Shown here: in pieces, positions 1-63,014 of the stretch
Layout: each line of letters begins with the position of its first letter
Numbering within the stretch: the first letter of the stretch is position 1
Assembly (NCBI GenBank): GCA_015066385.1
Contig: SVOJ01000017.1
Span: forward strand, 1 to 63,014
DNA: 63,014 bases
Reading direction: 5' to 3'
DNA from: Oscillospiraceae bacterium
GTDB taxonomy: Bacteria; Bacillota; Clostridia; Oscillospirales; Acutalibacteraceae
The notes under the pieces: generated by a model
Told to the model about the DNA's origin: nothing
What the model saw: the letters and a program-made list of their open reading frames with translations, nothing else
The model's database searches: none
Made by a program: the position numbers and the translations under genes

Positions 1-1
1 G

Positions 2-214
2 CCCTGCAACTGCGAAGCATTTGTTTCAATTGACGGAAAACGCTTTGCAGGTGTTGACAACGGTGAACAACGCTGCAGGGTTTACCTTGAAGACTCAATG
101 TACGACAGAGAAATTGCCATTGAGCTTCTGTTTTTACAAATGCAGAAGACGGAATTGTACTTTTTATTTGGTTTTTCTTTAGTTATAAAATTTGAAGTCC
201 GATTCAAACTTTAA
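2..214 (+). CDS. Partial unidentified protein, cut by the left edge
   Basis: An open frame enters from the left edge and stops with TAA at 212-214, giving about 70 residues. It begins near PCNCEAFVSIDGKRFAG and includes the stretch YDREIAIELLFLQMQK. The last 20 residues are hydrophobic and low in complexity, so the reading frame may have been shortened or fused out of frame there. I do not recognise the family. The next two genes come from mobile elements, so this could be cargo or debris of the same element. Whether it is translated cannot be judged because its start lies outside the window. Confidence 0.35.
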   Translation, partial: PCNCEAFVSIDGKRFAGVDNGEQRCRVYLEDSMYDREIAIELLFLQMQKTELYFLFGFSLVIKFEVRFKL

Positions 215-264
215 CCATATCGAAATATTTTTATTTAAATATAATTTCGTTATTAATAATTTTT

Positions 265-597
265 CTAACCCCTTGCATTAATGTTCTGCATACGGCACAC
301 CCATTCCAACTGATTTTCTTCTTTCAGTTGCTCGGTTACACCTTCTGCGTTTTTCATCTGGTCAACAAGAGTGTCAAACATATCTCTTGCCTGAGTTTCG
401 ACTTCAGCACAGTGCTGATAGAGTTTGCCTTGGGTAAGCAGTGTTGTAAATAACACCTTTTTATTTTTTAGCAAATAATCCTTATGTAACATTCCCCATT
501 TACCAAGCCTGACACTTGCTTCTTCGGGCGGTAAGATAAAGTTAGGAATGTTGAAATCTCCAACTTGTCTATATTGAATATTTGTATTGCTTTTCAT
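265..597 (-). CDS. tnpV: TnpV family transposon-encoded protein
   Basis: A 110-residue protein whose layout fits TnpV, a small protein of Tn4451-like clostridial mobile elements. The markers are IPNFILPPEEA near the N-terminus, then LGKWGMLHKDYL, LLTQGKLYQH, and the C-terminal EGVTEQLKEENQLEWVCRM. I start at the internal ATG at 597 because AAAGGA lies 12 bases upstream; the longer frame to 654 would run into the next gene. The role of TnpV in transposition is not settled. No large serine recombinase is present, so this is probably a remnant of a once larger element. Confidence 0.85.
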   Translation of the reverse strand: MKSNTNIQYRQVGDFNIPNFILPPEEASVRLGKWGMLHKDYLLKNKKVLFTTLLTQGKLYQHCAEVETQARDMFDTLVDQMKNAEGVTEQLKEENQLEWVCRMQNINARG

Positions 598-604
598 AGG
601 GCAT

Positions 605-883
605 TCATCCTTTCGTATTCTTAACAAATGTATCGTATATAAATTTTGCACCAAGTCTAAAGCCTGATATAAAGCTGTCAGCGTTACTTGTTATTGAAAA
701 CTCAATATATGCACTTATATAGTTTTGAAACAGCTCTTTATCCTCACCAGCGAGTCTTGCTGTGAGTTGTTCTTCTTTCTCGGCAAGATTGCTCAATTTC
801 TTCTTGAGCTTGGGTGTTAATTCTGAATTGACATCTTGCGGCTCAATGTTGCCGTAATAAAAATCTTCAATGATATTTGACAT
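605..883 (-). CDS. DUF6809 family protein
   Basis: A 92-residue soluble protein starting MSNIIEDFYYGNI. It has a charged central helix (LKKKLSNLAEKEEQL) and a tail reading SFISGFRLGAKFIYD. These fit DUF6809, an uncharacterised family common on clostridial integrative elements and prophages. The start at 883 is preceded by GGAGGA on the minus strand, better than the upstream in-frame start at 898. It ends only 7 bases before the start of tnpV, so the two genes are probably co-transcribed. The function is unknown. Confidence 0.8.
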   Translation of the reverse strand: MSNIIEDFYYGNIEPQDVNSELTPKLKKKLSNLAEKEEQLTARLAGEDKELFQNYISAYIEFSITSNADSFISGFRLGAKFIYDTFVKNTKG

Positions 884-1030
884 TATGTATTCCTCCATAT
901 GTTTCTCTATTAAGCAACAGCAGGAGTGCAGAATACTATGTTTGAAGCCGGTTTTGCTTATATTTTGAGTAAATCCCTTATGAACACTCGCACCACAGCA
1001 AATGTAGTCAATTTCATTGCTACGTCCTTA

Positions 1031-1333
1031 TTACAATTCCAGGCTGTTTTCATTCAGAAGAAATTCCTTCACGCCCATCGTTACATAGCCCTTGTCGTCT
1101 CTGCGAGGCTTCATACTGCGTTCGGCAATAATAATCTTCTTAAAGGAATCGTTGGTTTTGTCAAAGGAACGGGTTTCCTGTTCCCATTTGCTGTCGCCGG
1201 GAATCTCATAAGCAGACTGAATATAATACCGTATGCTGCCCTGATTAGCAACAAAGTCGATTTCCAACTGTTTGCGGATCTCCTTGCCGTCCTTATCTCG
1301 TTCACGGGACTCAACTACACCCACATCCTCCAT
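1031..1333 (-). pseudogene. C-terminal fragment of an AAA+ ATPase with DUF4143
   Basis: About 100 codons matching the end of the large bacterial AAA+ ATPase family with a C-terminal DUF4143 domain. Typical features are VGVVESRERDKDGKEIRKQ, LEIDFVANQGS, RYYIQSAYEIP, SFKKIIIAERSMKPRRD and the terminal FLLNENSLEL. Full-length members are about 400 residues with a Walker A near the N-terminus. Here all of that is missing and a stop (TAA) lies directly upstream of the first ATG at 1333. I read this as a decayed fragment left by deletion or insertion, in line with the mobile-element genes beside it. Confidence 0.8.
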
Positions 1334-1335
1334 TT

Positions 1336-1439
1336 AATTATTTTGCCGCAAACGGCATATATATTAACTGTATTACAGCAAATACTCCAAGAAAAATCAA
1401 GGGGTTCAGTAATGCAGTTAATATTTTTGCCACAAACGG
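1336..1439. repeat. Short direct and inverted repeats at the edge of the mobile-element debris
   Basis: The 20 bases at 1336-1355 recur at 1420-1439 with 17 of 20 identical (shared core TTTTGCC then CAAACGG). Between them lies an imperfect 18-base inverted repeat, 1359-1376 against 1409-1426, with 16 matches and a 32-base loop. On the minus strand the same interval can be read as a 44-codon GTG-start frame (1338-1472) with a hydrophobic stretch around LLNPLIFLGVFAVIQLIY. I cannot decide between a structured junction and the tail of a broken membrane-protein gene. Confidence 0.4.
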
Positions 1440-1499
1440 AGGTTTTATGAATTGAAATTGATTTCTCTTCACATTAGTCGAATGTGTGGATATGTAGTT

Positions 1500-3146
1500 T
1501 TATATCATATTAAAATGTTTTAATGCATCCATTATAGCATCTTCTTTTTCTTTAGGACACTGTGGTACTCTGTGTCCTTCTTTACCCTTATTATAGTTTT
1601 CTCGCTCAATAATACCGCACTTAGCCTTAACCTGTGATATATAAAGAGTTGACACTTTAAGGCCGTGCTTCTCAAGCACATAATCCTTGATTTCCTGATA
1701 TGTGGCCTTAGTTTCAGCGGCAGTAATATCAAGTTCTGAAAGGTCGAGTTTTATGTCGATATGTGTGTCCGGTCTGCGTTGGGACAAAAGAACAACCGTC
1801 TCCACATGGGCACAACGCGGGAACATATCATAAGGTGCAACACGTTGTACGCCGTAGCCGTTTTCGGAAAGAATGGCGCAATCTCGCGCAAGCGTTGCGG
1901 GGTCACAGGACACATATACGATGCGTTCGGGTGCCATGCGCACAAGCGTTTGCAGGAGCGAAGCATCACAGCCCTTTCGAGGCGGGTCGACAAGCACGCA
2001 ATCAGGACGCAGACTGCGGTTTTCAAGCTCCAATGCGGCTTTTGCGGCATCTCCGCAGATGAATTCCGAATTTGTTATGTTATTAAGTTTGGCATTAACT
2101 TTTGCATCGTCGATTGCCTGCGGGACGATTTCGACACCGATGACCTTTTCAAAACGATCTGCCATGGTAAGACCGATGGTGCCCGTACCGCAGTAAAGGT
2201 CAATGAGCAGCTCTTTTTTACCGCCCAATGCAAATTCGGCGGCTTTGGCATACAGATTTTCCGCCTGTCTGCGATTGACCTGATAAAAGGCATGCGGTGA
2301 AATACGGAACCGCAGTCCGCAGAGAATGTCTTCCATGTAGCCTTGTCCGTCGAGAACGGTGGTTTTTTCGCCGAGGATGACATTTGTGTCCTCGGTGTTT
2401 TCGTTAAGAAGCACACCGACGATATTCTCATTTGTTTTCTTCAACGCGGCAATCAGTTCTTTTTCTTTAAAAACACGGTTGCCGTTGATCACAAGGGTGA
2501 CAAGCAGCTGCCCCGTGGCTTCGGCTTTGCGGATATAGACATGCCGAAGCAATCCCTTACCTGTTTTTTCGTCATAGGCGGGAATTTTGTATTTTTCAGC
2601 CCAACGCGAAACCGTGCGCAGAATGTCTGCAAATTCAGTCGGTTGCAAGGCACAGGAACGACAATCAATGACTCGGTGACTGTAAGGTGCGTAAAAACCC
2701 GTTTTCAACCGTCCGTTTTCCATGGCAACGGGATACTGCGCCTTATTGCGGTAGCCCGTCACAACGGGACTTGCACAAAGCGGCTCGACCTGCACATCCA
2801 GATGGGCAAGTCTTGTGAACGCATCCTGCACACGTTGCTGCTTGTGCTTGCATTCGGCTTCATAAGTGATATGACGGAACGAACAGCCGCCGCAACGGGG
2901 AAAAACGGGGCAATTGGCATCTGTCCTGTCGGGGGACGGTGTCAGCACAGACACAATTTTGCCGATGGCATAGGTCTTTTTGACTTTGATGATGAGCACC
3001 TTGAGCACATCACCGACCGCACCGCCTGCCACAAAAACAGCCATACCTTCATAATGCCCCACGGCACTGCCTTCTGCTGTGAATCCCGTTACGGTCAGTT
3101 CAATTTCCTGATTTTTACGGATGGGTAAATTTTTGGTATCAATCAT
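1500..3146 (-). CDS. rlmD: 23S rRNA (uracil-5-)-methyltransferase, RumA/RlmD type
   Basis: A SAM-dependent methyltransferase of 548 residues that makes 5-methyluridine in RNA. An N-terminal TRAM domain (about 10-75) is followed by the iron-sulfur cysteines CPVFPRCGGC and a later CRSC. The catalytic domain has the SAM motif LIDLYCGTGTIGL, the DPPRKG motif, the catalytic cysteine in VYVSCDPATLARD and the general-base glutamate in HVETVVLL. About 75 extra residues follow the usual end (DITAAETKATYQEIKDYVLE to KHFNMI), a tail I associate with clostridial members. I start at ATG 3146, preceded by AAAGGAA; the longer frame has no better signal. Paralogues modify different uridines, so the exact rRNA position is inferred. 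Confidence 0.9.
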   Translation of the reverse strand: MIDTKNLPIRKNQEIELTVTGFTAEGSAVGHYEGMAVFVAGGAVGDVLKVLIIKVKKTYAIGKIVSVLTPSPDRTDANCPVFPRCGGCSFRHITYEAECKHKQQRVQDAFTRLAHLDVQVEPLCASPVVTGYRNKAQYPVAMENGRLKTGFYAPYSHRVIDCRSCALQPTEFADILRTVSRWAEKYKIPAYDEKTGKGLLRHVYIRKAEATGQLLVTLVINGNRVFKEKELIAALKKTNENIVGVLLNENTEDTNVILGEKTTVLDGQGYMEDILCGLRFRISPHAFYQVNRRQAENLYAKAAEFALGGKKELLIDLYCGTGTIGLTMADRFEKVIGVEIVPQAIDDAKVNAKLNNITNSEFICGDAAKAALELENRSLRPDCVLVDPPRKGCDASLLQTLVRMAPERIVYVSCDPATLARDCAILSENGYGVQRVAPYDMFPRCAHVETVVLLSQRRPDTHIDIKLDLSELDITAAETKATYQEIKDYVLEKHGLKVSTLYISQVKAKCGIIERENYNKGKEGHRVPQCPKEKEDAIMDALKHFNMI

Positions 3147-3162
3147 AATATTCCTTTTCGGC

Positions 3163-4281
3163 TTAAACAATGCCGACGGCTCGTAAAACAAGCGGAAGAT
3201 ATTGCATCAAAAGATAAATCAAAATACAAGCAACAGCACTTATTACTGCGGCAGGCACGGAAACGCCGCCTTTTTGCTTGATTCTCTGCATATAATCCGG
3301 ACTTTGTCCGTACTGATCACGCACGGACAAAATATCGCCTTTTGCTTTTTTAAAATAAAATCCCGTTGCAAAAAAGCCGGAGAGAATCGGTAAGACATAA
3401 GAATAGATACCGGTTGAAATATAGGACCACATTTGTGTCACTTTTGAACAATTTTCGGCATAGGTCTGTACGGCAATGCTCATGTTTGCAGTCATATCAT
3501 CCATAATCTGCACCACATCCGCACCTGCCTGCTGTGCAAGCACAAGCGAATCAAAATACAGCTCCTTTGTTCTGTCCATATATTCCCAATATGCGGGGTC
3601 CGCAACGCAGACGGCAGCACCAATCGCTCCCATGGCAAACAGAATGCACAAAAACAAAATACCGATTTTGTTGAGTTTACGATAGAAAAACCATACAGGA
3701 CCGAGAGAAATACTACTGATCAATGCAACACCCGCCGCCCAGAATGCCGCCCAGTTCCAGGCGAGTCTGTTGCGACTCATGATGATGAACCGACGCACAT
3801 AGCCGCCCGATTTTCCGCCGACATACTCTGCATATTCCTGTACGGAAATGTCATCCACTTTTTCCTGCGGATTGAAACCGCCGTAAGTGCGGAAATCCTG
3901 ATACATCAGTTCGCGTTGCTCTTCATCTTCCAAAGGAGAGCCTGCTCTTGCAGATGCATTCGGATGAATCGGTTCATGGCATGCAGAACAATACAGTTCG
4001 TTTGCATAATTCTGCGCGCCGCAAAACGGACATTGTGTGATTTTTTCGGAATTTTCTTTTTCATTTCGGGATACGGCTGTTTCTTCCTTCTTTTTCTGTT
4101 CTTCGGTTTTGGGAGTATTCCAGGCAAATCCCGTATCATGTAACGGTGCATTTGCACAGCAACCATGTTCCTGCCAACAAGTTCTGTGTTGCGGTGTTCC
4201 GCAGACGGGACAAGTAACGATGTCATCTCCATCCACAAAGAGTTCACCGCAATAAGAACACGGCACATTCAGATATCGCAT
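3163..4281 (-). CDS. RING-finger/zinc-ribbon membrane protein
   Basis: A 372-residue protein. Residues 1-45 hold a cysteine/histidine cluster (CSYCGELF, CPVCGTPQHRTCW, HGCC) like the prokaryotic RING family (Prok-RING_1). A charged linker leads to a second zinc ribbon near residues 84-103 (CPFCGAQN, CSAC). The C-terminal half has four or so membrane segments, with WAAFWAAGVALISS and PVWFFYRKLNKIGIL resembling DUF2628 proteins. The sequence supports metal-binding cytoplasmic domains on a membrane anchor. Its role is unknown, and a bacterial RING fold does not imply ubiquitin ligase activity. It lies 16 bases upstream of rlmD on the same strand and has its own promoter. Confidence 0.75.
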   Translation of the reverse strand: MRYLNVPCSYCGELFVDGDDIVTCPVCGTPQHRTCWQEHGCCANAPLHDTGFAWNTPKTEEQKKKEETAVSRNEKENSEKITQCPFCGAQNYANELYCSACHEPIHPNASARAGSPLEDEEQRELMYQDFRTYGGFNPQEKVDDISVQEYAEYVGGKSGGYVRRFIIMSRNRLAWNWAAFWAAGVALISSISLGPVWFFYRKLNKIGILFLCILFAMGAIGAAVCVADPAYWEYMDRTKELYFDSLVLAQQAGADVVQIMDDMTANMSIAVQTYAENCSKVTQMWSYISTGIYSYVLPILSGFFATGFYFKKAKGDILSVRDQYGQSPDYMQRIKQKGGVSVPAAVISAVACILIYLLMQYLPLVLRAVGIV

Positions 4282-4325
4282 AGTAAAAAACTTCCTTTTT
4301 TTTCAGTATAATCTTCTAATATATT

Positions 4326-4354
4326 ATTGTAACGAAAAATATTAAACTTTGCAA
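4326..4354 (-). promoter_or_regulatory. Sigma-A type promoter for the RING protein and rlmD
   Basis: On the minus strand TTGCAA (4349-4354) and TACAAT (4326-4331) are 17 bases apart. The start at 4281 lies 45 bases further on, behind an AAGGAAG ribosome binding site. Confidence 0.65.
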
Positions 4355-4390
4355 CAACTTTTAAAAATATTCAGAGATTTTGAAAAAAGA

Positions 4391-4419
4391 TTGACAGAAT
4401 GACAAAACTTTCATATAAT
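4391..4419 (+). promoter_or_regulatory. Consensus promoter for prfB
   Basis: TTGACA (4391-4396), 17 bases, TATAAT (4414-4419): a perfect sigma-A consensus. It leaves a leader of about 107 bases before prfB. The leader contains ATCATGTGAT and a GC-rich part around 4470-4500; I recognise no known riboswitch in it. Confidence 0.85.
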
Positions 4420-4533
4420 AGATAGTCGGAAATAATTTTCATGAGGGATTATCATGTGATACAAACGGCTTCAGGGTGTCAGGCATGATCCGCACCCGCC
4501 CGAAAACGAAAACAACTTGAGAGGATATATACT

Positions 4534-5658
4534 ATGTTGCAATTTGAAGAATTAAGACTGAAACTGCTTGAAAATGAAAAACCCCTTGCAGACCTTGCAG
4601 ATGCACTCGGCATCAAAAAAATGGAAGAAGAAATTGCAAAACTGGAAGAACAGACCACGCAGGAATCTTTCTGGAATGATGTTGCAAACTCCAACAAGGT
4701 TCTGCAGAGAATAAGCAATCTCAAATCCAAACTGAAAAAGTACACCGACCTCAAAGGTCTTTATGAAGACACCCTTGTTCTCATTGAAATGAGCGACGAA
4801 ATGGAAGATGAATCCATGCTCGAAGAATGCACCATGAATGTTGACAAGGTCAAAGAGGATCTTGATGCGCAGACCCTTTCCACCCTGCTGTCGGGGCAGT
4901 ATGACAACAACAACGCCATTCTTACATTCCATGCGGGTGCCGGCGGAACGGAAGCACAGGACTGGGCTCTGATGCTGTTCCGCATGTATCACCGTTGGGG
5001 CGAACGCCACGGCTTCAAGACAAGCACACTTGACTATCTTGACGGCGAAGAAGCAGGACTTAAGTCCGCTGTTGTGCTCATCGAAGGCGAAAACGCATTC
5101 GGCTATCTTAAGAGTGAAATGGGCATTCATCGTCTTGTCCGTGTTTCCCCGTTCGACTCCTCCGGCCGCAGACACACCTCCTTCGCTTCTCTTGAAGTTA
5201 TGCCCGAAATTGACGACACCATTGAAGTTGACATCCGTCCCGAAGACATCAAGATGGACGTTTACCGTGCCAGCGGCGCAGGCGGACAGAAAGTTAACAA
5301 AACATCCTCCGCTGTTCGTCTGACCCATCTGCCGACGGGTATTGTCGTTTCCTGTCAGGTGGAACGCAGTCAGTTCCAGAACCGTGACGTTGCAATGAGA
5401 ATGCTCAAATCCAAACTCATTGAAATCAAAGAACGTGAACATCTTGATAACATTGCCGATATCAAGGGCGAACAGAAAGAAATCGGTTGGGGCAGTCAGA
5501 TCCGTTCCTATGTTTTCATGCCCTATACCCTTGCAAAAGACCATCGCACCGGTTTTGAAAATGGTAACATCAATGCCGTTATGGACGGCGACATTGACGG
5601 ATTTATCACCGCTTACCTGAAAATGCAGTCGCAGGCAAATCTTGCAAACAACGAATAA
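4534..5658 (+). CDS. prfB: Peptide chain release factor 2
   Basis: RF2 ends translation at UGA and UAA codons on the ribosome. The protein has 374 residues, about the family norm. It shows the SPF recognition tripeptide at 205-207 (VRVSPFDSSGRRHTSFAS) and the catalytic GGQ at 250-252 (RASGAGGQKVNKT), whose glutamine contacts the peptidyl-transferase centre. The start at 4534 follows a GAGAGGAT site by 8 bases. Many bacteria control RF2 through an in-frame UGA near codon 25; here the frame is continuous from the ATG, so that autoregulatory frameshift is absent. It is transcribed alone from a consensus promoter. Confidence 0.97.
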   Translation: MLQFEELRLKLLENEKPLADLADALGIKKMEEEIAKLEEQTTQESFWNDVANSNKVLQRISNLKSKLKKYTDLKGLYEDTLVLIEMSDEMEDESMLEECTMNVDKVKEDLDAQTLSTLLSGQYDNNNAILTFHAGAGGTEAQDWALMLFRMYHRWGERHGFKTSTLDYLDGEEAGLKSAVVLIEGENAFGYLKSEMGIHRLVRVSPFDSSGRRHTSFASLEVMPEIDDTIEVDIRPEDIKMDVYRASGAGGQKVNKTSSAVRLTHLPTGIVVSCQVERSQFQNRDVAMRMLKSKLIEIKEREHLDNIADIKGEQKEIGWGSQIRSYVFMPYTLAKDHRTGFENGNINAVMDGDIDGFITAYLKMQSQANLANNE

Positions 5659-5691
5659 TCTTTCGTCAACAAATAAAAAACCTTGTTTAAT

Positions 5692-5727
5692 AACAATTCC
5701 CGCAGTGAAATACCTGCGGGAATTGTT
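5692..5727 (+). terminator. Hairpin after prfB
   Basis: A perfect 14-bp stem, 5692-5705 against 5714-5727, with an 8-base loop, 33 bases after the prfB stop. The T-tract is weak (CTTTT, four bases further on). The leftward side has AAAAAA at 5675-5680. It probably ends prfB transcripts. Confidence 0.6.
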
Positions 5728-5888
5728 GCACTTTTGACACAATTCAAATCATCTGTGCACTTTTTTATTAACAGTTTGTTTACATTTTTATGGCACAAGT
5801 GTAACCCCCATCCCGTATAGTATAAGTGGTGTAAGAAACACATTTTTTTCATTTTAACAATTCCTTTTCATTTTATTTTCTCTTCCCC

Positions 5889-5937
5889 AAAAAAGGAAAA
5901 ACCCGGGTAACAATCCGGGTTTTTCCTTTTTTTTTGG
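5889..5937 (+). terminator. Strong intrinsic terminator
   Basis: The stem 5889-5906/5915-5932 (core GGAAAAACCCGG) has an 8-base loop and runs into about nine T residues. It is 230 bases from prfB. The 150 bases before it (5740-5888) hold no ORF worth reporting. A -10-like TATAGT near 5815 makes a short untranslated transcript possible, but I see no convincing -35. Confidence 0.85.
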
Positions 5938-5955
5938 ATTTTTGTGAAAAATGAA

Positions 5956-5984
5956 TTGCCAAGCTGCATAAAAAAGAGTATAAT
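5956..5984 (+). promoter_or_regulatory. Promoter of the phosphosugar mutase gene
   Basis: TTGCCA (5956-5961), 17 bases, TATAAT (5979-5984). The mutase ATG is 35 bases downstream with AAGGAG at 6007-6012. The promoter excludes the upstream in-frame GTG at 5944 as the start. Confidence 0.8.
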
Positions 5985-6018
5985 ATCTTTTATAAAAACA
6001 TCAAATAAGGAGTGCGCC

Positions 6019-7737
6019 ATGAACGATTACAATGCTTTATACGAGATCTGGAAAGAAAAATGCACGGAAGACTTTGATCTTGTCAAAGAATTAAAAGACA
6101 TTGCCGGCAATGAGGAAGAAATACTGGAACGCTTTTATCAGTCACTTGCTTTCGGCACAGGTGGATTGCGCGGTGTTCTGGGGGCAGGCACGAACCGTAT
6201 GAACATTTACACAGTCGGCGCCGCAACCCAGGGGCTTGCCAATTACCTCAACGAAGATTTTGAAACTCCAAGCGTTGCCATCGGTTATGACTCACGCAAC
6301 AAATCCGATCTGTTTGCACAAAGAGCGGCTTGCGTGCTTGCGGCAAACGGAATCAAGGTTTATCTGTTCAAGGAACTCATCCCGACCCCCGTTGTGGCAT
6401 GGGCAGTACGCAGACTCGGTTGCAGTTCGGGTATTGTGATCACAGCAAGCCACAACCCCGCAAAATACAACGGCTACAAATGCTATGATCCCAGAGGCTA
6501 TCAGATGACCGACGAAGCCGCCGACAAAACCTTGGGCTACATCAACAGCATCGATATTTTTGACGATGTAAAGACCGTTACTTTGGAAGAAGGTCTTGCA
6601 AGCGGAAAAATTGAATATATTGAAGAAAGTCTTCTGGAAGATTATTACAAAGCGGTTGCCTCCCGTCAGATCAATCCCGGTGTGTGCAAAGACAGCGGCC
6701 TGAAACTCATTTATGCACCGCTTCACGGTTCCGGCAACAAACCTGTTCGCCGCATTTTCAAGGACATCGGACTCGATGATGTGACGGTTGTTGCATCGCA
6801 GGAACTGCCGAACGGCAATTTCCCGACCTGTCCGTATCCGAACCCCGAAATCAAGCAGGCTTTTGAAGAAGCACTCAAACTGACAGCCGAAAACAAAGCG
6901 GATATTCTGCTTGCAACCGATCCCGACTGTGACCGCGTGGGCATTGCCGTACTTGACAACGGTGACTATACCCTGCTGACGGGTAACGAAGTCGGCTGTC
7001 TGTTGATTGAATATATTTTGTCCTGCAAGCAGAAAGCAGGTACGCTTGCAAAGAATCCCGTGATCATCAAAACCATTGTTTCGTCTGAACTTGCCGCGGT
7101 GATTGCAAAGTCTTACGGTGCCGAAATGTTTGACCTGCTGACAGGTTTCAAATACATCGGTGAACTGATGACACAATTGGAAGAAAAGGGTGAAGCCGAC
7201 CGCTTTGAACTTGGTTTTGAAGAAAGTTACGGTTATCTGTCGGGCCTGCACACAAGAGATAAGGATGCCGTCAACGCTTCCATGCTCATTGCCGAAATGG
7301 CGGCTTACTACAAAAAGCAAGATAAGACGCTCGTTGCCGTTCTCAACGAACTGTATGCAAAGCACGGCTATTACCTCAATTCCCTGTTCAATTATTATGT
7401 TGAAGGTGCAGACGGCATGGCGAAAATGAACGGTATGCTTGATCTGCTTCGCACCAACACCCCAACCGCCATTGCAGGTGTTGAAATCACCAATGTAACA
7501 GACTACAAGGTATGCACCGACAAAGACCTTGTTACGGGTGAAGTCAAAAAGACTACCCTTCCCGTCAGCAATGTCATTGTGCTGACATTGGGCAGAGATA
7601 AACTCATCGTACGTCCGTCGGGCACGGAACCGAAACTGAAAATTTATGCTTCGGTCGCCGCTGACAATGCGGAAAATGCAAAGAAGACCACAGAAAAATA
7701 CAAGGCCGACATTGAATCGATTCTCGGTCTGGCATAA
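6019..7737 (+). CDS. pgcA: Phosphoglucomutase/phosphomannomutase
   Basis: An alpha-D-phosphohexomutase of 572 residues that interconverts hexose 1- and 6-phosphates for glycan and cell-wall precursors. The four family landmarks are present in order: the phosphoserine loop TASHNPAKYNGYK (Ser144), the magnesium loop DPDCDRVGIAV, the sugar-binding loop ELGFEESYGYLSG and the phosphate loop VRPSGTEPKLKIY. Length and N-terminus fit the Bacillus PgcA type, but sequence alone cannot fix glucose or mannose specificity. The start at 6019 has AAGGAG 7 bases upstream and lies just after a good promoter. The 57-residue membrane peptide follows 20 bases after the stop. Confidence 0.93.
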   Translation: MNDYNALYEIWKEKCTEDFDLVKELKDIAGNEEEILERFYQSLAFGTGGLRGVLGAGTNRMNIYTVGAATQGLANYLNEDFETPSVAIGYDSRNKSDLFAQRAACVLAANGIKVYLFKELIPTPVVAWAVRRLGCSSGIVITASHNPAKYNGYKCYDPRGYQMTDEAADKTLGYINSIDIFDDVKTVTLEEGLASGKIEYIEESLLEDYYKAVASRQINPGVCKDSGLKLIYAPLHGSGNKPVRRIFKDIGLDDVTVVASQELPNGNFPTCPYPNPEIKQAFEEALKLTAENKADILLATDPDCDRVGIAVLDNGDYTLLTGNEVGCLLIEYILSCKQKAGTLAKNPVIIKTIVSSELAAVIAKSYGAEMFDLLTGFKYIGELMTQLEEKGEADRFELGFEESYGYLSGLHTRDKDAVNASMLIAEMAAYYKKQDKTLVAVLNELYAKHGYYLNSLFNYYVEGADGMAKMNGMLDLLRTNTPTAIAGVEITNVTDYKVCTDKDLVTGEVKKTTLPVSNVIVLTLGRDKLIVRPSGTEPKLKIYASVAADNAENAKKTTEKYKADIESILGLA

Positions 7738-7757
7738 GAAAGGATTCCAATCAGAAT

Positions 7758-7931
7758 ATGAACAAAAAATTCGTTAAAATCGTCGCCATCATCCTCGTCG
7801 CTATTATGGTCGTAAGTGTGGTCTATGTGCTGTTTGCCGTTGTAGCAGGTATGACGAGGGCCACCGCCGCCCCGATCGTCACGGCAAATTTCGTCAAGAC
7901 GGCCGCACCCGTATTGCTCGCCGCGGCATAA
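7758..7931 (+). CDS. 57-residue single-pass membrane peptide
   Basis: An ATG at 7758 opens a 57-codon frame ending with TAA at 7929-7931. AAAGGA overlaps the end of the mutase gene about 13 bases upstream. The peptide starts MNKKFVKIVAII and forms one hydrophobic helix at about 7-30, followed by an alanine-rich tail (ATAAPIVTANFVKTAAPV). It could be a membrane microprotein or a cleaved peptide. I know no family for it. The codon usage (ATC, GTC, GCC) resembles the neighbouring genes, which favours a real gene. A hairpin at 7936-7958 lies just after it. Confidence 0.55.
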   Translation: MNKKFVKIVAIILVAIMVVSVVYVLFAVVAGMTRATAAPIVTANFVKTAAPVLLAAA

Positions 7932-7935
7932 AGAA

Positions 7936-7958
7936 AACACCTGCAAAAAACAGGTGTT
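7936..7958 (+). terminator. Hairpin after the membrane peptide, abutting a promoter
   Basis: An 8-bp stem AACACCTG/CAGGTGTT (7936-7943 and 7951-7958) around a loop of mostly A. It has no T-tract, and its right arm shares two bases with the -35 box of the next promoter. It may be a weak terminator or an insulating structure. Confidence 0.4.
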
Positions 7959-7985
7959 GACAGAATTTAATATTATTGCTATAAT
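7957..7985 (+). promoter_or_regulatory. Perfect consensus promoter of a small RNA
   Basis: TTGACA (7957-7962), 17 bases, TATAAT (7980-7985). No coding frame follows: the first ATG (7990) is closed by TAG after six codons, and an intrinsic terminator comes within 100 bases. Confidence 0.85.
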
Positions 7986-7991
7986 ATAAAT

Positions 7992-8083
7992 GAACAAGGC
8001 AGACCGATAGCCGGTCAGCCTTCCAATATTAACAAAGAGATAACTGCCCTGTTATTGGAAGTGCGAGGGCGGTTATCTTTTTT
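7992..8083 (+). ncRNA. Candidate small RNA of about 90 nt
   Basis: The interval runs from a perfect promoter to an intrinsic terminator (stem 8038-8050/8066-8078, then TTTTTT) and has no credible ORF. Inside, GACCG/CGGTC forms a small hairpin near 8002-8016, and CTTCCAATA near 8020-8028 can pair with TATTGGAAG near 8053-8061, so the first half could compete with the terminator stem. The terminator sequence reminds me of antisense RNAs next to small holin-like type I toxins of Firmicutes. I find no toxin ORF on either strand here, so it may be an orphan antitoxin RNA or an independent regulator. Confidence 0.6.
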
Positions 8084-8091
8084 ATCCACAG

Positions 8092-8127
8092 AAAAAAAAC
8101 AGCACCGTCACGGTGCTGTTCTTTTTT
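8092..8127. terminator. Bidirectional terminator
   Basis: An 11-bp stem AACAGCACCGT/ACGGTGCTGTT (8098-8108 and 8110-8120) flanked by A-rich sequence on the left and CTTTTTT on the right. It can stop the minus-strand zinc-ribbon gene and any rightward read-through from the small RNA. Confidence 0.8.
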
Positions 8128-8142
8128 CATAAACAAATCTGA

Positions 8143-8418
8143 TTATTCAGCCTTGCTCTTTGCAAAGCAATCGCTGCACAGGACTGCTCTGTCGTCACGG
8201 GGCTTGAACGGAACTCTTGCCGGACCGCCGCATTCGCTGCAGATAGCATCGAAGAACTGTCTTTCAGTTCTGGGAGCCTGCTTGCGTGCTGCACGGCATT
8301 CCTTGCAACGCTGGGGTTCATTTTCGAAACCCTTTTCAGCATAGAATTCCTGTTCACCGGCGGTGAATACAAATTCGTTGCCGCATTCTTTGCAGATGAG
8401 TGTTTTGTCTTCGAACAT
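8143..8418 (-). CDS. Small double zinc-ribbon protein
   Basis: A 91-residue soluble protein with three or four CxxC pairs: CKECGNEF, CKECRAARK, CSECGG and CSDCF. It starts MFEDKTLICKECG, and the stretch FVFTAGEQEFYAEKGFENEPQRC is typical of a widespread bacterial family annotated as zinc-ribbon domain proteins. Zinc binding is a safe inference; the role is unknown, with nucleic-acid binding or a protein scaffold both possible. The start at 8418 has GAGGT upstream. It lies 99 bases downstream of sigH on the same strand and ends at a strong terminator, so co-transcription with sigH is possible. Confidence 0.8.
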   Translation of the reverse strand: MFEDKTLICKECGNEFVFTAGEQEFYAEKGFENEPQRCKECRAARKQAPRTERQFFDAICSECGGPARVPFKPRDDRAVLCSDCFAKSKAE

Positions 8419-8517
8419 TTTGGTTTACCTCGCTTAGTAAAAAATAGATTTACCCCTGACGCATAGACCTTTTCCGGATTATGTGCTGTGGCATTTATCA
8501 TACCGCTGTTCGTGCGG

Positions 8518-9105
8518 TTATGAACCTTCCTGCATACTGTTTCTGAGTTTTTTGCGGATTCTTTGCAGGGCATTGTCCACTGCTTTTTCCGTCAGACTCA
8601 ATTTTCCGGCAACCACACGATAACTCTTATCGACCAGGAACGCACGCAAAACCTGCGATTCCAGGGGCGTGAGTTCTTTTGCCAGAACAGCCAGTATTTG
8701 TTCCGCTTGCTCGGATGCAACAAAAAGATCTTCCGGATTGCCGCCGGGGCTTATGTTTGCATCGTTCAAAGGAACAGATGAGTTCAAAGGCGAATGCTTT
8801 AATCTTGTGTCTGCGCGGACGGCAGACCGAATTCGGTTGGAGATACAGACCGAGGCGTAGGTGTGAAAGGAGGCCGCCTTTTCGGGTGCATAGGAATACA
8901 CGGCTGCAAGAAGACCGAGCATTCCCTCTTGCGCCAAATCGTCGGGTTCAAGCGAAGCGCCAAAGGAACACGAGGCAACGGAACGAACCGTTGCTGTATA
9001 GCGTTCAAGCAGGGTGTTCACCGCCGCCTGATCGCCTTGTTGCGCAAGTCGGATAAGTTCATCATCTGACTTCGCACGGTTATCTTTTTTTTCGGGAGAT
9101 GCCAT
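8518..9105 (-). CDS. sigH: RNA polymerase sigma-70 family factor, SigH-like
   Basis: A 195-residue sigma factor. Region 2 holds DDELIRLAQQGDQAAVNTLLERY and LEPDDLAQEGMLGLLAAVYSY followed by ASFHTYASVCISNRIRSAV. Region 4 holds LTPLESQVLRAFLVDKSYRVVAGKLSLTEKAVDNALQRIRKKL, a helix-turn-helix. The sequence HSPLNSSVPLND after region 2 is characteristic of the SigH (Spo0H) branch, which in Bacillota acts in early sporulation, competence or stationary phase. It is somewhat shorter than typical SigH (about 215). The start at 9105 follows GGGGG. A spore-former is suggested but not shown by this gene alone. Confidence 0.85.
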   Translation of the reverse strand: MASPEKKDNRAKSDDELIRLAQQGDQAAVNTLLERYTATVRSVASCSFGASLEPDDLAQEGMLGLLAAVYSYAPEKAASFHTYASVCISNRIRSAVRADTRLKHSPLNSSVPLNDANISPGGNPEDLFVASEQAEQILAVLAKELTPLESQVLRAFLVDKSYRVVAGKLSLTEKAVDNALQRIRKKLRNSMQEGS

Positions 9106-9137
9106 CTTACATTCCCCCTTGTATACATAACAAATAG

Positions 9138-9166
9138 ATAATAAACGAATTATTCACTTTTGTCAA
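9138..9166 (-). promoter_or_regulatory. Promoter of sigH
   Basis: On the minus strand TTGACA (9161-9166) and TATTAT (9138-9143) are 17 bases apart, 33 bases before the sigH ATG. Confidence 0.75.
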
Positions 9167-9253
9167 TATACGATTCACTGAATTTTTACACCTGTTTTTC
9201 AACAGATTGCACAAAAAACTGTCTGTCCGAACCGTAGTTCTTCGTTTTTCAAC

Positions 9254-10771
9254 TTATTTCATGCGCGTAATACTGAAAGGAAGCAACGGAACATCGGATG
9301 AAATAATATCCTCAATCTTCGCTCGTTGTTCCTCACTGTCCATAAAAGACCCCAATTTCTCATAAATTTCGTATGCTGACTCAAGTTCTCCTACCGTTTG
9401 CAGTTCTTGCGCACGGTTGTAATCCGCAAACGGAAGAATCAATTGTGTAAACAGCAAAACCACTGCGGAACAAAGCCCGACAAAAAACAATGTGCATGCT
9501 GTTAATATCAGACGTTCCTGTTTTTTCTTACTTTCTCTTTTTTCTTTTCTCTCTTTTTCCTCAAGAGTCTGCGTGTATTTTTTGTTTTCTCGCAACAGGC
9601 GGCCCGTTTCTTTTTCACGCATAGCATTGAAGCGGTATTGCTCCGCTTTGCGTGCACAGGCAAGCGCACGGTCAGATGCATCCCGATAATCCGAAAGACG
9701 GCGAAATTCTGCCGCCAATTCTTCACATTCTTTTTGCGTTGCAAGACTTCTCTGTTTTGCACAAAGGGAAGCAAACAAAGCGGCTTTTTGTTCTTGCTTT
9801 TCACGCAATTGCATGGCAACATCAAACTGATGTGCTACCGCATCTGCCGCCAACGTCTGCGCGCGGGATTGTGCATCTTCATTCTGCGCAAAATTTCTTG
9901 CCGATTCCGTGGCAAGACGAACGAATGCAGCAACACTGCCGCCGTTTCTGTAATAACAATGCTTATATGATGATAAAATTTCAGGCAACTCATCTTCGGG
10001 CATACGGTCATGCAGAATAATCAGCTGTCCGCGGTCTGTATCGCATGAAATCTGCAAATACCGTGCCCAGTCACGTTGTAGCTCATGGTGCAGTAAAATC
10101 TGCGAAGTACCCCCCACAAGAAACATCACTTTTGCAGAATGCAGGGCAGAAAAAACGGATGCTTCATCCGTTTCACCGCACACACCACGCAAATATACAC
10201 GCAAACCGTTTTTAACAAGGCGGTGATATAACTGCACGGCAACCTTGCGATCCGTTTGCGAAATGCTGTCATCTCCTGCGGGGTTGCAGGTAATAAACAC
10301 ATCAAACACCTGCGACTGCAATGCCGCCTGACGCAGACGGTTCTGTTGTTCATCAATAATTGCCGCCGTTTCATCAAGAAAAGAACTCAGCTCCGTGTCT
10401 GCACTTGCCTGTGCCGCCACATAATGCAAACAGGAGCGAACAGGCAATACATTCAGCAGACCGCTTTCGGCACGGGGACTTGTGGCATCCGCCATACGGA
10501 CGTACTCCACACCATATTGCGCAAGCACAGCCAACCAATGCGAGCAGGCACTTTCAGGAAAAACGGATGTTATTTCTTCACACATACGAAATGCCGAAAC
10601 CGTGTTTCCGTCGCGAAGACAATCGCACGCTTTTGTGTAAAGAGAGAGCATTTCAGGGTTGAGCAAAACAGGTGTTGCCTGCACAACACCGCAGTTGACA
10701 CATTCACAAACAGACGTGCCTGTTTCTGTATTCAAGGCACTGCCGCAGGACAGGCAAGAAAACTGTAACAT
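9254..10771 (-). CDS. Zinc-ribbon, TIR-domain membrane protein
   Basis: A 505-residue protein in four parts. An N-terminal zinc ribbon has CxxC pairs at 6/9 and 24/27. A helical spacer leads to a TIR domain at about 155-265 (VFDVFITCNPAGDD to VFSALHSAKVMFLVGG). A long charged coiled coil spans about 310-420. A membrane helix (421-446) precedes a short extracytoplasmic tail. Glu203 in TDEASVFSAL lies where NAD-cleaving TIR domains carry their catalytic glutamate. Known bacterial TIR proteins degrade NAD or make cyclic ADP-ribose signals, often in antiphage defence. Similar ribbon-TIR proteins are common in Clostridia, usually without a tested role. It stands alone, with AAAGGG as its binding site. 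Confidence 0.8.
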   Translation of the reverse strand: MLQFSCLSCGSALNTETGTSVCECVNCGVVQATPVLLNPEMLSLYTKACDCLRDGNTVSAFRMCEEITSVFPESACSHWLAVLAQYGVEYVRMADATSPRAESGLLNVLPVRSCLHYVAAQASADTELSSFLDETAAIIDEQQNRLRQAALQSQVFDVFITCNPAGDDSISQTDRKVAVQLYHRLVKNGLRVYLRGVCGETDEASVFSALHSAKVMFLVGGTSQILLHHELQRDWARYLQISCDTDRGQLIILHDRMPEDELPEILSSYKHCYYRNGGSVAAFVRLATESARNFAQNEDAQSRAQTLAADAVAHQFDVAMQLREKQEQKAALFASLCAKQRSLATQKECEELAAEFRRLSDYRDASDRALACARKAEQYRFNAMREKETGRLLRENKKYTQTLEEKERKEKRESKKKQERLILTACTLFFVGLCSAVVLLFTQLILPFADYNRAQELQTVGELESAYEIYEKLGSFMDSEEQRAKIEDIISSDVPLLPFSITRMK

Positions 10772-10820
10772 AAAATCAACCCTTTATTGTTTAATACGAT
10801 TATATTATACCATAATTCAA

Positions 10821-12179
10821 TCAGAAATGAAAATACGCTTTGCATTTTTCAAACGAAAAATGCTTGCTTGCATCTTTTTCTTTTTGAACATCACAAGCAT
10901 TCCAATGTGTTTGGGTTGTGTAACGATCCGTCAACACAATCCCCGCTTCCTGCAGAAGCTGTTCCATCGCAAGCACGATACGATTATCATGATTACACGA
11001 TGAAATACAAAATACAAAATGATCATTAAAACTTACACTTGAGTAGGTAGACGGCAAGCCGTATCCGCTTGTGTCCCCGTTAACAAACTCAATATGTTCA
11101 ATGTATTGAGCAATGTCCTGCGTTATATCAACCTTACCGAGATTGGTTATAATTGTAGTTTCATCCGAATGGGATCTTGCCTGCAAAATACGCAACACAG
11201 GTGTTTTGATGAAATTCGGCACAAGGCGGACAACGGGATTTTTTGCAAGTCCCGCAAACCCTTTCAGAATGGATTGCAATTCAGACTGTGTCAGATGAGA
11301 GCGGATCTGTCCGCGGATCACTTCGGCAATTTCTTCAATCGTCCAGTCCTGTCTGCCGTTCACGGGCAAAAGCACACTGACCTGGTATACAAAATTCCTA
11401 AGTGTTTCGGATTCAAAAAAAGCACGCAGATTGACGGCAATATCGACCCCGATGCTGTTTTGAATCGGTTTTTCAGCCGTTTGGATCACGGCAAGCATAT
11501 ATACGGCAGTCATAAATTCCGTCATGGTCAGTTGCAAAGCACGGGCGGCCGCTTGTAACTGTTGTGCGGACATTGCAAGATATGTCAGCCGCAGATAATT
11601 TTTTTCATAAACAGCGGGCAGGCGGTGAACATCATGGATTTCGGCTTTTTCTTTTTCGCCGTCAAAATCGCCGTACCGAAGAAAATCATCCGAAATTTCT
11701 TTTTCGGTGGGGGATTCCTTCCAATACAGAATTCCTTTTCGCAATTCACTCGGCAGATCCTGCGATAATTCAAGGTAGCGTTGGATCAGTGCAAGCAAAA
11801 AAGTCAGCGCACCGTTGCCGTCCGTTATATAGTGTGCGACCTCAAGTGCAATTTTGTTTTCAGTATGTACAACACGAAAATCGGGGCGGTCATCCTTTCG
11901 CAGAACAACAGGCTCCCCCTGGCAACCGTTTTCAGGACGAATTTCGGGCAATCCGTCCGTTTGTTCCAGATAGTTCCAGAAAAAGCCTTTTTTCAGTTTC
12001 GAAAAATAATGCGGAAATCTGTCACGCAGATCCGAAACAGCCTTTTCCAAAATCTTCGCATCAACAATATTCTCCCGCAACACAACCGCCAATCGGAATG
12101 TTCTGCCCCATTTTTTTGTTGAAAGGCATGAAAACATAATCGACGGGGTGTCAATTTTCATCCATTTATATTCACTCAT
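10821..12179 (-). CDS. Condensation-fold acyltransferase (AATase-like)
   Basis: A 452-residue protein of the chloramphenicol acetyltransferase/condensation superfamily. The catalytic HxxxDG motif reads HYITDGNGAL near residue 125, and the second half has the latch-like segment GVDIAVNLRAFF. No signal peptide is visible, so it is probably cytoplasmic. Relatives include alcohol acetyltransferases and stand-alone condensation proteins that transfer acyl groups from CoA or carrier proteins to hydroxyls. The substrate cannot be read from the sequence. I start at ATG 12179 (MSEYKWMKID), with GAGAGAG upstream, rather than at the frame opening at 12209. No carrier protein or synthetase gene is nearby, which argues against peptide synthesis. 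Confidence 0.7.
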   Translation of the reverse strand: MSEYKWMKIDTPSIMFSCLSTKKWGRTFRLAVVLRENIVDAKILEKAVSDLRDRFPHYFSKLKKGFFWNYLEQTDGLPEIRPENGCQGEPVVLRKDDRPDFRVVHTENKIALEVAHYITDGNGALTFLLALIQRYLELSQDLPSELRKGILYWKESPTEKEISDDFLRYGDFDGEKEKAEIHDVHRLPAVYEKNYLRLTYLAMSAQQLQAAARALQLTMTEFMTAVYMLAVIQTAEKPIQNSIGVDIAVNLRAFFESETLRNFVYQVSVLLPVNGRQDWTIEEIAEVIRGQIRSHLTQSELQSILKGFAGLAKNPVVRLVPNFIKTPVLRILQARSHSDETTIITNLGKVDITQDIAQYIEHIEFVNGDTSGYGLPSTYSSVSFNDHFVFCISSCNHDNRIVLAMEQLLQEAGIVLTDRYTTQTHWNACDVQKEKDASKHFSFEKCKAYFHF

Positions 12180-12250
12180 AATCTCTCTCTCACGAAACTG
12201 CGGCAACAAATAATTCCGTTTGCTGTTTATTTTATATTTATTAAAATAGC

Positions 12251-12284
12251 AAAAATGCAGCCGGTTTTTCCGACTGCGTTTTTC
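12251..12284 (-). terminator. Terminator at the end of the murD-murI operon
   Basis: The stem GCAGTCGG/CCGGCTGC (plus-strand arms 12257-12264 and 12270-12277, one mismatch) is followed on the minus strand by ATTTTT. It lies just after the small lipoprotein gene. The other side also has a T-run, so it could work in both directions. Confidence 0.75.
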
Positions 12285-12292
12285 TTTTGGCT

Positions 12293-12643
12293 TTAAGCGG
12301 CACGTGTGTAGGTAACCGTGGTCGCATCCTCTGTCAGTGTCAGTGTGTCACCTTTGATTTCGAATGTGTAATTTTTTGTCGATTCAACACCGAAGATGTT
12401 GTACGTAACGGTCATGATGTTTTCATTGATCACATAGGTCATATTGCCTGTAAGACCTAACAAGCCGGAAACAGAACCGGTGCCGTCTTCATTAAAAACG
12501 ATGGAAGATTCGGTTACAACACCGAGTGTGGTCTGCTGAGAAGTCCAGGTTCCGATGATCTTTTCTTCAGCCGAGCAAGCGGCAAATGCAAGAGTACAAA
12601 CAAGGATAACAGCAACCAGAAGAACTGAAATTTTGGTTTTCAT
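12293..12643 (-). CDS. Small secreted lipoprotein, DUF5640-like
   Basis: A 116-residue protein. The lipoprotein signal MKTKISVLLVAVILVCTLAFAAC puts the lipidated cysteine at about residue 23. The rest is a beta-rich domain with IIGTWTSQ, VFNEDGTGSVSG and YTFEIKGDTLTLT, the pattern of DUF5640/lipocalin-like domains of Clostridia. The start at 12643 has GGAGG 7 bases upstream; the frame opening at 12718 overlaps murI and lacks a signal. It is the last gene before the terminator of the murD-murI run. Its function is unknown; binding of a small ligand at the cell surface is a guess from the fold. Confidence 0.7.
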   Translation of the reverse strand: MKTKISVLLVAVILVCTLAFAACSAEEKIIGTWTSQQTTLGVVTESSIVFNEDGTGSVSGLLGLTGNMTYVINENIMTVTYNIFGVESTKNYTFEIKGDTLTLTEDATTVTYTRAA

Positions 12644-12702
12644 AAAATAACCTCCGAAAAAATAATTTATGTCCGAACAGGCAAGCCTGCGGAATACATT
12701 TT

Positions 12703-13509
12703 TTAAAGTTGCACGCACTGTACGGCGCCGTCAAGACTTCTGCCGAGAAACAATTCTGCATTTTCCGTAAAGCCTGCGGCATCATCGCTGACAAAATAAC
12801 GGTGTACACCTGCTTCTTCGGAATCGTTCAGCAGATCGTTTGCAACAAGCAGTTCGCGCAGGGTGTCGGTTGATGCTTCCCCGGAACAAATGATTTTAAT
12901 ATCAGGCAAAGACTGTGCAACGGCCTCCTTTAAAAGAGGATAGTGTGTACAACCGAGTACAAGGGTGTCAATTCTTTCTCGATGCAAGGGTTCCAGATAT
13001 TCATCTAAAATGATTTGCACCACTCTGTCTTCCTTTGTGAATCTGCCGTTTTCCACCAAAGGCACAAGCAGCGGACATGCACGGGTGAAGACCCGCACAG
13101 AAGGATCGACAGCCCTTGCCGCCGTTTCATACGCTCCGCTTTTTGCAGTGGCGCGGGTGCAAATAACACCGATTTTTTTATTTTTTGACACCTTGACAGC
13201 CATTTGGGCAGCAGGATCAACCACCCCGACAACAGGCAGTTGATAGTTCTGTTCGATGAGTTTGCGCGCCATGGCATCTGCCGTATTACAGGCAATGACC
13301 ACCGCCTTGACATCGTATTGCAGCAAAAAGTCAACATCCTGACAGGCATAGGTCTGAATGGTTTCGCAACTTCTGCCGCCGTACGGTACGCGCGCGGTAT
13401 CACCGAAATAGATAATATCTTCATACGGCATCTGTTCAATCAGGCTTTTAACAACCGTCAAGCCGCCCAAACCCGAATCAAACACGCCGATGGGTTGTTT
13501 CTTTTTCAA
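12703..13509 (-). CDS. murI: Glutamate racemase
   Basis: This enzyme converts L- to D-glutamate for peptidoglycan. The 268-residue protein starts MKKKQPIGVFDSGLGGLTV, with the substrate loop YFGDTARVPYG. The two catalytic cysteines are in VVIACNTADA and VLGCTHYPLL. The start is only 3 bases after the murD stop, so the two genes are translationally close. MurD uses the D-glutamate that MurI makes, so the pairing is functionally coherent. The GAGG site lies at the end of murD. Confidence 0.96.
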   Translation of the reverse strand: MKKKQPIGVFDSGLGGLTVVKSLIEQMPYEDIIYFGDTARVPYGGRSCETIQTYACQDVDFLLQYDVKAVVIACNTADAMARKLIEQNYQLPVVGVVDPAAQMAVKVSKNKKIGVICTRATAKSGAYETAARAVDPSVRVFTRACPLLVPLVENGRFTKEDRVVQIILDEYLEPLHRERIDTLVLGCTHYPLLKEAVAQSLPDIKIICSGEASTDTLRELLVANDLLNDSEEAGVHRYFVSDDAAGFTENAELFLGRSLDGAVQCVQL

Positions 13510-13512
13510 TTT

Positions 13513-14865
13513 TTATACCTCTAATCCGTTGACGAGTTTTACAAATACCTCGCCGCGCTCCTCATAACAGGAAAACTGATCGAAAGAACTGGTTGTCGGA
13601 GAAAGCAGAACAACATCGCCTGCCTGCGCAATCTTTTGTGCCTGCCGCAGAGCCGCATCCATGGTTTCAACCACAATGCCGTCCTTGCCGACCAATTCTT
13701 TCACAAGTCTTGCTCCGCAAGCGCCGAATCCGATGACTTTTTTGACATTACCGATGTATTTTCTGACTTCATCCATGGCAAGCCCTTTTTCAAAGCCGCC
13801 TACAAGAAGGACAACTGGCTGTGTGAAGGCTTTGAGCGCAGTAATGGTGGCATCGGGATTTGTTCCCTTTGAATCATTGTAATAACGCACACCGTTCAGT
13901 TCGCGCACAAATTCAATACGGTGTTCCACGCCCTTGAAATCAGAAATAACACGGCGGATGATTTCATTTGAAACCCCGGCGGCTCTTGCAAGTGCGGCGG
14001 CCGCCATGCAGTTCTGCACATTGTGCATACCGACGATTTTGATTTCATCCAACGGCAGAATCTTTTCTTCGCCTGCCCACATCCAACCGTCGGCAAGATG
14101 ATAAAAAGCATCTTCGCGTTCAAGACTCATATCGAGTGTTTTACAGGGAACGGGATACATGCCGCAGTAATCAACCACAACCGCATCATCGGTATTGCGG
14201 ATAAACAGTTCATCTTCCTGCATTCTTCTGTAGACACGGGTCTTGGATTCATAATAATTCTGCAAAGAACCCATGACATCCACATGATCGGGTGTGAGAT
14301 TCAGAATCACCGCCGCCTGCGGCCGGAACTGCACAATATCAACAAGCTGGAAATTGGAAATTTCCAGAACAATGTAATGTCCTTCATTTTCGAGCAGATT
14401 ATAATCAAGGACAGTGCGGCACAGCGGAATGCCGATGTTGCCCGTCACGTGGGTCTTGTCGGGATATGCCGCTTTGACGATTTCACCGAGCAGGGTTGCG
14501 GTGGTGGTTTTGCCGTTTGTGCCCGTCACAGCAAGGTAGTGCTGGGGTTTTGCAACCATAAAGGCAAGTTCAATTTCGGTAATCACGGGAATGCCACGTG
14601 CACGCAATGTTTTCACAAAGGGCTTCGAAGACGGAATACCGGGGTTTTTGATGACAAGGTCATAATTCTCTTCAAAAACATCGGGTGTCTGCCCTACAAT
14701 GTGTACGCCTTTTTCACGCAGGTCGGCGGCTTCTTTGATTGCACTTTCTTCGCGCATTTCAGACAAAGTAATATCTGCGCCGAGTTTATGAAGCAGGTCT
14801 ATTGCGGCAAGGCCGCTTCGTGCAAGTCCGATTACAAGAACATGACGACCGTGAAAATCATACAT
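13513..14865 (-). CDS. murD: UDP-N-acetylmuramoyl-L-alanine--D-glutamate ligase
   Basis: This Mur ligase adds D-glutamate to UDP-MurNAc-L-Ala in the cytoplasm, using ATP. It has 450 residues, the family norm. The N-terminal Rossmann-like domain holds VLVIGLARSGLAAIDLL, the P-loop is LAVTGTNGKTTTATLLGE, and the Mur motifs NLTPDHVD and YYNDSKGTNPDA follow. In many genomes murD lies in the dcw cluster; here it is separated from it and paired with murI behind an envelope-kinase-like gene. A 27-base gap separates it from the upstream propeller gene. Confidence 0.96.
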   Translation of the reverse strand: MYDFHGRHVLVIGLARSGLAAIDLLHKLGADITLSEMREESAIKEAADLREKGVHIVGQTPDVFEENYDLVIKNPGIPSSKPFVKTLRARGIPVITEIELAFMVAKPQHYLAVTGTNGKTTTATLLGEIVKAAYPDKTHVTGNIGIPLCRTVLDYNLLENEGHYIVLEISNFQLVDIVQFRPQAAVILNLTPDHVDVMGSLQNYYESKTRVYRRMQEDELFIRNTDDAVVVDYCGMYPVPCKTLDMSLEREDAFYHLADGWMWAGEEKILPLDEIKIVGMHNVQNCMAAAALARAAGVSNEIIRRVISDFKGVEHRIEFVRELNGVRYYNDSKGTNPDATITALKAFTQPVVLLVGGFEKGLAMDEVRKYIGNVKKVIGFGACGARLVKELVGKDGIVVETMDAALRQAQKIAQAGDVVLLSPTTSSFDQFSCYEERGEVFVKLVNGLEV

Positions 14866-14892
14866 AACAAAGATTCTCCTCTTTCAGAACAG

Positions 14893-15927
14893 TCAGGCGG
14901 CTTTGTTCAAGGTCACCGACAGCATATTATACAAACCGACAAAAACGGTTTTGATAAAAGCAACTATTTTTTCTGCAAGATTAAGTTGTACGGGTTCTTT
15001 TGCATCTTGGGCAGGATTTACCAGGTCAGATACATCATATGTGCAAACAACCACTTTGATACCCGCATAATACTGTGAAACAAAACGGACACCGTCTTCG
15101 GTGGTGACAACACACATACCTTCGGCTTCCGCATCGTCGCCGAGATTGCGGTCAAACAGATGTGTCATCACACCCGTATCAAGATCAATTGCAAAAAACG
15201 GTTGTTCGGCGCCGATGTCGCAAGATGCATACAGCACATTGCCGTAAACATCAGCACCCTGGCAACGGTGCAATGTCACCGTTTCACCGTTTTCATCGGT
15301 CAGTTCCACAAAACCGACAAATTCAAATGTATCAAGGCTGAACACATTCAAGCGGTCAGCATCGCTCCATTCGGCTGTGTAGAACACATTGCGCGCGTGA
15401 TCCACAGCCACCCACGGCACACCGTCCATGTGCATACGTATATCGCCGTTTTCAAGATTGACATCGTCTTTCTGTTCAATCGGCTGTCCGTCCGCAGTTA
15501 CAGCGATCGGCAGACGCTTGTAAGATAACAAAGCAAGAGATTCGGCATCAAACACGGCAATGTACGGATTGTAGTACCCCGAATCCTCGATGGCGGCATA
15601 AATCTTGCCGTCGTGGTAATCAATACCGCCGACATGGAAACAGCCGTCCATTTTTGCTTCAAACGGAATGGCATCGGGATTGATGTTGACTGCATCCCCT
15701 GCGAAGGTGGTTTTCAGAATATCGCTGCACTGAAAAACGAACTCATTGGAGCCGAAAAAGAGGTATTCTCCGTCAGAAGCAATGCCCTGTGCACGGTACA
15801 GTGCATCCAACAGCAGATATTCATCTTCTGCAAGCAGACGGTCTGTTTCGGTTGGGGTGGCTGCGACACTGAAACAACAAACTGAGAAAAGCAAAAGACA
15901 CAACAACAAAGAGATGGCTTTTTTCAC
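14893..15927 (-). CDS. Secreted beta-propeller-like protein
   Basis: 344 residues with an N-terminal signal peptide (MKKAISLLLCLLLFSVCCFSVAATP). Repeated blade-like segments follow: GIASDGEYLFFGS, GGIDYHDGKIYAAIED, WVAVDHARNVFYTAEW and GADVYGNVLYASCD, similar to YncE/SMP-30-like propellers. The last 30 residues form an amphipathic helix (LAEKIVAFIKTVFVGLY) that may touch the membrane. The start is a GTG at 15927 behind GGAGGG. The gene sits between the pseudokinase and murD with gaps of 21 and 27 bases, which suggests one operon. The ligand and function are unknown. Confidence 0.65.
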   Translation of the reverse strand: MKKAISLLLCLLLFSVCCFSVAATPTETDRLLAEDEYLLLDALYRAQGIASDGEYLFFGSNEFVFQCSDILKTTFAGDAVNINPDAIPFEAKMDGCFHVGGIDYHDGKIYAAIEDSGYYNPYIAVFDAESLALLSYKRLPIAVTADGQPIEQKDDVNLENGDIRMHMDGVPWVAVDHARNVFYTAEWSDADRLNVFSLDTFEFVGFVELTDENGETVTLHRCQGADVYGNVLYASCDIGAEQPFFAIDLDTGVMTHLFDRNLGDDAEAEGMCVVTTEDGVRFVSQYYAGIKVVVCTYDVSDLVNPAQDAKEPVQLNLAEKIVAFIKTVFVGLYNMLSVTLNKAA

Positions 15928-15948
15928 GAAGAACCCTCCTTTAAGTTT

Positions 15949-18813
15949 TTATGATTCGGTAATTTTTTCAAAGACAGCGGTATATACTGCAGAGGTGTTA
16001 CCGACCGTAATGGTACGGGTTGCCTGGGTATTACCGTCACTCCATTTAACAAAACGATATCCTCTTTCGGGGGTTGCGGTGATGGTTGCGGTGGTGCCGG
16101 GGACGTACATATCGCTGCCCGTAACCGTACCGCCTTCATCACAAAGAACGGTAATGCTGACATAAACACGGCTGACGGTCAAGTATACCGTGCTGCCCTT
16201 TTCGGCAACGCTGCCTGCGGACGGAACCTGTGCCATAACATTTCCGTTGGTTCCAGTGCCGCTGTAATCATACGAAATGCTGACCTTGAAGCCTGCATTT
16301 TCAAGTGCGGTCTTTGCGGCAGCTTCTGACTTACCGACAACACTGACAACAGTTGCATTCTTGTCGGTTACGGTTACGGTACAAGTTGCGGTCTTGCCGC
16401 CTGCAGTTGCGGTGATGGTAGCAGAACCTACCGCTTTTGCAGTGACCGTTCCGCCCGAAACGGTAGCAACACTTGTATTGGAAGAAGACCAGGTAATATT
16501 TTTGTCGGTTGCATCGGACGGAGCAACGGTTGCGCTCAGAGTAACCGTTTCACCGACATTCAGACTTGCGGTTGTCCTGGACATGGTAACACTTGTTACA
16601 GCAACGGAAGAAGCGACAACAGACACTGTGCAATATGCCGTTTTTCCGCCGTCGGCGGTTGTTGCAATAATCGTTGCGGAACCGACACCTTTTGCGGTAA
16701 CAAGACCGGAGGTTGAAACAGTAGCAACACTTGTATTGGAAGACGTCCAGTTGATGGTCTTATTGGTTGCATTGGAGGGGGTAATGGTTGCCGCTACCGT
16801 ACGTGTTACGCCGACACTCAGAGAAACAGATGTCGGAGATACCGTAATGCCGGATACTGCAACGGTGGTGGTACCGGGATTGGTGGGATTTGTGGGAGTC
16901 GGGGAAGTGGTTGCATTGGGATCCGGTCCGAGACTGATAACGAGGTTGATCGTATCGCCTGTTTTGGCGGTGGAACCTGCAACAAGACTCTGTGAAATAA
17001 CCTTACCGACGGCAACAGTGGAATTGTATTGTTCGGTCATGGTAACATTCAGTCCGAGCGAGGTAAGAGCTTCCTTCGCAATGGTCTGATTCTGACCGAC
17101 CTGATTGGGAACGGTTACATCCGTTGCGGCAACAACGGCAACCGTACAGGATGCGGTCTTGTTTCCGTCCACGGTGGTGGCGGTGATGATACAAGTACCC
17201 TCCGCAACACCCGAAACCACACCGTCGGAAGTGACGGTTGCAATACCGGGAACAGAGGTACTCCATGCCACGGCGGGATTTCTCGCATCAATGGGTGTGA
17301 TGCGCGCGGTCAGCGTAATCTTCTGGCCGACTGCAACGGTTGCAACAGATTTATCAAGCGTAACCCCCGTGACCGTGCCTTCCTGCTTACCGAGACTGAT
17401 TGTGATGGTAACAACCGATCCGCGCGGTGCTTCGGTATTGGCAACGGGAGATTGCCCGGCAACAAAGCCTTCTGCCATTGTGTCGCTGCTGACATTGCGT
17501 TTCAGCACACGGAAACCGAGATCTTTCAGCAGAATTTCCGCATCATCTGCATTCATACCGACAAGAGAAGGAATATTCTCTTCTGCTTTGGTTGGCTCTT
17601 CACTCGGCAGTTCGGACGGCTCTGTATCGCTCACATCGGAAACATCTGAGGGATCCGGCTGACCGATCACAGGCTCATCATTGAGAAAATATTTTACACC
17701 GAATGCCGACAGCACAACCACTGCCAGGACGGCAATCACGGTCAGAATCGTGGTCAGTCGATCCCGTTTTTTCTTGACTTCCTTTACACTGTCAACGGCA
17801 ATGGCGGATTCGCCTGTCGTCTTCTTTTCATAATCCGTTTCGGGTTCGTAAACATTTTCTGCTTCGGCGGACTGCTCAGCCATGGCACCGACAATCACTT
17901 CATCCGATTGTGCTTCCGCAACAGGGTCTGCTGCCTGCTGATACAGCACTTCGTTGAGTGCCGCTTTCATTTCGGCGGCAGAAGCATAACGATCCTCAAT
18001 TTCGGGAGAACAGGCTTTGAGGATAATAGCGGAAAGGGCTTCGCCTGCATTTTCGGGTGGAGGCAGCGGTTCACCGTGAAAACGCTTTTCATTTGCAAGA
18101 ACGGTATCGGAAAGTGCAAGTTGTTGCGGATAAGGAGGCATAAAGGGCAAACGGTTATTGTTGAGCAAACCGTAAAGCAAGAGCCCCAAAGAATAGATAT
18201 CCGAAGACGGAACGGGTTCTTCCCCGTAATACACTTCGGGTGCCATGTAGCAATTGGCATCGATGTCGGTCAGCGTGGACAACAGATTGCCGTTAGGATC
18301 TTCAATGGCAAAATCACCGACCTTAAACACGCCGTCGGTCGAAACAAAAATATTCTGCGGGCAGATATTGCGATGTACAATCTCATGCGGATGGCAGAAT
18401 TCGAGCATGGAACATACGTCACATCCCAACAATACGGCATCGCCGATAGTAAACGGATTGGAACGGATATATTCGGGCACGGGTGTGACCATTTCCATGC
18501 GGATAACAATATCCCAGCCGGGTTCATCCCCGCGGGAAAGTACTTCATATTCTTCATACGCAGTAACATTGATGTGATCCTTGAGTGCCTGCATCATTTC
18601 GATTTCGGCAACATAGTCCACCTGCAGTTTTTCCGCATAATTGCCCTCAGGATCCAGTCCCGGATCCGGCATACGGATGACTTTCAGAGCCTTGGACGGC
18701 TCGTCAGAGTCCCTTTTACGGATTTCATATATACCGCCGATCTCATTTTCATAAATCGGACGTTCAATGTACCACTCGCCGAAAAACGGCTCATAGCTTT
18801 TCAAGTCTCTCAT
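15949..18813 (-). CDS. PASTA/Big_2 receptor pseudokinase (Ser/Thr kinase fold)
   Basis: 954 residues from ATG 18813, with AAGGGG upstream. Residues 10-290 have the Ser/Thr kinase fold: the ATP-binding lysine in ALKVIRM (Lys44), the APE motif at 191-193 and SSDIYSLGLLLYGLL. The catalytic HRDxKPxN loop reads HRNICPQN (147-154), so the essential Asp is Asn149 and the Lys is Cys151. DFG reads DFA (167-169). This predicts weak or no phosphotransfer. A membrane helix spans about 353-376. Outside are PASTA-like repeats (first at about 414-476), Big_2 domains, and a C-terminal InlB-type repeat (GYRFVKWSDG). PASTA kinases sense peptidoglycan fragments; here the gene heads a run with murD and murI. Confidence 0.85.
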   Translation of the reverse strand: MRDLKSYEPFFGEWYIERPIYENEIGGIYEIRKRDSDEPSKALKVIRMPDPGLDPEGNYAEKLQVDYVAEIEMMQALKDHINVTAYEEYEVLSRGDEPGWDIVIRMEMVTPVPEYIRSNPFTIGDAVLLGCDVCSMLEFCHPHEIVHRNICPQNIFVSTDGVFKVGDFAIEDPNGNLLSTLTDIDANCYMAPEVYYGEEPVPSSDIYSLGLLLYGLLNNNRLPFMPPYPQQLALSDTVLANEKRFHGEPLPPPENAGEALSAIILKACSPEIEDRYASAAEMKAALNEVLYQQAADPVAEAQSDEVIVGAMAEQSAEAENVYEPETDYEKKTTGESAIAVDSVKEVKKKRDRLTTILTVIAVLAVVVLSAFGVKYFLNDEPVIGQPDPSDVSDVSDTEPSELPSEEPTKAEENIPSLVGMNADDAEILLKDLGFRVLKRNVSSDTMAEGFVAGQSPVANTEAPRGSVVTITISLGKQEGTVTGVTLDKSVATVAVGQKITLTARITPIDARNPAVAWSTSVPGIATVTSDGVVSGVAEGTCIITATTVDGNKTASCTVAVVAATDVTVPNQVGQNQTIAKEALTSLGLNVTMTEQYNSTVAVGKVISQSLVAGSTAKTGDTINLVISLGPDPNATTSPTPTNPTNPGTTTVAVSGITVSPTSVSLSVGVTRTVAATITPSNATNKTINWTSSNTSVATVSTSGLVTAKGVGSATIIATTADGGKTAYCTVSVVASSVAVTSVTMSRTTASLNVGETVTLSATVAPSDATDKNITWSSSNTSVATVSGGTVTAKAVGSATITATAGGKTATCTVTVTDKNATVVSVVGKSEAAAKTALENAGFKVSISYDYSGTGTNGNVMAQVPSAGSVAEKGSTVYLTVSRVYVSITVLCDEGGTVTGSDMYVPGTTATITATPERGYRFVKWSDGNTQATRTITVGNTSAVYTAVFEKITES

Positions 18814-18865
18814 AATTAAACCCCTTTGCTTAATAGGCATCTTCAGGCGTAAAAACCTAAATATA

Positions 18866-18894
18866 ATAATAACATAATAATAAAATAAAGTCAA
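18866..18894 (-). promoter_or_regulatory. Promoter of the pseudokinase-murD-murI operon
   Basis: On the minus strand TTGACT (18889-18894) and TATTAT (18866-18871) are 17 bases apart, about 53 bases before the start at 18813. This supports the start chosen downstream of the frame opening at 18921. Confidence 0.7.
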
Positions 18895-19005
18895 TGCGAT
18901 TTTATTATTTTTAGATGTCAAAACATTCCATACATCATTTTGCTGTTATGACACTGAAAAATCAGAAACAGCCACATTGCATTTTTATTCTTCAATCACG
19001 ATTTT

Positions 19006-19386
19006 TTATTCATGATTGATATATAATTCCAACGCTCTGATATCCTTCTGATCTTTTTCGCGGTTCAGGCGGTTTTTCAAGTCCAGCACCGCCTGCGGGG
19101 TCTGAATGCATACACCTTCACATTGTGTAAAAATAATATCTTCCTGCGGTGTCACATAGAGTTCAATATCTTCTCCGATCGCGTAATGACGGCGATCCGC
19201 ATCTAACAAAAAAAGATTCTGCGTAGCACAAAGATGTGCAAAAGCCGCCTCATTCACATGCAGATCGATATCACTTGTCTGTTCGCGCAAACCGTAAAAA
19301 AGCATTGCACCGCCCGCAAGAACACAGTATGAACCATCGGGCAGAGAGAGTGCTTTTACTTTATTTATGAGTGTATTTTTATCCAA
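19006..19386 (-). CDS. Nucleotidyltransferase-fold protein
   Basis: A 126-residue protein with the minimal nucleotidyltransferase signature: GGAMLFYGLREQTSDIDLHV, where GG is the loop and DID the metal-binding pair. A third acidic residue may be in DIELYV. It resembles the small AbiEii/MNT-like nucleotidyltransferases that serve as toxin-antitoxin parts or as antibiotic-type transferases. No HEPN, AbiEi or other partner lies beside it, so a toxin role is not supported by context. The ATG at 19386 follows AGGATGATCC. It stands alone between the pseudokinase promoter and the metal transporter, transcribed away from the latter. Confidence 0.65.
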   Translation of the reverse strand: MDKNTLINKVKALSLPDGSYCVLAGGAMLFYGLREQTSDIDLHVNEAAFAHLCATQNLFLLDADRRHYAIGEDIELYVTPQEDIIFTQCEGVCIQTPQAVLDLKNRLNREKDQKDIRALELYINHE

Positions 19387-19465
19387 AACAGGATCATCCT
19401 TTCACCAATATACAAATTTATTTTACTTATTTTTTCAAAAATAGCAAGAGGGCAGTAAAAAGATA

Positions 19466-19494
19466 TTGAATTTCATATCAAATTCATATATAAT
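19466..19494 (+). promoter_or_regulatory. Promoter of the metal ABC transporter operon
   Basis: TTGAAT (19466-19471), 17 bases, TATAAT (19489-19494), about 73 bases before the GTG start. Zinc repression would be expected for such an operon, but I see no clear Zur-box palindrome. Confidence 0.7.
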
Positions 19495-19567
19495 AAATAA
19501 GTTATCTCTGTTTCTATTAAAATGAAGAAATTCATTATTGAATCTTGTCTCGCGAGGAGTCCTTTTT

Positions 19568-20521
19568 GTGAAAAAATTTCTTTGTGCCGTTGCGGCAATA
19601 CTGCTGTGCTTGTCCGTATTTGGCATGACCGCCTGTACGGATATGCAGACGAGCAGCGAACAATACGACATCGTCACCACCATCTTTCCCGCTTATGATT
19701 TTGCAAGAGCGGTTGCGGGGGATACATTAAACATTAAAATGCTGATTACGCCCGGCGGAGAGGCCCACGGTTTTTCACCGACCCTTGATGACCTTGCCGC
19801 TGTGCAGAATTGTAAATTGTTCATTTACACAGGCGGTCCGACCGATGCGTGGACCGATGAACAATTCAGAAGCGGCAACCTTGACACAAGCCGTTTCACT
19901 GCATTTTCCATGATGGAGCATGCAGACCTGCTTGCCATTCCCGAAGCCATTGAAGATCATACGCACGAACACGAAGAACATGCCCATGACGGCGAATATG
20001 ACGAGCATGTATGGACATCCCCTGCAAACGCAGTCCGTTTGATTGAAGATATCTGCGAAGAACTTTGTGTCCTTTATCCCGTCCATGCCGACACATTCCG
20101 CACCAATGCAACCGAATACATTGCCCGTATCCGTTCCTGTGAAGAGCAGATGCAGGAAATTGTGAACAGTGCCCCCAACAAAATGCTTGTTTTTGAAGAC
20201 CGATTCCCGTTTGTGTATTTCTGCGATTATTTCGGACTTTCCCACACGGCGGCATTCGGCAGTTGTGCAGGCAATACGGAAGTTTCCGCCGCAACCCTTG
20301 ATACACTCATCAACACCATTGAAGACAACAACATTCCCTGCGTGTTGCATCTTGAATTTTCAAAAATGATAACCGCAGCCCGTATTGTCGAACAAACGGG
20401 CTGTGAAAAATATGAATTCCATTCTTACCACAATATTTCGCAGGAAGACTTTGACAACGGCATAACGTATGTTGATCTGATGCAGCGCAACACGGTGGTC
20501 CTGAAGGAGGCTCTGTCTTAA
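19568..20521 (+). CDS. znuA: Zinc/manganese ABC transporter binding lipoprotein
   Basis: The extracytoplasmic binding protein of a cluster A-I metal importer (ZnuA/AdcA family). It has 317 residues from the GTG at 19568, with GAGGAG upstream. A lipoprotein signal ends at MTAC. The ligand histidine follows EAHGFSPTLDD, and the histidine-rich loop EDHTHEHEEHAHDGEYDEH is typical of zinc-specific members. FEDRFPFVYFCDYFGL and VLHLEFSK match the C-terminal lobe. It overlaps the next gene by one base. Zinc is favoured by the loop; manganese cannot be excluded. Confidence 0.9.
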   Translation: MKKFLCAVAAILLCLSVFGMTACTDMQTSSEQYDIVTTIFPAYDFARAVAGDTLNIKMLITPGGEAHGFSPTLDDLAAVQNCKLFIYTGGPTDAWTDEQFRSGNLDTSRFTAFSMMEHADLLAIPEAIEDHTHEHEEHAHDGEYDEHVWTSPANAVRLIEDICEELCVLYPVHADTFRTNATEYIARIRSCEEQMQEIVNSAPNKMLVFEDRFPFVYFCDYFGLSHTAAFGSCAGNTEVSAATLDTLINTIEDNNIPCVLHLEFSKMITAARIVEQTGCEKYEFHSYHNISQEDFDNGITYVDLMQRNTVVLKEALS

Positions 20522-21210
20522 TGGCACTACTTTCATGCAAAAACGTATCCCTTGCTTATGACGGGGCAACGGTGGCTACCGACATCACATTTGACGTAAA
20601 TGCAGGAGATTATCTGTGCATTCTCGGCAGAAACGGATCGGGCAAAAGCACCCTCATCAAAGCCCTTGCAGGGCTTATCAAACCCGCAGACGGGCAAATT
20701 ATATACGGTGAGGACTTAACCGCAAAACAGGTCGGTTATCTGCCGCAGGCAACCGTGATTCAGAAAAACTTTCCCGCATCGGTACGTGAAGTTGTGCTTT
20801 CGGGTACACGGAGCCTGTTTTATTCCAAAAAGGACAAACAAAAAGCCGACGAAGTACTGCAGATGCTCGGCCTTACAGACATTGAAAAACATTCCTGCTC
20901 AGAACTGTCGGGCGGTCAGTTGCAAAGGGTCCTGCTTGCAAGAGCCTTGTGCGCATCCACGAAACTTTTATTATTGGACGAGCCCACAGCGGGACTCGAC
21001 AAACTTGTAACCGAAGAACTGTACGGCATTGTCAACAAACTCAACCGTGAAAAAGGCATTACCGTGATTATCATTTCACACGATATTGACACGTCGCTGA
21101 CCGATGCCACGCATATTTTACACATGGATCACCGTGTTCTGTTCTACGGCACTTCGGACGAGTACATCAACAGCGGTAAAGCCAAGCGTTTCTGGGGGGT
21201 GGGAGAATGA
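20521..21210 (+). CDS. znuC: Zinc/manganese ABC transporter ATP-binding protein
   Basis: The ATPase of the importer, 229 residues. It shows Walker A (GRNGSGKSTLIKAL), the Q-loop (YLPQATVIQKNFPASV), the signature LSGGQLQRVLLARAL, Walker B (LLLLDEPTAGLD) and the switch histidine (VIIISHD). The ATG overlaps the binding-protein stop (TAATG), and its own stop overlaps the permease start, so the three genes are translationally coupled. Confidence 0.93.
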   Translation: MALLSCKNVSLAYDGATVATDITFDVNAGDYLCILGRNGSGKSTLIKALAGLIKPADGQIIYGEDLTAKQVGYLPQATVIQKNFPASVREVVLSGTRSLFYSKKDKQKADEVLQMLGLTDIEKHSCSELSGGQLQRVLLARALCASTKLLLLDEPTAGLDKLVTEELYGIVNKLNREKGITVIIISHDIDTSLTDATHILHMDHRVLFYGTSDEYINSGKAKRFWGVGE

Positions 21211-22193
21211 TTGCAGAATTGATTTCTTCCATTGACTACAAGCCGCTTTCGTATTACCTGACAAGCGACTTCATGCTCCCCATCATTCTCAAAGCATTGG
21301 TAGTAGGACTGCTTGTATGCCTTTGCTGTTCCCTGCTCGGTGTTACACTGGTACTCAAACGCTTCTCCATGATCGGTGACGGACTTTCACACACGGGCTT
21401 CGGTGCACTTGCCATTGCAACCGTGCTCGGTGCCACGGGAGCTGCCTATCATATCACATTGCCCATTGTTGTGATTGCAGCATTTTTCCTGCTTCGCACG
21501 GGTGAAAACAGCAAAATCCACGGCGATACCGCCATTGCGGTGTTGTCCACGGGGGCTGTCGCATTCGGCAGTCTGCTGTATAATTTTTCAAACCAACGCT
21601 ATCAGGAAATCTGCACTTCCCTGTTCGGTTCGGCAGGCATTTTCACCATCAGCAACACAGATCTGCTGTTCAGTATCCTGGTTTCGGTTGCGGTGCTTGT
21701 GCTGTTTGTTGTGTTCTACAACCGCATTTTTGCAATCACATTCGACGAAGCCTTTGCGGGGTCTGCGGGTATCAATGCATCCGTTTACAGATCGCTGATC
21801 GCAGTTCTGACCGCCGTAACGGTGGTTGTCGGCATGAAAATGATGGGTTCCATTATGATTTCGGGATTGATCATTTTCCCTGCCCTTGCCGCAATGCGCC
21901 TGTGCAAAAGTTTCAAGAGTGTGGTCATCTGCTCGGTTGCAACGGGTATTTTCTGTTTCCTTGCAGGATTTTTCACCGCCGTTTGCATCGGGTTCCAGAC
22001 CGGCCCGATGGTTATTCTTTTCAATATCATTGTTTTTCTGCTGTTCACGGCAATCAACTTTTTGCAGAATCTCATCAAAAAACATAAAGGAAAGGAACTG
22101 CCCTTTTCCAAACAGGAAGTCAGCGGGCTTGTTACCCTCGCCGCCGTGCTGACAGGCATCGTGGCATTGATTATTACCGTTGCAGTGCAATAA
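21207..22193 (+). CDS. znuB: Zinc/manganese ABC transporter permease
   Basis: The membrane subunit of the ABC-3 family, 328 residues with about eight or nine hydrophobic helices. Family marks include LVLKRFSMIGDGLSHTGFG near residue 50 and GSIMISGLIIFPALAAMRL in the second half. The start overlaps the ATPase stop by four bases (ATGA). The C-terminal extension HKGKELPFSKQEVSG followed by a last helix is a little longer than in many homologues. The operon ends with a hairpin at 22198. Confidence 0.92.
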   Translation: MIAELISSIDYKPLSYYLTSDFMLPIILKALVVGLLVCLCCSLLGVTLVLKRFSMIGDGLSHTGFGALAIATVLGATGAAYHITLPIVVIAAFFLLRTGENSKIHGDTAIAVLSTGAVAFGSLLYNFSNQRYQEICTSLFGSAGIFTISNTDLLFSILVSVAVLVLFVVFYNRIFAITFDEAFAGSAGINASVYRSLIAVLTAVTVVVGMKMMGSIMISGLIIFPALAAMRLCKSFKSVVICSVATGIFCFLAGFFTAVCIGFQTGPMVILFNIIVFLLFTAINFLQNLIKKHKGKELPFSKQEVSGLVTLAAVLTGIVALIITVAVQ

Positions 22194-22197
22194 AATT

Positions 22198-22238
22198 AAA
22201 CCTGCAAACAGACCGAAAGGAATGTTTGCAGGTTTTTT
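22198..22238 (+). terminator. Terminator of the metal transporter operon
   Basis: The stem CCTGCAAACA/TGTTTGCAGG (22201-22210 and 22223-22232) followed by TTTTTT, directly after the permease stop. Confidence 0.85.
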
Positions 22239-22289
22239 AATTACATACACTGCCTTGCCGTGATTACATACCAATCCTTCAGATTGGAT

Positions 22290-22327
22290 AAAAAAAGACC
22301 TCGTTCACAAGAACGAGGTCTTTTTTT
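22290..22327 (-). terminator. Terminator of tRNA-Val
   Basis: A 17-bp A/T-flanked stem, 22290-22306/22311-22327 (core GACCTCGTTC), with loop ACAA. On the minus strand it follows the CCA end of the tRNA directly and gives a long U-tract. It can also act on the plus strand. Confidence 0.85.
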
Positions 22328-22402
22328 GGTGCGCGTTAACGGACTTGAACCGCTGACCACTCGCACGTCAAGCGAGTGCTCTACCAACTGAGCTAAACGC
22401 GC
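22327..22402 (-). tRNA. tRNA-Val(GAC)
   Basis: 76 nt with CCA encoded. The acceptor stem is GCGCGTT/AACGCGC, the D-arm contains AGCTCAGTTGGTAGAGC, the anticodon stem-loop is CTCGC-TTGACGT-GCGAG (anticodon GAC), and the T-loop is GGTTCAAGTCC. Confidence 0.96.
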
Positions 22403-22422
22403 ATTTCTCAACTGCGAGAGGT

Positions 22423-22451
22423 ATTATAACCCATTGGGTGGCAAAAGTCAA
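22423..22451 (-). promoter_or_regulatory. Promoter of tRNA-Val
   Basis: On the minus strand TTGACT (22446-22451) and TATAAT (22423-22428) are 17 bases apart, 21 bases before the tRNA. Confidence 0.85.
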
Positions 22452-22479
22452 GTCTTTTTTTCTTAAATTTTCAATTTTT

Positions 22480-24381
<1,902 letters not shown>

Positions 24382-24384
24382 TTT

Positions 24385-25347
24385 TTATACTCTGATTTCT
24401 ACGATTTTCATATTACCCTGCAAAGTGAATGTGCCGTGGTTTGCGGGCACAAAAATACAGGATCCCTTTTGCAGCTCAATGGTCTGTTTTGCATCGGAAA
24501 GTGTGCCTTTGCCGTCAGTGACAAGCAGACTTACGAAAGAGGATTCATCGGCATTGCGGACGGTTTCTCCGTCAAGCACAAGTGCGGTCATGGAGAAATA
24601 TTCGCACGAAGCGAGTAACTGTTTTGTGCCGCCGTCAATGTTTTCAACTTCACCCTGTGCGGAAAAATCGCGTTCGGGTTTATTCAGATGCACAACATCC
24701 AGTGCCTTATCGACATGCAATTCTCTCTGTTTTCCGTCCTTGCCGACACGGTTATAGTCAAACACGCGGTAGGTTACATTGGAACTCTGTTGCACTTCCG
24801 CAAGCAGAATGCCTGCACCGATGGCATGCAATGTGCCGGCAGGAATAAAACAGACATCGCCGGGCTTGACGGGAACGCGGTTGCATTTTTCAAGCAGTGT
24901 TCCCTGCTCAATGGCGGTACGGCATTCGTCTTTTGTAAGATCGCCGTTAAAACCGTAAATCAGTTCAGCACCCTCGTCGCAATCAAGGATATACCATGCT
25001 TCGGTTTTGCCGTTTTCGTTTTCGACGCGGCGTGCATATTCATTTTCGGGATGCACCTGCACAGACAGTCTGTCACGTGCATCAATGAATTTAACAAGCA
25101 ACGGAAAATCGGGAAGCTCCGCACACTTTGTACCGAGTTTGTCTTTACCGTGTTTTTCAACGGCTTCAATGAGCGTCAGGCCGTCATCTTCACCGCCGAC
25201 AACAACACTCGGGCCGTCCTTATGGGCAGAGAGCATCCATGCTTCTGCAATATTATCCGCTTCGGTCTGAAAACCGAATCCATCCTTCATGCGGTTACCG
25301 CCCCAGATAATTTCCTTAAGAGCCGGCTTCAGGTTGAGAATTTCCAT
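24385..25347 (-). CDS. manA: Mannose-6-phosphate isomerase, class I
   Basis: This zinc isomerase interconverts mannose 6-phosphate and fructose 6-phosphate. The 320-residue protein starts MEILNLKPALKEIIWGG and contains LLVKFIDARDRLSVQVHPENEYA with the zinc ligands Gln and His, then KTEAWYIL and CFIPAGTLHAIGAGILLAEVQQSSNVTYRVFDY. The length matches the short Bacillus-type enzymes. The binding site AAAGGATGG lies upstream of 25347. Together with the phosphosugar mutase at 6 kb it could feed GDP-mannose or mannose catabolism, but the two are not linked. Confidence 0.94.
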   Translation of the reverse strand: MEILNLKPALKEIIWGGNRMKDGFGFQTEADNIAEAWMLSAHKDGPSVVVGGEDDGLTLIEAVEKHGKDKLGTKCAELPDFPLLVKFIDARDRLSVQVHPENEYARRVENENGKTEAWYILDCDEGAELIYGFNGDLTKDECRTAIEQGTLLEKCNRVPVKPGDVCFIPAGTLHAIGAGILLAEVQQSSNVTYRVFDYNRVGKDGKQRELHVDKALDVVHLNKPERDFSAQGEVENIDGGTKQLLASCEYFSMTALVLDGETVRNADESSFVSLLVTDGKGTLSDAKQTIELQKGSCIFVPANHGTFTLQGNMKIVEIRV

Positions 25348-25405
25348 ACAAAACCCATCCTTTTTTACAAATATGGATTGAGTATACCCTATTTTTGTTT
25401 TTTTG

Positions 25406-25534
25406 TCAATCTATTCCCACGGCTTCCCACAAACGGCGCAGAACGGCATTTTTGCAACCGCCGATATCCTCGCAATACGGCAGATTGGTACAGACAATGC
25501 TCTTTGTCCCGTTATGATAAACCGTTTCCTGCAT
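25406..25534 (-). CDS. Possible small cysteine-containing protein
   Basis: A 42-codon frame from ATG 25534 starting MQETVYHNGTKSIVCTNLPYC and ending NAVLRRLWEAVGID. The frame stays open to 25690 with other possible starts. Two closely spaced cysteine pairs and the tail look protein-like, but there is no good ribosome binding site and I know no family. It lies in the 420-base gap between manA and the CNNM gene; the rest of that gap shows only the promoter at 25706. Confidence 0.3.
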   Translation of the reverse strand: MQETVYHNGTKSIVCTNLPYCEDIGGCKNAVLRRLWEAVGID

Positions 25535-25705
25535 GATGATGTTTTTTTCAAGCACACAGCAGTATTGTTCGTAAGAATTGAAATGTTTTTTCAAATGTAT
25601 CACCCGGTAATCATTATACGGCAGGAGCCTTAAAAATAAACGCAGGAATTGACGAGAAATATTTTTAATATTTTTTGAACAATCCTTCACATTTTGAAGT
25701 AAGTA

Positions 25706-25734
25706 TTGACAAAATGTACAATATTAGATATACT
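25706..25734 (+). promoter_or_regulatory. Promoter of the CNNM/CorC gene
   Basis: TTGACA (25706-25711), 17 bases, TATACT (25729-25734). The GTG start at 25770 follows AAAGGAG. Confidence 0.8.
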
Positions 25735-25769
25735 AAATCCAAATATTCTTTTATAAAGGAGACACTATT

Positions 25770-27233
25770 GTGGACGTTCCCATACGATCGTGGCATTTGC
25801 TTGCAGCATCGGCTGATGCAACCGTCGATGCAGTTTCATCAGGAGTCGGCGGAGAAATTCTGTCAAAAATCATTGTTTTGTTTATTTTGATTCTTGTCAA
25901 TGCGTTTTTTGCAATGTCGGAAATTGCCATCATTTCGCTCAATGACACAAAAATACAGCGCATGGCAGAAGACGGAAACAAAAAAGCGAAACAAGTATGC
26001 AAACTGACCGAAAACTCTTCTCAGTTTCTGTCCACCATTCAGATCGGTGTTACATTGGCAGGCTTTCTGACCAGTGCAACGGCGGCATCTTCCTTTGTTC
26101 CGCTGTTGAGTCCCTTTGTGCAATCCATTCTGCCGTCGCTCAGCCCCTCGCTGATTGAAAGCATATTGATGATTCTGATTACCATTGTCATATCGTACTT
26201 CTCCCTTGTTCTCGGCGAGCTTGCCCCCAAGAGAATCGGTATGATCTATGCTGAGAAAGTGTCTTTCAAGGTCATCGGCATTCTGCTTGTGATTGCGAAA
26301 ATCACAAAACCCTTTGTAAAAGTGCTTGCTTTTTCCACCAACCTCGTCGCCCGTCTGTTCGGCGTTGACCCGAATGCGGACGAAGAAGAAGTAACGGAAG
26401 AAGAAATCAAAATGATGGTCGATGTCGGCGAAGAAAAAGGTGTTATTGAAGATCTGCAGCGCGACATGATCAACAATATTTTTGAATTTGACGACATTAA
26501 CGCAGCAGATATCATGACCCACCGTGTGGATCTGACTTGCGTCAGCGCAGACGAACCGCTTGACGAATTCCTGCGTGAAACTTTGGTTGAAAGCGGTTAT
26601 TCCCGCATTCCCGTTTATGAGGACGACCTTGACTCCATTATCGGTATTTTGTATGTCAAGGATCTTATCAAATACATCGCCGGTTCCCTGCCTGAGGGCA
26701 TCACTCCCCGTCAGGTCATGCGTGAAGCCTTCTTCGTCCCCGAAAGCAAACCCTGCGGCGGATTGTTCCGCGAAATGACCGATCAGCGTATTCAGATCGC
26801 CGTTGTGGTGGACGAATACGGCGGAACGGCAGGTATTGTTACACTCGAAGACCTTCTCGAATCCATCGTCGGCAACATCCGCGATGAATACGACTTTGAC
26901 GAAGAAGAAGAGATCAACCAGATCAATGAAACAACATTCGATGTAGACGGCAGCACATCCATTGATGAACTCGATGACCTTGTGGGTGTGAAGATTCCCG
27001 AAGGCGATTATGACACGGTTGCAGGATTTGTTCTGTATCAGCTTAAAAACCTTCCCGTCGGCGGTGAAGTGTTCGATTACGAAAATCTGCATTTCACGGT
27101 AACGGAAGTGGAAGAACGCCGAATCTGTGCTGTCAAAATCGAAATTCTTCCCAAGGAAGAGCCCGAAGAAGAGGAAGAAAGACCCTTTGACCGTCTTCGC
27201 CGCGACCGCGAAAAGGATTCCGATAAAAATTAA
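25770..27233 (+). CDS. CNNM/CorC-like membrane protein (hemolysin family)
   Basis: 487 residues in the usual order of this family. A DUF21 membrane domain spans about 30-200 (NAFFAMSEIAIISLND, SLVLGELAPKRIGMIYAEKV). Two CBS domains follow (IMTHRVDLTCVSADEP, GYSRIPVYEDDLDSIIGILYVKD, QIAVVVDEYGGTAGIVTLEDLLE). A CorC_HlyC domain lies near 400-460 (TTFDVDGSTSIDELDDLVG). Family members affect magnesium or cobalt efflux; hemolysin is a historical name. The start is GTG 25770. The C-terminus is a strongly acidic then basic tail. It is monocistronic, between its own promoter and terminator. Confidence 0.9.
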   Translation: MDVPIRSWHLLAASADATVDAVSSGVGGEILSKIIVLFILILVNAFFAMSEIAIISLNDTKIQRMAEDGNKKAKQVCKLTENSSQFLSTIQIGVTLAGFLTSATAASSFVPLLSPFVQSILPSLSPSLIESILMILITIVISYFSLVLGELAPKRIGMIYAEKVSFKVIGILLVIAKITKPFVKVLAFSTNLVARLFGVDPNADEEEVTEEEIKMMVDVGEEKGVIEDLQRDMINNIFEFDDINAADIMTHRVDLTCVSADEPLDEFLRETLVESGYSRIPVYEDDLDSIIGILYVKDLIKYIAGSLPEGITPRQVMREAFFVPESKPCGGLFREMTDQRIQIAVVVDEYGGTAGIVTLEDLLESIVGNIRDEYDFDEEEEINQINETTFDVDGSTSIDELDDLVGVKIPEGDYDTVAGFVLYQLKNLPVGGEVFDYENLHFTVTEVEERRICAVKIEILPKEEPEEEEERPFDRLRRDREKDSDKN

Positions 27234-27240
27234 ACGAACA

Positions 27241-27283
27241 AAAAAATCACCTCCTGCAGCAAGCAAACTGCAGGAGGATTTTT
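27241..27283 (+). terminator. Terminator of the CNNM/CorC gene
   Basis: A 10-bp stem CCTCCTGCAG/CTGCAGGAGG (27250-27259, 27268-27277) with an 8-base loop, then ATTTTT. The A-run on the left side lets it also stop the convergent phosphoesterase gene. Confidence 0.85.
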
Positions 27284-27299
27284 CATGTCTTATGTTGTC

Positions 27300-28712
27300 T
27301 CAGAATATCACATCGAAGAACGGAACATCATAGCCGTCCTCCTTGAGATCGGAATACACACCCATGTTGTTGAACACCGCGTAGATCGTGCCGATGAAAT
27401 TGACCAGTTTTGCAAACAGCTTTCTGAAGAAACTGAAAGACGGTGCATCATATTCTTCTGTTTTTGTCAACGTGAAATTGGCATGCACTTCATCACTGCC
27501 GACTTCATAGGTGGTCACGGTGATGGCATCGGAAGAAAAATCAATGATATTGTAAAGACGGTCAGTGTGTTCATCCATACCGATGGCAATCAGATCGCTG
27601 TAAGGAATTTCGCCTTCTTCGTCACGCGGTCTGCTGACGGATGCGGAAACCATATAAACCGTCCCCTGCGCATTTTCAACCGTGCCGCCGTTTTCGACAT
27701 CTGCAACACTTTTACCATTGTACACAACATCGGAAACGGAATAATGGTGCGAATGCCCAAGCAATGCAAGGTCAATGTTGAATTCGTCCATAATGGGAGA
27801 ATACAGCAGTCTGAGCAGTCTGTTTTCGCTTTCGCGGTTCTCAAGGGTGCCGCCGTACAGATCGTGGTGCATCACCACAACGCGCCATTTGCAATCGGGA
27901 TTTTCCTTGACTGCGTTTTTGACAAAGCGGTAATGATCGGTACCGCTTGCATTGTTGGAATCAAGGCACAAAAACAGCACATCGCCTTTGACAAAATAAT
28001 AGTTCCCGCCCTGATAAGAACTGATAAGAACTTCGTCTTCATTCGGCAGATTGGTAAAATAACGGTAATCCACACCCTTGCGGTCATGGTTGCCAATGGA
28101 AGTTGCAAAGGAAAGAGAACGGCTCAACGGAGAAAAAGTCAGCCCCTCATATTCACAGCGAAGTCCGTCCGAAGCCTGATCGCCCGCAGAAAGAATGAGA
28201 TTCACATCCGCACGGGCAGTGGCATCGTTGAGCAGATCCGCAAACTGATAAGCTGTATCCTGCACGGCTTCGCGGCTGTCACCGGAAATGTGAATATCCG
28301 AAATATAAAGAGCCGAGAAACTGTCTGCTTCCACGGTTTCAAAGGAATAGACGGAACTCTTTTCATCACCCGAAACGCAAGTATAATAGTAGGTTTCGCC
28401 AAGTTCCAGTTCACGCACGGTGACTTTTGCAACCTTGTCGCCCTGATAGGAATCGATGACCGTACCCGTAAACACGGCGGCATCCGTCATGGTGGGCTCA
28501 TCGTCAATCAGCACACTGCAGGCCGTGACATCCGCATCCATATACCAGGAAAAGTTGCGCTCGGCTTCGGTTGCACCGGGCTGCATGATGATCCCTCGTA
28601 CGGCCTCCTGTTCATCTGCCCAGAATGCATCCCAGACTGAAGAAGCCCCCGCAGGCACAAAGCAGCTTACAAGCAGCAATGCTGCAAGCAAAACGGAAAT
28701 AATTTTTTTCAT
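27300..28712 (-). CDS. Secreted purple-acid-phosphatase-like metallophosphoesterase
   Basis: 470 residues with a signal peptide (MKKIISVLLAALLLVSCFVPAGA). An N-terminal Fn3-like domain (to about 135) is followed by the dinuclear metallophosphoesterase domain: YISDIHISGD, LILSAGDQASDG, SIGNHDRKG, VVMHHDLYGG and LLGHSHHYS supply the metal ligands. This is the arrangement of PhoD/purple acid phosphatase relatives that cleave phosphomonoesters or diesters outside the cell. The C-terminal 45 residues contain an amphipathic helix (FRKLFAKLVNFIGTIY), similar in character to the tail of the propeller protein at 14.9 kb. The start has GGAGAG upstream. Confidence 0.85.
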   Translation of the reverse strand: MKKIISVLLAALLLVSCFVPAGASSVWDAFWADEQEAVRGIIMQPGATEAERNFSWYMDADVTACSVLIDDEPTMTDAAVFTGTVIDSYQGDKVAKVTVRELELGETYYYTCVSGDEKSSVYSFETVEADSFSALYISDIHISGDSREAVQDTAYQFADLLNDATARADVNLILSAGDQASDGLRCEYEGLTFSPLSRSLSFATSIGNHDRKGVDYRYFTNLPNEDEVLISSYQGGNYYFVKGDVLFLCLDSNNASGTDHYRFVKNAVKENPDCKWRVVVMHHDLYGGTLENRESENRLLRLLYSPIMDEFNIDLALLGHSHHYSVSDVVYNGKSVADVENGGTVENAQGTVYMVSASVSRPRDEEGEIPYSDLIAIGMDEHTDRLYNIIDFSSDAITVTTYEVGSDEVHANFTLTKTEEYDAPSFSFFRKLFAKLVNFIGTIYAVFNNMGVYSDLKEDGYDVPFFDVIF

Positions 28713-28847
28713 TCAGACTCTCTCCTTTTTTAGAATGAAAAAATTATAGCACAGTGCTTTTTATTTTTCTATATTTTTGATAAAAAGAAAATAACTTTCA
28801 TTTATTTTCAACAAAGAATTATAAGATTTTTTGGTGCTCTTGCCTTG

Positions 28848-28877
28848 TTTACTTACATAAAAGAATTATGGTATACT
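28848..28877 (+). promoter_or_regulatory. Candidate promoter of the DUF4838 gene
   Basis: TTTACT (28848-28853), 18 bases, TATACT (28872-28877), 39 bases before the chosen ATG. Confidence 0.5.
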
Positions 28878-28916
28878 TATCTATATACAGGATTTTGTAT
28901 TTTTCAGGAGGGTTTT

Positions 28917-30815
28917 ATGAAAAAAGCATTCTGCACATTGATTGCCCTGCTTTTGCTGTTGGGAACAGCCGTTTTTGCAAGCGCGGCTGACAACGAAACA
29001 AAAATCACGGATGCTGTTATTGTGATCGCAGAGGATGCAAGCATCACCGACAACTATGCTGCACAGAGGCTGAAATACTACCTCGATGAGATCACGGGCG
29101 GTGACATTGCCATTGTCAACGACAGTGAAAAAACGGATGTGTTTGCCATTTCCGTCGGCGCAACAGCCCTTGCCGAAGCGGAATTTGAAAATAACACGGA
29201 CGGCAGCTATTATATCCGTTCCGAAGAAAATGCACTGCTCATCAACGGTGTCGGCAACCACGGCACCATCAACGGTGTGTATGCCTTCCTTGAAAAATAC
29301 TGCGGCTGTCACTGGTATGAGGACGAGATCATTGTGATTCCCGAAAACAGTGAACTGACCGTGCCTGCCGACCTCGATGTCACCTACACGCCGTTCTTTG
29401 AATACACCGAAACCGACACCAAAAGCTCGCGTGATGCCGAATTTGCCGTAGCAAACGGACAGACCGGCGGCATTTACAAGAGTCTGACCGCCGAGCAGGG
29501 CGGTGATGTGAAATACCTCGGCGGTTCAAGCCACACGCTTGTCAACCGCTACTGCAAGCCTTCCGTTTATTTTGAGGAGCATCCCGAATACTTTGCGCTT
29601 GTGGACGGTGAGCGCAGAGGCACACAACTGTGTCTGACCAATGAGGATATAAAAACCATCGTCACCAACGAGGTGCTTGCATTGCTCGAAGAAAAGCATG
29701 ACCCGGATGCAAGCATGCAGATCGTTTCCGTCACGCAGGCAGACAACGGCGAATACTGCGAATGCGACAACTGCAAGGCTCTGGACGAAGCCAACGGCTC
29801 GCAGGCAGGCACGATGATTACCTTTGTCAACGAAATTGCAAGACGCGTCAGCGCCGCAGGCGATTATGACAATGTGGCTTTTGACACCTTCGCTTATCAG
29901 TACACCCGTGAAGCACCGACGAATGTTGTGCCCGATGAAAACGTTATTGTGCGTCTTTGCTCGATTGAATGCTGCTTCGGTCACACGCTCGATGACCCCG
30001 ATTGCAAGGAAAATGTTGCATTCATGGAAGACCTGCAAGAGTGGAGTGAAATCTGCGATCGACTTTATATATGGAACTATTCGCTCAACTGCGATGAATC
30101 CGTCAACATCCACCCCAACTTCGGTGTTCTGCAAAGAAACATTCAGATTTTCTATGAGCACAATGTCAAGGGCATTTACGAGCAGGGTGTGTTCTACATT
30201 GCCGAGTGTGATGCGGAATTTGCAGAAATGAAGACCTACCTTGTTGCAAAGCTGATGCAGAACCCCTATCTTGATTTTGAGGCGGAAATGCTCGGCTATA
30301 TGACAGCCGTTTACGGCCCCGGCGGTACATATCTTAAAGAATTTGTTGACATTATGACCGAGCACGCAGTCACCCGTTTTTCACATCTGCAGCTTGAAAC
30401 CTCCTCGCGTCGGAATCTGCACAACATGACCTCGTCCGTCATCAAGCAGTGTGACGCGCTGTGGGAGAATGCAAAGGCAGCAGCCGAAACCGACGAACAG
30501 CTCGCACAGATCAACCGCTCGGAGCTTTGTTGGAGATACTGGAAATGCTCCAACGGCAAGCGTGAATTTTCCAAATTACAGCATCCTTATCTGTGGATGC
30601 ATGCAAGACAGGAGCTGTATGAGGACTTCATTGAAATGGGTGTTCTCAGAATGGGTGAGCGTGTCAACCACGAGCTGTCCATGGACAATGCATTCAACCG
30701 CTATTTCCGTCATATCTACACATGGATCACACTCTATGACGAGGATTTCCTGCAGCCGCTGAACAGACTATCCGAAAAAATCTACAGCTTTATGGAAAAG
30801 CTTTACATCCGTTAA
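28917..30815 (+). CDS. Secreted DUF4838 protein, glycan-associated
   Basis: 632 residues from ATG 28917, behind AGGAGGG. A signal peptide (KKAFCTLIALLLLLGTAVFASA) precedes an alpha-glucuronidase-type N-terminal domain (AAQRLKYYLDEITGGDIAI, ADGSYYIRSEENALLINGVG-like pattern, GVYAFLEKYCGCHWY). The DUF4838 domain follows, with HPEYFALVDGERR, LCLTNEDI and DNGEYCECDNCKALDEANG. DUF4838 proteins share architecture with GH67 and GH115 enzymes and occur in polysaccharide-use loci, but their activity is mostly untested. It faces the MFS transporter gene across a shared terminator. Confidence 0.8.
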   Translation: MKKAFCTLIALLLLLGTAVFASAADNETKITDAVIVIAEDASITDNYAAQRLKYYLDEITGGDIAIVNDSEKTDVFAISVGATALAEAEFENNTDGSYYIRSEENALLINGVGNHGTINGVYAFLEKYCGCHWYEDEIIVIPENSELTVPADLDVTYTPFFEYTETDTKSSRDAEFAVANGQTGGIYKSLTAEQGGDVKYLGGSSHTLVNRYCKPSVYFEEHPEYFALVDGERRGTQLCLTNEDIKTIVTNEVLALLEEKHDPDASMQIVSVTQADNGEYCECDNCKALDEANGSQAGTMITFVNEIARRVSAAGDYDNVAFDTFAYQYTREAPTNVVPDENVIVRLCSIECCFGHTLDDPDCKENVAFMEDLQEWSEICDRLYIWNYSLNCDESVNIHPNFGVLQRNIQIFYEHNVKGIYEQGVFYIAECDAEFAEMKTYLVAKLMQNPYLDFEAEMLGYMTAVYGPGGTYLKEFVDIMTEHAVTRFSHLQLETSSRRNLHNMTSSVIKQCDALWENAKAAAETDEQLAQINRSELCWRYWKCSNGKREFSKLQHPYLWMHARQELYEDFIEMGVLRMGERVNHELSMDNAFNRYFRHIYTWITLYDEDFLQPLNRLSEKIYSFMEKLYIR

Positions 30816-30823
30816 TCAAAACG

Positions 30824-30862
30824 ACACCCTCTGCCTTTGCGAAAAAGACAGAGGGTGTTTTC
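30824..30862. terminator. Bidirectional terminator between DUF4838 and MFS genes
   Basis: A 10-bp stem ACACCCTCTG/CAGAGGGTGT (30824-30833 and 30849-30858), then TTTTCTTT on the right. The MFS stop is just to its right. Confidence 0.8.
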
Positions 30863-30863
30863 T

Positions 30864-32258
30864 TTATCCGATTGTATCCAGGCTTGCACCTTTTGTTTCC
30901 TTGACCTTCAGGGCAAACAGAATGGCGGCAACGCTGACCGTGGGAACGGAAACCGCAAGGCAGGCCCACCAGATGGGCAGCAACGTAATGCCTGTGATAA
31001 TGGCACCGTAGCCGAGTGCAAGACCGATAATCACAAGCAGGCCCTCCGCACCGACCACCGATGCACGGATATCCGTGGGTACCTTTTCGGTCATCATGAC
31101 ATTCATATAATCTCTGCCGATCCAGTAAGAGCCCTGATACAGCCCTGCAAATGAGCCGACAAGATACGGATTCCAGCCTTTGAGAATGCCGACCACAAAC
31201 AGCACATAGCCGACAACACAGAACACGGAAAAGGCGGTAACGGTGGTTTTTCTGCCGAGCTTGTCGGCAATGAAGCCCGAAATGAATGTGATGGATGCGT
31301 AAATCACGGGCACCATAAAGAGTGCTTTTGTGATATCGCTTGTGCTCATTCCAGCCTGGTGCATGGAGGATTCAAAGTAAAGAGCAATCGCAGGCATTGC
31401 GGAATCAAATATGATATGCGCAATAATAAGCATTTTTGTATCCTTATTTGCAAAAATGTACTTTACGCCATTGAATACACCGGACTGATTCCGCTGGGCC
31501 TGCTTCCGTTGCTTTTTAATCGCCTTTTCTTCTTGTCTTTCTTCATAAGAGCGGGAAAGATACTCGATTCTGTCGTTAATAAACACCTTCGTATCCTTCG
31601 CAAAAAGCAGGACGAGCAAAACAGCGGCAAAACCGATCAGCGCAGGCACGAGAAAAATTTCACGCCATTTTGTTGCATCATCCCCCATGAGAATATCTCT
31701 CAAAGTGGGAATCAGTATAACACCTAAAATGCCGAAACTTTTAAGAAAACTGTAAATCTTTGCACGGTGCTTATCGGGTGCTTCTTCGAGTATGTATATA
31801 ATCTGTATATCGTGCCCCATAAAAAAGCTGATAATCGCGAAGCCGATAAGGAACATGATATAACTCGACGACAGATGAATCACCAGAAGACCCGCTGCCA
31901 TGCCAAGGGTTGAAATGGCAAAAAGCGGTTTTCTTCCCCATTTGTCGGCAAGCGCCTTGTAAAAGGGCGTTATAATTCCTAAAACATATGTGAAAACGCC
32001 AATACCGGAATGGAATGCAAGTCCGTCTTCATAGGTATAATACTTACCCATAAAAGGATTATTCACAAAAAATTCCGTCACAAATGAGGATTGCACCGTA
32101 ACGGTCAGGTTACTTGTGACTTCATCCAAAATATTAACAATGGCAATCAGCATGAGCAAAACAAAGAAATACTTACTGCTTGTACCGCTTCTTTGCATTT
32201 TCCCGAGTCTGGACAGCTCTCGTTGCTCACTTTTTAAAACTTTTTCAGTCGTCTTCAT
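30864..32258 (-). CDS. MFS transporter
   Basis: A 12-helix major facilitator of 464 residues. The helix 2-3 loop motif is ADKWGRKPLF, repeated in the second half as ADKLGRKTTV. A charged cytoplasmic loop (EERQEEKAIKKQRKQAQR) separates the halves. The closest general type is the sugar/metabolite porter group; the substrate is not evident. The start at 32258 follows AAGGAAAGAG. Its position opposite a DUF4838 glycan gene suggests uptake of a breakdown product, which is inference only. Confidence 0.85.
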   Translation of the reverse strand: MKTTEKVLKSEQRELSRLGKMQRSGTSSKYFFVLLMLIAIVNILDEVTSNLTVTVQSSFVTEFFVNNPFMGKYYTYEDGLAFHSGIGVFTYVLGIITPFYKALADKWGRKPLFAISTLGMAAGLLVIHLSSSYIMFLIGFAIISFFMGHDIQIIYILEEAPDKHRAKIYSFLKSFGILGVILIPTLRDILMGDDATKWREIFLVPALIGFAAVLLVLLFAKDTKVFINDRIEYLSRSYEERQEEKAIKKQRKQAQRNQSGVFNGVKYIFANKDTKMLIIAHIIFDSAMPAIALYFESSMHQAGMSTSDITKALFMVPVIYASITFISGFIADKLGRKTTVTAFSVFCVVGYVLFVVGILKGWNPYLVGSFAGLYQGSYWIGRDYMNVMMTEKVPTDIRASVVGAEGLLVIIGLALGYGAIITGITLLPIWWACLAVSVPTVSVAAILFALKVKETKGASLDTIG

Positions 32259-32330
32259 ATATCTCTTTCCTTATAAAGATTAGTTATATAATTTATTTTA
32301 TCATATGATATGACAAAACGCAACAACAAA

Positions 32331-32353
32331 TCCCCATCGATTCTCAATGGGGA
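32331..32353. terminator. CCCCATCG-family hairpin, copy a
   Basis: TCCCCAT (32331-32337) pairs with ATGGGGA (32347-32353) around CGATTCTCA. On the minus strand it is followed by TTTGTTG. It lies about 120 bases after the SxtJ-DUF5989 gene. A second weak hairpin with a long U-tract (AAAGAG/CTCTTTTTTT, near 32418-32445) comes first and may do most of the termination. Confidence 0.6.
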
Positions 32354-32475
32354 CGTTATTATAAGTCAGGACGGGCTGCGAGAAAAACCTTTGATAACTG
32401 TCGAAACAGAGCCGGGCAAAAAAAGAGATTATCAATCGCAGCTCTTTACGCTGACTCTTCTTGTATCTATTGCAC

Positions 32476-33090
32476 TCAGAACAAAGTATACACAAAAGAG
32501 AACACCGCACTGGAGGATACAAAAAACATAACAACACCTACAATCAGCAAAATGATTATAATCGGAATAACAATATACATTCTGTTGTCAATAAAGAAAC
32601 CCAGAACATCAACAACCGTACGCAGAACTGTATTCTTATGTTTGTTTTGCGCTGCATTGTTGAAATCGCAAAAGGCTGTATCTGCCAGGTGCCGTTCCTC
32701 CCAATTTTTAAACCCGAATTTTGCTGCATATTTTTTGTGCCTGAAAGCATTAATAAGAGTCATTGCCAAATAAGCAGAAAGCAGAAGCACTTTCAATACA
32801 GCATTTCCGAAAACAGAACATGCCGATTTGATGATTCCGATTATTTTTTGAAGTCTCAACGGAGCCGCAACCCCGATAACAAGCAAGAAAAGACCAAACA
32901 AAGACACAATCTTATATATTATATTCGGCACACCTTGTGTACACATCGCTTGGTATGCACCTGCAACAGACAGGAAAAGGCCCCACACAATGCAAAACCA
33001 ACTGCACTCATTGATTGCCTTTATTTCGCTTTTTTGGTCATATTCTTCTTTAAATGTTTTTACCGGTTTGTTTATCTTTACTTTTTGCAT
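32476..33090 (-). CDS. SxtJ-DUF5989 fusion membrane protein
   Basis: 204 residues from ATG 33090, with GGGTGGTG upstream; the frame opening at 33147 is less likely. Residues 25-115 hold three membrane helices with PLRLQKIIGIIKSACSVFGN, fitting SxtJ. Residues 157-204 (VVDVLGFFIDNRMYIVIPII to VFSFVYTLF) fit DUF5989, a short one-helix protein that normally ends in YTLF. In most genomes, including the saxitoxin cluster (sxtI-sxtJ-sxtK), these are separate genes after a carbamoyltransferase. Here they form one chain and overlap the carbamoyltransferase end by 41 bases. The molecular role of both parts is unknown. Confidence 0.75.
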   Translation of the reverse strand: MQKVKINKPVKTFKEEYDQKSEIKAINECSWFCIVWGLFLSVAGAYQAMCTQGVPNIIYKIVSLFGLFLLVIGVAAPLRLQKIIGIIKSACSVFGNAVLKVLLLSAYLAMTLINAFRHKKYAAKFGFKNWEERHLADTAFCDFNNAAQNKHKNTVLRTVVDVLGFFIDNRMYIVIPIIIILLIVGVVMFFVSSSAVFSFVYTLF

Positions 33091-34873
33091 CCACAACACC
33101 ACCCTTCTGGAGCTCTTTGTCAAAAAGCCTGTTGCCGATAACAGCATAATCTATTCCCGATTTCATAAAGCATTTATAAGCATCTTCAGCTGTGTTGACA
33201 ATCGGTTCTCCCCGAACATTGAAGGATGTGTTTACAACCACACTGCATCCGGTAAGCTGTTTGAATTTTTTCAATACGCCATAAAAGAAAGGCGATTGGG
33301 TATTGTTTACAGTCTGCACACGGGCAGAATAATCAACATGCGTTACAGCAGGAATATCCGATCTTGATTTTGCTGCCGTTTCCGTTAACGTTTCTCCGAA
33401 TTCAACTGCTGACCGTCGTTCTTCTTTTACAGGAAATGTATACAGCATATAAGGAGAAGCTCCCTCGATATCAAAATATTGATCTGCATCTTCCTCAAGA
33501 ACGGCAGGAGCAAACGGTCTGAAACCTTCACGGAATTTTATTTTTCGATTCAGATGCTGCAGCATTTCCGCTTTTCGGGCATCTGCTAAAATTGACCTGT
33601 TCCCCAATGCACGCGGACCGAATTCCGCTCGTCCCCGTGCAATTGCCACTATTTTTCCATCATTTATAAGCTTGGCAATTCTTGTCTGCAAATCCTCGTC
33701 TGCATAAACAGACCAGACCGCACCGAGTTGTTTCAATGCATCATCGTCGCCTTTATCGGTATCCTTGATTTTATAACCCAGATATACCGATTTCATGGGA
33801 TTTTTTTCTATAGCAATATGATTTCTCTCATAATAATAACCGTACAGTGCGGCCCCCAAAGCTCCGCCTGCATCCCCTGCAGCAGGTTGCACCCATACAT
33901 TTTCAAACAATCCGCTGTTGCGAAGTTTTCCCATTGCAGTCACATTCAGAGCAACACCGCCTGCAAGCACAATATTATTCATTCCGGTCACTTCTTTGAT
34001 GTGCTTTGCTGTTGTAAGTATTATTTCATCCGTTACAGCCTGAATACTTGCGGCAACATCTGCATAAAAAGGATCCATTTCACTTTCAGGTTGCCGTCTT
34101 TTGTGACCGAACAAGTCTTCAAACTCTTTGTTGATGGTATCCATTTTCATTGTAAAAGAAAAATACTTTTTATTCAGAACAAAACTTCCGTCTTTGTAAA
34201 TCTTTACAATATGTTCTTTGATCAGATCAATATATGCAGGCTTACCGTACGGTGCCAGCCCCATCATTTTATACTCACCGTTATTCACCTTAAAACCGGT
34301 ATATACAGTAAAAGCTGAATACAACAAGCCTAAAGAATCGGGAAATCTCAGTTCTTTGAGCAATTTGATTCCGGAATCATCACAAATTCCCCACGACAAA
34401 GTTGTCCACTCACCGACACCGTCAAGGGTCAGCACCGCAGCCTTTTCAAAGGGAGACGGATAAAAAGCGGATGCCGCATGGCTGAGATGGTGGGGAATAA
34501 ACATCAGTTTATCACTTTTGATATTAAGTTCTTTTACTATTTTACGCTGAATCCAGAGTTTGTTGGTAATCCATACCGGAATGCTGTAAAGATACTGTTT
34601 TATACCTTGCGGCGCATTAATCAGAGAAGTGGTTACAATTCTGCCGAACTTTTCTGCCGTATCCTCATAAAACACAACCTTTTCAACATCAGACATGTTA
34701 ATTCTTTCTTTTTCCATACAAAAACTGATGGCATTGATCGGAAAAGAAGGATCGCCTTTTACCCTTGTAAAACGCTCTTCTTCCGCAGCCGCAACGACTT
34801 TGCCGTCCTTTACCAAAGCAGCGGCTGAATTATGATAAAAAGCAGATATGCCTAATATGTAAACATTTTTCAT
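33050..34873 (-). CDS. Carbamoyltransferase (NodU/CmcH/SxtI family)
   Basis: 607 residues. The N-terminal Kae1-like domain starts ILGISAFYHNSAAALV and contains the metal histidines HHLSHAASAF and GVGEWTTLSWG. The C-terminal YrdC-like domain holds GRAEFGPRALGNRSILAD, FREGFRPFAPAVL and VVNTSFNVRGEPIV. Family enzymes transfer a carbamoyl group from carbamoyl phosphate through carbamoyl-AMP to a hydroxyl of a sugar, antibiotic or other small molecule. The acceptor here is unknown. It overlaps the upstream SGNH gene by four bases (ATGA), and its GAGGAGG site lies inside that gene, so translation is coupled. Confidence 0.92.
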   Translation of the reverse strand: MKNVYILGISAFYHNSAAALVKDGKVVAAAEEERFTRVKGDPSFPINAISFCMEKERINMSDVEKVVFYEDTAEKFGRIVTTSLINAPQGIKQYLYSIPVWITNKLWIQRKIVKELNIKSDKLMFIPHHLSHAASAFYPSPFEKAAVLTLDGVGEWTTLSWGICDDSGIKLLKELRFPDSLGLLYSAFTVYTGFKVNNGEYKMMGLAPYGKPAYIDLIKEHIVKIYKDGSFVLNKKYFSFTMKMDTINKEFEDLFGHKRRQPESEMDPFYADVAASIQAVTDEIILTTAKHIKEVTGMNNIVLAGGVALNVTAMGKLRNSGLFENVWVQPAAGDAGGALGAALYGYYYERNHIAIEKNPMKSVYLGYKIKDTDKGDDDALKQLGAVWSVYADEDLQTRIAKLINDGKIVAIARGRAEFGPRALGNRSILADARKAEMLQHLNRKIKFREGFRPFAPAVLEEDADQYFDIEGASPYMLYTFPVKEERRSAVEFGETLTETAAKSRSDIPAVTHVDYSARVQTVNNTQSPFFYGVLKKFKQLTGCSVVVNTSFNVRGEPIVNTAEDAYKCFMKSGIDYAVIGNRLFDKELQKGGVVDAKSKDKQTGKNI

Positions 34874-36423
34874 TCTGCCGCCTCCTCTGCTTTTTTCATC
34901 GTAAGCGTGATCGTTCGGTCTGATTCCCCTGTAAAATCTGCACTTATTAAAACCGAAGTAAGATCAACCCCGGGATCCGTAACAAAGATATCCCCTGCAG
35001 ACCGCTCAAGATCAAAAAGTGTATGGTCGTCATATCGAAGTTTTTCGTTTATACGGGTGTAGTACAGCTCAATATCATCATACTGCCCTTGCGTTTGTAT
35101 TTCGGTAATATTGATATCATGCGAAAAAGACAGTTTGATATGCTGCTTCCTCAACGGATTCACAAGATAATATGCCGGCAATTCAATTCCTTCCAGGTAA
35201 TACGTTTGCTCTGTTGCAGGATACGTTATTTCATATCTGACTTCTTTTTCGTCTTCGTATAGTTTTACAGGCGATACACGGTACGGAAGATACTCATTGA
35301 TTGTAATATCATTTATTTCGTCATAGTTGGCAGGCAGGTCTGTAATAACATCCGCAAACTGCTTGTCGACGATGGATTTAATATAATCGGCATAAAATCT
35401 GTTTGTTGCACTGCCGGGATGAAAATCACCGATATTGACCTGATAATTCTTACTGTGTTCACGGGAAGCAAAGTCACTGTACGCCTCAACACTATTATAA
35501 TAGTCAACATACTCACATTGCGCATATAATTCTTCCAACGGGGCATAAAGCTGCTCGAGCATATAATTATCGGGAATTGTAGGCAAGGTCACCACTGCAA
35601 CCGAAAAATCCGCTGTTGCGGCAAAGGCCTCCAGTTTTTCAACAAAATCAGTTTTGTATTTTTCGTAAAAACGACCTTTCAGAATCGGCGGAGCGCTGAT
35701 ATGATTGACAAATTCTCCGCCTGTATACTTATCCGAATACATTGTCTTTGCTACAATACTTTCAATCAACCCATTGTAAACATTCGGAAAAAGTTTTTTC
35801 AACGGCAACAAAAACGGTAATTCCTTGTTCCAGTCAACTGTTTTTCTGGTTCCTATTACAATATCATCAGGATCATTATATACATAACCGAAAATTACCA
35901 GATCCGGATCAAGATCTTCAACCAGTGCATAATCCGTCAGCCATGCCAACTCCTCATAGGCACTTGCTCCGGACATTCCGACACCGTACACATTTACATT
36001 TTTGTTCTCTTTGCGAAAGTCATTTTCAAGAACCCGCCAGAAGATTTCATTGCGGTTCAGACTGTAGTCACCCTGCACAAAAGAATCACCGATCACCACA
36101 ATATTAAACACATCTTCATTTTCAAGCCTTGAATTCAAGCCGAGCAACGGATACACAGACTGCAACTGGGTATCAGTATCAATCGAACCGTACATCTTTC
36201 TTGACATCCCTACAGTTGCAGCTGTTGTGAAAAATATTCCTTCATCGTGCGTACGCTCCGCCTGCAAAAGCTGAATCTTAGGATTCTCCTCGCAGACCGA
36301 TTGATAATGTTCGGGTTTTCTGTTTTTTAGCGTCAGTGTTATTTCTACAGAACAAACAACCAGAAACACAGTCAAAAGAGCGATCGCAAAATTGCGAAGC
36401 GCAACCTTTTTTTCTATATTCAT
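34870..36423 (-). CDS. Membrane-anchored SGNH hydrolase-like protein
   Basis: 517 residues. One N-terminal membrane helix (FAIALLTVFLVVCSVEITLTL) is followed by an extracytoplasmic SGNH domain: block I VVIGDSFVQGDY (Ser), GVGMSGASAYE, an Asn in FGYVYNDPDD and the Asp/His pair in DFHPGSATNRF. A beta-rich domain covers the last 130 residues. SGNH enzymes are esterases or O-acyltransferases; relatives modify surface polysaccharides. As first gene of the run SGNH-carbamoyltransferase-SxtJ/DUF5989, it suggests modification of an envelope or exported glycan, which is inference. The ATG at 36423 has only a weak ribosome binding site. Confidence 0.8.
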   Translation of the reverse strand: MNIEKKVALRNFAIALLTVFLVVCSVEITLTLKNRKPEHYQSVCEENPKIQLLQAERTHDEGIFFTTAATVGMSRKMYGSIDTDTQLQSVYPLLGLNSRLENEDVFNIVVIGDSFVQGDYSLNRNEIFWRVLENDFRKENKNVNVYGVGMSGASAYEELAWLTDYALVEDLDPDLVIFGYVYNDPDDIVIGTRKTVDWNKELPFLLPLKKLFPNVYNGLIESIVAKTMYSDKYTGGEFVNHISAPPILKGRFYEKYKTDFVEKLEAFAATADFSVAVVTLPTIPDNYMLEQLYAPLEELYAQCEYVDYYNSVEAYSDFASREHSKNYQVNIGDFHPGSATNRFYADYIKSIVDKQFADVITDLPANYDEINDITINEYLPYRVSPVKLYEDEKEVRYEITYPATEQTYYLEGIELPAYYLVNPLRKQHIKLSFSHDINITEIQTQGQYDDIELYYTRINEKLRYDDHTLFDLERSAGDIFVTDPGVDLTSVLISADFTGESDRTITLTMKKAEEAAE

Positions 36424-36455
36424 TCGCCATGCACCGTCTTTTACATTTTTATTTT

Positions 36456-36484
36456 ATTGTAGCATAAAATAAAAATAATTGCAA
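36456..36484 (-). promoter_or_regulatory. Promoter of the SGNH-carbamoyltransferase operon
   Basis: On the minus strand TTGCAA (36479-36484) and TACAAT (36456-36461) are 17 bases apart, 33 bases before the SGNH start. Confidence 0.7.
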
Positions 36485-36508
36485 GCAGAGGCACTTCTCG
36501 TACATGCA

Positions 36509-36540
36509 AACATCCCCACCGATTTTCGATGGGGATGTTT
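36509..36540. terminator. CCCCATCG-family hairpin, copy b
   Basis: A long stem AACATCCCCACCGA/TCGATGGGGATGTT with one mismatch and a TTT-rich loop. It lies 65 bases after the FAD oxidoreductase stop, with TTTGC beyond it on the minus strand. Confidence 0.75.
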
Positions 36541-36604
36541 ATTATAATGGACTCTTTTGATTGCAGCCTGTGTGGTTATTCACAAAGTGTACCTGTCAAT
36601 TGTT

Positions 36605-38293
36605 TTAACTTATTTCAAAATCAAACAGGTTGCAGGTTTCGCAGCCGTATGTTGAAAGAGGAATAAAGTGTACTTCTTTTACATTCCAATCAACCTTATG
36701 CTTTACAAAGCGTTGGTGGTTATTATCAATTATGATCGATTGGATTTTTCCGTCTTCCGAGACACCTTCCACCCGATATTCTTTAATAAGTGTTTCGGGT
36801 AACTTTACCACCTTTTCTTCAAGGGGATAATTGCAAGGCATATTTTTATATTTTCTGTTAAGGTTACTGTCAAAAACAAGGCGTATTTCAGATACCTTTT
36901 CTTGTTTTGCGAAAGTGTAGGTAATCTTATCTCCTGCATGCCCCTTCCAACAGTTTTCATCGGCACGATCCACGCCGTTTCTTATAACCTCGCAATTACA
37001 TAGCGCTTTTTCAGAAAGCTCAGATACCGTTCTTTTGTGCCACGGAATATAGCAATCGTCATCCAGCAGTGCATTCTGAAGCTTTGTGATATCAATTTTT
37101 CGTATATCGCGCGCACTCTTAACGGCTTGTGCTACTGCTGTTCCCAGAGCCTGCCCGAGAATTGCGCAGGTAGCCATCACTCTTGAAGAGCTTAATGCCG
37201 CATGGGTCACGCTGATGTTTCTGCCCGCAAAAACAAGATTTTTAATATTTTTAGAGATCATCGCGCGAAGCGGCAGTCCCCACGGCTGCGGTGCAGGATG
37301 ATAGATCGTGGGATGCCCGTCTTTATAAAGAAACCCCGCGGGAAAATGATCGTCCATGCTCCAGCCGGCATAGGCAACAATATCGTCAAATCTGCCTTCC
37401 GATTCAACGTCGTTCTGTGTTACGGTATATTCCCCTGCATAACGGCGACTTTCTCTTTTTCCGGGCAAAAAGCCGATCCACTCAAGCTCCCAATTCTCAA
37501 CACCGTGATCGCCGTGATTTTTCATATGATCCCAGACGCCGTAGCAGATTTTCAGAAGTTCATCACGGCAACGGTCGGTATCGTGGATGCAATCCCATTC
37601 TCCGCCAAGTTCTATCCACCAAAAGTTATTGTTCAGGTCGTGGTCCTTGTAAGGAAGATCGTCATCGGTTTCAAATTTATATGCCCATTCGGGCGGTATA
37701 TAATCAACCTTATGATCGGTTTCGCGAATCTGAAACAAGCAGCTCATACCCATTGTCTTTTTGTCGGCAATGTCGGGCGGTATTCTTTCGTTGAACTCTG
37801 ATTTTGCCTCTCTGCCGTAACGGTATGCGGCACCTGAAAGGGGTGCCAGAATACTGTCGCCCGAGCAATCTGCAAAATATTTTGCCTTTATCACGTGAAA
37901 GGTTTCGGCATTTGATTGCCACGCCTTGATGCTTTCGATTGTCTGTCCGTTCATGGTTGCATCAAAACAGCTTGTGTTAAGCAACAGGGTCAGATTCGCT
38001 TCAGCCTTTGCCTTTTCATACAAAACGCTGTCCCAAAGAGGAAATTTCAGGGCTTTGTTCTGATAAAAGTTTTCGAGCATAAACTCTTCAATGATACCGG
38101 TTTCGCGGTTGTTTTCACCGTGTGAACCGCAAACCCACATTCGGATTTCGCTTGATGCGTTTCCGCCCAAAACAGGCCTGTCATGCACCAGAACGGTTTT
38201 TATTCCGTGACGCGCAGCAGCAACAGCGCAGCAAAGCCCCGCAAGACCGCCACCCACTACACACAGATCTGTTTGATAGTTTATTGTACGCAT
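36605..38293 (-). CDS. FAD-dependent oxidoreductase
   Basis: 562 residues. The FAD-binding Rossmann motif at the start (DLCVVGGGLAGLCCAVAAARHGIKTVLVHDR in part) is followed by VLGGNASSEIRMWVCGSHG, typical of the FAD_oxidored (PF12831) family. NLVFAGRNISVTHAALSSSRVMATCAILGQALGTA is the C-terminal FAD loop. A beta-sandwich of about 120 residues at the end (EIRLVFDSNLNRKY) resembles a discoidin-type carbohydrate module. Homologues lie in polysaccharide-use loci and are sometimes called xanthan lyase-like. The substrate is unknown. No signal peptide is seen. GAGGGG precedes the ATG. Confidence 0.85.
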   Translation of the reverse strand: MRTINYQTDLCVVGGGLAGLCCAVAAARHGIKTVLVHDRPVLGGNASSEIRMWVCGSHGENNRETGIIEEFMLENFYQNKALKFPLWDSVLYEKAKAEANLTLLLNTSCFDATMNGQTIESIKAWQSNAETFHVIKAKYFADCSGDSILAPLSGAAYRYGREAKSEFNERIPPDIADKKTMGMSCLFQIRETDHKVDYIPPEWAYKFETDDDLPYKDHDLNNNFWWIELGGEWDCIHDTDRCRDELLKICYGVWDHMKNHGDHGVENWELEWIGFLPGKRESRRYAGEYTVTQNDVESEGRFDDIVAYAGWSMDDHFPAGFLYKDGHPTIYHPAPQPWGLPLRAMISKNIKNLVFAGRNISVTHAALSSSRVMATCAILGQALGTAVAQAVKSARDIRKIDITKLQNALLDDDCYIPWHKRTVSELSEKALCNCEVIRNGVDRADENCWKGHAGDKITYTFAKQEKVSEIRLVFDSNLNRKYKNMPCNYPLEEKVVKLPETLIKEYRVEGVSEDGKIQSIIIDNNHQRFVKHKVDWNVKEVHFIPLSTYGCETCNLFDFEIS

Positions 38294-38373
38294 TTTCCGT
38301 CATCCCCTCTTTGTCCGCATCTGCTTCTCCTTTTAAATACTTCTTTACTATCTCCGATCAATTTACATTTTAA

Positions 38374-38402
38374 AGTTTAGCATATTTTACATAATAATTC
38401 AA
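38374..38402 (-). promoter_or_regulatory. Promoter of the FAD oxidoreductase gene
   Basis: On the minus strand TTGAAT (38397-38402) and TAAACT (38374-38379) are 17 bases apart. Confidence 0.6.
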
Positions 38403-38419
38403 TATTGATCTGCGGCAAA

Positions 38420-38465
38420 ACAAAAAGCCCATATCACCGAATTAGCGATACAGGCTCCTTTTTAA
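38420..38465 (-). terminator. Imperfect terminator after the 38.6-kb gene
   Basis: On the minus strand AGCCTGTATCGC pairs imperfectly with GGTGATATGGGCT and is followed by TTTTTG. It is the only interval in this island with a different terminator type. Confidence 0.5.
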
Positions 38466-38579
38466 TGTTTATTTTTGCTCTTTTATAAGCAATCGGAGTT
38501 CTTGATATGACCGGGTTTAAACCGATTTTCTCTTAGCCTTTGATTGCAGTCTGTGCTGTGGTACGCAAAAGAAAAAAAA

Positions 38580-39221
38580 TCACTTCCAAATCATGTAGTC
38601 AAACTCTATAGGGTACAAATCACCCTCGCCTATAATTTCTCTGATCGCATTTTGGAATTTGATATATCGCTCAGGAAAATCACAGATTTCAGGTTGTACA
38701 TCTCCTGCTTGACCTTCATTACCCCAGGACTGACAAAAGAATTCGGCATTTTTCAGATTTTCTTTGCGTTTGTCCGTGCCCGCACTTTTCTTATATCGGC
38801 TCCACACTTCGTTAAGCATAACAGAATCCAAAGGACAATGGCAATAGCGAAAATTTTCTCGAAATTCGGGTGCACAATAACAAATACTATATGTATGTTT
38901 AACCGCTATGTTTATTAGTTTTTGTGCGTTCCCAAAACTAAAAACATCCTCTGCGACAGGTGGCCTGTTGCTGTTTATTGCATTGCAAAGGTTGTTTGCC
39001 GTTTTAATAAAACTTACATCGTGGTCACTTTGCGAAGAAAATTTATTATTTATTATACAATCTATATATTCGCGCAAATATTTTTTTGCATTTTCAACAT
39101 TTCCGATCCAGTCTTTCTTCCCCTTGAATGCACGCTGCAAAACAGCATCGTGCAGTGAACCGCTATAAATAAAATCGAATATTTTGTCGGAAAGGACATC
39201 CCGGTTGTAAACATATTTCAT
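38580..39221 (-). CDS. Uncharacterised protein, cysteine-rich centre
   Basis: 213 residues from ATG 39221 (MKYVYNRDVLSDKIFDF), with GAGGTGG upstream. It is mostly helical and soluble. The middle reads FSFGNAQKLINIAVKHTYSICYC, then CHCPLDSVMLNEVW, and the end FQNAIREI with YPIEFDYMIW. I associate this order (FGNAQK, then PLDS, then FQ and W near the end) with an unnamed family scattered in bacterial genomes, often in accessory regions. I cannot give a function. It is AT-rich compared with the housekeeping genes and stands alone, which fits acquired DNA. Confidence 0.65.
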   Translation of the reverse strand: MKYVYNRDVLSDKIFDFIYSGSLHDAVLQRAFKGKKDWIGNVENAKKYLREYIDCIINNKFSSQSDHDVSFIKTANNLCNAINSNRPPVAEDVFSFGNAQKLINIAVKHTYSICYCAPEFRENFRYCHCPLDSVMLNEVWSRYKKSAGTDKRKENLKNAEFFCQSWGNEGQAGDVQPEICDFPERYIKFQNAIREIIGEGDLYPIEFDYMIWK

Positions 39222-39290
39222 TTCGCCACCTCTTACTTTTGATAAATACATTATATCACAGTCTTAAAAGAAATACAAATACCGACAAAA

Positions 39291-39318
39291 ATCCCCATCG
39301 GGCAACCGATGGGAAGTT
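39291..39318. terminator. CCCCATCG-family hairpin, copy c
   Basis: CCCATCGG (39294-39301) pairs with CCGATGGG (39306-39313) around CAAC. On the minus strand it is followed by GATTTTTGTC, but it lies 5' of the 38.6-kb gene and 24 bases after the stop of the 39.3-kb gene, whose terminator it should be. Confidence 0.75.
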
Positions 39319-39341
39319 TGCACAACTCTTAAAAAGAGAAA

Positions 39342-39776
39342 TTACATATAAAAATCAAAAAGTTCCTCATAGATTTCCCGCGTTTGCGCTTCGTCACTCC
39401 AAGACAACGGATCATCTGCATAACAAAGGACATGAAACGGATCTGTCGATTGCAGTTCATCAGGGAGTGTTTGCCACAAGGAATAACATTTTCGACCGAA
39501 TTCTTCAAGTGAAAAGATGTTTGCTTGGTATGCTGTTTTCAGATTCTCAAGCAAACACATACCGAAGGTGTCAACAGAAAATTCTTTGCATTCATACATC
39601 CAATACCGATGTAAAACATCAAAGGTTGCATCACTGTCGGAAGAACAACTTTCCAGCTCCAACAAAATATCACTTTCGGGCTGTACAAGAAACATAGAAT
39701 CCAATGTTTTGTTGTAATTTTCCGCCACTGAAAAGCCGAATATCCACAACAATGCCTTGCAAATCAACAGTTCCAT
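39342..39776 (-). CDS. Uncharacterised acidic protein
   Basis: 144 residues starting MELLICKALLWIFGFS. It is helical and acidic, ending with LQSTDPFHVLCYADDPLSWSDEAQTREIYEELFDFY. The N-terminal 15 residues are hydrophobic but lack a clear cleavage site. I do not recognise the family. Size and acidity are in the range of immunity or antitoxin proteins, but no toxin lies beside it. AAGGTG precedes the ATG. The GDSL gene upstream on the same strand ends 19 bases before its start, so the two may form a unit ending at hairpin c. Confidence 0.6.
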   Translation of the reverse strand: MELLICKALLWIFGFSVAENYNKTLDSMFLVQPESDILLELESCSSDSDATFDVLHRYWMYECKEFSVDTFGMCLLENLKTAYQANIFSLEEFGRKCYSLWQTLPDELQSTDPFHVLCYADDPLSWSDEAQTREIYEELFDFYM

Positions 39777-39795
39777 ACCGCACCTTCTTGATCGT

Positions 39796-40554
39796 TTATT
39801 GATATTTTATATCCGTTCCGATGAATGCGACATTGTTGAAATCAGACGGATTGGTGCGGATGATATAGTCAATATAGGAATCAATCAGTTTTGCCGTAAA
39901 AATATACCCCATCGGGTTCATGTGGCCGTGCAGGAAATATTTTTTTCTGAATTCTTCATCATACACGGGGCCGTAGGCATACAGGTCTATGACATAAGAA
40001 TTGTCAAAATGCTTTGCAAGGGCATACAAGGCGTCCCGCATGCCTTCGGCTTTCGATTGATCCCGCCACACCGTATCTTGCGGCATGGTGACAAAAAAGA
40101 ATTTGGCATCGGGGCTGATTTGCTTGTATCTTCTTACAATTTCCGCATAATAACTGATAAAAGGTCTTTCGTCCGCAAAGTCGGTTGCGCAAATATCCTG
40201 CTCGTCGCCGATTTTCATGTTTGCATTGCAGATGTCATTCACACCCAAGGCAATCACATACGCCTGACAGGCTTTGTCCTTATTCCACAAATCCTGTTCG
40301 TCTGCAAAACTGTCAAGATACCATTTTGCGGTCATGCCGCCGCGGGAAAAATTGTAGGCAGTCAGCCCGTTGCTGCGGGCAATATACTGTCCCCATGAGT
40401 ATTCATACAAATCATGATACCCGCGGTTGCCGTTTGCATCCACCGTTTCAAACTCGCCGGAAGAAAGGCTGTCTCCGATAAAAGCTATTTTTCTGAAAAC
40501 GGCAGTATTGCTGTAGAGGCCTGCCAAAGTATCCAACGGTTTTTCACTGCACAT
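39796..40554 (-). CDS. Cytoplasmic GDSL/SGNH hydrolase
   Basis: 252 residues without a signal peptide. Block I is IAFIGDSLSSGEF (Ser), block II has FSRGGMTAKWY (Gly), block III has ALGVNDIC (Asn), and the catalytic Asp/His lie near HGHMNPMGY. Family members are esterases, lipases or deacetylases of sugars and lipids. The nearby GH39-like hydrolase and FAD oxidoreductase suggest a deacetylase for a plant or host glycan, an inference only. The ATG at 40554 has AGGAGGG 8 bases upstream. Confidence 0.85.
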   Translation of the reverse strand: MCSEKPLDTLAGLYSNTAVFRKIAFIGDSLSSGEFETVDANGNRGYHDLYEYSWGQYIARSNGLTAYNFSRGGMTAKWYLDSFADEQDLWNKDKACQAYVIALGVNDICNANMKIGDEQDICATDFADERPFISYYAEIVRRYKQISPDAKFFFVTMPQDTVWRDQSKAEGMRDALYALAKHFDNSYVIDLYAYGPVYDEEFRKKYFLHGHMNPMGYIFTAKLIDSYIDYIIRTNPSDFNNVAFIGTDIKYQ

Positions 40555-40624
40555 AAGAATCCCTCCTGCACTCTTTTTTATTATTATACTTCTTTAAAAA
40601 ATCAAATGCAATAAAAATCCATTA

Positions 40625-40653
40625 TTGCTTTTCGGAATTTGCAAGTGTATAAT
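40625..40653 (+). promoter_or_regulatory. Promoter of the GH39-like gene
   Basis: TTGCTT (40625-40630), 17 bases, TATAAT (40648-40653). The chosen ATG is 35 bases on, so the frame opening at 40625 cannot be the start. Confidence 0.75.
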
Positions 40654-40687
40654 TGAATTGATTTATCTGTCATTCGGAGGCGGTTTT

Positions 40688-42055
40688 ATGGCAAAAAAAA
40701 TAGTTATTGCGGGTGCGGCGATTCTTGCAGTGGGGCTTATTGTGTTGCTGTTTGTCTTCACCCCCACAACCATACAGGTTGATTTTGATACCGTTGTGGA
40801 TGCAATGCGCCCCGTTCACAACATCGGCAGAATGCCCGATTATGAACTGAACAGCGAAATGAACCGTTATTTCACCGAAGCCAACATGACTTCGTGCAGA
40901 ACGCATGATATCAATGTGACCGATATCTACAAAATTTTCCCCGATTTTTCAAAAGATGTCAACGACGAAAACTCCTACAACTTTGAAGAAAGCGACAAGG
41001 TGCTTGCCGCCATCATCGATGCGGGGATGGAGCCGTTTTTCCGTTTCGGCATCAGTTGGAGCGATCCCGAAATTTCCCGCAAACATCTGCAACCCCCTGA
41101 AGACTTTAACAAATGGGCACAGATCTGCGAGCACATCATTCTGCATTACAATGAAGGCTGGGCAAACGGATTCAATTATGACATTCAGTATTGGGAAATC
41201 TACAATGAACCGGACTGTCAGCCGGAAGCCGCTGAAAACAACTTCTGGCAGGGTACACCCGAAGAATTCTACCGCCTTTATGATGTGACGGCAAAATACC
41301 TGAAAGCAAAATTCCCGGAGCTTAAAATCGGCGGTTACGGCTCGTGCGGCTTTTATGCACTGACCAAAACCAACGCGGTCAATACGGGTTCAAGTCCGCG
41401 AAATCAGTATTTTATTGAATTCTTTGAGGATTTTCTTGCTTACATCACAGAGCACAACACCCCGATGGATTTCTTTTCCTGGCACAGTTACACCACGACC
41501 GAAAAGAATGCCCAATACATCGACTACGTAGACGAGATGCTTGAAAAGGCAGGCTACAGCGACACGGAAATCATCGTTGACGAGTGGAATTACAATCCCA
41601 CGGAAAACGACAAAATCGACCGCCGTTACGGTGCAAATCAGACCTCAATGCTGATTATGTTCCAGAACGCAGGCCTTGACATGGCACATTACTACTGTGC
41701 AAACTACTGGCCCGAATCCGTGCACGCAGGTATGTTCGTAAAAGACGGCATCCCCTCCTCCGCTTACTACGGTTTCCGGGCATTCGGTCAGATGTATGCC
41801 CTCGGCAATCAGGCGGCAATCACAAACAAGAGCCTCCCGGAAAACCTGTATGCAGTCGCCGCAACGGGGGAAGACGGTCAGGCGCTGCTTATTTCCAATG
41901 TTTCCGAGAAAAAGGATCGCAAACTCAAAATTGATGCAGGTGAATATACAGTGGCCAAATGTATGACCGTGAACGAAAATTGCGAATGGGTCGAAACACC
42001 GATGCCCGACAAAATCGAAAGCGGACAAATGCTGTATATCACGTTTAAGAAATAA
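40688..42055 (+). CDS. Membrane-anchored GH39-like glycoside hydrolase
   Basis: 455 residues from ATG 40688, with GGAGG upstream. An N-terminal membrane helix (KKIVIAGAAILAVGLIVLLFVF) anchors a TIM-barrel hydrolase outside the cell. The likely acid/base is the Glu in YWEIYNEPDC and the nucleophile the Glu in EIIVDEWNYNP, the clan GH-A arrangement seen in GH39 beta-xylosidases and similar enzymes. A small beta domain covers the last 70 residues. The substrate is not determined. A downstream gene of unknown function begins 13 bases later and is probably co-transcribed. Confidence 0.8.
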   Translation: MAKKIVIAGAAILAVGLIVLLFVFTPTTIQVDFDTVVDAMRPVHNIGRMPDYELNSEMNRYFTEANMTSCRTHDINVTDIYKIFPDFSKDVNDENSYNFEESDKVLAAIIDAGMEPFFRFGISWSDPEISRKHLQPPEDFNKWAQICEHIILHYNEGWANGFNYDIQYWEIYNEPDCQPEAAENNFWQGTPEEFYRLYDVTAKYLKAKFPELKIGGYGSCGFYALTKTNAVNTGSSPRNQYFIEFFEDFLAYITEHNTPMDFFSWHSYTTTEKNAQYIDYVDEMLEKAGYSDTEIIVDEWNYNPTENDKIDRRYGANQTSMLIMFQNAGLDMAHYYCANYWPESVHAGMFVKDGIPSSAYYGFRAFGQMYALGNQAAITNKSLPENLYAVAATGEDGQALLISNVSEKKDRKLKIDAGEYTVAKCMTVNENCEWVETPMPDKIESGQMLYITFKK

Positions 42056-42071
42056 TTGGGGATGTGTCGTG

Positions 42072-42671
42072 ATGATTGCAGAATTAGAATATTGGTTCTC
42101 TAAAAGTTCAGAAGGTTTGTTGCATCCGGAATACAAAAAGAGATTGGATGCATTGTATGATTGTGAACTGAATCAGGAACTGATCGACTACTTATGTGAC
42201 AAAGCAACCTCTAAAAAGCATTGGTGCGAAGTAAGATTTGAACATTTGAAAATATTGCTCCTCAATAAAAGCGCATACGATTATGACCTGAAACAGTTTT
42301 ATTTTGACGCCTTAAATAGATTCCGTCGGTTGTGGCTGAAAATGTTTTACATAAGAGGTTATGCACTTTATGCAACCGAAAAAGAACTTTGCCCTGTTAT
42401 GAAAAAATTGCAGCAGCAATTAGAAAAGAATCACGATTACATAGATTACGAGCATATTTTATCCGTTGCAGGCTTACCGTATCTCGCAAACAAATACGGT
42501 TATCGCTGTATTCTTGACACACTCGAAACAGCAAAAAATGAGTATCAAAAAATTGACCCGCTTTTAAGAGGTTATTTTACACTGAACGAAAACCTAAAAC
42601 AAATAAATTTAATCAGCAACGAAGAAGTGCTGAAACGTTCAAATGAGTTTTTCCTGAAACACAAAACATAA
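42072..42671 (+). CDS. Uncharacterised helical protein
   Basis: 199 residues starting MIAELEYWFSKSSEGLLHPEY; an ATG one codon earlier (42069) is equally possible. The protein is helical and basic, with DYLCDKATSKKHWCEVRFEHLKILL, and repeated tyrosine-rich helices (FYIRGYALYATEKEL). No membrane segments or signal are visible and I know no family. Only GGGGATGTG precedes the start, a weak site, so translation may depend on the upstream GH39-like gene 13 bases away. A degenerate CCCCATCG hairpin follows. Confidence 0.6.
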   Translation: MIAELEYWFSKSSEGLLHPEYKKRLDALYDCELNQELIDYLCDKATSKKHWCEVRFEHLKILLLNKSAYDYDLKQFYFDALNRFRRLWLKMFYIRGYALYATEKELCPVMKKLQQQLEKNHDYIDYEHILSVAGLPYLANKYGYRCILDTLETAKNEYQKIDPLLRGYFTLNENLKQINLISNEEVLKRSNEFFLKHKT

Positions 42672-42689
42672 TATACCACAATACACAAA

Positions 42690-42733
42690 CATCCCCATCG
42701 GTTTACACAAGTCCGCTTCAGGGATTGTTATAT
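42690..42733 (+). terminator. CCCCATCG-family hairpin, copy d (degenerate)
   Basis: The left arm AACATCCCCATCGGTTTAC is intact, but the expected right arm is replaced; only CAGGGATTGTT (about 42720-42730) can pair with part of it. It looks like a family member damaged by a change on the right side, 20 bases after the upstream stop. Confidence 0.5.
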
Positions 42734-42763
42734 ATATCACGCTGATTATCACTGATTAAATAT

Positions 42764-42792
42764 TTGACTTGGTATTACATTTATGATATAAT
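42764..42792 (+). promoter_or_regulatory. Promoter of the E2-like acyltransferase gene
   Basis: TTGACT (42764-42769), 17 bases, TATAAT (42787-42792), 36 bases before the ATG at 42829. Confidence 0.8.
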
Positions 42793-42828
42793 TATTTTTC
42801 GAATAAGAAAAAAAGAGAGTCAAATCAA

Positions 42829-43797
42829 ATGAAAATAAAAAAATACCTGAAGGAAGCAAGATTGGCACCTGACAGCGGTGACAAAATTGAATATATGAGT
42901 CTGCGTGATAAAATGACGAGCAATGCGCTCGTCAACTCGCAACGCAACACGCCCGGTGTTGCCTGTAATTACGAGGCTGATATAACCCGGCTTCTTGCGG
43001 TTTTTGAAAGCCTGAAAAAAAGCTGCGGCTACAGATTGACTCTCAACGCACTCCTGACAAAAATTCTTGTGGAAGGTTTGAAGGAAGCCCCCCGGCTGAA
43101 TGCACATTATGTATACAATCATCATGCAACATCCGGAAGGCTGATCATCAAAAAGCACATTGATGTTTCAATGGCAGTATGCCTTGATGAAAGCAAAACC
43201 TTCCAGATAAAAATCATGCATCTTGAAGATAAAACCCTGCAAGAAACCGCTTTACTCATAGAAGACGCAAAAAGAAGACTCAAAAACACAGACCTTAACG
43301 ATTTGATGTATGAGGTTTCAAGACAGCGACTGATCGGGGAATTGACCCACGGCAGAATACTGACTCCCCTTTGTCAGTCCGTAAGTGCTTGCTTCGGCAA
43401 AGGAAAAGTAATACATCTTTCACAATCTTTGAAATCTGATTTTCTGAAGCTGACGGGCAAAAAGCCATTTTATAATCCGGACGGTCTCAGACCTGAAGAA
43501 CTGAACGAAGGGTCTGTTTGCTTTACAAACTGGGGAACACTTTATGACAATCTCAATACAAATATAACATATGTACCGCCTGTTTATCCGCAGGTGTTCC
43601 TGTTTGGTGTGAGCAGAACAAAAGAAAAGGAATATGTTTTTAAAGACGAAAACGGCAATTTGCAGCTCGGCTCAAAAAAGATTCTGCCATTGTCTTTGGT
43701 TTTTGATCACAAGATCGGCGGCGCTGCTGATATTATGCCGTTCATCAGAAAACTGGACGAAATTTTTGAAAATCCCGAAATCATTCTCACATGGTAA
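42829..43797 (+). CDS. Stand-alone E2-type acyltransferase domain
   Basis: 322 residues that fit only the catalytic domain of 2-oxoacid dehydrogenase E2 subunits (CAT fold), without lipoyl or binding domains. RLTLNALLTKILVEGLKEAPRLNAHY and VSMAVCLDESKTFQI match the core. The active-site DHRxxDG motif reads DHKIGGA: the histidine is kept but the aspartate is not. No E1 or E3 gene is near. Similar lone domains exist in Clostridia without a known role. Activity is uncertain; it may use another acyl donor or be structural. It has its own promoter and ends at hairpin e. Confidence 0.75.
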   Translation: MKIKKYLKEARLAPDSGDKIEYMSLRDKMTSNALVNSQRNTPGVACNYEADITRLLAVFESLKKSCGYRLTLNALLTKILVEGLKEAPRLNAHYVYNHHATSGRLIIKKHIDVSMAVCLDESKTFQIKIMHLEDKTLQETALLIEDAKRRLKNTDLNDLMYEVSRQRLIGELTHGRILTPLCQSVSACFGKGKVIHLSQSLKSDFLKLTGKKPFYNPDGLRPEELNEGSVCFTNWGTLYDNLNTNITYVPPVYPQVFLFGVSRTKEKEYVFKDENGNLQLGSKKILPLSLVFDHKIGGAADIMPFIRKLDEIFENPEIILTW

Positions 43798-43798
43798 G

Positions 43799-43836
43799 CA
43801 AAATCCCCATCGGTTACCCGATGGGGACGTTTTATT
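43799..43836 (+). terminator. CCCCATCG-family hairpin, copy e
   Basis: TCCCCATCGG/CCGATGGGGA around TTAC, then CGTTTTATT: the cleanest member, 5 bases after the E2-like stop and on the plus strand. Confidence 0.85.
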
Positions 43837-43840
43837 GGGT

Positions 43841-43916
43841 TGATTGACTTCATTCCGTTGATTAACAGGTTACACTCAAAGTCCGTGAGCTTCAGTTTGG
43901 TTTTCTTATTAAACAT
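43841..43916 (-). pseudogene. Truncated mobile-element protein start
   Basis: An ATG at 43916 with a perfect AAGGAGG site opens MFNKKTKLKLTDFECNLLIN, the start of a small protein family typical of clostridial conjugative elements. After about 27 codons the similarity stops and the frame runs into hairpin e and the antisense of the E2-like gene. I take it as the 5' end of a gene cut by deletion. The other 240 bases up to the ImmA gene (43962-44157) show no credible gene. Confidence 0.45.
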
Positions 43917-43923
43917 AAAAATG

Positions 43924-43961
43924 ACCTCCTTGTATTTGGTAATACCATTTTACAAGGAGGT
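43924..43961. repeat. Perfect 11-bp inverted repeat with a nested palindrome
   Basis: ACCTCCTTGTA (43924-43934) is inverted at 43951-43961, and TGGTAATACCA lies between them. Both arms carry AAGGAGGT facing outward, so either strand would show a ribosome binding site. Confidence 0.6.
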
Positions 43962-44157
43962 TTGTGTTTTGTCGAATGTATGGATTTTATATTATTTTTT
44001 ACAACAGTTTTTCAAAACAGCTTTTATTACCAAGGTACGAATGGCAACATTCGGAGAAGAGCATTGTATTGATTGCGCCAACAATCTTTACAGTGCTTTT
44101 TATTTTTAATACCAACACACTCATAATTACATCACCGTCCTTTGCTGAAAGAATATT

Positions 44158-44682
44158 TTAATATGTTGATCGTTTTTGTGCGGCTGCTTTTGAAACACCA
44201 TAAGTATTCATTCGTTCCGCAATCGACATATTTTTTGTTGCTTCATATGGCATCATCACTTCTCCTGCAAGAGCCATAACAATCCACTCAAGCCTTCTAA
44301 AACAAGGGGTATCTTTAGTCAATTGTCTTGAAAAAACAGGCTTGAATCCAAGCTTATCTGCAAAGGGGTGCATAATCTCATGCATAATATGCATACGGTC
44401 GCCACCTGAATTTTTTTCGTAAGCCCTATTATATGTAGATTCTTTAATTTGAATTAACCAACCAAATTCATCTTTTTCACACTGGGCAGGAACATTTCCG
44501 GGAAGCGCGTTATTATAAACTATTTCATATCTAACATCCTCGAACCCCTCAAATTCAGGTAGCTTATCAAGAAGTTTAATAGGGTCAATAGGTTCGGTAT
44601 CAGAAACTCTGCATATTGAACGGAATAGTTTAGCATATAATCTTAACTCGTTACGGCTGGCAGGTTTTGTTTCGTAATCCAT
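44158..44682 (-). CDS. ImmA/IrrE family metallopeptidase
   Basis: 174 residues. The zinc protease motif HExxH is in MHIMHEIMHPFADKLGF, and the third ligand probably lies in the EWIVMALAGEVMMP helix. ImmA/IrrE proteases cleave XRE-family repressors, for example to release ICEBs1 excision genes or a stress response. The start overlaps the stop of the XRE gene by one base, the usual pairing. The tail MSIAERMNTYGVSKAAAQKRSTY fits the domain's end. No integrase is in the window, so whether it controls a mobile element or an isolated regulon is open. Confidence 0.88.
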   Translation of the reverse strand: MDYETKPASRNELRLYAKLFRSICRVSDTEPIDPIKLLDKLPEFEGFEDVRYEIVYNNALPGNVPAQCEKDEFGWLIQIKESTYNRAYEKNSGGDRMHIMHEIMHPFADKLGFKPVFSRQLTKDTPCFRRLEWIVMALAGEVMMPYEATKNMSIAERMNTYGVSKAAAQKRSTY

Positions 44683-45044
44683 TAATTGTCCTCCTTGTTG
44701 AGAAGTTCAATAATTGCACTGGCAGTATTTTCGTCTAGGTTTTCAAAGGAACGCTGAAATTGTATAGCAGCTCTGCGTTGCACAACATTCGCACCGGTAA
44801 GTGGTATTTTAACTTGAGTTTTAGAGTGTTCAACAGCATCTTTAAGCTCAACTTGTTCACTTGCACTTAAGTTGTAGTGTTCAATTAAAGTAGGAATCCA
44901 TTCTTCCGGTACATTTCTTTTTCCGTTTTCTACTGCTGAAACAAAGGGTAATTTTACATTAAACAACTTGGCAGTATCTCCCATAACCTCATGATTCTTT
45001 ATTCGCAATATTCTCATAAATTCACCAAATTTTGTATAAGCCAT
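44682..45044 (-). CDS. XRE-family repressor
   Basis: 120 residues. A helix-turn-helix domain at about 5-65 (FMRILRIKNHEVMGDTAKLF, FVSAVENGKRNVPEEW) is followed by a short helical C-terminal part likely recognised by the ImmA partner. The start at 45044 follows GAAAGGAGTAATG. The palindrome at 45106-45130, just upstream of its own -35, is the obvious operator, so autorepression is likely. Confidence 0.9.
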   Translation of the reverse strand: MAYTKFGEFMRILRIKNHEVMGDTAKLFNVKLPFVSAVENGKRNVPEEWIPTLIEHYNLSASEQVELKDAVEHSKTQVKIPLTGANVVQRRAAIQFQRSFENLDENTASAIIELLNKEDN

Positions 45045-45071
45045 TTTTCATTACTCCTTTCTTTATAAGAT

Positions 45072-45100
45072 ATAATAACACATATGAATCTAAAAGTCAA
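45072..45100 (-). promoter_or_regulatory. Promoter of the XRE-ImmA operon
   Basis: On the minus strand TTGACT (45095-45100) and TATTAT (45072-45077) are 17 bases apart, 27 bases before the XRE ATG. Confidence 0.75.
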
Positions 45101-45105
45101 TAAAA

Positions 45106-45130
45106 ATATTAATCAAATTTTGATTAATAT
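45106..45130. promoter_or_regulatory. Perfect 25-bp palindromic operator
   Basis: Two perfect 12-base half-sites, ATATTAATCAAA and its complement, around one central T, ending 5 bases upstream of the -35 box. The symmetry fits a dimeric XRE repressor. Confidence 0.75.
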
Positions 45131-45174
45131 AAAAACTATATCAACAAGTACATTTACTTAAAACAACCACTCAC

Positions 45175-45213
45175 ACAAAAACTCCCCACCGATTTCTCGA
45201 TGAGGAGTTCATT
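45175..45213. terminator. CCCCATCG-family hairpin, copy f
   Basis: AACTCCCCACCGA pairs with TCGATGAGGAGTT with mismatches; on the minus strand a GTTTTTG run follows. It directly follows the stop of the orphan frame at 45214, so it probably ended that gene. Confidence 0.7.
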
Positions 45214-45447
45214 TTAAATATAGAGTTTTACTTCAATATCTCGCCAGCCTCTTACACGCTTTGTCGGGGATATGGAATAGACATATTCCTGTGCATCCTC
45301 AATCGTCAGAGTGAATTCAGCGAACTGAGTGAAGATTATTGCGTCAGCAACAAGGTTCCCGGGTACCCGTTCCAAATCTTTGATTTGGTTAACGGGTGGG
45401 GTTCTTATTTCCTGCCATCGGCAATAGCTGCCTGTGGGGCAACAAGT
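45214..45447 (-). pseudogene. Orphan coding remnant without a start
   Basis: A 78-codon minus-strand frame closed by TAA at 45214-45216 and opened by TAG at 45448-45450, with no ATG, GTG start plus binding site in between. The translation looks protein-like: CCPTGSYCRWQEI, NQIKDLERVPGNLVADAIIF, FAEFTLTIEDAQEYVYSI, VRGWRDIEVKLYI. The stop is followed at once by hairpin f, as expected for a real gene end. It may be the 3' part of a longer gene shortened when the EF-Tu-like gene arrived, or a frame-shifted gene. I do not recognise it. Confidence 0.4.
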
Positions 45448-45477
45448 CTAGCGATAAAAACCGTCTTAAAACTTTCC

Positions 45478-45840
45478 TTAACAGTACGTCTTATATGACT
45501 TGGTATTTGTTTTTGAACCATCGCACAACAAATCAGGATTTAAGACTTTAAGTATAGTGGCATATCCCACGATTTTTGCGCCTTCTTGAATATTGATCTT
45601 TTTGCCTACCCATAGACAGTGTGGATGAGTCTCGGGAGAAATAAAGGTAATTGTGCCTTTTGCCGTACCATTGGGAGGGACAGTTTGAACTTCATAATAG
45701 TGATGGACGCCGGTTGTCAAATAATCGCCCGTTACCAAATGATGAGGTCGATAGCCATCCGCGACAGGATTCTTTCTTGTTCCGATAAATTCAAACAGAA
45801 CTTCAATATCCGGTTCTTGATCAAAAATAGTTTTATTCAC
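45478..45840 (-). CDS. EF-Tu C-terminal-domain-like protein
   Basis: 120 residues from GTG 45840, behind GGTGGTG. It resembles the third domain of EF-Tu: DIEVLFEFIGTRKNPVADGYRPHHLV, VTGDYLTTGVHHYYE, TAKGTITFISPETHPHCLWVGKKI and FKIQEG-like IQEGAKIVGYATILKVL. No GTPase domain is present. Small EF-Tu-tail proteins occur across Firmicutes accessory regions. Decoy or immunity roles against EF-Tu-directed toxins are conceivable but unproven. It ends just before the orphan remnant and may have been part of one unit with it. Confidence 0.7.
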   Translation of the reverse strand: MNKTIFDQEPDIEVLFEFIGTRKNPVADGYRPHHLVTGDYLTTGVHHYYEVQTVPPNGTAKGTITFISPETHPHCLWVGKKINIQEGAKIVGYATILKVLNPDLLCDGSKTNTKSYKTYC

Positions 45841-45928
45841 GCAAGCACCACCTTTTTTATCATTATACCACAAAAAGAAAATAACCGCAACCTTATATCA
45901 AAATTACGGTTATTCTTTGGCGGAGAGT

Positions 45929-46022
45929 TAGGGATTCGACTCTCGCACTGCGGTGCTCGGTCAGGCGCGGCTCTCGATGTCCCCCGGACATCGATTCACT
46001 CCCGCGCCGCTTCGAATCCCTA
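45929..46022. repeat. Nested palindromic element of 94 bp
   Basis: Three perfect inverted repeats lie inside one another: TAGGGATTCGA (45929-45939/46012-46022), GGCGCGG (45964-45970/46002-46008) and CGATGTCC (45975-45982/45986-45993), the last with a CCC loop. A fourth hairpin GCAC/GTGC lies near 45945-45956. The outer arms are tRNA T-arm sequence. Confidence 0.7.
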
Positions 46023-46040
46023 CCCTTTATCACTAAAACA

Positions 46041-46071
46041 AAAAGCACCGTCACAAGGACGGTGTTTTTTG
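46041..46071 (-). terminator. Terminator of tRNA-Ser
   Basis: GCACCGTC (46045-46052) pairs with GACGGTGT (46058-46064) around ACAAG; on the minus strand the stem runs into CTTTTTG just after the tRNA. Confidence 0.8.
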
Positions 46072-46073
46072 CT

Positions 46074-46161
46074 TGGCGGAGAGTTAGGGATTCGAACCCT
46101 AGGTGAGTTTCCCCACACAGCATTTCGAGTGCTGCACCTTCGACCACTCGGACAACTCTCC
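46074..46161 (-). tRNA. tRNA-Ser(CGA)
   Basis: 88 nt with encoded CCA and a long variable arm, as in serine tRNAs. The acceptor starts GGAGAGTT, the anticodon loop is CTCGAAA (anticodon CGA), and the T-loop is GGTTCGAATCC. Confidence 0.95.
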
Positions 46162-46186
46162 GTATATTGCTGAAAATAACACAAAG

Positions 46187-46215
46187 ATATTAGCAGAATC
46201 TGCACCGATTGTCAA
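46187..46215 (-). promoter_or_regulatory. Promoter of tRNA-Ser
   Basis: On the minus strand TTGACA (46210-46215) and TAATAT (46187-46192) are 17 bases apart, 25 bases before the tRNA. Confidence 0.8.
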
Positions 46216-46245
46216 GATAAAAATACAGTCTTTTTGCTTTCTTTC

Positions 46246-46290
46246 AAAAAAAAAACAACGATCAAAGGACTTTTGTCCGATGACCGTTGT
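46246..46290 (-). terminator. Terminator of the dockerin gene
   Basis: ACAACGGTCA pairs with TGATCGTTGT (46255-46264/46281-46290, one G-T pair) and is followed on the minus strand by a run of ten T. Confidence 0.85.
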
Positions 46291-46301
46291 ATGCTTTGCT
46301 T

Positions 46302-47627
46302 TTATTCTGTGACGGGAATAAAGGTATTCAGTGTTTCAAGATCAACCGAAACGCGAAGCACAAGACGTGCATCGCCTGCATCCAGCATTCCGTCCTCGTC
46401 CGTATCAGCCAGCGCCGTCTGTTCCGGTGTCAGCGTTTCAAGACCAACCGAAGCGCGCAGAATCAGACGTGCATCGCCTGCGGTCAGTGCACCGTCGCCG
46501 TCAATATCGCCTTTCGGTTGACCAAAAACAGAATATGCGCACACATTGCAGGTGTAGAGTGCCTGCTTATTTTCTTTGTCATATGTCCCCGCAACAAAGT
46601 CGTGGGGTTCAACCGCACCGTCAAGATCGCAATTGTTGCAACGTTCCGCATGTCCGTCAGCATCTTTTACATAAAAATCATCATGCGGCAGGGTTTCGCC
46701 GTAAGGACTTTCGCAGACCGTACACACAGCCTGTTCGGCGCAAGTCGCTTCGCCGCCTTCACAGGCAAAGCGGAAAGACTGCTCACAATAGACACAATCT
46801 GCTTCGTGCTGATCGTTGCCTGCGTAAAAATAATCTTCAAACTTGTGATCCTGCACATCCACATACACATTGAACTGTGCAGACAGATCGCCGGAGGAAA
46901 CACGTATCTGATTCGGTCCAAGTTGCCATTGCGAATCAAACGCCTGATTATCATCAATTACAACTTCCCTGTCTGTCAGCGCAGACAACACGGCCGGAGA
47001 GCAGAACTGCACACTGCCGTCGGCATACGTCACCTGCAAAAGCAAGCCTTCTGCAGTGAAAGGATATGCCTTGTATTCCACAACTTCGCCGTCCTCATTG
47101 AACCCGCTGGCCGTAAAGGCTTCATTATCAAGATAAATCAGTTTTTCAGGCTTCACGGCAATTGCAATATCAGCAACTGTGTTCTCCGCATCGGGCTGCT
47201 GTGCTGTGACAAACACCTGATATTGTGCACTCAATTCACCGAAAGCCAGCACAACATCATACTGTTTTTCCGTCATCCATTGATTCTTTGCATTCTGCAA
47301 GGTTTTGTTCAGGATGGTAAATTCACTGCCCGCAAGGGACATATTTTCATCAAAGGAAAATTCTTTTTTGGTTTCATCTGCGTAGGTGAATGTGATTTCA
47401 AGTCCCGCAAAATCAATCGGATAATAAGAATATGTCACCGTACTGACAGAATCCGTGTCTTCATTCCACACGCTTTCCGTACGTTGCACGCCATCTGCAA
47501 CCGAATAGATCAGTTTTTCGGGCTGTGCGGTGATTTCCATTTTCACAGGGGCTTCGCTTGCGGAGGCTGAAACAGCACAAACAAGCGATAAAACAAAGGT
47601 AACAATTGCAAATATCAGTTTTTTCAT
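46302..47627 (-). CDS. Secreted dockerin-containing protein
   Basis: 441 residues. A signal peptide (MKKLIFAIVTFVLSLVCAVSASA) precedes two similar bacterial Ig-like segments (each with PEKLIY and later YADET/YADGS and QFNVYV-type strands). A cysteine/histidine-rich part follows (HEADCVYCEQSF, CAEQAVCTVCESPYG, HAERCNNCD, YTCNVCAYSVF). The C-terminus is a type I dockerin with two calcium-binding repeats, DIDGDGALTAGDARLILR and DTDEDGMLDAGDARLVLR. Dockerins dock onto cohesins of scaffoldins; none is in the window. It begins 13 bases after the C39-like gene on the same strand, with GGAGG. Confidence 0.85.
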   Translation of the reverse strand: MKKLIFAIVTFVLSLVCAVSASASEAPVKMEITAQPEKLIYSVADGVQRTESVWNEDTDSVSTVTYSYYPIDFAGLEITFTYADETKKEFSFDENMSLAGSEFTILNKTLQNAKNQWMTEKQYDVVLAFGELSAQYQVFVTAQQPDAENTVADIAIAVKPEKLIYLDNEAFTASGFNEDGEVVEYKAYPFTAEGLLLQVTYADGSVQFCSPAVLSALTDREVVIDDNQAFDSQWQLGPNQIRVSSGDLSAQFNVYVDVQDHKFEDYFYAGNDQHEADCVYCEQSFRFACEGGEATCAEQAVCTVCESPYGETLPHDDFYVKDADGHAERCNNCDLDGAVEPHDFVAGTYDKENKQALYTCNVCAYSVFGQPKGDIDGDGALTAGDARLILRASVGLETLTPEQTALADTDEDGMLDAGDARLVLRVSVDLETLNTFIPVTE

Positions 47628-47640
47628 GGTTTCGTCCTCC

Positions 47641-50600
47641 TTACTTCAGAATAACGCCCTGATTGCCGAGCAGATCCCAACGGGCTTTGAAGGTACTGCT
47701 GCTGAACGACAGACAGGCATTGTCATAGGGATCCATCATATAAACTTTACTGCCGTCATAACCGCACAATACGGTGACATGCGTTCCGCGCGGATATGAG
47801 AAATATTCATACTTGCCATTGCCGCGATCGATATACCATTCATTGACCGTAGTAGGCACATTCATGTTGTAGGTAGACCACACGATAACAGGATAACCGT
47901 CTGCAAGATAGCCGAGCAGCTCGTTGTAAGAGCATCCCGTGATGCACACAGCCGTTTCATCACCGCCGACGTAATCCACCGCATACTGCAAAGCCTTTGT
48001 AACGGCAGGTGAAAATACACCGTACCCGGGATTTTCACTTGTGTAGGTACAGGTCGGATCGCCGACAAATTTTTCATTGATATCGGGACCGACGGGATAG
48101 CCGTTGATATAGCGGATGTTTTCACGCGGGATAATGCTGACCATGTTTGCGGTTGTGAAGTTATAGCCGTAATAGCGAAGAAGCATTGCGCAACTTGCCG
48201 CTTCACATCCCGTGGGATAATTCGGCAACTGGCTGACGAGCGGCACCTGCATACGGGTTACATTGATTCTGCAGGTTGCGGTCTTGCCGTTGCTCGTTTT
48301 GGCGGTAATGGTTGCCGTGCCCATTTTCAGTACATGTACAAGACCGTCAGCGTTGACGGTAGCAACAGACGTATCGGAACTTGTGAAGGTTGCACCGGTA
48401 TATGCATCTTTATTCTGATCGTACACGGTAACATAGAACCAACTACCCTGCGACTGCGAATAAGAACTGTAGCCGAAAGAAATCGAAGTCGGCACTACTT
48501 TGACCGTAACGGTGCAGGTTGCTTTTTTGCCGTTGAATGTGGTCGCGGTGATCGTTACCGTACCGGGAGCAACGGCGATAACCGTTCCGTCTGCGGCAAC
48601 ACGGGCAATGGATGCATCGGTTGAGGAGAATGTGATTGCCGAAGAATATGCACCGCTGTTGACCGTTGCTTTCAGGCGATAGCGGGCATCCACATCCAGC
48701 GTCATTGTTGTTTTGTCCAGTGTAATCGAAGTGGGAGCCGCCTGGATCGTTACCGTACAAGAACCTTTTACACCGTTGGTCAGTGTAACCGTAACGGTAA
48801 CCTTCCCTGCTTTTCTTGCAATCAGATGATGTTCCTCATTCAGATAGGCAATACTTTCATCGGATACCGTCCAGACCGCATTTTCGAGTCCCGTACCCGT
48901 ATCCGTGGTTGCGGACATACGAGAATACATACCGACCGCAAAAGTCATGGCGGAAGATGTAACAGTCACCTTGGTTGCTCGCTCGGAAACGGTGTAGGTG
49001 CAGGTAGCGGTAATGCCGTTGTAAGCAGTAACCGTAACCTTTGCTGTACCCGCCTTAACAGCAGTCACCTTGCCTTGTGCATCCACTGTCACAACAGAAT
49101 TGTCAGAACTTGCAAAAGTCACTCGACCGAGGTAAGCATCCACCTCGGCGGATGCAGTCAGAACATGTGTATCTCCCACATAAAGAGCGTGGGATGTCTT
49201 GTTCAGTTTCAGTTTGGCGGGGGCGGCAAGCACCGTAATATAACAAGTTGCCTTCATTTCGTTGTAGAGAACTGCCGTGACGGTCGCCGTACCGGCCGCA
49301 TTGACTGTCACAATACCGTTGTTCACGCTCGCAACAGCAGAATTGTCACTGCTCCAGACTACACGGGAAAGATCAATTCCAGTATCGACCTGCGCTGTCA
49401 ATTGCAGTTGCATCCCGACACCGATTTCCGCATCGGTCTTTGAAAGTGTGAATTCCTGCGGTGCATTCACAACGGTAACGGCGCAAGAAGCCGTTCTGCC
49501 GTCGGTTGCGGTTGCTTTCAGGGTTACCGTACCTGACTGCAAGGCGGTAATGGTACCGTCAGCAGACACTTGCAGAACAGAACCAAAACCGCTGTAACGC
49601 AGATTTTTCGGTGTTGTTGCATCGGAGAGAACGGGATTTTTAATCTGTTCGCCGACACCGAGGGTCAATGCTGTTTTTTCAAAACGCAAAGCCTTATCTG
49701 CAACAACAGTCACACGCATCTGTGCGGTAACAGCATTGTAAAGGGTGGCGGTGATGGTTGCAGTTCCTGCTTTCAATGCAGTCAGAACACCGTTTTCGTC
49801 CACACGAACAACGGTCGGATCACTGCTTTCATATGTACGCGCAAAAGATCCTGTCCCATTCAGAAGAAGTTCACCAATATCGGTTTCACCGACATGCATC
49901 ACCATATTCTCCACGGCAAAACGTGCACTCTCCGCGGCAGGAAGTACGGTTACGTTCACATATACATCACCGACCGAAGTACGTACAATCACCTGCGTTT
50001 TGCCGCATTTTACGGCAGTAATTACACCGTCGACAGCAACACTGACCGTTTGTTCATCTGCTGTCAGATAGGTGGTTTCACCGAATGCATAGGTAGCCAG
50101 GCTGACCGTTTCACCGACACCGAGGATTATATTGGCTCCTTTTTTTTCAACCGTGACAGCAACCGGTGCCGCGGCACCGTCACAGGCGATACCGTTTATG
50201 TAGCGGTAGGCACAAACGGAAACGGAACCGGAAGTCAGAAGATCAGCGGAAAAATCATATTGTGTTTTTTGCACATCGGCAATGCAGACAGCATCTGCAA
50301 ACACTTTATAGCCATCCGCACCGTTGACGGGTTCCCACACAAGTGAGTACTGCCCCTTGTTAATGACAGCCTGCGTAACGATCGGTGCAGCAGGAGTCGT
50401 GTAAGCAGTAAGCACATCGGATGTCGCAAGCAGGTTGTCATCCGTATCCACCGCTTGCACACGGAAAAACAGTTCCGCACCATCATCCAAGCCCTCAATG
50501 CGCTTTGTGGTATCGGTTGATTCGGATGTAATCAGATCCCAGCCATCAACCTCATATAAATAAATGTTGTAATAAGCCGCATTCGGAACGACATCCCATA

Positions 50601-50769
50601 CAAGATCAACCGCATTTTGCGCAATCCCGGAAACATCCTGCGAGAATGCAAACGTTTCGGCCGCTTGTGCCTGTGTCGAAAAAGCAGACGAAACAGGCGC
50701 AATACAAGCCAACGTCAGAGCAATTGTCAACGCGAACGCAACAAAAACGGATAAAACATTTTTCTTCAA
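47641..50769 (-). CDS. Secreted Big_2-repeat protein with C39-like peptidase
   Basis: 1042 residues from a TTG at 50769, with AGAGGTG upstream; ATG starts lie only inside the signal peptide. The signal is followed by two Fn3-like domains (about 40-210) and about eight Big_2 repeats (pattern ASC-V-V, then SSDNSVATV, VTAVKAGTATVTAT). The last 200 residues are a papain-like Peptidase_C39_2 domain: the Cys in PNYPTGCEAASCAMLLRYYG, the His in RGTHVTVLCGYDGS and the Asp in YMMDPYDN. It is probably a long-stalked surface cysteine peptidase. Its substrate is unknown. The dockerin gene follows in the same operon. Confidence 0.85.
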   Translation of the reverse strand: MKKNVLSVFVAFALTIALTLACIAPVSSAFSTQAQAAETFAFSQDVSGIAQNAVDLVWDVVPNAAYYNIYLYEVDGWDLITSESTDTTKRIEGLDDGAELFFRVQAVDTDDNLLATSDVLTAYTTPAAPIVTQAVINKGQYSLVWEPVNGADGYKVFADAVCIADVQKTQYDFSADLLTSGSVSVCAYRYINGIACDGAAAPVAVTVEKKGANIILGVGETVSLATYAFGETTYLTADEQTVSVAVDGVITAVKCGKTQVIVRTSVGDVYVNVTVLPAAESARFAVENMVMHVGETDIGELLLNGTGSFARTYESSDPTVVRVDENGVLTALKAGTATITATLYNAVTAQMRVTVVADKALRFEKTALTLGVGEQIKNPVLSDATTPKNLRYSGFGSVLQVSADGTITALQSGTVTLKATATDGRTASCAVTVVNAPQEFTLSKTDAEIGVGMQLQLTAQVDTGIDLSRVVWSSDNSAVASVNNGIVTVNAAGTATVTAVLYNEMKATCYITVLAAPAKLKLNKTSHALYVGDTHVLTASAEVDAYLGRVTFASSDNSVVTVDAQGKVTAVKAGTAKVTVTAYNGITATCTYTVSERATKVTVTSSAMTFAVGMYSRMSATTDTGTGLENAVWTVSDESIAYLNEEHHLIARKAGKVTVTVTLTNGVKGSCTVTIQAAPTSITLDKTTMTLDVDARYRLKATVNSGAYSSAITFSSTDASIARVAADGTVIAVAPGTVTITATTFNGKKATCTVTVKVVPTSISFGYSSYSQSQGSWFYVTVYDQNKDAYTGATFTSSDTSVATVNADGLVHVLKMGTATITAKTSNGKTATCRINVTRMQVPLVSQLPNYPTGCEAASCAMLLRYYGYNFTTANMVSIIPRENIRYINGYPVGPDINEKFVGDPTCTYTSENPGYGVFSPAVTKALQYAVDYVGGDETAVCITGCSYNELLGYLADGYPVIVWSTYNMNVPTTVNEWYIDRGNGKYEYFSYPRGTHVTVLCGYDGSKVYMMDPYDNACLSFSSSTFKARWDLLGNQGVILK

Positions 50770-50808
50770 AGAGCAACACCTCTTAACACACAAAAACATA
50801 TTTATTTA

Positions 50809-50838
50809 ATGATATCACAAAATATAACACAATGTCAA
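50809..50838 (-). promoter_or_regulatory. Promoter of the C39-like/dockerin operon
   Basis: On the minus strand TTGACA (50833-50838) and TATCAT (50809-50814) are 18 bases apart, 39 bases before the TTG start. Confidence 0.65.
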
Positions 50839-50861
50839 CGTACAAACCATAAAAAATGAGG

Positions 50862-50911
50862 TAAAAAAAATATAAAAATATGTAAGCAGTCTGTACAAAC
50901 AAACTGCTTAC
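50862..50911 (-). terminator. Terminator of the amino acid transporter operon
   Basis: A 9-bp stem GTAAGCAGT/ACTGCTTAC (50882-50890/50903-50911); on the minus strand an A/T tract with long T-runs follows. Confidence 0.7.
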
Positions 50912-50919
50912 ATAAAAAA

Positions 50920-51699
50920 TCAAAGAACTTTGCTTAAAAAAGTTTTCAGACGTTCCGTCTGCGGATTGGCAAAAAATTCCTGCGGCGTATTTTCTTCTGC
51001 AATAACACCTTCGTCAATGAACAGAACACGCGTGCCGACTTCACGGGCAAAACCCATTTCGTGCGTAACAACCACCATGGTCATGCCGCTTGCGGCAAGT
51101 TCTTTCATAACATCCAGCACTTCACCGACCATTTCGGGGTCGAGTGCGCTTGTAGGTTCGTCAAAAAGCATGACTTTAGGGTTCATTGCCAGTGCTCTTG
51201 CGATGGCAACACGCTGTTTCTGACCGCCCGAAAGAGTGGACGGATACGCATTTGCCTTTTCTTCAAGACCGACTCTGCGCAAAAGTCGTCTTGCTTCTTC
51301 CTCGCAACGGGCTTTGAGTTCCTTTGCGGTTTTCGGTCCCGTATACTGCGGGTCTTTTTTCAGTTTTCTGAGTTTCTTTTTGCCAAGGCAATAGGGGGCG
51401 AGCATGACATTGTCGAGCACGGTCTTGTTGTTGAACAGATTGAACTGCTGAAACACCATGCCGATTTTTTCACGGTGGCGGTTGATGTCAACATGAATAT
51501 TGGCAATGTCTTCGCCTTCAAAAATGATGGAACCCGAAGTGGGATCTTCCATGCAGTTCAGGCAACGCAGAAAAGTACTCTTACCGCTGCCTGAGGGGCC
51601 GATCACAACGACCTTTTCGCCTTCATGGATGGTGGTGGTAATGCCTTTGAGCACTTCGTGCTCTCCGAAACTCTTGTGCAGATCAACGACGTCTATCAC
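50920..51699 (-). CDS. Polar amino acid ABC transporter ATP-binding protein
   Basis: 259 residues from GTG 51699 ([17 protein letters not shown]), with GGAAAGGTGG upstream, overlapping the permease end by 17 bases. Walker A is [15 protein letters not shown], the Q-loop MVFQQFNLF, the signature [15 protein letters not shown] and Walker [15 protein letters not shown], then VVVTHEM. A 30-residue lysine-rich insert ([20 protein letters not shown]) after the Q-loop is seen in clostridial members. Family HisP/GlnQ. The ligand is set by the binding protein. Confidence 0.93.
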
Positions 51700-52516
51700 T
51701 TTTTGCCAACCACCTTTCCATAATTTTAAGACCAATGGTAATTACAACAACAAGCACAATGTAAATCACCGAAAGCACGATGTACGGTACGGTATATTCA
51801 TATGTGCTTGTACCGATCTGTTTGAATGCATAAACAAGATCGAGTGCGCCTGCATAACCGATAATGGATGTTTCCTTAATAAGTGCAATAAACTCGTTGC
51901 CGAGGGTCGGCAGAATGTTTTTGATTGCCTGCGGAACCACAATTTTGAGCATGGACGCGGAATAACTGAAGCCAACCGCACGGGCGGCTTCCAACTGACC
52001 GGGATCCACGGAATTGATACCGCCGCGCATGATTTCGGACACATACGCACCGCTGTTGACACCGAAAATGATGATACTTGCTTCAACGGCGCTCAGTTTG
52101 AAGCCCATCGACGGGAACAAAACGAAGTAGCCGAGCAACAACTGCACCATAACGGGGGTTCCGCGAAACAGAGCAACATACAGCGAGCATATTTTTTTGA
52201 GAATGGCAGGTATGCGTTGCAATACCCACATAATTGCAAAAAACAGATAATAGAATGTGACAACACGCAACAAAGGCTTTTTCGGAAAACGAGCCAGAAA
52301 ACGGTCATAACGGCTCTGCATGGCATAAGGCAGGATCGGATACTTCGGCATAACGCTGATGACAGCGATCACGCAACCGATGACCATACCGATGATAAGA
52401 CCGAGCACGGCAACCTTTACGGTATTTTCAAGGCCGGTAATAACCTGCTTGTAACCGCCTTTGTCGATAAAGTTGACAATGAATTTACCCCATTTGAGGG
52501 AAAAGTCTGTCAGCAT
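51683..52516 (-). CDS. Polar amino acid ABC transporter permease
   Basis: 277 residues of the HisM/GlnP family. The family EAA-like loop is [36 protein letters not shown], preceded by [19 protein letters not shown]. An insert with [26 protein letters not shown] in the first half makes it longer than the 220-residue norm. The ATG follows GGTGAAAAGAG. A terminator-like hairpin lies between it and the binding-protein gene. Confidence 0.93.
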
Positions 52517-52572
52517 CTCTTTTCACCTGCCGCATCCTGCACGGATACGGCAACTCCCCTTTCCGGTGTGAT

Positions 52573-52607
52573 GATTAAAAACAACCCCGTCTACTCGGCG
52601 GGGTTGC
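52573..52607 (-). terminator. Hairpin between binding protein and permease genes
   Basis: CAACCCCG (52582-52589) pairs with CGGGGTTG (52599-52606); on the minus strand TTTTTAAT follows. Partial termination here would make more binding protein than permease, the usual stoichiometry. Confidence 0.75.
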
Positions 52608-52626
52608 AAAATTCGATTTAAAAAAC

Positions 52627-53616
52627 TCAGCCGTTTACGCCTGCAACGATGTTGTTTGCGGGAGCTTCGTCAATAACAACATAAGCAATGTTGCCGTTGA
52701 TGATATCCTGCACAGCAAATGCGCCGTTGGAGTAGCCGACACCTTCAAGGTTTGCAAAGCCGTTAAAGCCCCAGTCTGCATCGCCGACAACATAGAAGCC
52801 GCCGGTGGTGCCGGTCTGATAACCGACCTTGGTGCCTTCTGCAAGACCTGCAAGAACAGCTTCTGCATCAGCTGCGGTTGCACAAGCATCAAAAGCGGTG
52901 TCAGCAGCGGGAGCAATGATCTTCTGGGAAGCATTGTAGTAAGAGGTGGAGAAATCAAGAATTTCTTCGCGTTCAGGCTTGATGGTCAGGCCGGAAGCAG
53001 CGACATCGCACATACCTTCACCCACAGCGGTGCAGACGGAGTCGAATTCCATGTCGTTGACAGCAAGGGTCTTACCGAGAGACTGTGCAAACAGGTTCAT
53101 GATTTCGATATCAACACCGTAGTAGTATTCGCCTTCAACATATTCGAAGGGAGCGAATGCAGCGTTGGTAGCGATAACAAGCTGATTGTCGGAAGCGCCG
53201 ACAGTTGCATCAGCAATCAGCACGCCTTCGGGAGTACCGTCACCGAAGTACTTGTTCATGATTTCGTCGAATTTGCCGTTTTCCTGAATTTCAGCAAGAA
53301 AATCGTTGAGCTGGCCGAGCAGTTCGGTGTTGCCCTTGGTAACTGCAAAAGCATACTGTTCTTCGGTCAGGGGGATGTCGATGACCTTGAGAATGCCTTC
53401 AACAACATCGTCTGCCACATCGCCTGCGGAAACATTACCGTCTGCCACATCGCCTGCGGAAACATTACCGTCGGTAACATTGCCGTCGGAAACAATTGCG
53501 TCACCGTCGGAAACTGCGTTGGTGGGATCTTCAGCATCCTTGCTGCAAGCGGCGAAACAGCCGATTACAAGGCAAAGTGCTACAAGAACGGAAAGAATGG
53601 ATACAAACTTTTTCAT
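52627..53616 (-). CDS. Amino acid binding lipoprotein, apparently circularly permuted
   Basis: 329 residues of the SBP_bac_3 family with its parts in the wrong order. After a lipoprotein signal (Cys24) and a repetitive linker (35-70, with DGNVSAGDVAD twice), residues 74-128 read VIDIPLTEEQYAFAVTKGN to FDEIMNKYFGDG, which is the usual C-terminus. The normal N-terminus then starts at about 145 (QLVIATNAAFAPFEYV, FDSVCTAVGEGMCDVAASG, GTKVGYQTGTTGG), and the chain ends at AYVVIDEAPANNIVAGVNG, exactly where the missing segment would continue. The fold could still close. The start has AAAGGAG. Ligand unknown; probably a polar amino acid. Confidence 0.85.
   Translation of the reverse strand: MKKFVSILSVLVALCLVIGCFAACSKDAEDPTNAVSDGDAIVSDGNVTDGNVSAGDVADGNVSAGDVADDVVEGILKVIDIPLTEEQYAFAVTKGNTELLGQLNDFLAEIQENGKFDEIMNKYFGDGTPEGVLIADATVGASDNQLVIATNAAFAPFEYVEGEYYYGVDIEIMNLFAQSLGKTLAVNDMEFDSVCTAVGEGMCDVAASGLTIKPEREEILDFSTSYYNASQKIIAPAADTAFDACATAADAEAVLAGLAEGTKVGYQTGTTGGFYVVGDADWGFNGFANLEGVGYSNGAFAVQDIINGNIAYVVIDEAPANNIVAGVNG
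53411..53470. repeat. Exact 30-bp tandem duplication in the linker
   Basis: Two perfect 30-base copies (53411-53440, 53441-53470) encode NVSAGDVADG twice; degenerate copies flank them (DGNVTDG, SDGDAIVSDG). Copy number could vary by slippage. Confidence 0.9.
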
Positions 53617-53647
53617 TTTTTTACACTCCTTTATAAAATTCGAACAC

Positions 53648-53675
53648 AGTATAGCACACTTTTATTTTTATGCAA
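53648..53675 (-). promoter_or_regulatory. Promoter of the amino acid transporter operon
   Basis: On the minus strand TTGCAT (53670-53675) and TATACT (53648-53653) are 16 bases apart, 31 bases before the start. The 220-base gap to the next gene holds nothing else that I can support. Confidence 0.65.
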
Positions 53676-53839
53676 GACCCGTTTTTGTTTTTCTCTTTTT
53701 AGACCGATGATTGTCAATTTTTTCTTCCCTTTTTTGTTCATTCCGACGAAGGTATTTCGTTTTATTCTGCCGCAAAAAAAGCACAAACACAGAGAAAATC
53801 TGCATTTGCGCTTTTTACAAGTTTTTTGGTTATGCAGTC

Positions 53840-55600
53840 TTATGCACCGGGAAGTGCATATTTTTGCGAAAATCGTGTATATTGATCCTGGAACACAGGA
53901 TTTCCGTGCTTGATTTTATTGAGATATTCATGCATATCCATGGCATCATGTGCCATTTCAATCATACATCCCGCAATATTGGAACAATGGTCGGACACAC
54001 GTTCAAAGTTATTCAGCAGATCTGCCCATACAAAACCGACTTCAATGGAACATTCGCCTTTCTGCAGACGCTTGATATGACGTGAACGAAGCTGTTCTTT
54101 CAGGTCATCCACCACCTGTTCAAGCGGCTCAACCTGTGCAGCAGCTTCCAGATCATTGTTCAGAAAAGCCTTCATGGTATAGAACACGATTTCGTCTGTG
54201 GCTTCGGACAGCACCTTCAGCTCACGCTGTGCGGCATCGGTAAAGGCAATCTTTTTCTCCTTGATTTCTTCTGCCGATTCAAGCAGATTGACCGCATGGT
54301 CGGAGATTCGTTCAAAGTCTCCGATCATGTGCAACAGTTTTGCCGATTCATGACTGTCGGCATCGTTCATGGGGAAGGTATTGAGTTTAACAAGATAACT
54401 GCCCAAAATATCTTCATAATGGTCGGCTTTGGATTCTTGTCTGCGTACCGTTTCGGCAAGTTCGGGTGTATAGTCTTCCAATGCAAACATTGCCTTACGA
54501 AGCGCATCTTCCGAGATCTTTGCCATTTTGACAGTCAGTTCATGGCAACGCTGAATGGCAAGTGCGGGGGTGTGCATAAGACGTTCGTCAATCTCGATTT
54601 TTTCTTCCTTGGCATCCTCACCCTTTGGTTCGGGAATCAGTTTCACAGACAGTTTCTCAAGCAGTCCCGTTGCAGGAAACAGGAGTGCCGTGCAGGCAAT
54701 ATTGAACGCGGTATGCGCAACAGCGATTGAAAACTCACTTGCCGCCTGCGATAACACAGGAAGATCAAATACTGATTTCACCACAGTAAACAGAATCAGC
54801 ATAATGACCGTTCCGATGATATTGAAAGACAAATGCACCACGGAAGCACGGCGTGCATTGCGGTTTGTTCCGACCGAAGACAGCATAGCCGTTACGCAGG
54901 TACCGATATTCTGTCCCATGATAATCGGAACGGATGTTCCGACCGAAATCTGCCCCGTAGAAGACAATGCCTGCAGAATACCGACCGAAGCGGACGAGGA
55001 CTGAATGATTGCAGTCATCACCGCACCGACAAGTACGCCGAGAATCGGATTGGAGAACATGACAAGCATATTGCGGAACGCTTCGACTTCCCGAAGGCCT
55101 TCAACAGCAGAAGACATGGCATCCATACCGAACATCAACGTGGCAAAGCCGAGCAGAATCACACCGATATCTTTCTTTTTATTATCCTTGAATCCCATAT
55201 AAAGGATAATACCGATGAGCGCAAGGACGGGTGAAAATGCAGTCGGTTTCAACAGATTGATAAGCAGGCTGTCACCCTCAATGCCCGACAGACTCAAAAT
55301 CCATGCTGTGACGGTGGTACCGACATTTGCCCCCATAATGACATTGATTGCCTGCCGCAGGGTCATAATGCGGGAGTTGACAAAACCGACCACCATGACC
55401 GTTGTGGCAGAGGATGACTGAATCACGGCAGTGACAGCAAGACCGGTCAGAAAGCCCGCAATCTTGCCTGTTGTCAGTTTACCGAGCAGACTTTTCAGTC
55501 CGTTGCCTGCCGCTTTTTCAAGGGATGATCCCATCGTATTCATACCGAACAAAAACAGACACAAACCGCCGATCAAAGACAACATATCAAAAATATCCAT
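53840..55600 (-). CDS. Na/Pi cotransporter family protein with PhoU domain
   Basis: 586 residues. The first 310 hold two inverted Na/Pi repeats, each with the QSSSA motif (TAVIQSSSATTVMVVGFVN, TAIIQSSSASVGILQAL) and a GANVGTTVTAW/GQNIGTCVTA partner. The last 220 are a PhoU-like helical domain (DFERISDHAVNLLESAEEI, NNFERVSDHCSNIAGCMIEMA). Such NptA/YjbB-type proteins move phosphate, in some cases outward. It is the last gene of a minus-strand run with a PHP phosphatase and a GH25 lysozyme; GAGGAAAAAG precedes the start. Confidence 0.92.
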   Translation of the reverse strand: MDIFDMLSLIGGLCLFLFGMNTMGSSLEKAAGNGLKSLLGKLTTGKIAGFLTGLAVTAVIQSSSATTVMVVGFVNSRIMTLRQAINVIMGANVGTTVTAWILSLSGIEGDSLLINLLKPTAFSPVLALIGIILYMGFKDNKKKDIGVILLGFATLMFGMDAMSSAVEGLREVEAFRNMLVMFSNPILGVLVGAVMTAIIQSSSASVGILQALSSTGQISVGTSVPIIMGQNIGTCVTAMLSSVGTNRNARRASVVHLSFNIIGTVIMLILFTVVKSVFDLPVLSQAASEFSIAVAHTAFNIACTALLFPATGLLEKLSVKLIPEPKGEDAKEEKIEIDERLMHTPALAIQRCHELTVKMAKISEDALRKAMFALEDYTPELAETVRRQESKADHYEDILGSYLVKLNTFPMNDADSHESAKLLHMIGDFERISDHAVNLLESAEEIKEKKIAFTDAAQRELKVLSEATDEIVFYTMKAFLNNDLEAAAQVEPLEQVVDDLKEQLRSRHIKRLQKGECSIEVGFVWADLLNNFERVSDHCSNIAGCMIEMAHDAMDMHEYLNKIKHGNPVFQDQYTRFSQKYALPGA

Positions 55601-55624
55601 ATCTTTTTCCTCAGTATTATGTAC

Positions 55625-56428
55625 TCAGATTTCCTGTTCAACAAACTGTGTTCCGTTGTAATTCCAGATCGAACGCACACCGTTTCTGCGCAAGGCATCA
55701 AGAGCAACATCGAACGCATAATCGAGTTTTGTGCAATCGTGGCAGTCGCTGCCGAGTGTCACTCTGCCGTTTTTTTCAGCAATGTGCCGCATTAAGAATT
55801 CGGCGGGATAAGGCCAATCGGTTGCCCCTCTTGCCATAGCCCCCGTGTTGACTTCCACGGGAATATCCGCTTCCAATACGGCATCGAGTGCCTGCTTGGT
55901 AAGATCAATATAACGCGGGTCGGTCTGATCGGGCACACCGTGTTTTGTAATCAGATCAAAATGTGCCAGAAACAGCGGTTTTTCTTTCAGTGAGTCGACC
56001 ACACTGTCATAATAGGCTTTTGCAAAGGCGATTTTGTCACCACCGAAGCCTTCATCCACACATTTCTGCGTGGCAGCAGCACTGAGATCAATGGGATGAT
56101 ACACTCCGTTTGCCTTGACATAGTGCACACCGCTGATGAAGTAATCAAAACCTTCTTTGTCCCGCGGGTCGCTGAAATAATCCAGTTCAATACCGAGCAT
56201 AACCTTGATGCGGTCGGCATATTCTGCCTGCAAAGCACGCACTTCATTTTTGTATTCTTCATAGCGCACAGGGGGCAGACAGTAAGATGTATCAAATGTT
56301 GTGTAACTGTGGTCGGAAAGACCGATCACGTCAAAACCCAAGCCGATTGCGGCTTCTATAATTTCGCGCGGGCTGTGCTTGCCGTCCGAAAAAGTGGAAT
56401 GCGTGTGCATGTTGCCTGTGTAAATCAT
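55625..56428 (-). CDS. PHP-domain histidinol-phosphatase-like protein
   Basis: 267 residues. The PHP metal ligands are in MHTHSTFSDGKHSP, GLSDHSYTTF, GIELDYF, GVHYVKA, FLAHFDLITKHG and LGSDCHDC. The length and order fit HisK/HisJ-type histidinol phosphatases, but no other his gene is near, and several PHP phosphoesterases share this pattern. AGGAGG precedes the start. Gaps of 27 and 24 bases to its neighbours indicate an operon with the GH25 gene upstream and the Na/Pi gene downstream. Confidence 0.85.
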   Translation of the reverse strand: MIYTGNMHTHSTFSDGKHSPREIIEAAIGLGFDVIGLSDHSYTTFDTSYCLPPVRYEEYKNEVRALQAEYADRIKVMLGIELDYFSDPRDKEGFDYFISGVHYVKANGVYHPIDLSAAATQKCVDEGFGGDKIAFAKAYYDSVVDSLKEKPLFLAHFDLITKHGVPDQTDPRYIDLTKQALDAVLEADIPVEVNTGAMARGATDWPYPAEFLMRHIAEKNGRVTLGSDCHDCTKLDYAFDVALDALRRNGVRSIWNYNGTQFVEQEI

Positions 56429-56455
56429 TTCAATCTCCTCCTATGAATCCGTAAT

Positions 56456-57331
56456 TTATCCTAAAGATTCAGTCGCATAGTCATAAAGACTGATATTCAT
56501 ATCCACCTTGCCGTTGATGCCGGCAACGGTACCTGATTTTGAATATTGCCAGATGGTATAATGGTAATAATAAGTCGGCTTGTCGTTGTATTGTGCAAGC
56601 CAGCAATCATAATCCGACAGCACCTCAAGGTCATAGTCATAATAGCCGAGATCGCAGTTTAGATAAATCATCGGTCTGTAACCTGCCTGCATAATGCGGT
56701 CGCAGAATGCTTTTGCACAGGCGGTGATGACCTCGGATTCCGTTGTATAGGTGCGGGAATCCTCAATGGAATAGCGTTCCCAGTCGAACACAATGGGATA
56801 AGACAGATTATATCCCTGCACAAGAGATAATGTAAATTCAGCTTCTTCAAGTGCTTCTTCAACACTGATTGCCTGCGAGAAAAAATACACCCCGACACGC
56901 AAACCCGCATTCAGTGCACCCTGTATGTTCTTTCTGAACATTTCATCCTCGCCGATTTTTCCGTCCGTACCGTAACCGCGGTAGCCTGCACGGATAAAAG
57001 CAAAGGTGATGCCGTCATTTTTTACGGCTTGCCAATCAATTTCACCGTTATGTGCGGACACATCAATCCCCGAATACGCAATCACATTGCTGTCATTATA
57101 AACCATCCTGCCGTTGCCCGTTTGCATAAACAGGTCGGCATTGTAGGCGGCGGTATTGACCTGATAATTGCGAATGGTGTTCCCCTGCATGTCCTCCACA
57201 TAATACGGTACGGTGGTTGCATTCTGTGCTTGTGATATTTTCCCCGACAGCAGATCGGGACTCCACTTGCACCCACCGAACAGAGCTATGATAACAATTA
57301 GCATAAACAGCGGCAAAAGTCGCAGTTTCAT
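56456..57331 (-). CDS. GH25 lysozyme-like lipoprotein
   Basis: 291 residues. A lipoprotein signal ends at FGGC (Cys21). The GH25 domain starts at about residue 85 with YSGIDVSAHNGEIDWQAVKNDG, continues with FAFIRAGYRGYG and VGVYFFSQAIS, has the acidic pair in PIVFDWERYS, and ends WQYSKSGTVAGINGKVDMNISL. GH25 enzymes cut the MurNAc-GlcNAc bond of peptidoglycan. Anchored outside, it probably acts in wall turnover. GGAAGG precedes the ATG. Confidence 0.92.
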   Translation of the reverse strand: MKLRLLPLFMLIVIIALFGGCKWSPDLLSGKISQAQNATTVPYYVEDMQGNTIRNYQVNTAAYNADLFMQTGNGRMVYNDSNVIAYSGIDVSAHNGEIDWQAVKNDGITFAFIRAGYRGYGTDGKIGEDEMFRKNIQGALNAGLRVGVYFFSQAISVEEALEEAEFTLSLVQGYNLSYPIVFDWERYSIEDSRTYTTESEVITACAKAFCDRIMQAGYRPMIYLNCDLGYYDYDLEVLSDYDCWLAQYNDKPTYYYHYTIWQYSKSGTVAGINGKVDMNISLYDYATESLG

Positions 57332-57354
57332 TCGTTTTCCTTCCCCCGATTGTC

Positions 57355-57383
57355 TTGCAATCGGACTTTTAATGTGTTAATAT
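57355..57383 (+). promoter_or_regulatory. Promoter of the plus-strand PHP gene
   Basis: TTGCAA (57355-57360), 17 bases, TAATAT (57378-57383), 81 bases before the ATG at 57465. Confidence 0.6.
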
Positions 57384-57464
57384 AAAAATAACACATGCAA
57401 ATTAAATCATTCTGAATCATTGTAACACAGCCAATGCTGTTTTGCAAGCAAAAACGGAGGACAC

Positions 57465-58799
57465 ATGAAAAATTACCGTCTTGTTTCACCTTACGAATCC
57501 GTTGTCTGGGACGGCGAAGGCGCATGGAACCGTTACAAAGGCAACCTGCACACCCATTCGGTCGCAAGCGACGGGGAAATGGATTTAAGGGACGCCATTC
57601 TTGCTTATTACAACCGTGATTTTGATTTTCTTGCCATGACCGACCACGGGGTGACAGGAAAACCGTGGGACGAATGCCCGTCGAAACCCTTGATGTACCG
57701 TGCGTTCCGTGCCATGCGGCATTATGACCTGAATTGGTTCACCACCGAAGAAAGCAAGCAAATTGCGGACGGTTCGTTCCCCCTGCCCGACGGCAATGCA
57801 AGAGGAAAAGGGATGCTGTGCGTACCCGGCGGCAACGAAATGTGCAACCTGACCGCAACCAAAACCCATGTCAACGGCTTTTTCATGAAAGGCTGCGAGA
57901 TGTTCGGCGGCAAAGAGAATGACTACGAGTGCGCCGTGAAAGCGGTGGAAGAAAACGGCGGTGTTTCATTTATGAACCACCCCGGCAGCTGGCTGAACAC
58001 CAACAAGGATAAAAATAAAATTCATGACCCGTTCATGATCCATTACTTCGGTAACATTCTTTTGAAATACCCGACCTGCCTGGGCATTGAGGTATTCAAC
58101 GAAAAGAATTCCTCGACTCCGTGGGACAGATACCTGTTTGACCACCTGCTGCAATACTGTCTGCCGCACGGCAAAAGGGTGATTGCATTCAGCAACGGCG
58201 ATATGCACATTGAACGCGATGTGGATTCCTCGTTCTGCTATTTCTTCATGCCCGAGCTGACACTTGACAGCTTCAAGACCGCAATGCAGGCAGGTACATC
58301 CCTGTGCGTGACACGCATCATCCGTGCAGACGAAACCTTCGGCCCTGCCGAAGATATGGACAAGCGCAACGACCCCTCCCCCGTGCCGCTGTTTGACAAA
58401 ATTGCAACCGACGGACACAAAATCACCGTATCGGCCACCGATTTTGACCGCATTTTGTTCATTGCCGACGGCAAAATCATCAAGGAAGAAAAGTTCGATA
58501 CCATCCAAGCCAACGGCACCTTCACCCTCGACCTCGACACCATTGACGGTGCAGAAAATTTCCTCTATGTCCGTATGCAGGCGTCGTCCGAAAACGGCAT
58601 CTGCCTGACACAGGCAATCTCCCTTGACGACGGCAGCGAACCCAAGCCCCACACCGTGAGTGAAGAGGACATCAAAGCCCTCAAGGAGCTTCGTCGCAAG
58701 AGCAACCGCTTCATCATGATCGTCGGCGGTATCCTCGGCGAAATCCCCTACCGCATCCGCCTGATGAAAGCAAGAAAGCAAGGAAATGCTGACAGGTAA
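57465..58799 (+). CDS. PHP-domain phosphoesterase-like protein
   Basis: 444 residues. The N-terminal half has the PHP signature GNLHTHSVASDGEMD, FLAMTDHGVTG, GGNEMCN, SFMNHPGSW and FSNGDMHIE. A beta-sandwich follows (ITVSATDFDRILFIADGKII, FLYVRMQASSENG). A C-terminal basic and hydrophobic helix (RFIMIVGGILGEIPYRIRLMKARK) may attach it to the membrane. No signal peptide is seen. GGAGG lies 6 bases before the ATG. It is a second, unrelated PHP branch next to the histidinol-phosphatase-like gene; its substrate is unknown. Confidence 0.8.
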   Translation: MKNYRLVSPYESVVWDGEGAWNRYKGNLHTHSVASDGEMDLRDAILAYYNRDFDFLAMTDHGVTGKPWDECPSKPLMYRAFRAMRHYDLNWFTTEESKQIADGSFPLPDGNARGKGMLCVPGGNEMCNLTATKTHVNGFFMKGCEMFGGKENDYECAVKAVEENGGVSFMNHPGSWLNTNKDKNKIHDPFMIHYFGNILLKYPTCLGIEVFNEKNSSTPWDRYLFDHLLQYCLPHGKRVIAFSNGDMHIERDVDSSFCYFFMPELTLDSFKTAMQAGTSLCVTRIIRADETFGPAEDMDKRNDPSPVPLFDKIATDGHKITVSATDFDRILFIADGKIIKEEKFDTIQANGTFTLDLDTIDGAENFLYVRMQASSENGICLTQAISLDDGSEPKPHTVSEEDIKALKELRRKSNRFIMIVGGILGEIPYRIRLMKARKQGNADR

Positions 58800-58812
58800 A
58801 TAAAGCAAAAAC

Positions 58813-58855
58813 AAAAGGATTCATCATCTTGCACAGATGGTTGAATCCTTTTTCA
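58813..58855 (+). terminator. Terminator of the PHP gene
   Basis: An 11-bp stem AAAAGGATTCA/TGAATCCTTTT (58813-58823/58842-58852) followed by TT; an inner CATC/GATG pair extends it. Confidence 0.8.
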
Positions 58856-58884
58856 TTATATATTAACAAAAAAAAGAAAATCGG

Positions 58885-58913
58885 TTGACATTATTGCTTT
58901 ATTGTTGTAAATT
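58885..58913 (+). promoter_or_regulatory. Promoter of the BspA-type gene
   Basis: TTGACA (58885-58890), 17 bases, TAAATT (58908-58913); the ATG is 89 bases further on behind AAAAGGAG. Confidence 0.6.
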
Positions 58914-59002
58914 TAAAAATGGTTTATTATATTTTACAAACCTGCATAAAAATATTCGGAAAAGCAGTTTGCTTTTTACGTTCAAAAAGGAGTTTGTGCA
59001 AA

Positions 59003-62000
59003 ATGAAAACATTCAAAAAAGCATTGGCATGTTTCCTGGTCGTTGCCATGTTCCTCACCGCCGCCCCGCTGAGCGGATTTGTGGGGCTGCAATGGCCCGA
59101 CCTCAACCTGCCGGAAATCAACTTCGGGAACGCATTCAACAAAAACGCAGAAGCGGCTACTACAGTTGCATCCGGCTATTGCGGCCCAAATGTGACTTAT
59201 ATCCTTGACAGTGCAGGCACGCTCACCATCGACGGAACGAGCATTATATGGTCTTATTCGTCAAGTTCTGATGTTCCGTGGTATTCCAACCGCAGTGCAA
59301 TCAAAAAAGTGGTCATTGCTGACGGTGTGACAAGCATCGGCGATCATGCGTTTGATGATTGCTACAGCCTTGTAAGTATCACCATCCCGGACAGCGTGAC
59401 AAGCATCGGCGATTGTGCGTTTTATTATTGCACCAGCCTTGCAAGTGTATACTTCGGCAAAAACAGCCAACTGACAAGCATCGAGTGGTATGCGTTCTAT
59501 AAATGTATCAGCCTTGCAAGCATCACCATCCCGGACGGTGTGACAAGAATCGACAGTTATGCGTTTTATTATTGCACCAACCTTGCAAGCATCACCATCC
59601 CGGACGGTGTGACAAGCATCGGCAGTTATGCGTTTTATTATTGCACCAACCTTGCAAGCATCATTATTCCGGACAGTGTGACAAGTATCCGCGATTATGC
59701 GTTTTATTATTGCACCAACCTTGCAAGCGTAACCTTTGGTAAAAACAGCCAACTGACAAGCATCGGCAGTTATGCGTTTTATTATTGCTTCGACCTTGAA
59801 AGCGTCACCATCCCGGACAGTGTAACAAGCATCGGCGATTATGCGTTTTATGGTTGCGACAGCCTCGCAAGCATCGCCATTCCAGACAGTGTGACAAGCA
59901 TCGGTGATTATGCGTTTTATGGTTGCGACAGCCTCGCAAGCATCGCCATTCCAGACAGTGTGACAAGCATCGGTGATTATGCGTTTCAATTTTGCAGCAA
60001 CCTTGCAAACATCACTTTTGGCAAAAACAGCCAACTGACAAGCATCGGCGATTATGCGTTTTATGATTGCGACAGCCTAGCAATCATCGCCATACCGGCA
60101 AATGTGACAAATATTGGAGATTTGGCATTTCATTGTTGCGCAAACATAACAGTGGATTCAGGTAGCAAAAGCTACTGCAATGATGTAGACGGAGTGTTGT
60201 TCAATATAGATAAAACAATACTCGTTCGATACCCATTTGACAACACAAGAACAAATTATACCATCCCTGACAGCGTGACAAACATTGGCAATTATGCATT
60301 TTATTCTTGCGACAGCCTTGCAAGTATCACCATCCCGAACAGCGTGACAAGCATCGGCGATTATGCATTTTATTCTTGCGACAGCCTTGCAAGTATCACC
60401 ATTCCGAACAGCGTGACAAGCATCGGCGATTCTGCGTTTAGATATTGCCACAGCCTTGCAAGCATCACCATCCCGGACAGCGTGACAAGCATCGGCGATT
60501 CTGCGTTTTCCGGTTGTGCCAGCCTTGCAAGCATCACCATCCCGAACAGCGTGACAAGCATCGGCAGTTCTGCGTTTAAAGATTGCGCCAGCCTTGCAAG
60601 CATCACCATCCCGGACAGCGTGACGCGCATCGGGGATGATGCGTTTTATAATTGCGACAAATTAACATCTGTGTATTACGGCAGCAATGAAGAAGAATGG
60701 AATGCTATTTCAATCGGTACTTTTAATTTTTCTCTGCACAATGCTCTAATTCATTTCAATTGTTCATCTTTTGCAATTATTGCATCCGGCAAATGCGGAA
60801 ACAACATAAAATGGACACTTGATGTCGAAGGTACACTTAAAATCTCCGGCACAGAAGCAATGACAAACTACAAATATTCCCACGATGTCCCATGGTCTTC
60901 CAACAGGGAATCCATTAAGACCGTTGTCATAGAAGACGGCGTAACAACAATCGGCGATTATGCGTTTTATTCTTGCGACAGACTTGCAAGCATCACAATA
61001 CCGAACAGTGTAAAAAGAATCAGCAATTCTGCGTTTCGATATTGCTACCGCCTTGCAAACATCACGGTAGATGCAGACAATACAAGCTACAGCAGTGATG
61101 AATACGGCGTGTTGTTCAACAAGAACAAAACAACACTCATTCAATATCCCACCGGCAATGCAAGAACAAGTTATGCCATCCCGTACAGCGTAACAACAAT
61201 CGGCGATTATGCGTTTTATTCTTGCGACAGACTTGCAAGCGTGGACTTCGGAGAAAACAGCCAACTGACAAGCATCGGCGATTATGCGTTTTATTCTTGC
61301 ACCAGCCTTGCAAGCATCACCATCCCGGACAGTGTGACAAGCATCGGCGATGATGCGTTTTCTTCTTGCACCAGCCTTGCAAGTATCACAATCCCAGACA
61401 GCGTAACGAGCATCGGGAATTCTGCGTTCTCCGGCTGCACAAAGCTCACCTCGGTTACCATCCCGGACAGCGTGACAAGCATCGGGGATGCTGCGTTCTC
61501 CGACTGCACCTCTCTGACCTCGGTCACCATCCCGGACAGTGTGACGAGCATCGGGGATTATGCGTTCTACCACTGCACCTCGCTTACCTCGGTCACCATC
61601 GGTGACAGCGTAACGAGCATCGGGTATCGTGCGTTCTACGGCTGCACAAAGCTTACCTCGGTCACCATCCCGGACAGCGTGACGAGCATCGGGGATGATG
61701 CGTTCTACGACTGCACCTCGCTTACCTCGGTCACCATCGGTAACAGTGTGAAGAGCATCGGGGAGTATGCGTTCTATAGCTGCGACTCGCTGACCTCGGT
61801 CACCATCGGTAACAGCGTGAAGAGCATCGGGGAGTATGCGTTCTATAGCTGCGACTCGCTGACCTCGGTCACCATCGGTAACAGCGTGAAGAGCATCGGG
61901 GAGTATGCGTTCGCCTACTGCGACTCGCTTACCTCGGTCACCATCGGTAACAGCGTGACGAGCATCGGGGAGTATGCGTTCGAGTACTGCGACTCGCTTG

Positions 62001-63014
62001 GAGAAATTATCATTGAAAACAAAGACTGTCAGATTTATGACAGCAGCAATACCATCCCTGCCAACGCAGTCATCCGCGGACATGACGACTCCACTGCACA
62101 GAGCTATGCCGAAGAATACAATCGGGACTTTGTTTCCATTGACGGGGCAGGCAGTGACATCATCCTGTCCGGCTATTGCGGCGATAATGCCGACTTCACC
62201 CTTACACGCGGCGGCACATTGCACATCACCGGCACAGGGGCTGTGTATTCTTACAATCCGTCTACCGCCAGACCATGGCACAAATACTGCGGCTTCATCA
62301 GAACCGTAATCATAGATGACGGCATTACGAAAATCGGAAATTATGCATTTTCTCAGTTTTACAATCTGCTCTCCGTCACGATCCCGGACAGCGTGACGAT
62401 CATCGGGGATTCTGCGTTCGAATACTGCAAATCGCTTACCTCGGTCATCATCCCGGACAGCGTGACGAGCATCGGGGATTATGCGTTCCGCTACTGCACC
62501 TCGCTGACCTCGGTCACCATCCCGGACAGCGTGACGAGCATCGGGGATTTGGCGTTCCTCGACTGCACCTCTCTGACCGATATTACGGTGGATGCTGATA
62601 ATACAACATACTGCTCAGAGGATGGGGTTCTGTTTAACAAAAGCAAAACGGAACTCATTCAGTATCCTGTTGGTAATGCGAGAACGAGTTATACCATCCC
62701 GAGCAGCGTGACGAGCATCGGGGATTGGGCGTTCGACGGCTGCTCCTCGCTGACCTCGGTCACCATCCCGGACAGCGTGACGAGCATCGAGCGGTCTGCG
62801 TTCGCATACTGCACCTCACTGACCTCGGTCACCATCCCGGACAGCGTGACGAGCATCGGGGATTATGTATTCTACATCTGCACCTCGCTGACCTCGGTCA
62901 CCATCCCGGACAGCGTGACGAGCATCGGGGATTATGTATTCTACATCTGCACCTCGCTGACCTCGGTCACCATCCCGGACAGCGTGACGAGCATCGGGGA
63001 TTATGTATTCTACA
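59003..63014 (+). CDS. BspA-type leucine-rich-repeat surface protein, 3' truncated by window
   Basis: An open frame of 1337 codons with no stop before the edge. A signal peptide (MKTFKKALACFLVVAMFLTAAP) is followed by about fifty 23-residue LRR_5 units of the form SLTSVTIPDSVTSIGDYAFYYC. Three 50-residue cap modules interrupt the array: near 59160 (SGYCGPNVTYILDSAGTLTI), 60780 (SGKCGNNIKWTLDVEGTLKI) and 62170 (SGYCGDNADFTLTRGGTLHI), each ending in a PW motif. Three further inserts read VDADNT-SY-EDGVLFNKNKT-LIQYP. BspA-like proteins mediate adhesion in oral and gut bacteria and protozoa. The anchor lies beyond the window. Confidence 0.92.
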   Translation, partial: MKTFKKALACFLVVAMFLTAAPLSGFVGLQWPDLNLPEINFGNAFNKNAEAATTVASGYCGPNVTYILDSAGTLTIDGTSIIWSYSSSSDVPWYSNRSAIKKVVIADGVTSIGDHAFDDCYSLVSITIPDSVTSIGDCAFYYCTSLASVYFGKNSQLTSIEWYAFYKCISLASITIPDGVTRIDSYAFYYCTNLASITIPDGVTSIGSYAFYYCTNLASIIIPDSVTSIRDYAFYYCTNLASVTFGKNSQLTSIGSYAFYYCFDLESVTIPDSVTSIGDYAFYGCDSLASIAIPDSVTSIGDYAFYGCDSLASIAIPDSVTSIGDYAFQFCSNLANITFGKNSQLTSIGDYAFYDCDSLAIIAIPANVTNIGDLAFHCCANITVDSGSKSYCNDVDGVLFNIDKTILVRYPFDNTRTNYTIPDSVTNIGNYAFYSCDSLASITIPNSVTSIGDYAFYSCDSLASITIPNSVTSIGDSAFRYCHSLASITIPDSVTSIGDSAFSGCASLASITIPNSVTSIGSSAFKDCASLASITIPDSVTRIGDDAFYNCDKLTSVYYGSNEEEWNAISIGTFNFSLHNALIHFNCSSFAIIASGKCGNNIKWTLDVEGTLKISGTEAMTNYKYSHDVPWSSNRESIKTVVIEDGVTTIGDYAFYSCDRLASITIPNSVKRISNSAFRYCYRLANITVDADNTSYSSDEYGVLFNKNKTTLIQYPTGNARTSYAIPYSVTTIGDYAFYSCDRLASVDFGENSQLTSIGDYAFYSCTSLASITIPDSVTSIGDDAFSSCTSLASITIPDSVTSIGNSAFSGCTKLTSVTIPDSVTSIGDAAFSDCTSLTSVTIPDSVTSIGDYAFYHCTSLTSVTIGDSVTSIGYRAFYGCTKLTSVTIPDSVTSIGDDAFYDCTSLTSVTIGNSVKSIGEYAFYSCDSLTSVTIGNSVKSIGEYAFYSCDSLTSVTIGNSVKSIGEYAFAYCDSLTSVTIGNSVTSIGEYAFEYCDSLGEIIIENKDCQIYDSSNTIPANAVIRGHDDSTAQSYAEEYNRDFVSIDGAGSDIILSGYCGDNADFTLTRGGTLHITGTGAVYSYNPSTARPWHKYCGFIRTVIIDDGITKIGNYAFSQFYNLLSVTIPDSVTIIGDSAFEYCKSLTSVIIPDSVTSIGDYAFRYCTSLTSVTIPDSVTSIGDLAFLDCTSLTDITVDADNTTYCSEDGVLFNKSKTELIQYPVGNARTSYTIPSSVTSIGDWAFDGCSSLTSVTIPDSVTSIERSAFAYCTSLTSVTIPDSVTSIGDYVFYICTSLTSVTIPDSVTSIGDYVFYICTSLTSVTIPDSVTSIGDYVFY
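59320..63014 (+). repeat. 69-bp tandem repeat array within the LRR gene
   Basis: Each LRR is one 69-base unit. Up to about 61,430 the DNA version is AGCCTTGCAAGCATCACCAT with GTGACAAGCATCGGCGATTA. After that it becomes ACCTCGCTGACCTCGGTCAC with GTGACGAGCATCGGGGATTA. The last units (62821, 62890, 62959) are identical over the full period. Confidence 0.9.

Follow-up and report, generated by a model that had tools for sequence, protein, structure and literature searches.

A circularly permuted amino-acid binding lipoprotein in an Oscillospiraceae ABC importer operon and related lobe-2 permutations in Clostridia

Has the binding protein encoded next to an amino-acid importer in contig SVOJ01000017.1 of an Oscillospiraceae bacterium (assembly GCA_015066385.1) truly been circularly permuted, and, if so, is it alone in this? 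The window analysed here is the whole 63,014-nucleotide stretch of that contig, and the gene, its parts and its importer partners are listed in Table 1. A first-pass annotation of the locus had claimed that the segment which usually closes an SBP_bac_3 protein comes before the normal N-terminus, and that joining the end of the chain to its start restores a standard protein. In order to describe chain orders, we divided the family into four segments, S1-S2-S3-S4 in the normal order, and refer to the order S4-S1-S2-S3 as P1.

Table 1. Coordinates of the permuted gene, its parts and its importer partners in the window
Feature	Position	Strand	Details
ABC importer ATPase (GlnQ-like)	50920..51735	(-)	true start probably inside the listed ORF
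Amino-acid ABC importer permease (BPD_transp_1)	51683..52516	(-)	277 aa
Circularly permuted SBP_bac_3 lipoprotein gene	52627..53616	(-)	329 aa; stop codon 52627-52629
Residues 223-329 (S2-S3)	52630..52950	(-)	hinge 1 and remaining lobe 2; conserved D316; new C-terminus
Residues 144-222 (S1)	52951..53187	(-)	lobe-1 N-terminal segment; conserved T211 and R216
Residues 128-143	53188..53235	(-)	linker joining the old C- and N-termini
Residues 74-127 (S4)	53236..53397	(-)	last lobe-2 strand, hinge strand 2 and lobe-1 C-terminal segment
Residues 25-73	53398..53544	(-)	linker, predicted disordered; pLDDT < 50 at residues 23-71
30-bp repeat within the linker	53409..53494	(-)	2.9 copies
Residues 1-24	53545..53616	(-)	signal peptide ending in the predicted lipid-bearing Cys24; model helix 2-24

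All four SBP_bac_3 segments are present in the window protein, each once, in the order S4-S1-S2-S3. Its match to PF00497 (1.7e-30; 105.9 bits against a cut-off of 26.4) falls into two out-of-order stretches, profile positions 97-131 being encoded ahead of positions 1-96 in the PF00497 search at genome level. Residues 74-126 align with positions 171-223 of the Escherichia coli glutamine-binding protein (GlnBP; 1ggg) and residues 143-240 with positions 2-99, so that the segment order is swapped and S4, the C-terminal segment of normal-order proteins, does precede the normal N-terminus, as the first-pass annotation had it. When the chain was rotated in silico by joining residues 142-329 to residues 75-127, it aligned with positions 2-222 of 1ggg in one stretch with a whole-sequence score of 85.4 bits, versus two out-of-order stretches (56.5 and 22.6 bits) and a whole-sequence score of 80.6 bits for the natural order. 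Rotation gains continuity and coverage more than score, and the claim that joining end to start yields a standard protein holds. The new chain ends fall at about GlnBP position 171, in lobe 2 and just ahead of the last strand entering hinge strand 2. The protein, which becomes whole on rotation, is a circular permutant: it has a significant match to SBP_bac_3 and lacks the canonical segment order, and because of that order we consider it a permuted derivative of the family rather than a canonical member.

Structure prediction agrees with this assignment. In the AlphaFold model, pLDDT exceeds 90 in 20 of the 25 ten-residue blocks from residue 81 on, and the pTM is 0.69 with the tail included. 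Most of the sequential structure alignments listed by Foldseek start at model residues 138-146 (some rows start at 94-98), as in the alignment of model residues 138-329 with residues 21-196 of TmArgBP (6ggp), and thus do not include residues 74-128, the outcome expected of a permuted chain. The top structural matches belong to the GlnBP/ArgBP group of amino-acid binding proteins, presumably type II; such a ranking does not by itself speak against the type Ic / cluster Bc family of TpMglB-2, whose marks are a type I fold and a fourth hinge crossing.

The N-terminal linker of the window protein (49 residues) is the longest among the aligned relatives, the spacing from the last N-terminal Cys to the core being 20-34 residues in the five closest relatives and 3-11 in the other 16 aligned. 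A 30-bp tandem duplication had been reported in this linker; the 30-bp repeat is indeed there, but with 2.9 copies it is not a simple duplication. We rejected a tie between the repeat and the permutation, because the linkers of relatives are far shorter; the repeat is not part of the rearrangement. As a separate observation, the signal peptide and DGN-type linker (window 53398-53616) are similar to the initial 72 residues of a second protein encoded in this genome (G000:C27:57577-57804; 63%), which hints at a repetitive lipoprotein linker shared between the two genes.

A search for the same order in relatives found it widely. Related loci on named contigs number 23. In 21 of these the product is a complete, collinear permuted protein at 46-95% identity; the other two are L056, a normal-order relative, and L055, a frame-split copy (3854-4752) in which the permuted gene runs over two frames, through either a sequencing error or breakage of the copy. 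Further genome searches brought the collection to 82 distinct P1 proteins. Taking 270 bits or more as a full-length P1 match, we found one in 29 of the 394 genomes of the order sample and in 27 of the 391 genomes of the class sample (the window's own genome is counted in both), and the P1 genomes of these two samples carry 14 family codes in total. In the phylum sample P1 is found in 2 of 398 genomes, namely the window's genome and one class-mate, and plasmid records yielded no relative at E 1e-15. Comparison of the core with five relatives gave dN/dS values of 0.038, 0.070, 0.149, 0.069 and 0.170, that is, purifying selection in all five comparisons. The P1 order is neither an artefact nor recent; it is old and common to many Clostridia.

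A permease is encoded near all 82 P1 genes within a loose window and, by a stricter count, lies directly downstream in 80 and is fused in one; an ATPase is found near 78, and in the four misses the sequence extends only 616-1500 bases beyond the gene. In the window permease, 40 extra residues stand between the first transmembrane helix and the conserved FRGTP region, an insert shared with its closest relatives only. A link of this insert to the permutation was considered and rejected: among 12 aligned permeases it is present in the window and in L034, L036 and L038, and missing from the 8 others, P1 ones included. Permeases of 277 aa also occur in L005-L009, those of the other congeners (L015-L018, L020 and L021) being 234-268 aa long. 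Elsewhere in the window, positions 47641-50799 encode a predicted secreted protein of 1052 aa with, by eye, many Ig-like-looking repeats and a C-terminal stretch resembling a C39-type peptidase.

P1 is not the only permuted order: three more cut sites, P2, P3 and P4, occur in the subfamily. We classed the 51 distinct single-domain proteins that begin with S3 by the length of the tail after S1. In 32 the tail has 15-21 residues, the cut being where hinge strand 1 ends in lobe 2 (P3); in 16 it has 26-40 residues, four of these having 26-33, and the cut falls between S2 and S3 (P2); in the other three it has 49-50 residues, with the cut within S3 (P4). The cuts of L104 (tail of 33) and L225-L227 (tail of 26) belong at the P2 position (36-40) or close to it, rather than at that of P3 (15-21). 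A divergent group with P1 order, P1d, comprises 12 proteins; the comparison set consisted of 32 proteins in normal order and 11 domains taken from tandem proteins. Outside the class, among the matches listed, P4 occurs in G895, G1076 and G1030, P3 in G879, and a cut at the P2 position in G896, G812 and G983, with G843, truncated by a contig end, left without a cut-site class. A profile of the joined lobe 1 matched 57 of 381 genomes of the class sample over its full span at 160 bits or more (a profile count, with only part of the matches opened), and the next match, a normal-type partial at 151.6 bits, lies below a clear gap. In at least 3 of these 57 lobe-1-continuous genomes the matching frame reaches 500 residues or more, and these frames are probably permease fusions. 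At one locus (L086, 2988-4761) a P1 gene adjoins a P2 gene, so that a single genome holds two different permutations.

Each of the four cut sites is in lobe 2. Lobe 1 is consequently uninterrupted, and it is to lobe 2 that the lipid anchor, or a fused permease, would be attached. Search profiles A2 and A3 favour intact S4-S1 adjacency and could miss lobe-1 permutants, and for this reason we do not claim that only lobe 2 can be cut. Model positions 2-12 and 48-70 are where the listed matches of the order sample begin, the sole exception being a contig-end fragment at 104; this argues weakly against common lobe-1 cuts.

How many times these forms arose was addressed with trees of aligned rotated sequences. 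ORFs running off contig ends (except L065), partial or odd orders, and near-identical rows above class thresholds were excluded; 88 rows were kept after filtering, 7 more were dropped before the first tree and 13 before the binding-residue alignment, and the rows are biased in that the normal ones are mostly the best-scoring. A single clade was rejected by the AU test for all permuted rows (p=1.6e-7), for P1 with P1d (p=2e-6), for P3 (p=0.003; 0.004 without the P2-position protein L104) and for P2 including L104 (p=3e-5); one origin was not rejected for P1 alone (p=0.35) or P1d alone (p=0.089). The rejection of a joint P1 and P1d clade implies that the same order was reached independently. On the 99-row tree, in which the bootstrap had not settled and P3_L237 sits on a very long branch, we counted 12 changes between permuted and normal order, gains or losses, and 15 among all order classes when P1d is counted with P1 and tandem rows with normal ones. 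The permuted forms arose several times.

One could still picture a single old permutation whose cut later slid along the chain, the normal-order proteins inside permuted groups being reversals. P1 and P2 proper do group together, beside the normal protein L056 (99/89 on the 99-row tree and 88/53 on the other tree), so one may derive from the other, and P1d is compatible with a single group. However, the four clade rejections and the 12 order changes speak against a single event, and the reversals that it calls for are repeated rearrangements themselves; we regard this scenario as unlikely. Even less probable is that the permutation is only apparent, the gene being a fusion that joins two incomplete binding domains or the remnant of a decayed tandem pair. 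The first-pass annotation had named such a fusion as the case that would undo its reading, and tandem SBP_bac_3 arrays do occur in relatives. Nevertheless, the four segments occur once each, none missing, in all 82 P1 proteins (a class defined by that order, with partial or frame-split copies such as L055 falling outside it), the rotated chain aligns over its full length with single-domain proteins as one whole normal protein, and the core is under purifying selection. As a description of the present state this reading is refuted, and what little probability it retains is solely as a past route. That the order is an assembly or binning artefact of metagenome-assembled genomes can be dismissed with near certainty: many relatives, like the window itself, were taken from fragmented assemblies, yet P1 is found with intact frames in 82 distinct proteins and in the single-contig genomes G615, G643 and G762.

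The window gene thus very probably encodes a functional lipoprotein that binds amino acids for an ABC importer, permuted in lobe 2 and with its tether moved; it is one of several permuted forms that arose separately. All 99 aligned rows, whatever their chain order, retain equivalents of R216 and D316, the Arg and Asp expected to grip the backbone of a bound amino acid; equivalents of F191, T211 and T271 are present in 93, 89 and 96 of the 99, respectively. The chain would start at the last lobe-2 strand, cross hinge strand 2 and build lobe 1 without a break, from the former C-terminal segment through a short linker to the former N-terminal one, then cross hinge strand 1 and end in lobe 2. As the hinge strands and binding residues are kept, ligand should bind by ordinary Venus-flytrap closure.

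The lipid anchor, in turn, would sit on lobe 2 in place of lobe 1. A lipobox, called with a pattern of our own rather than a trained predictor, is found in 79 of the 82 P1 proteins, and the median distance from the predicted lipid Cys to the first segment match is 8 residues in P1 and P1d, 3 in P2, 16 in P3 (unmatched S2 residues included) and 14 in normal proteins, the bins being set by segment match. In L077 (262-1833; P1), L096 (2219-3778; P3) and L099 (2708-4237; P3) the permuted binding domain is fused to a permease. The chain enters the permease, identified by Pfam, from lobe 2 in these three and in L122; by eye, lobe 2 also leads into a permease in L231 (2261-3757), and the length of L230 suggests a fusion of the same kind. 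L122 (620-4288(+); 1223 aa, four S4-S1 units) and L242 (2529-4790(+); 754 aa, two S4-S1 units, its permease recognized by eye) combine tandem binding domains in the P3 register with a permease, and tandem arrays in the normal register occur in L117-L121 and L243. The evidence supports a move of the attachment point from lobe 1 to lobe 2. That the permutation alters how ligand binding is signalled, as initially proposed, is a guess.

As for the route, tandem duplication and fusion of a binding domain followed by loss of its outer parts appears most likely. The tandem arrays (L117-L122, L242 and L243) would provide a natural bridge, trimming in a different register giving a permutant; among the P1d, P2 and P3 ends read, we found no half-way gene with overlapping duplicated ends. 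A bolder and doubtful suggestion is that a lobe-2 tether or fusion has been repeatedly selected in Clostridia, flytrap closure pulling on the membrane or permease and so producing a ligand-gated docking that would be absent under lobe-1 tethering. In ionotropic glutamate receptors the pore is attached at the same lobe (lobe 2) and, for P3, at nearly the same chain position.

After rotation, the window protein shows full-length homology to GlnBP (1ggg), the Thermotoga maritima arginine-binding protein (6ggp) and SBD1-SBD2 of Lactococcus lactis GlnP (6h30), and it shares with SBP_bac_3 amino-acid binding proteins the same binding residues and the same kind of operon partners. It differs from them in chain order and in attachment, since the lipid anchor or, in fused relatives, the permease would be joined to lobe 2, in place of lobe 1. 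GlnP-type fusions of binding domains to permeases likewise have tandem or fused counterparts among the relatives (L117-L121); they enter the permease from the lobe-1 end, whereas L077 (P1), L096 and L099 (P3) and L122 (P3 register) do so from lobe 2.

One study reportedly dealt with permuted halves of the ribose-binding protein. Our literature search, with most subscription journals outside its scope, returned biosensor engineering and unrelated work and no natural type-II permuted binding protein. The window family is presumably type II and cut in lobe 2, with its hinge strands in place, four cut sites and several origins, and in this it stands apart from a permutant already described. TpMglB-2 (Tp0684) of Treponema pallidum has been described as a natural circularly permuted type I / cluster B glucose-binding lipoprotein that keeps its fold, ligand binding and conformational change, with relatives in treponemes and Gram-positive bacteria and a suggested link to tethering (PMC4990184). 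Both proteins are naturally permuted, tethered binding proteins of ABC importers. TpMglB-2 presumably differs in its fold class and its sugar ligand, and has rearranged N-lobe strands and a fourth hinge crossing (PMC4990184). Natural permutant binding proteins were therefore already known; within the literature searched, the type-II case, the many cut sites and the repeated origin appear new.

The finding in the window is the visible corner of a larger pattern. It also carries a warning, as profile searches and domain annotation hide such rearrangements, and Pfam here simply reports the family in two stretches. With several permutations, four cut sites and close relatives of normal order, all in operons of one kind, the family amounts to a natural experiment on the origin of permutations and on the importance, if any, of the anchored lobe for ABC import.
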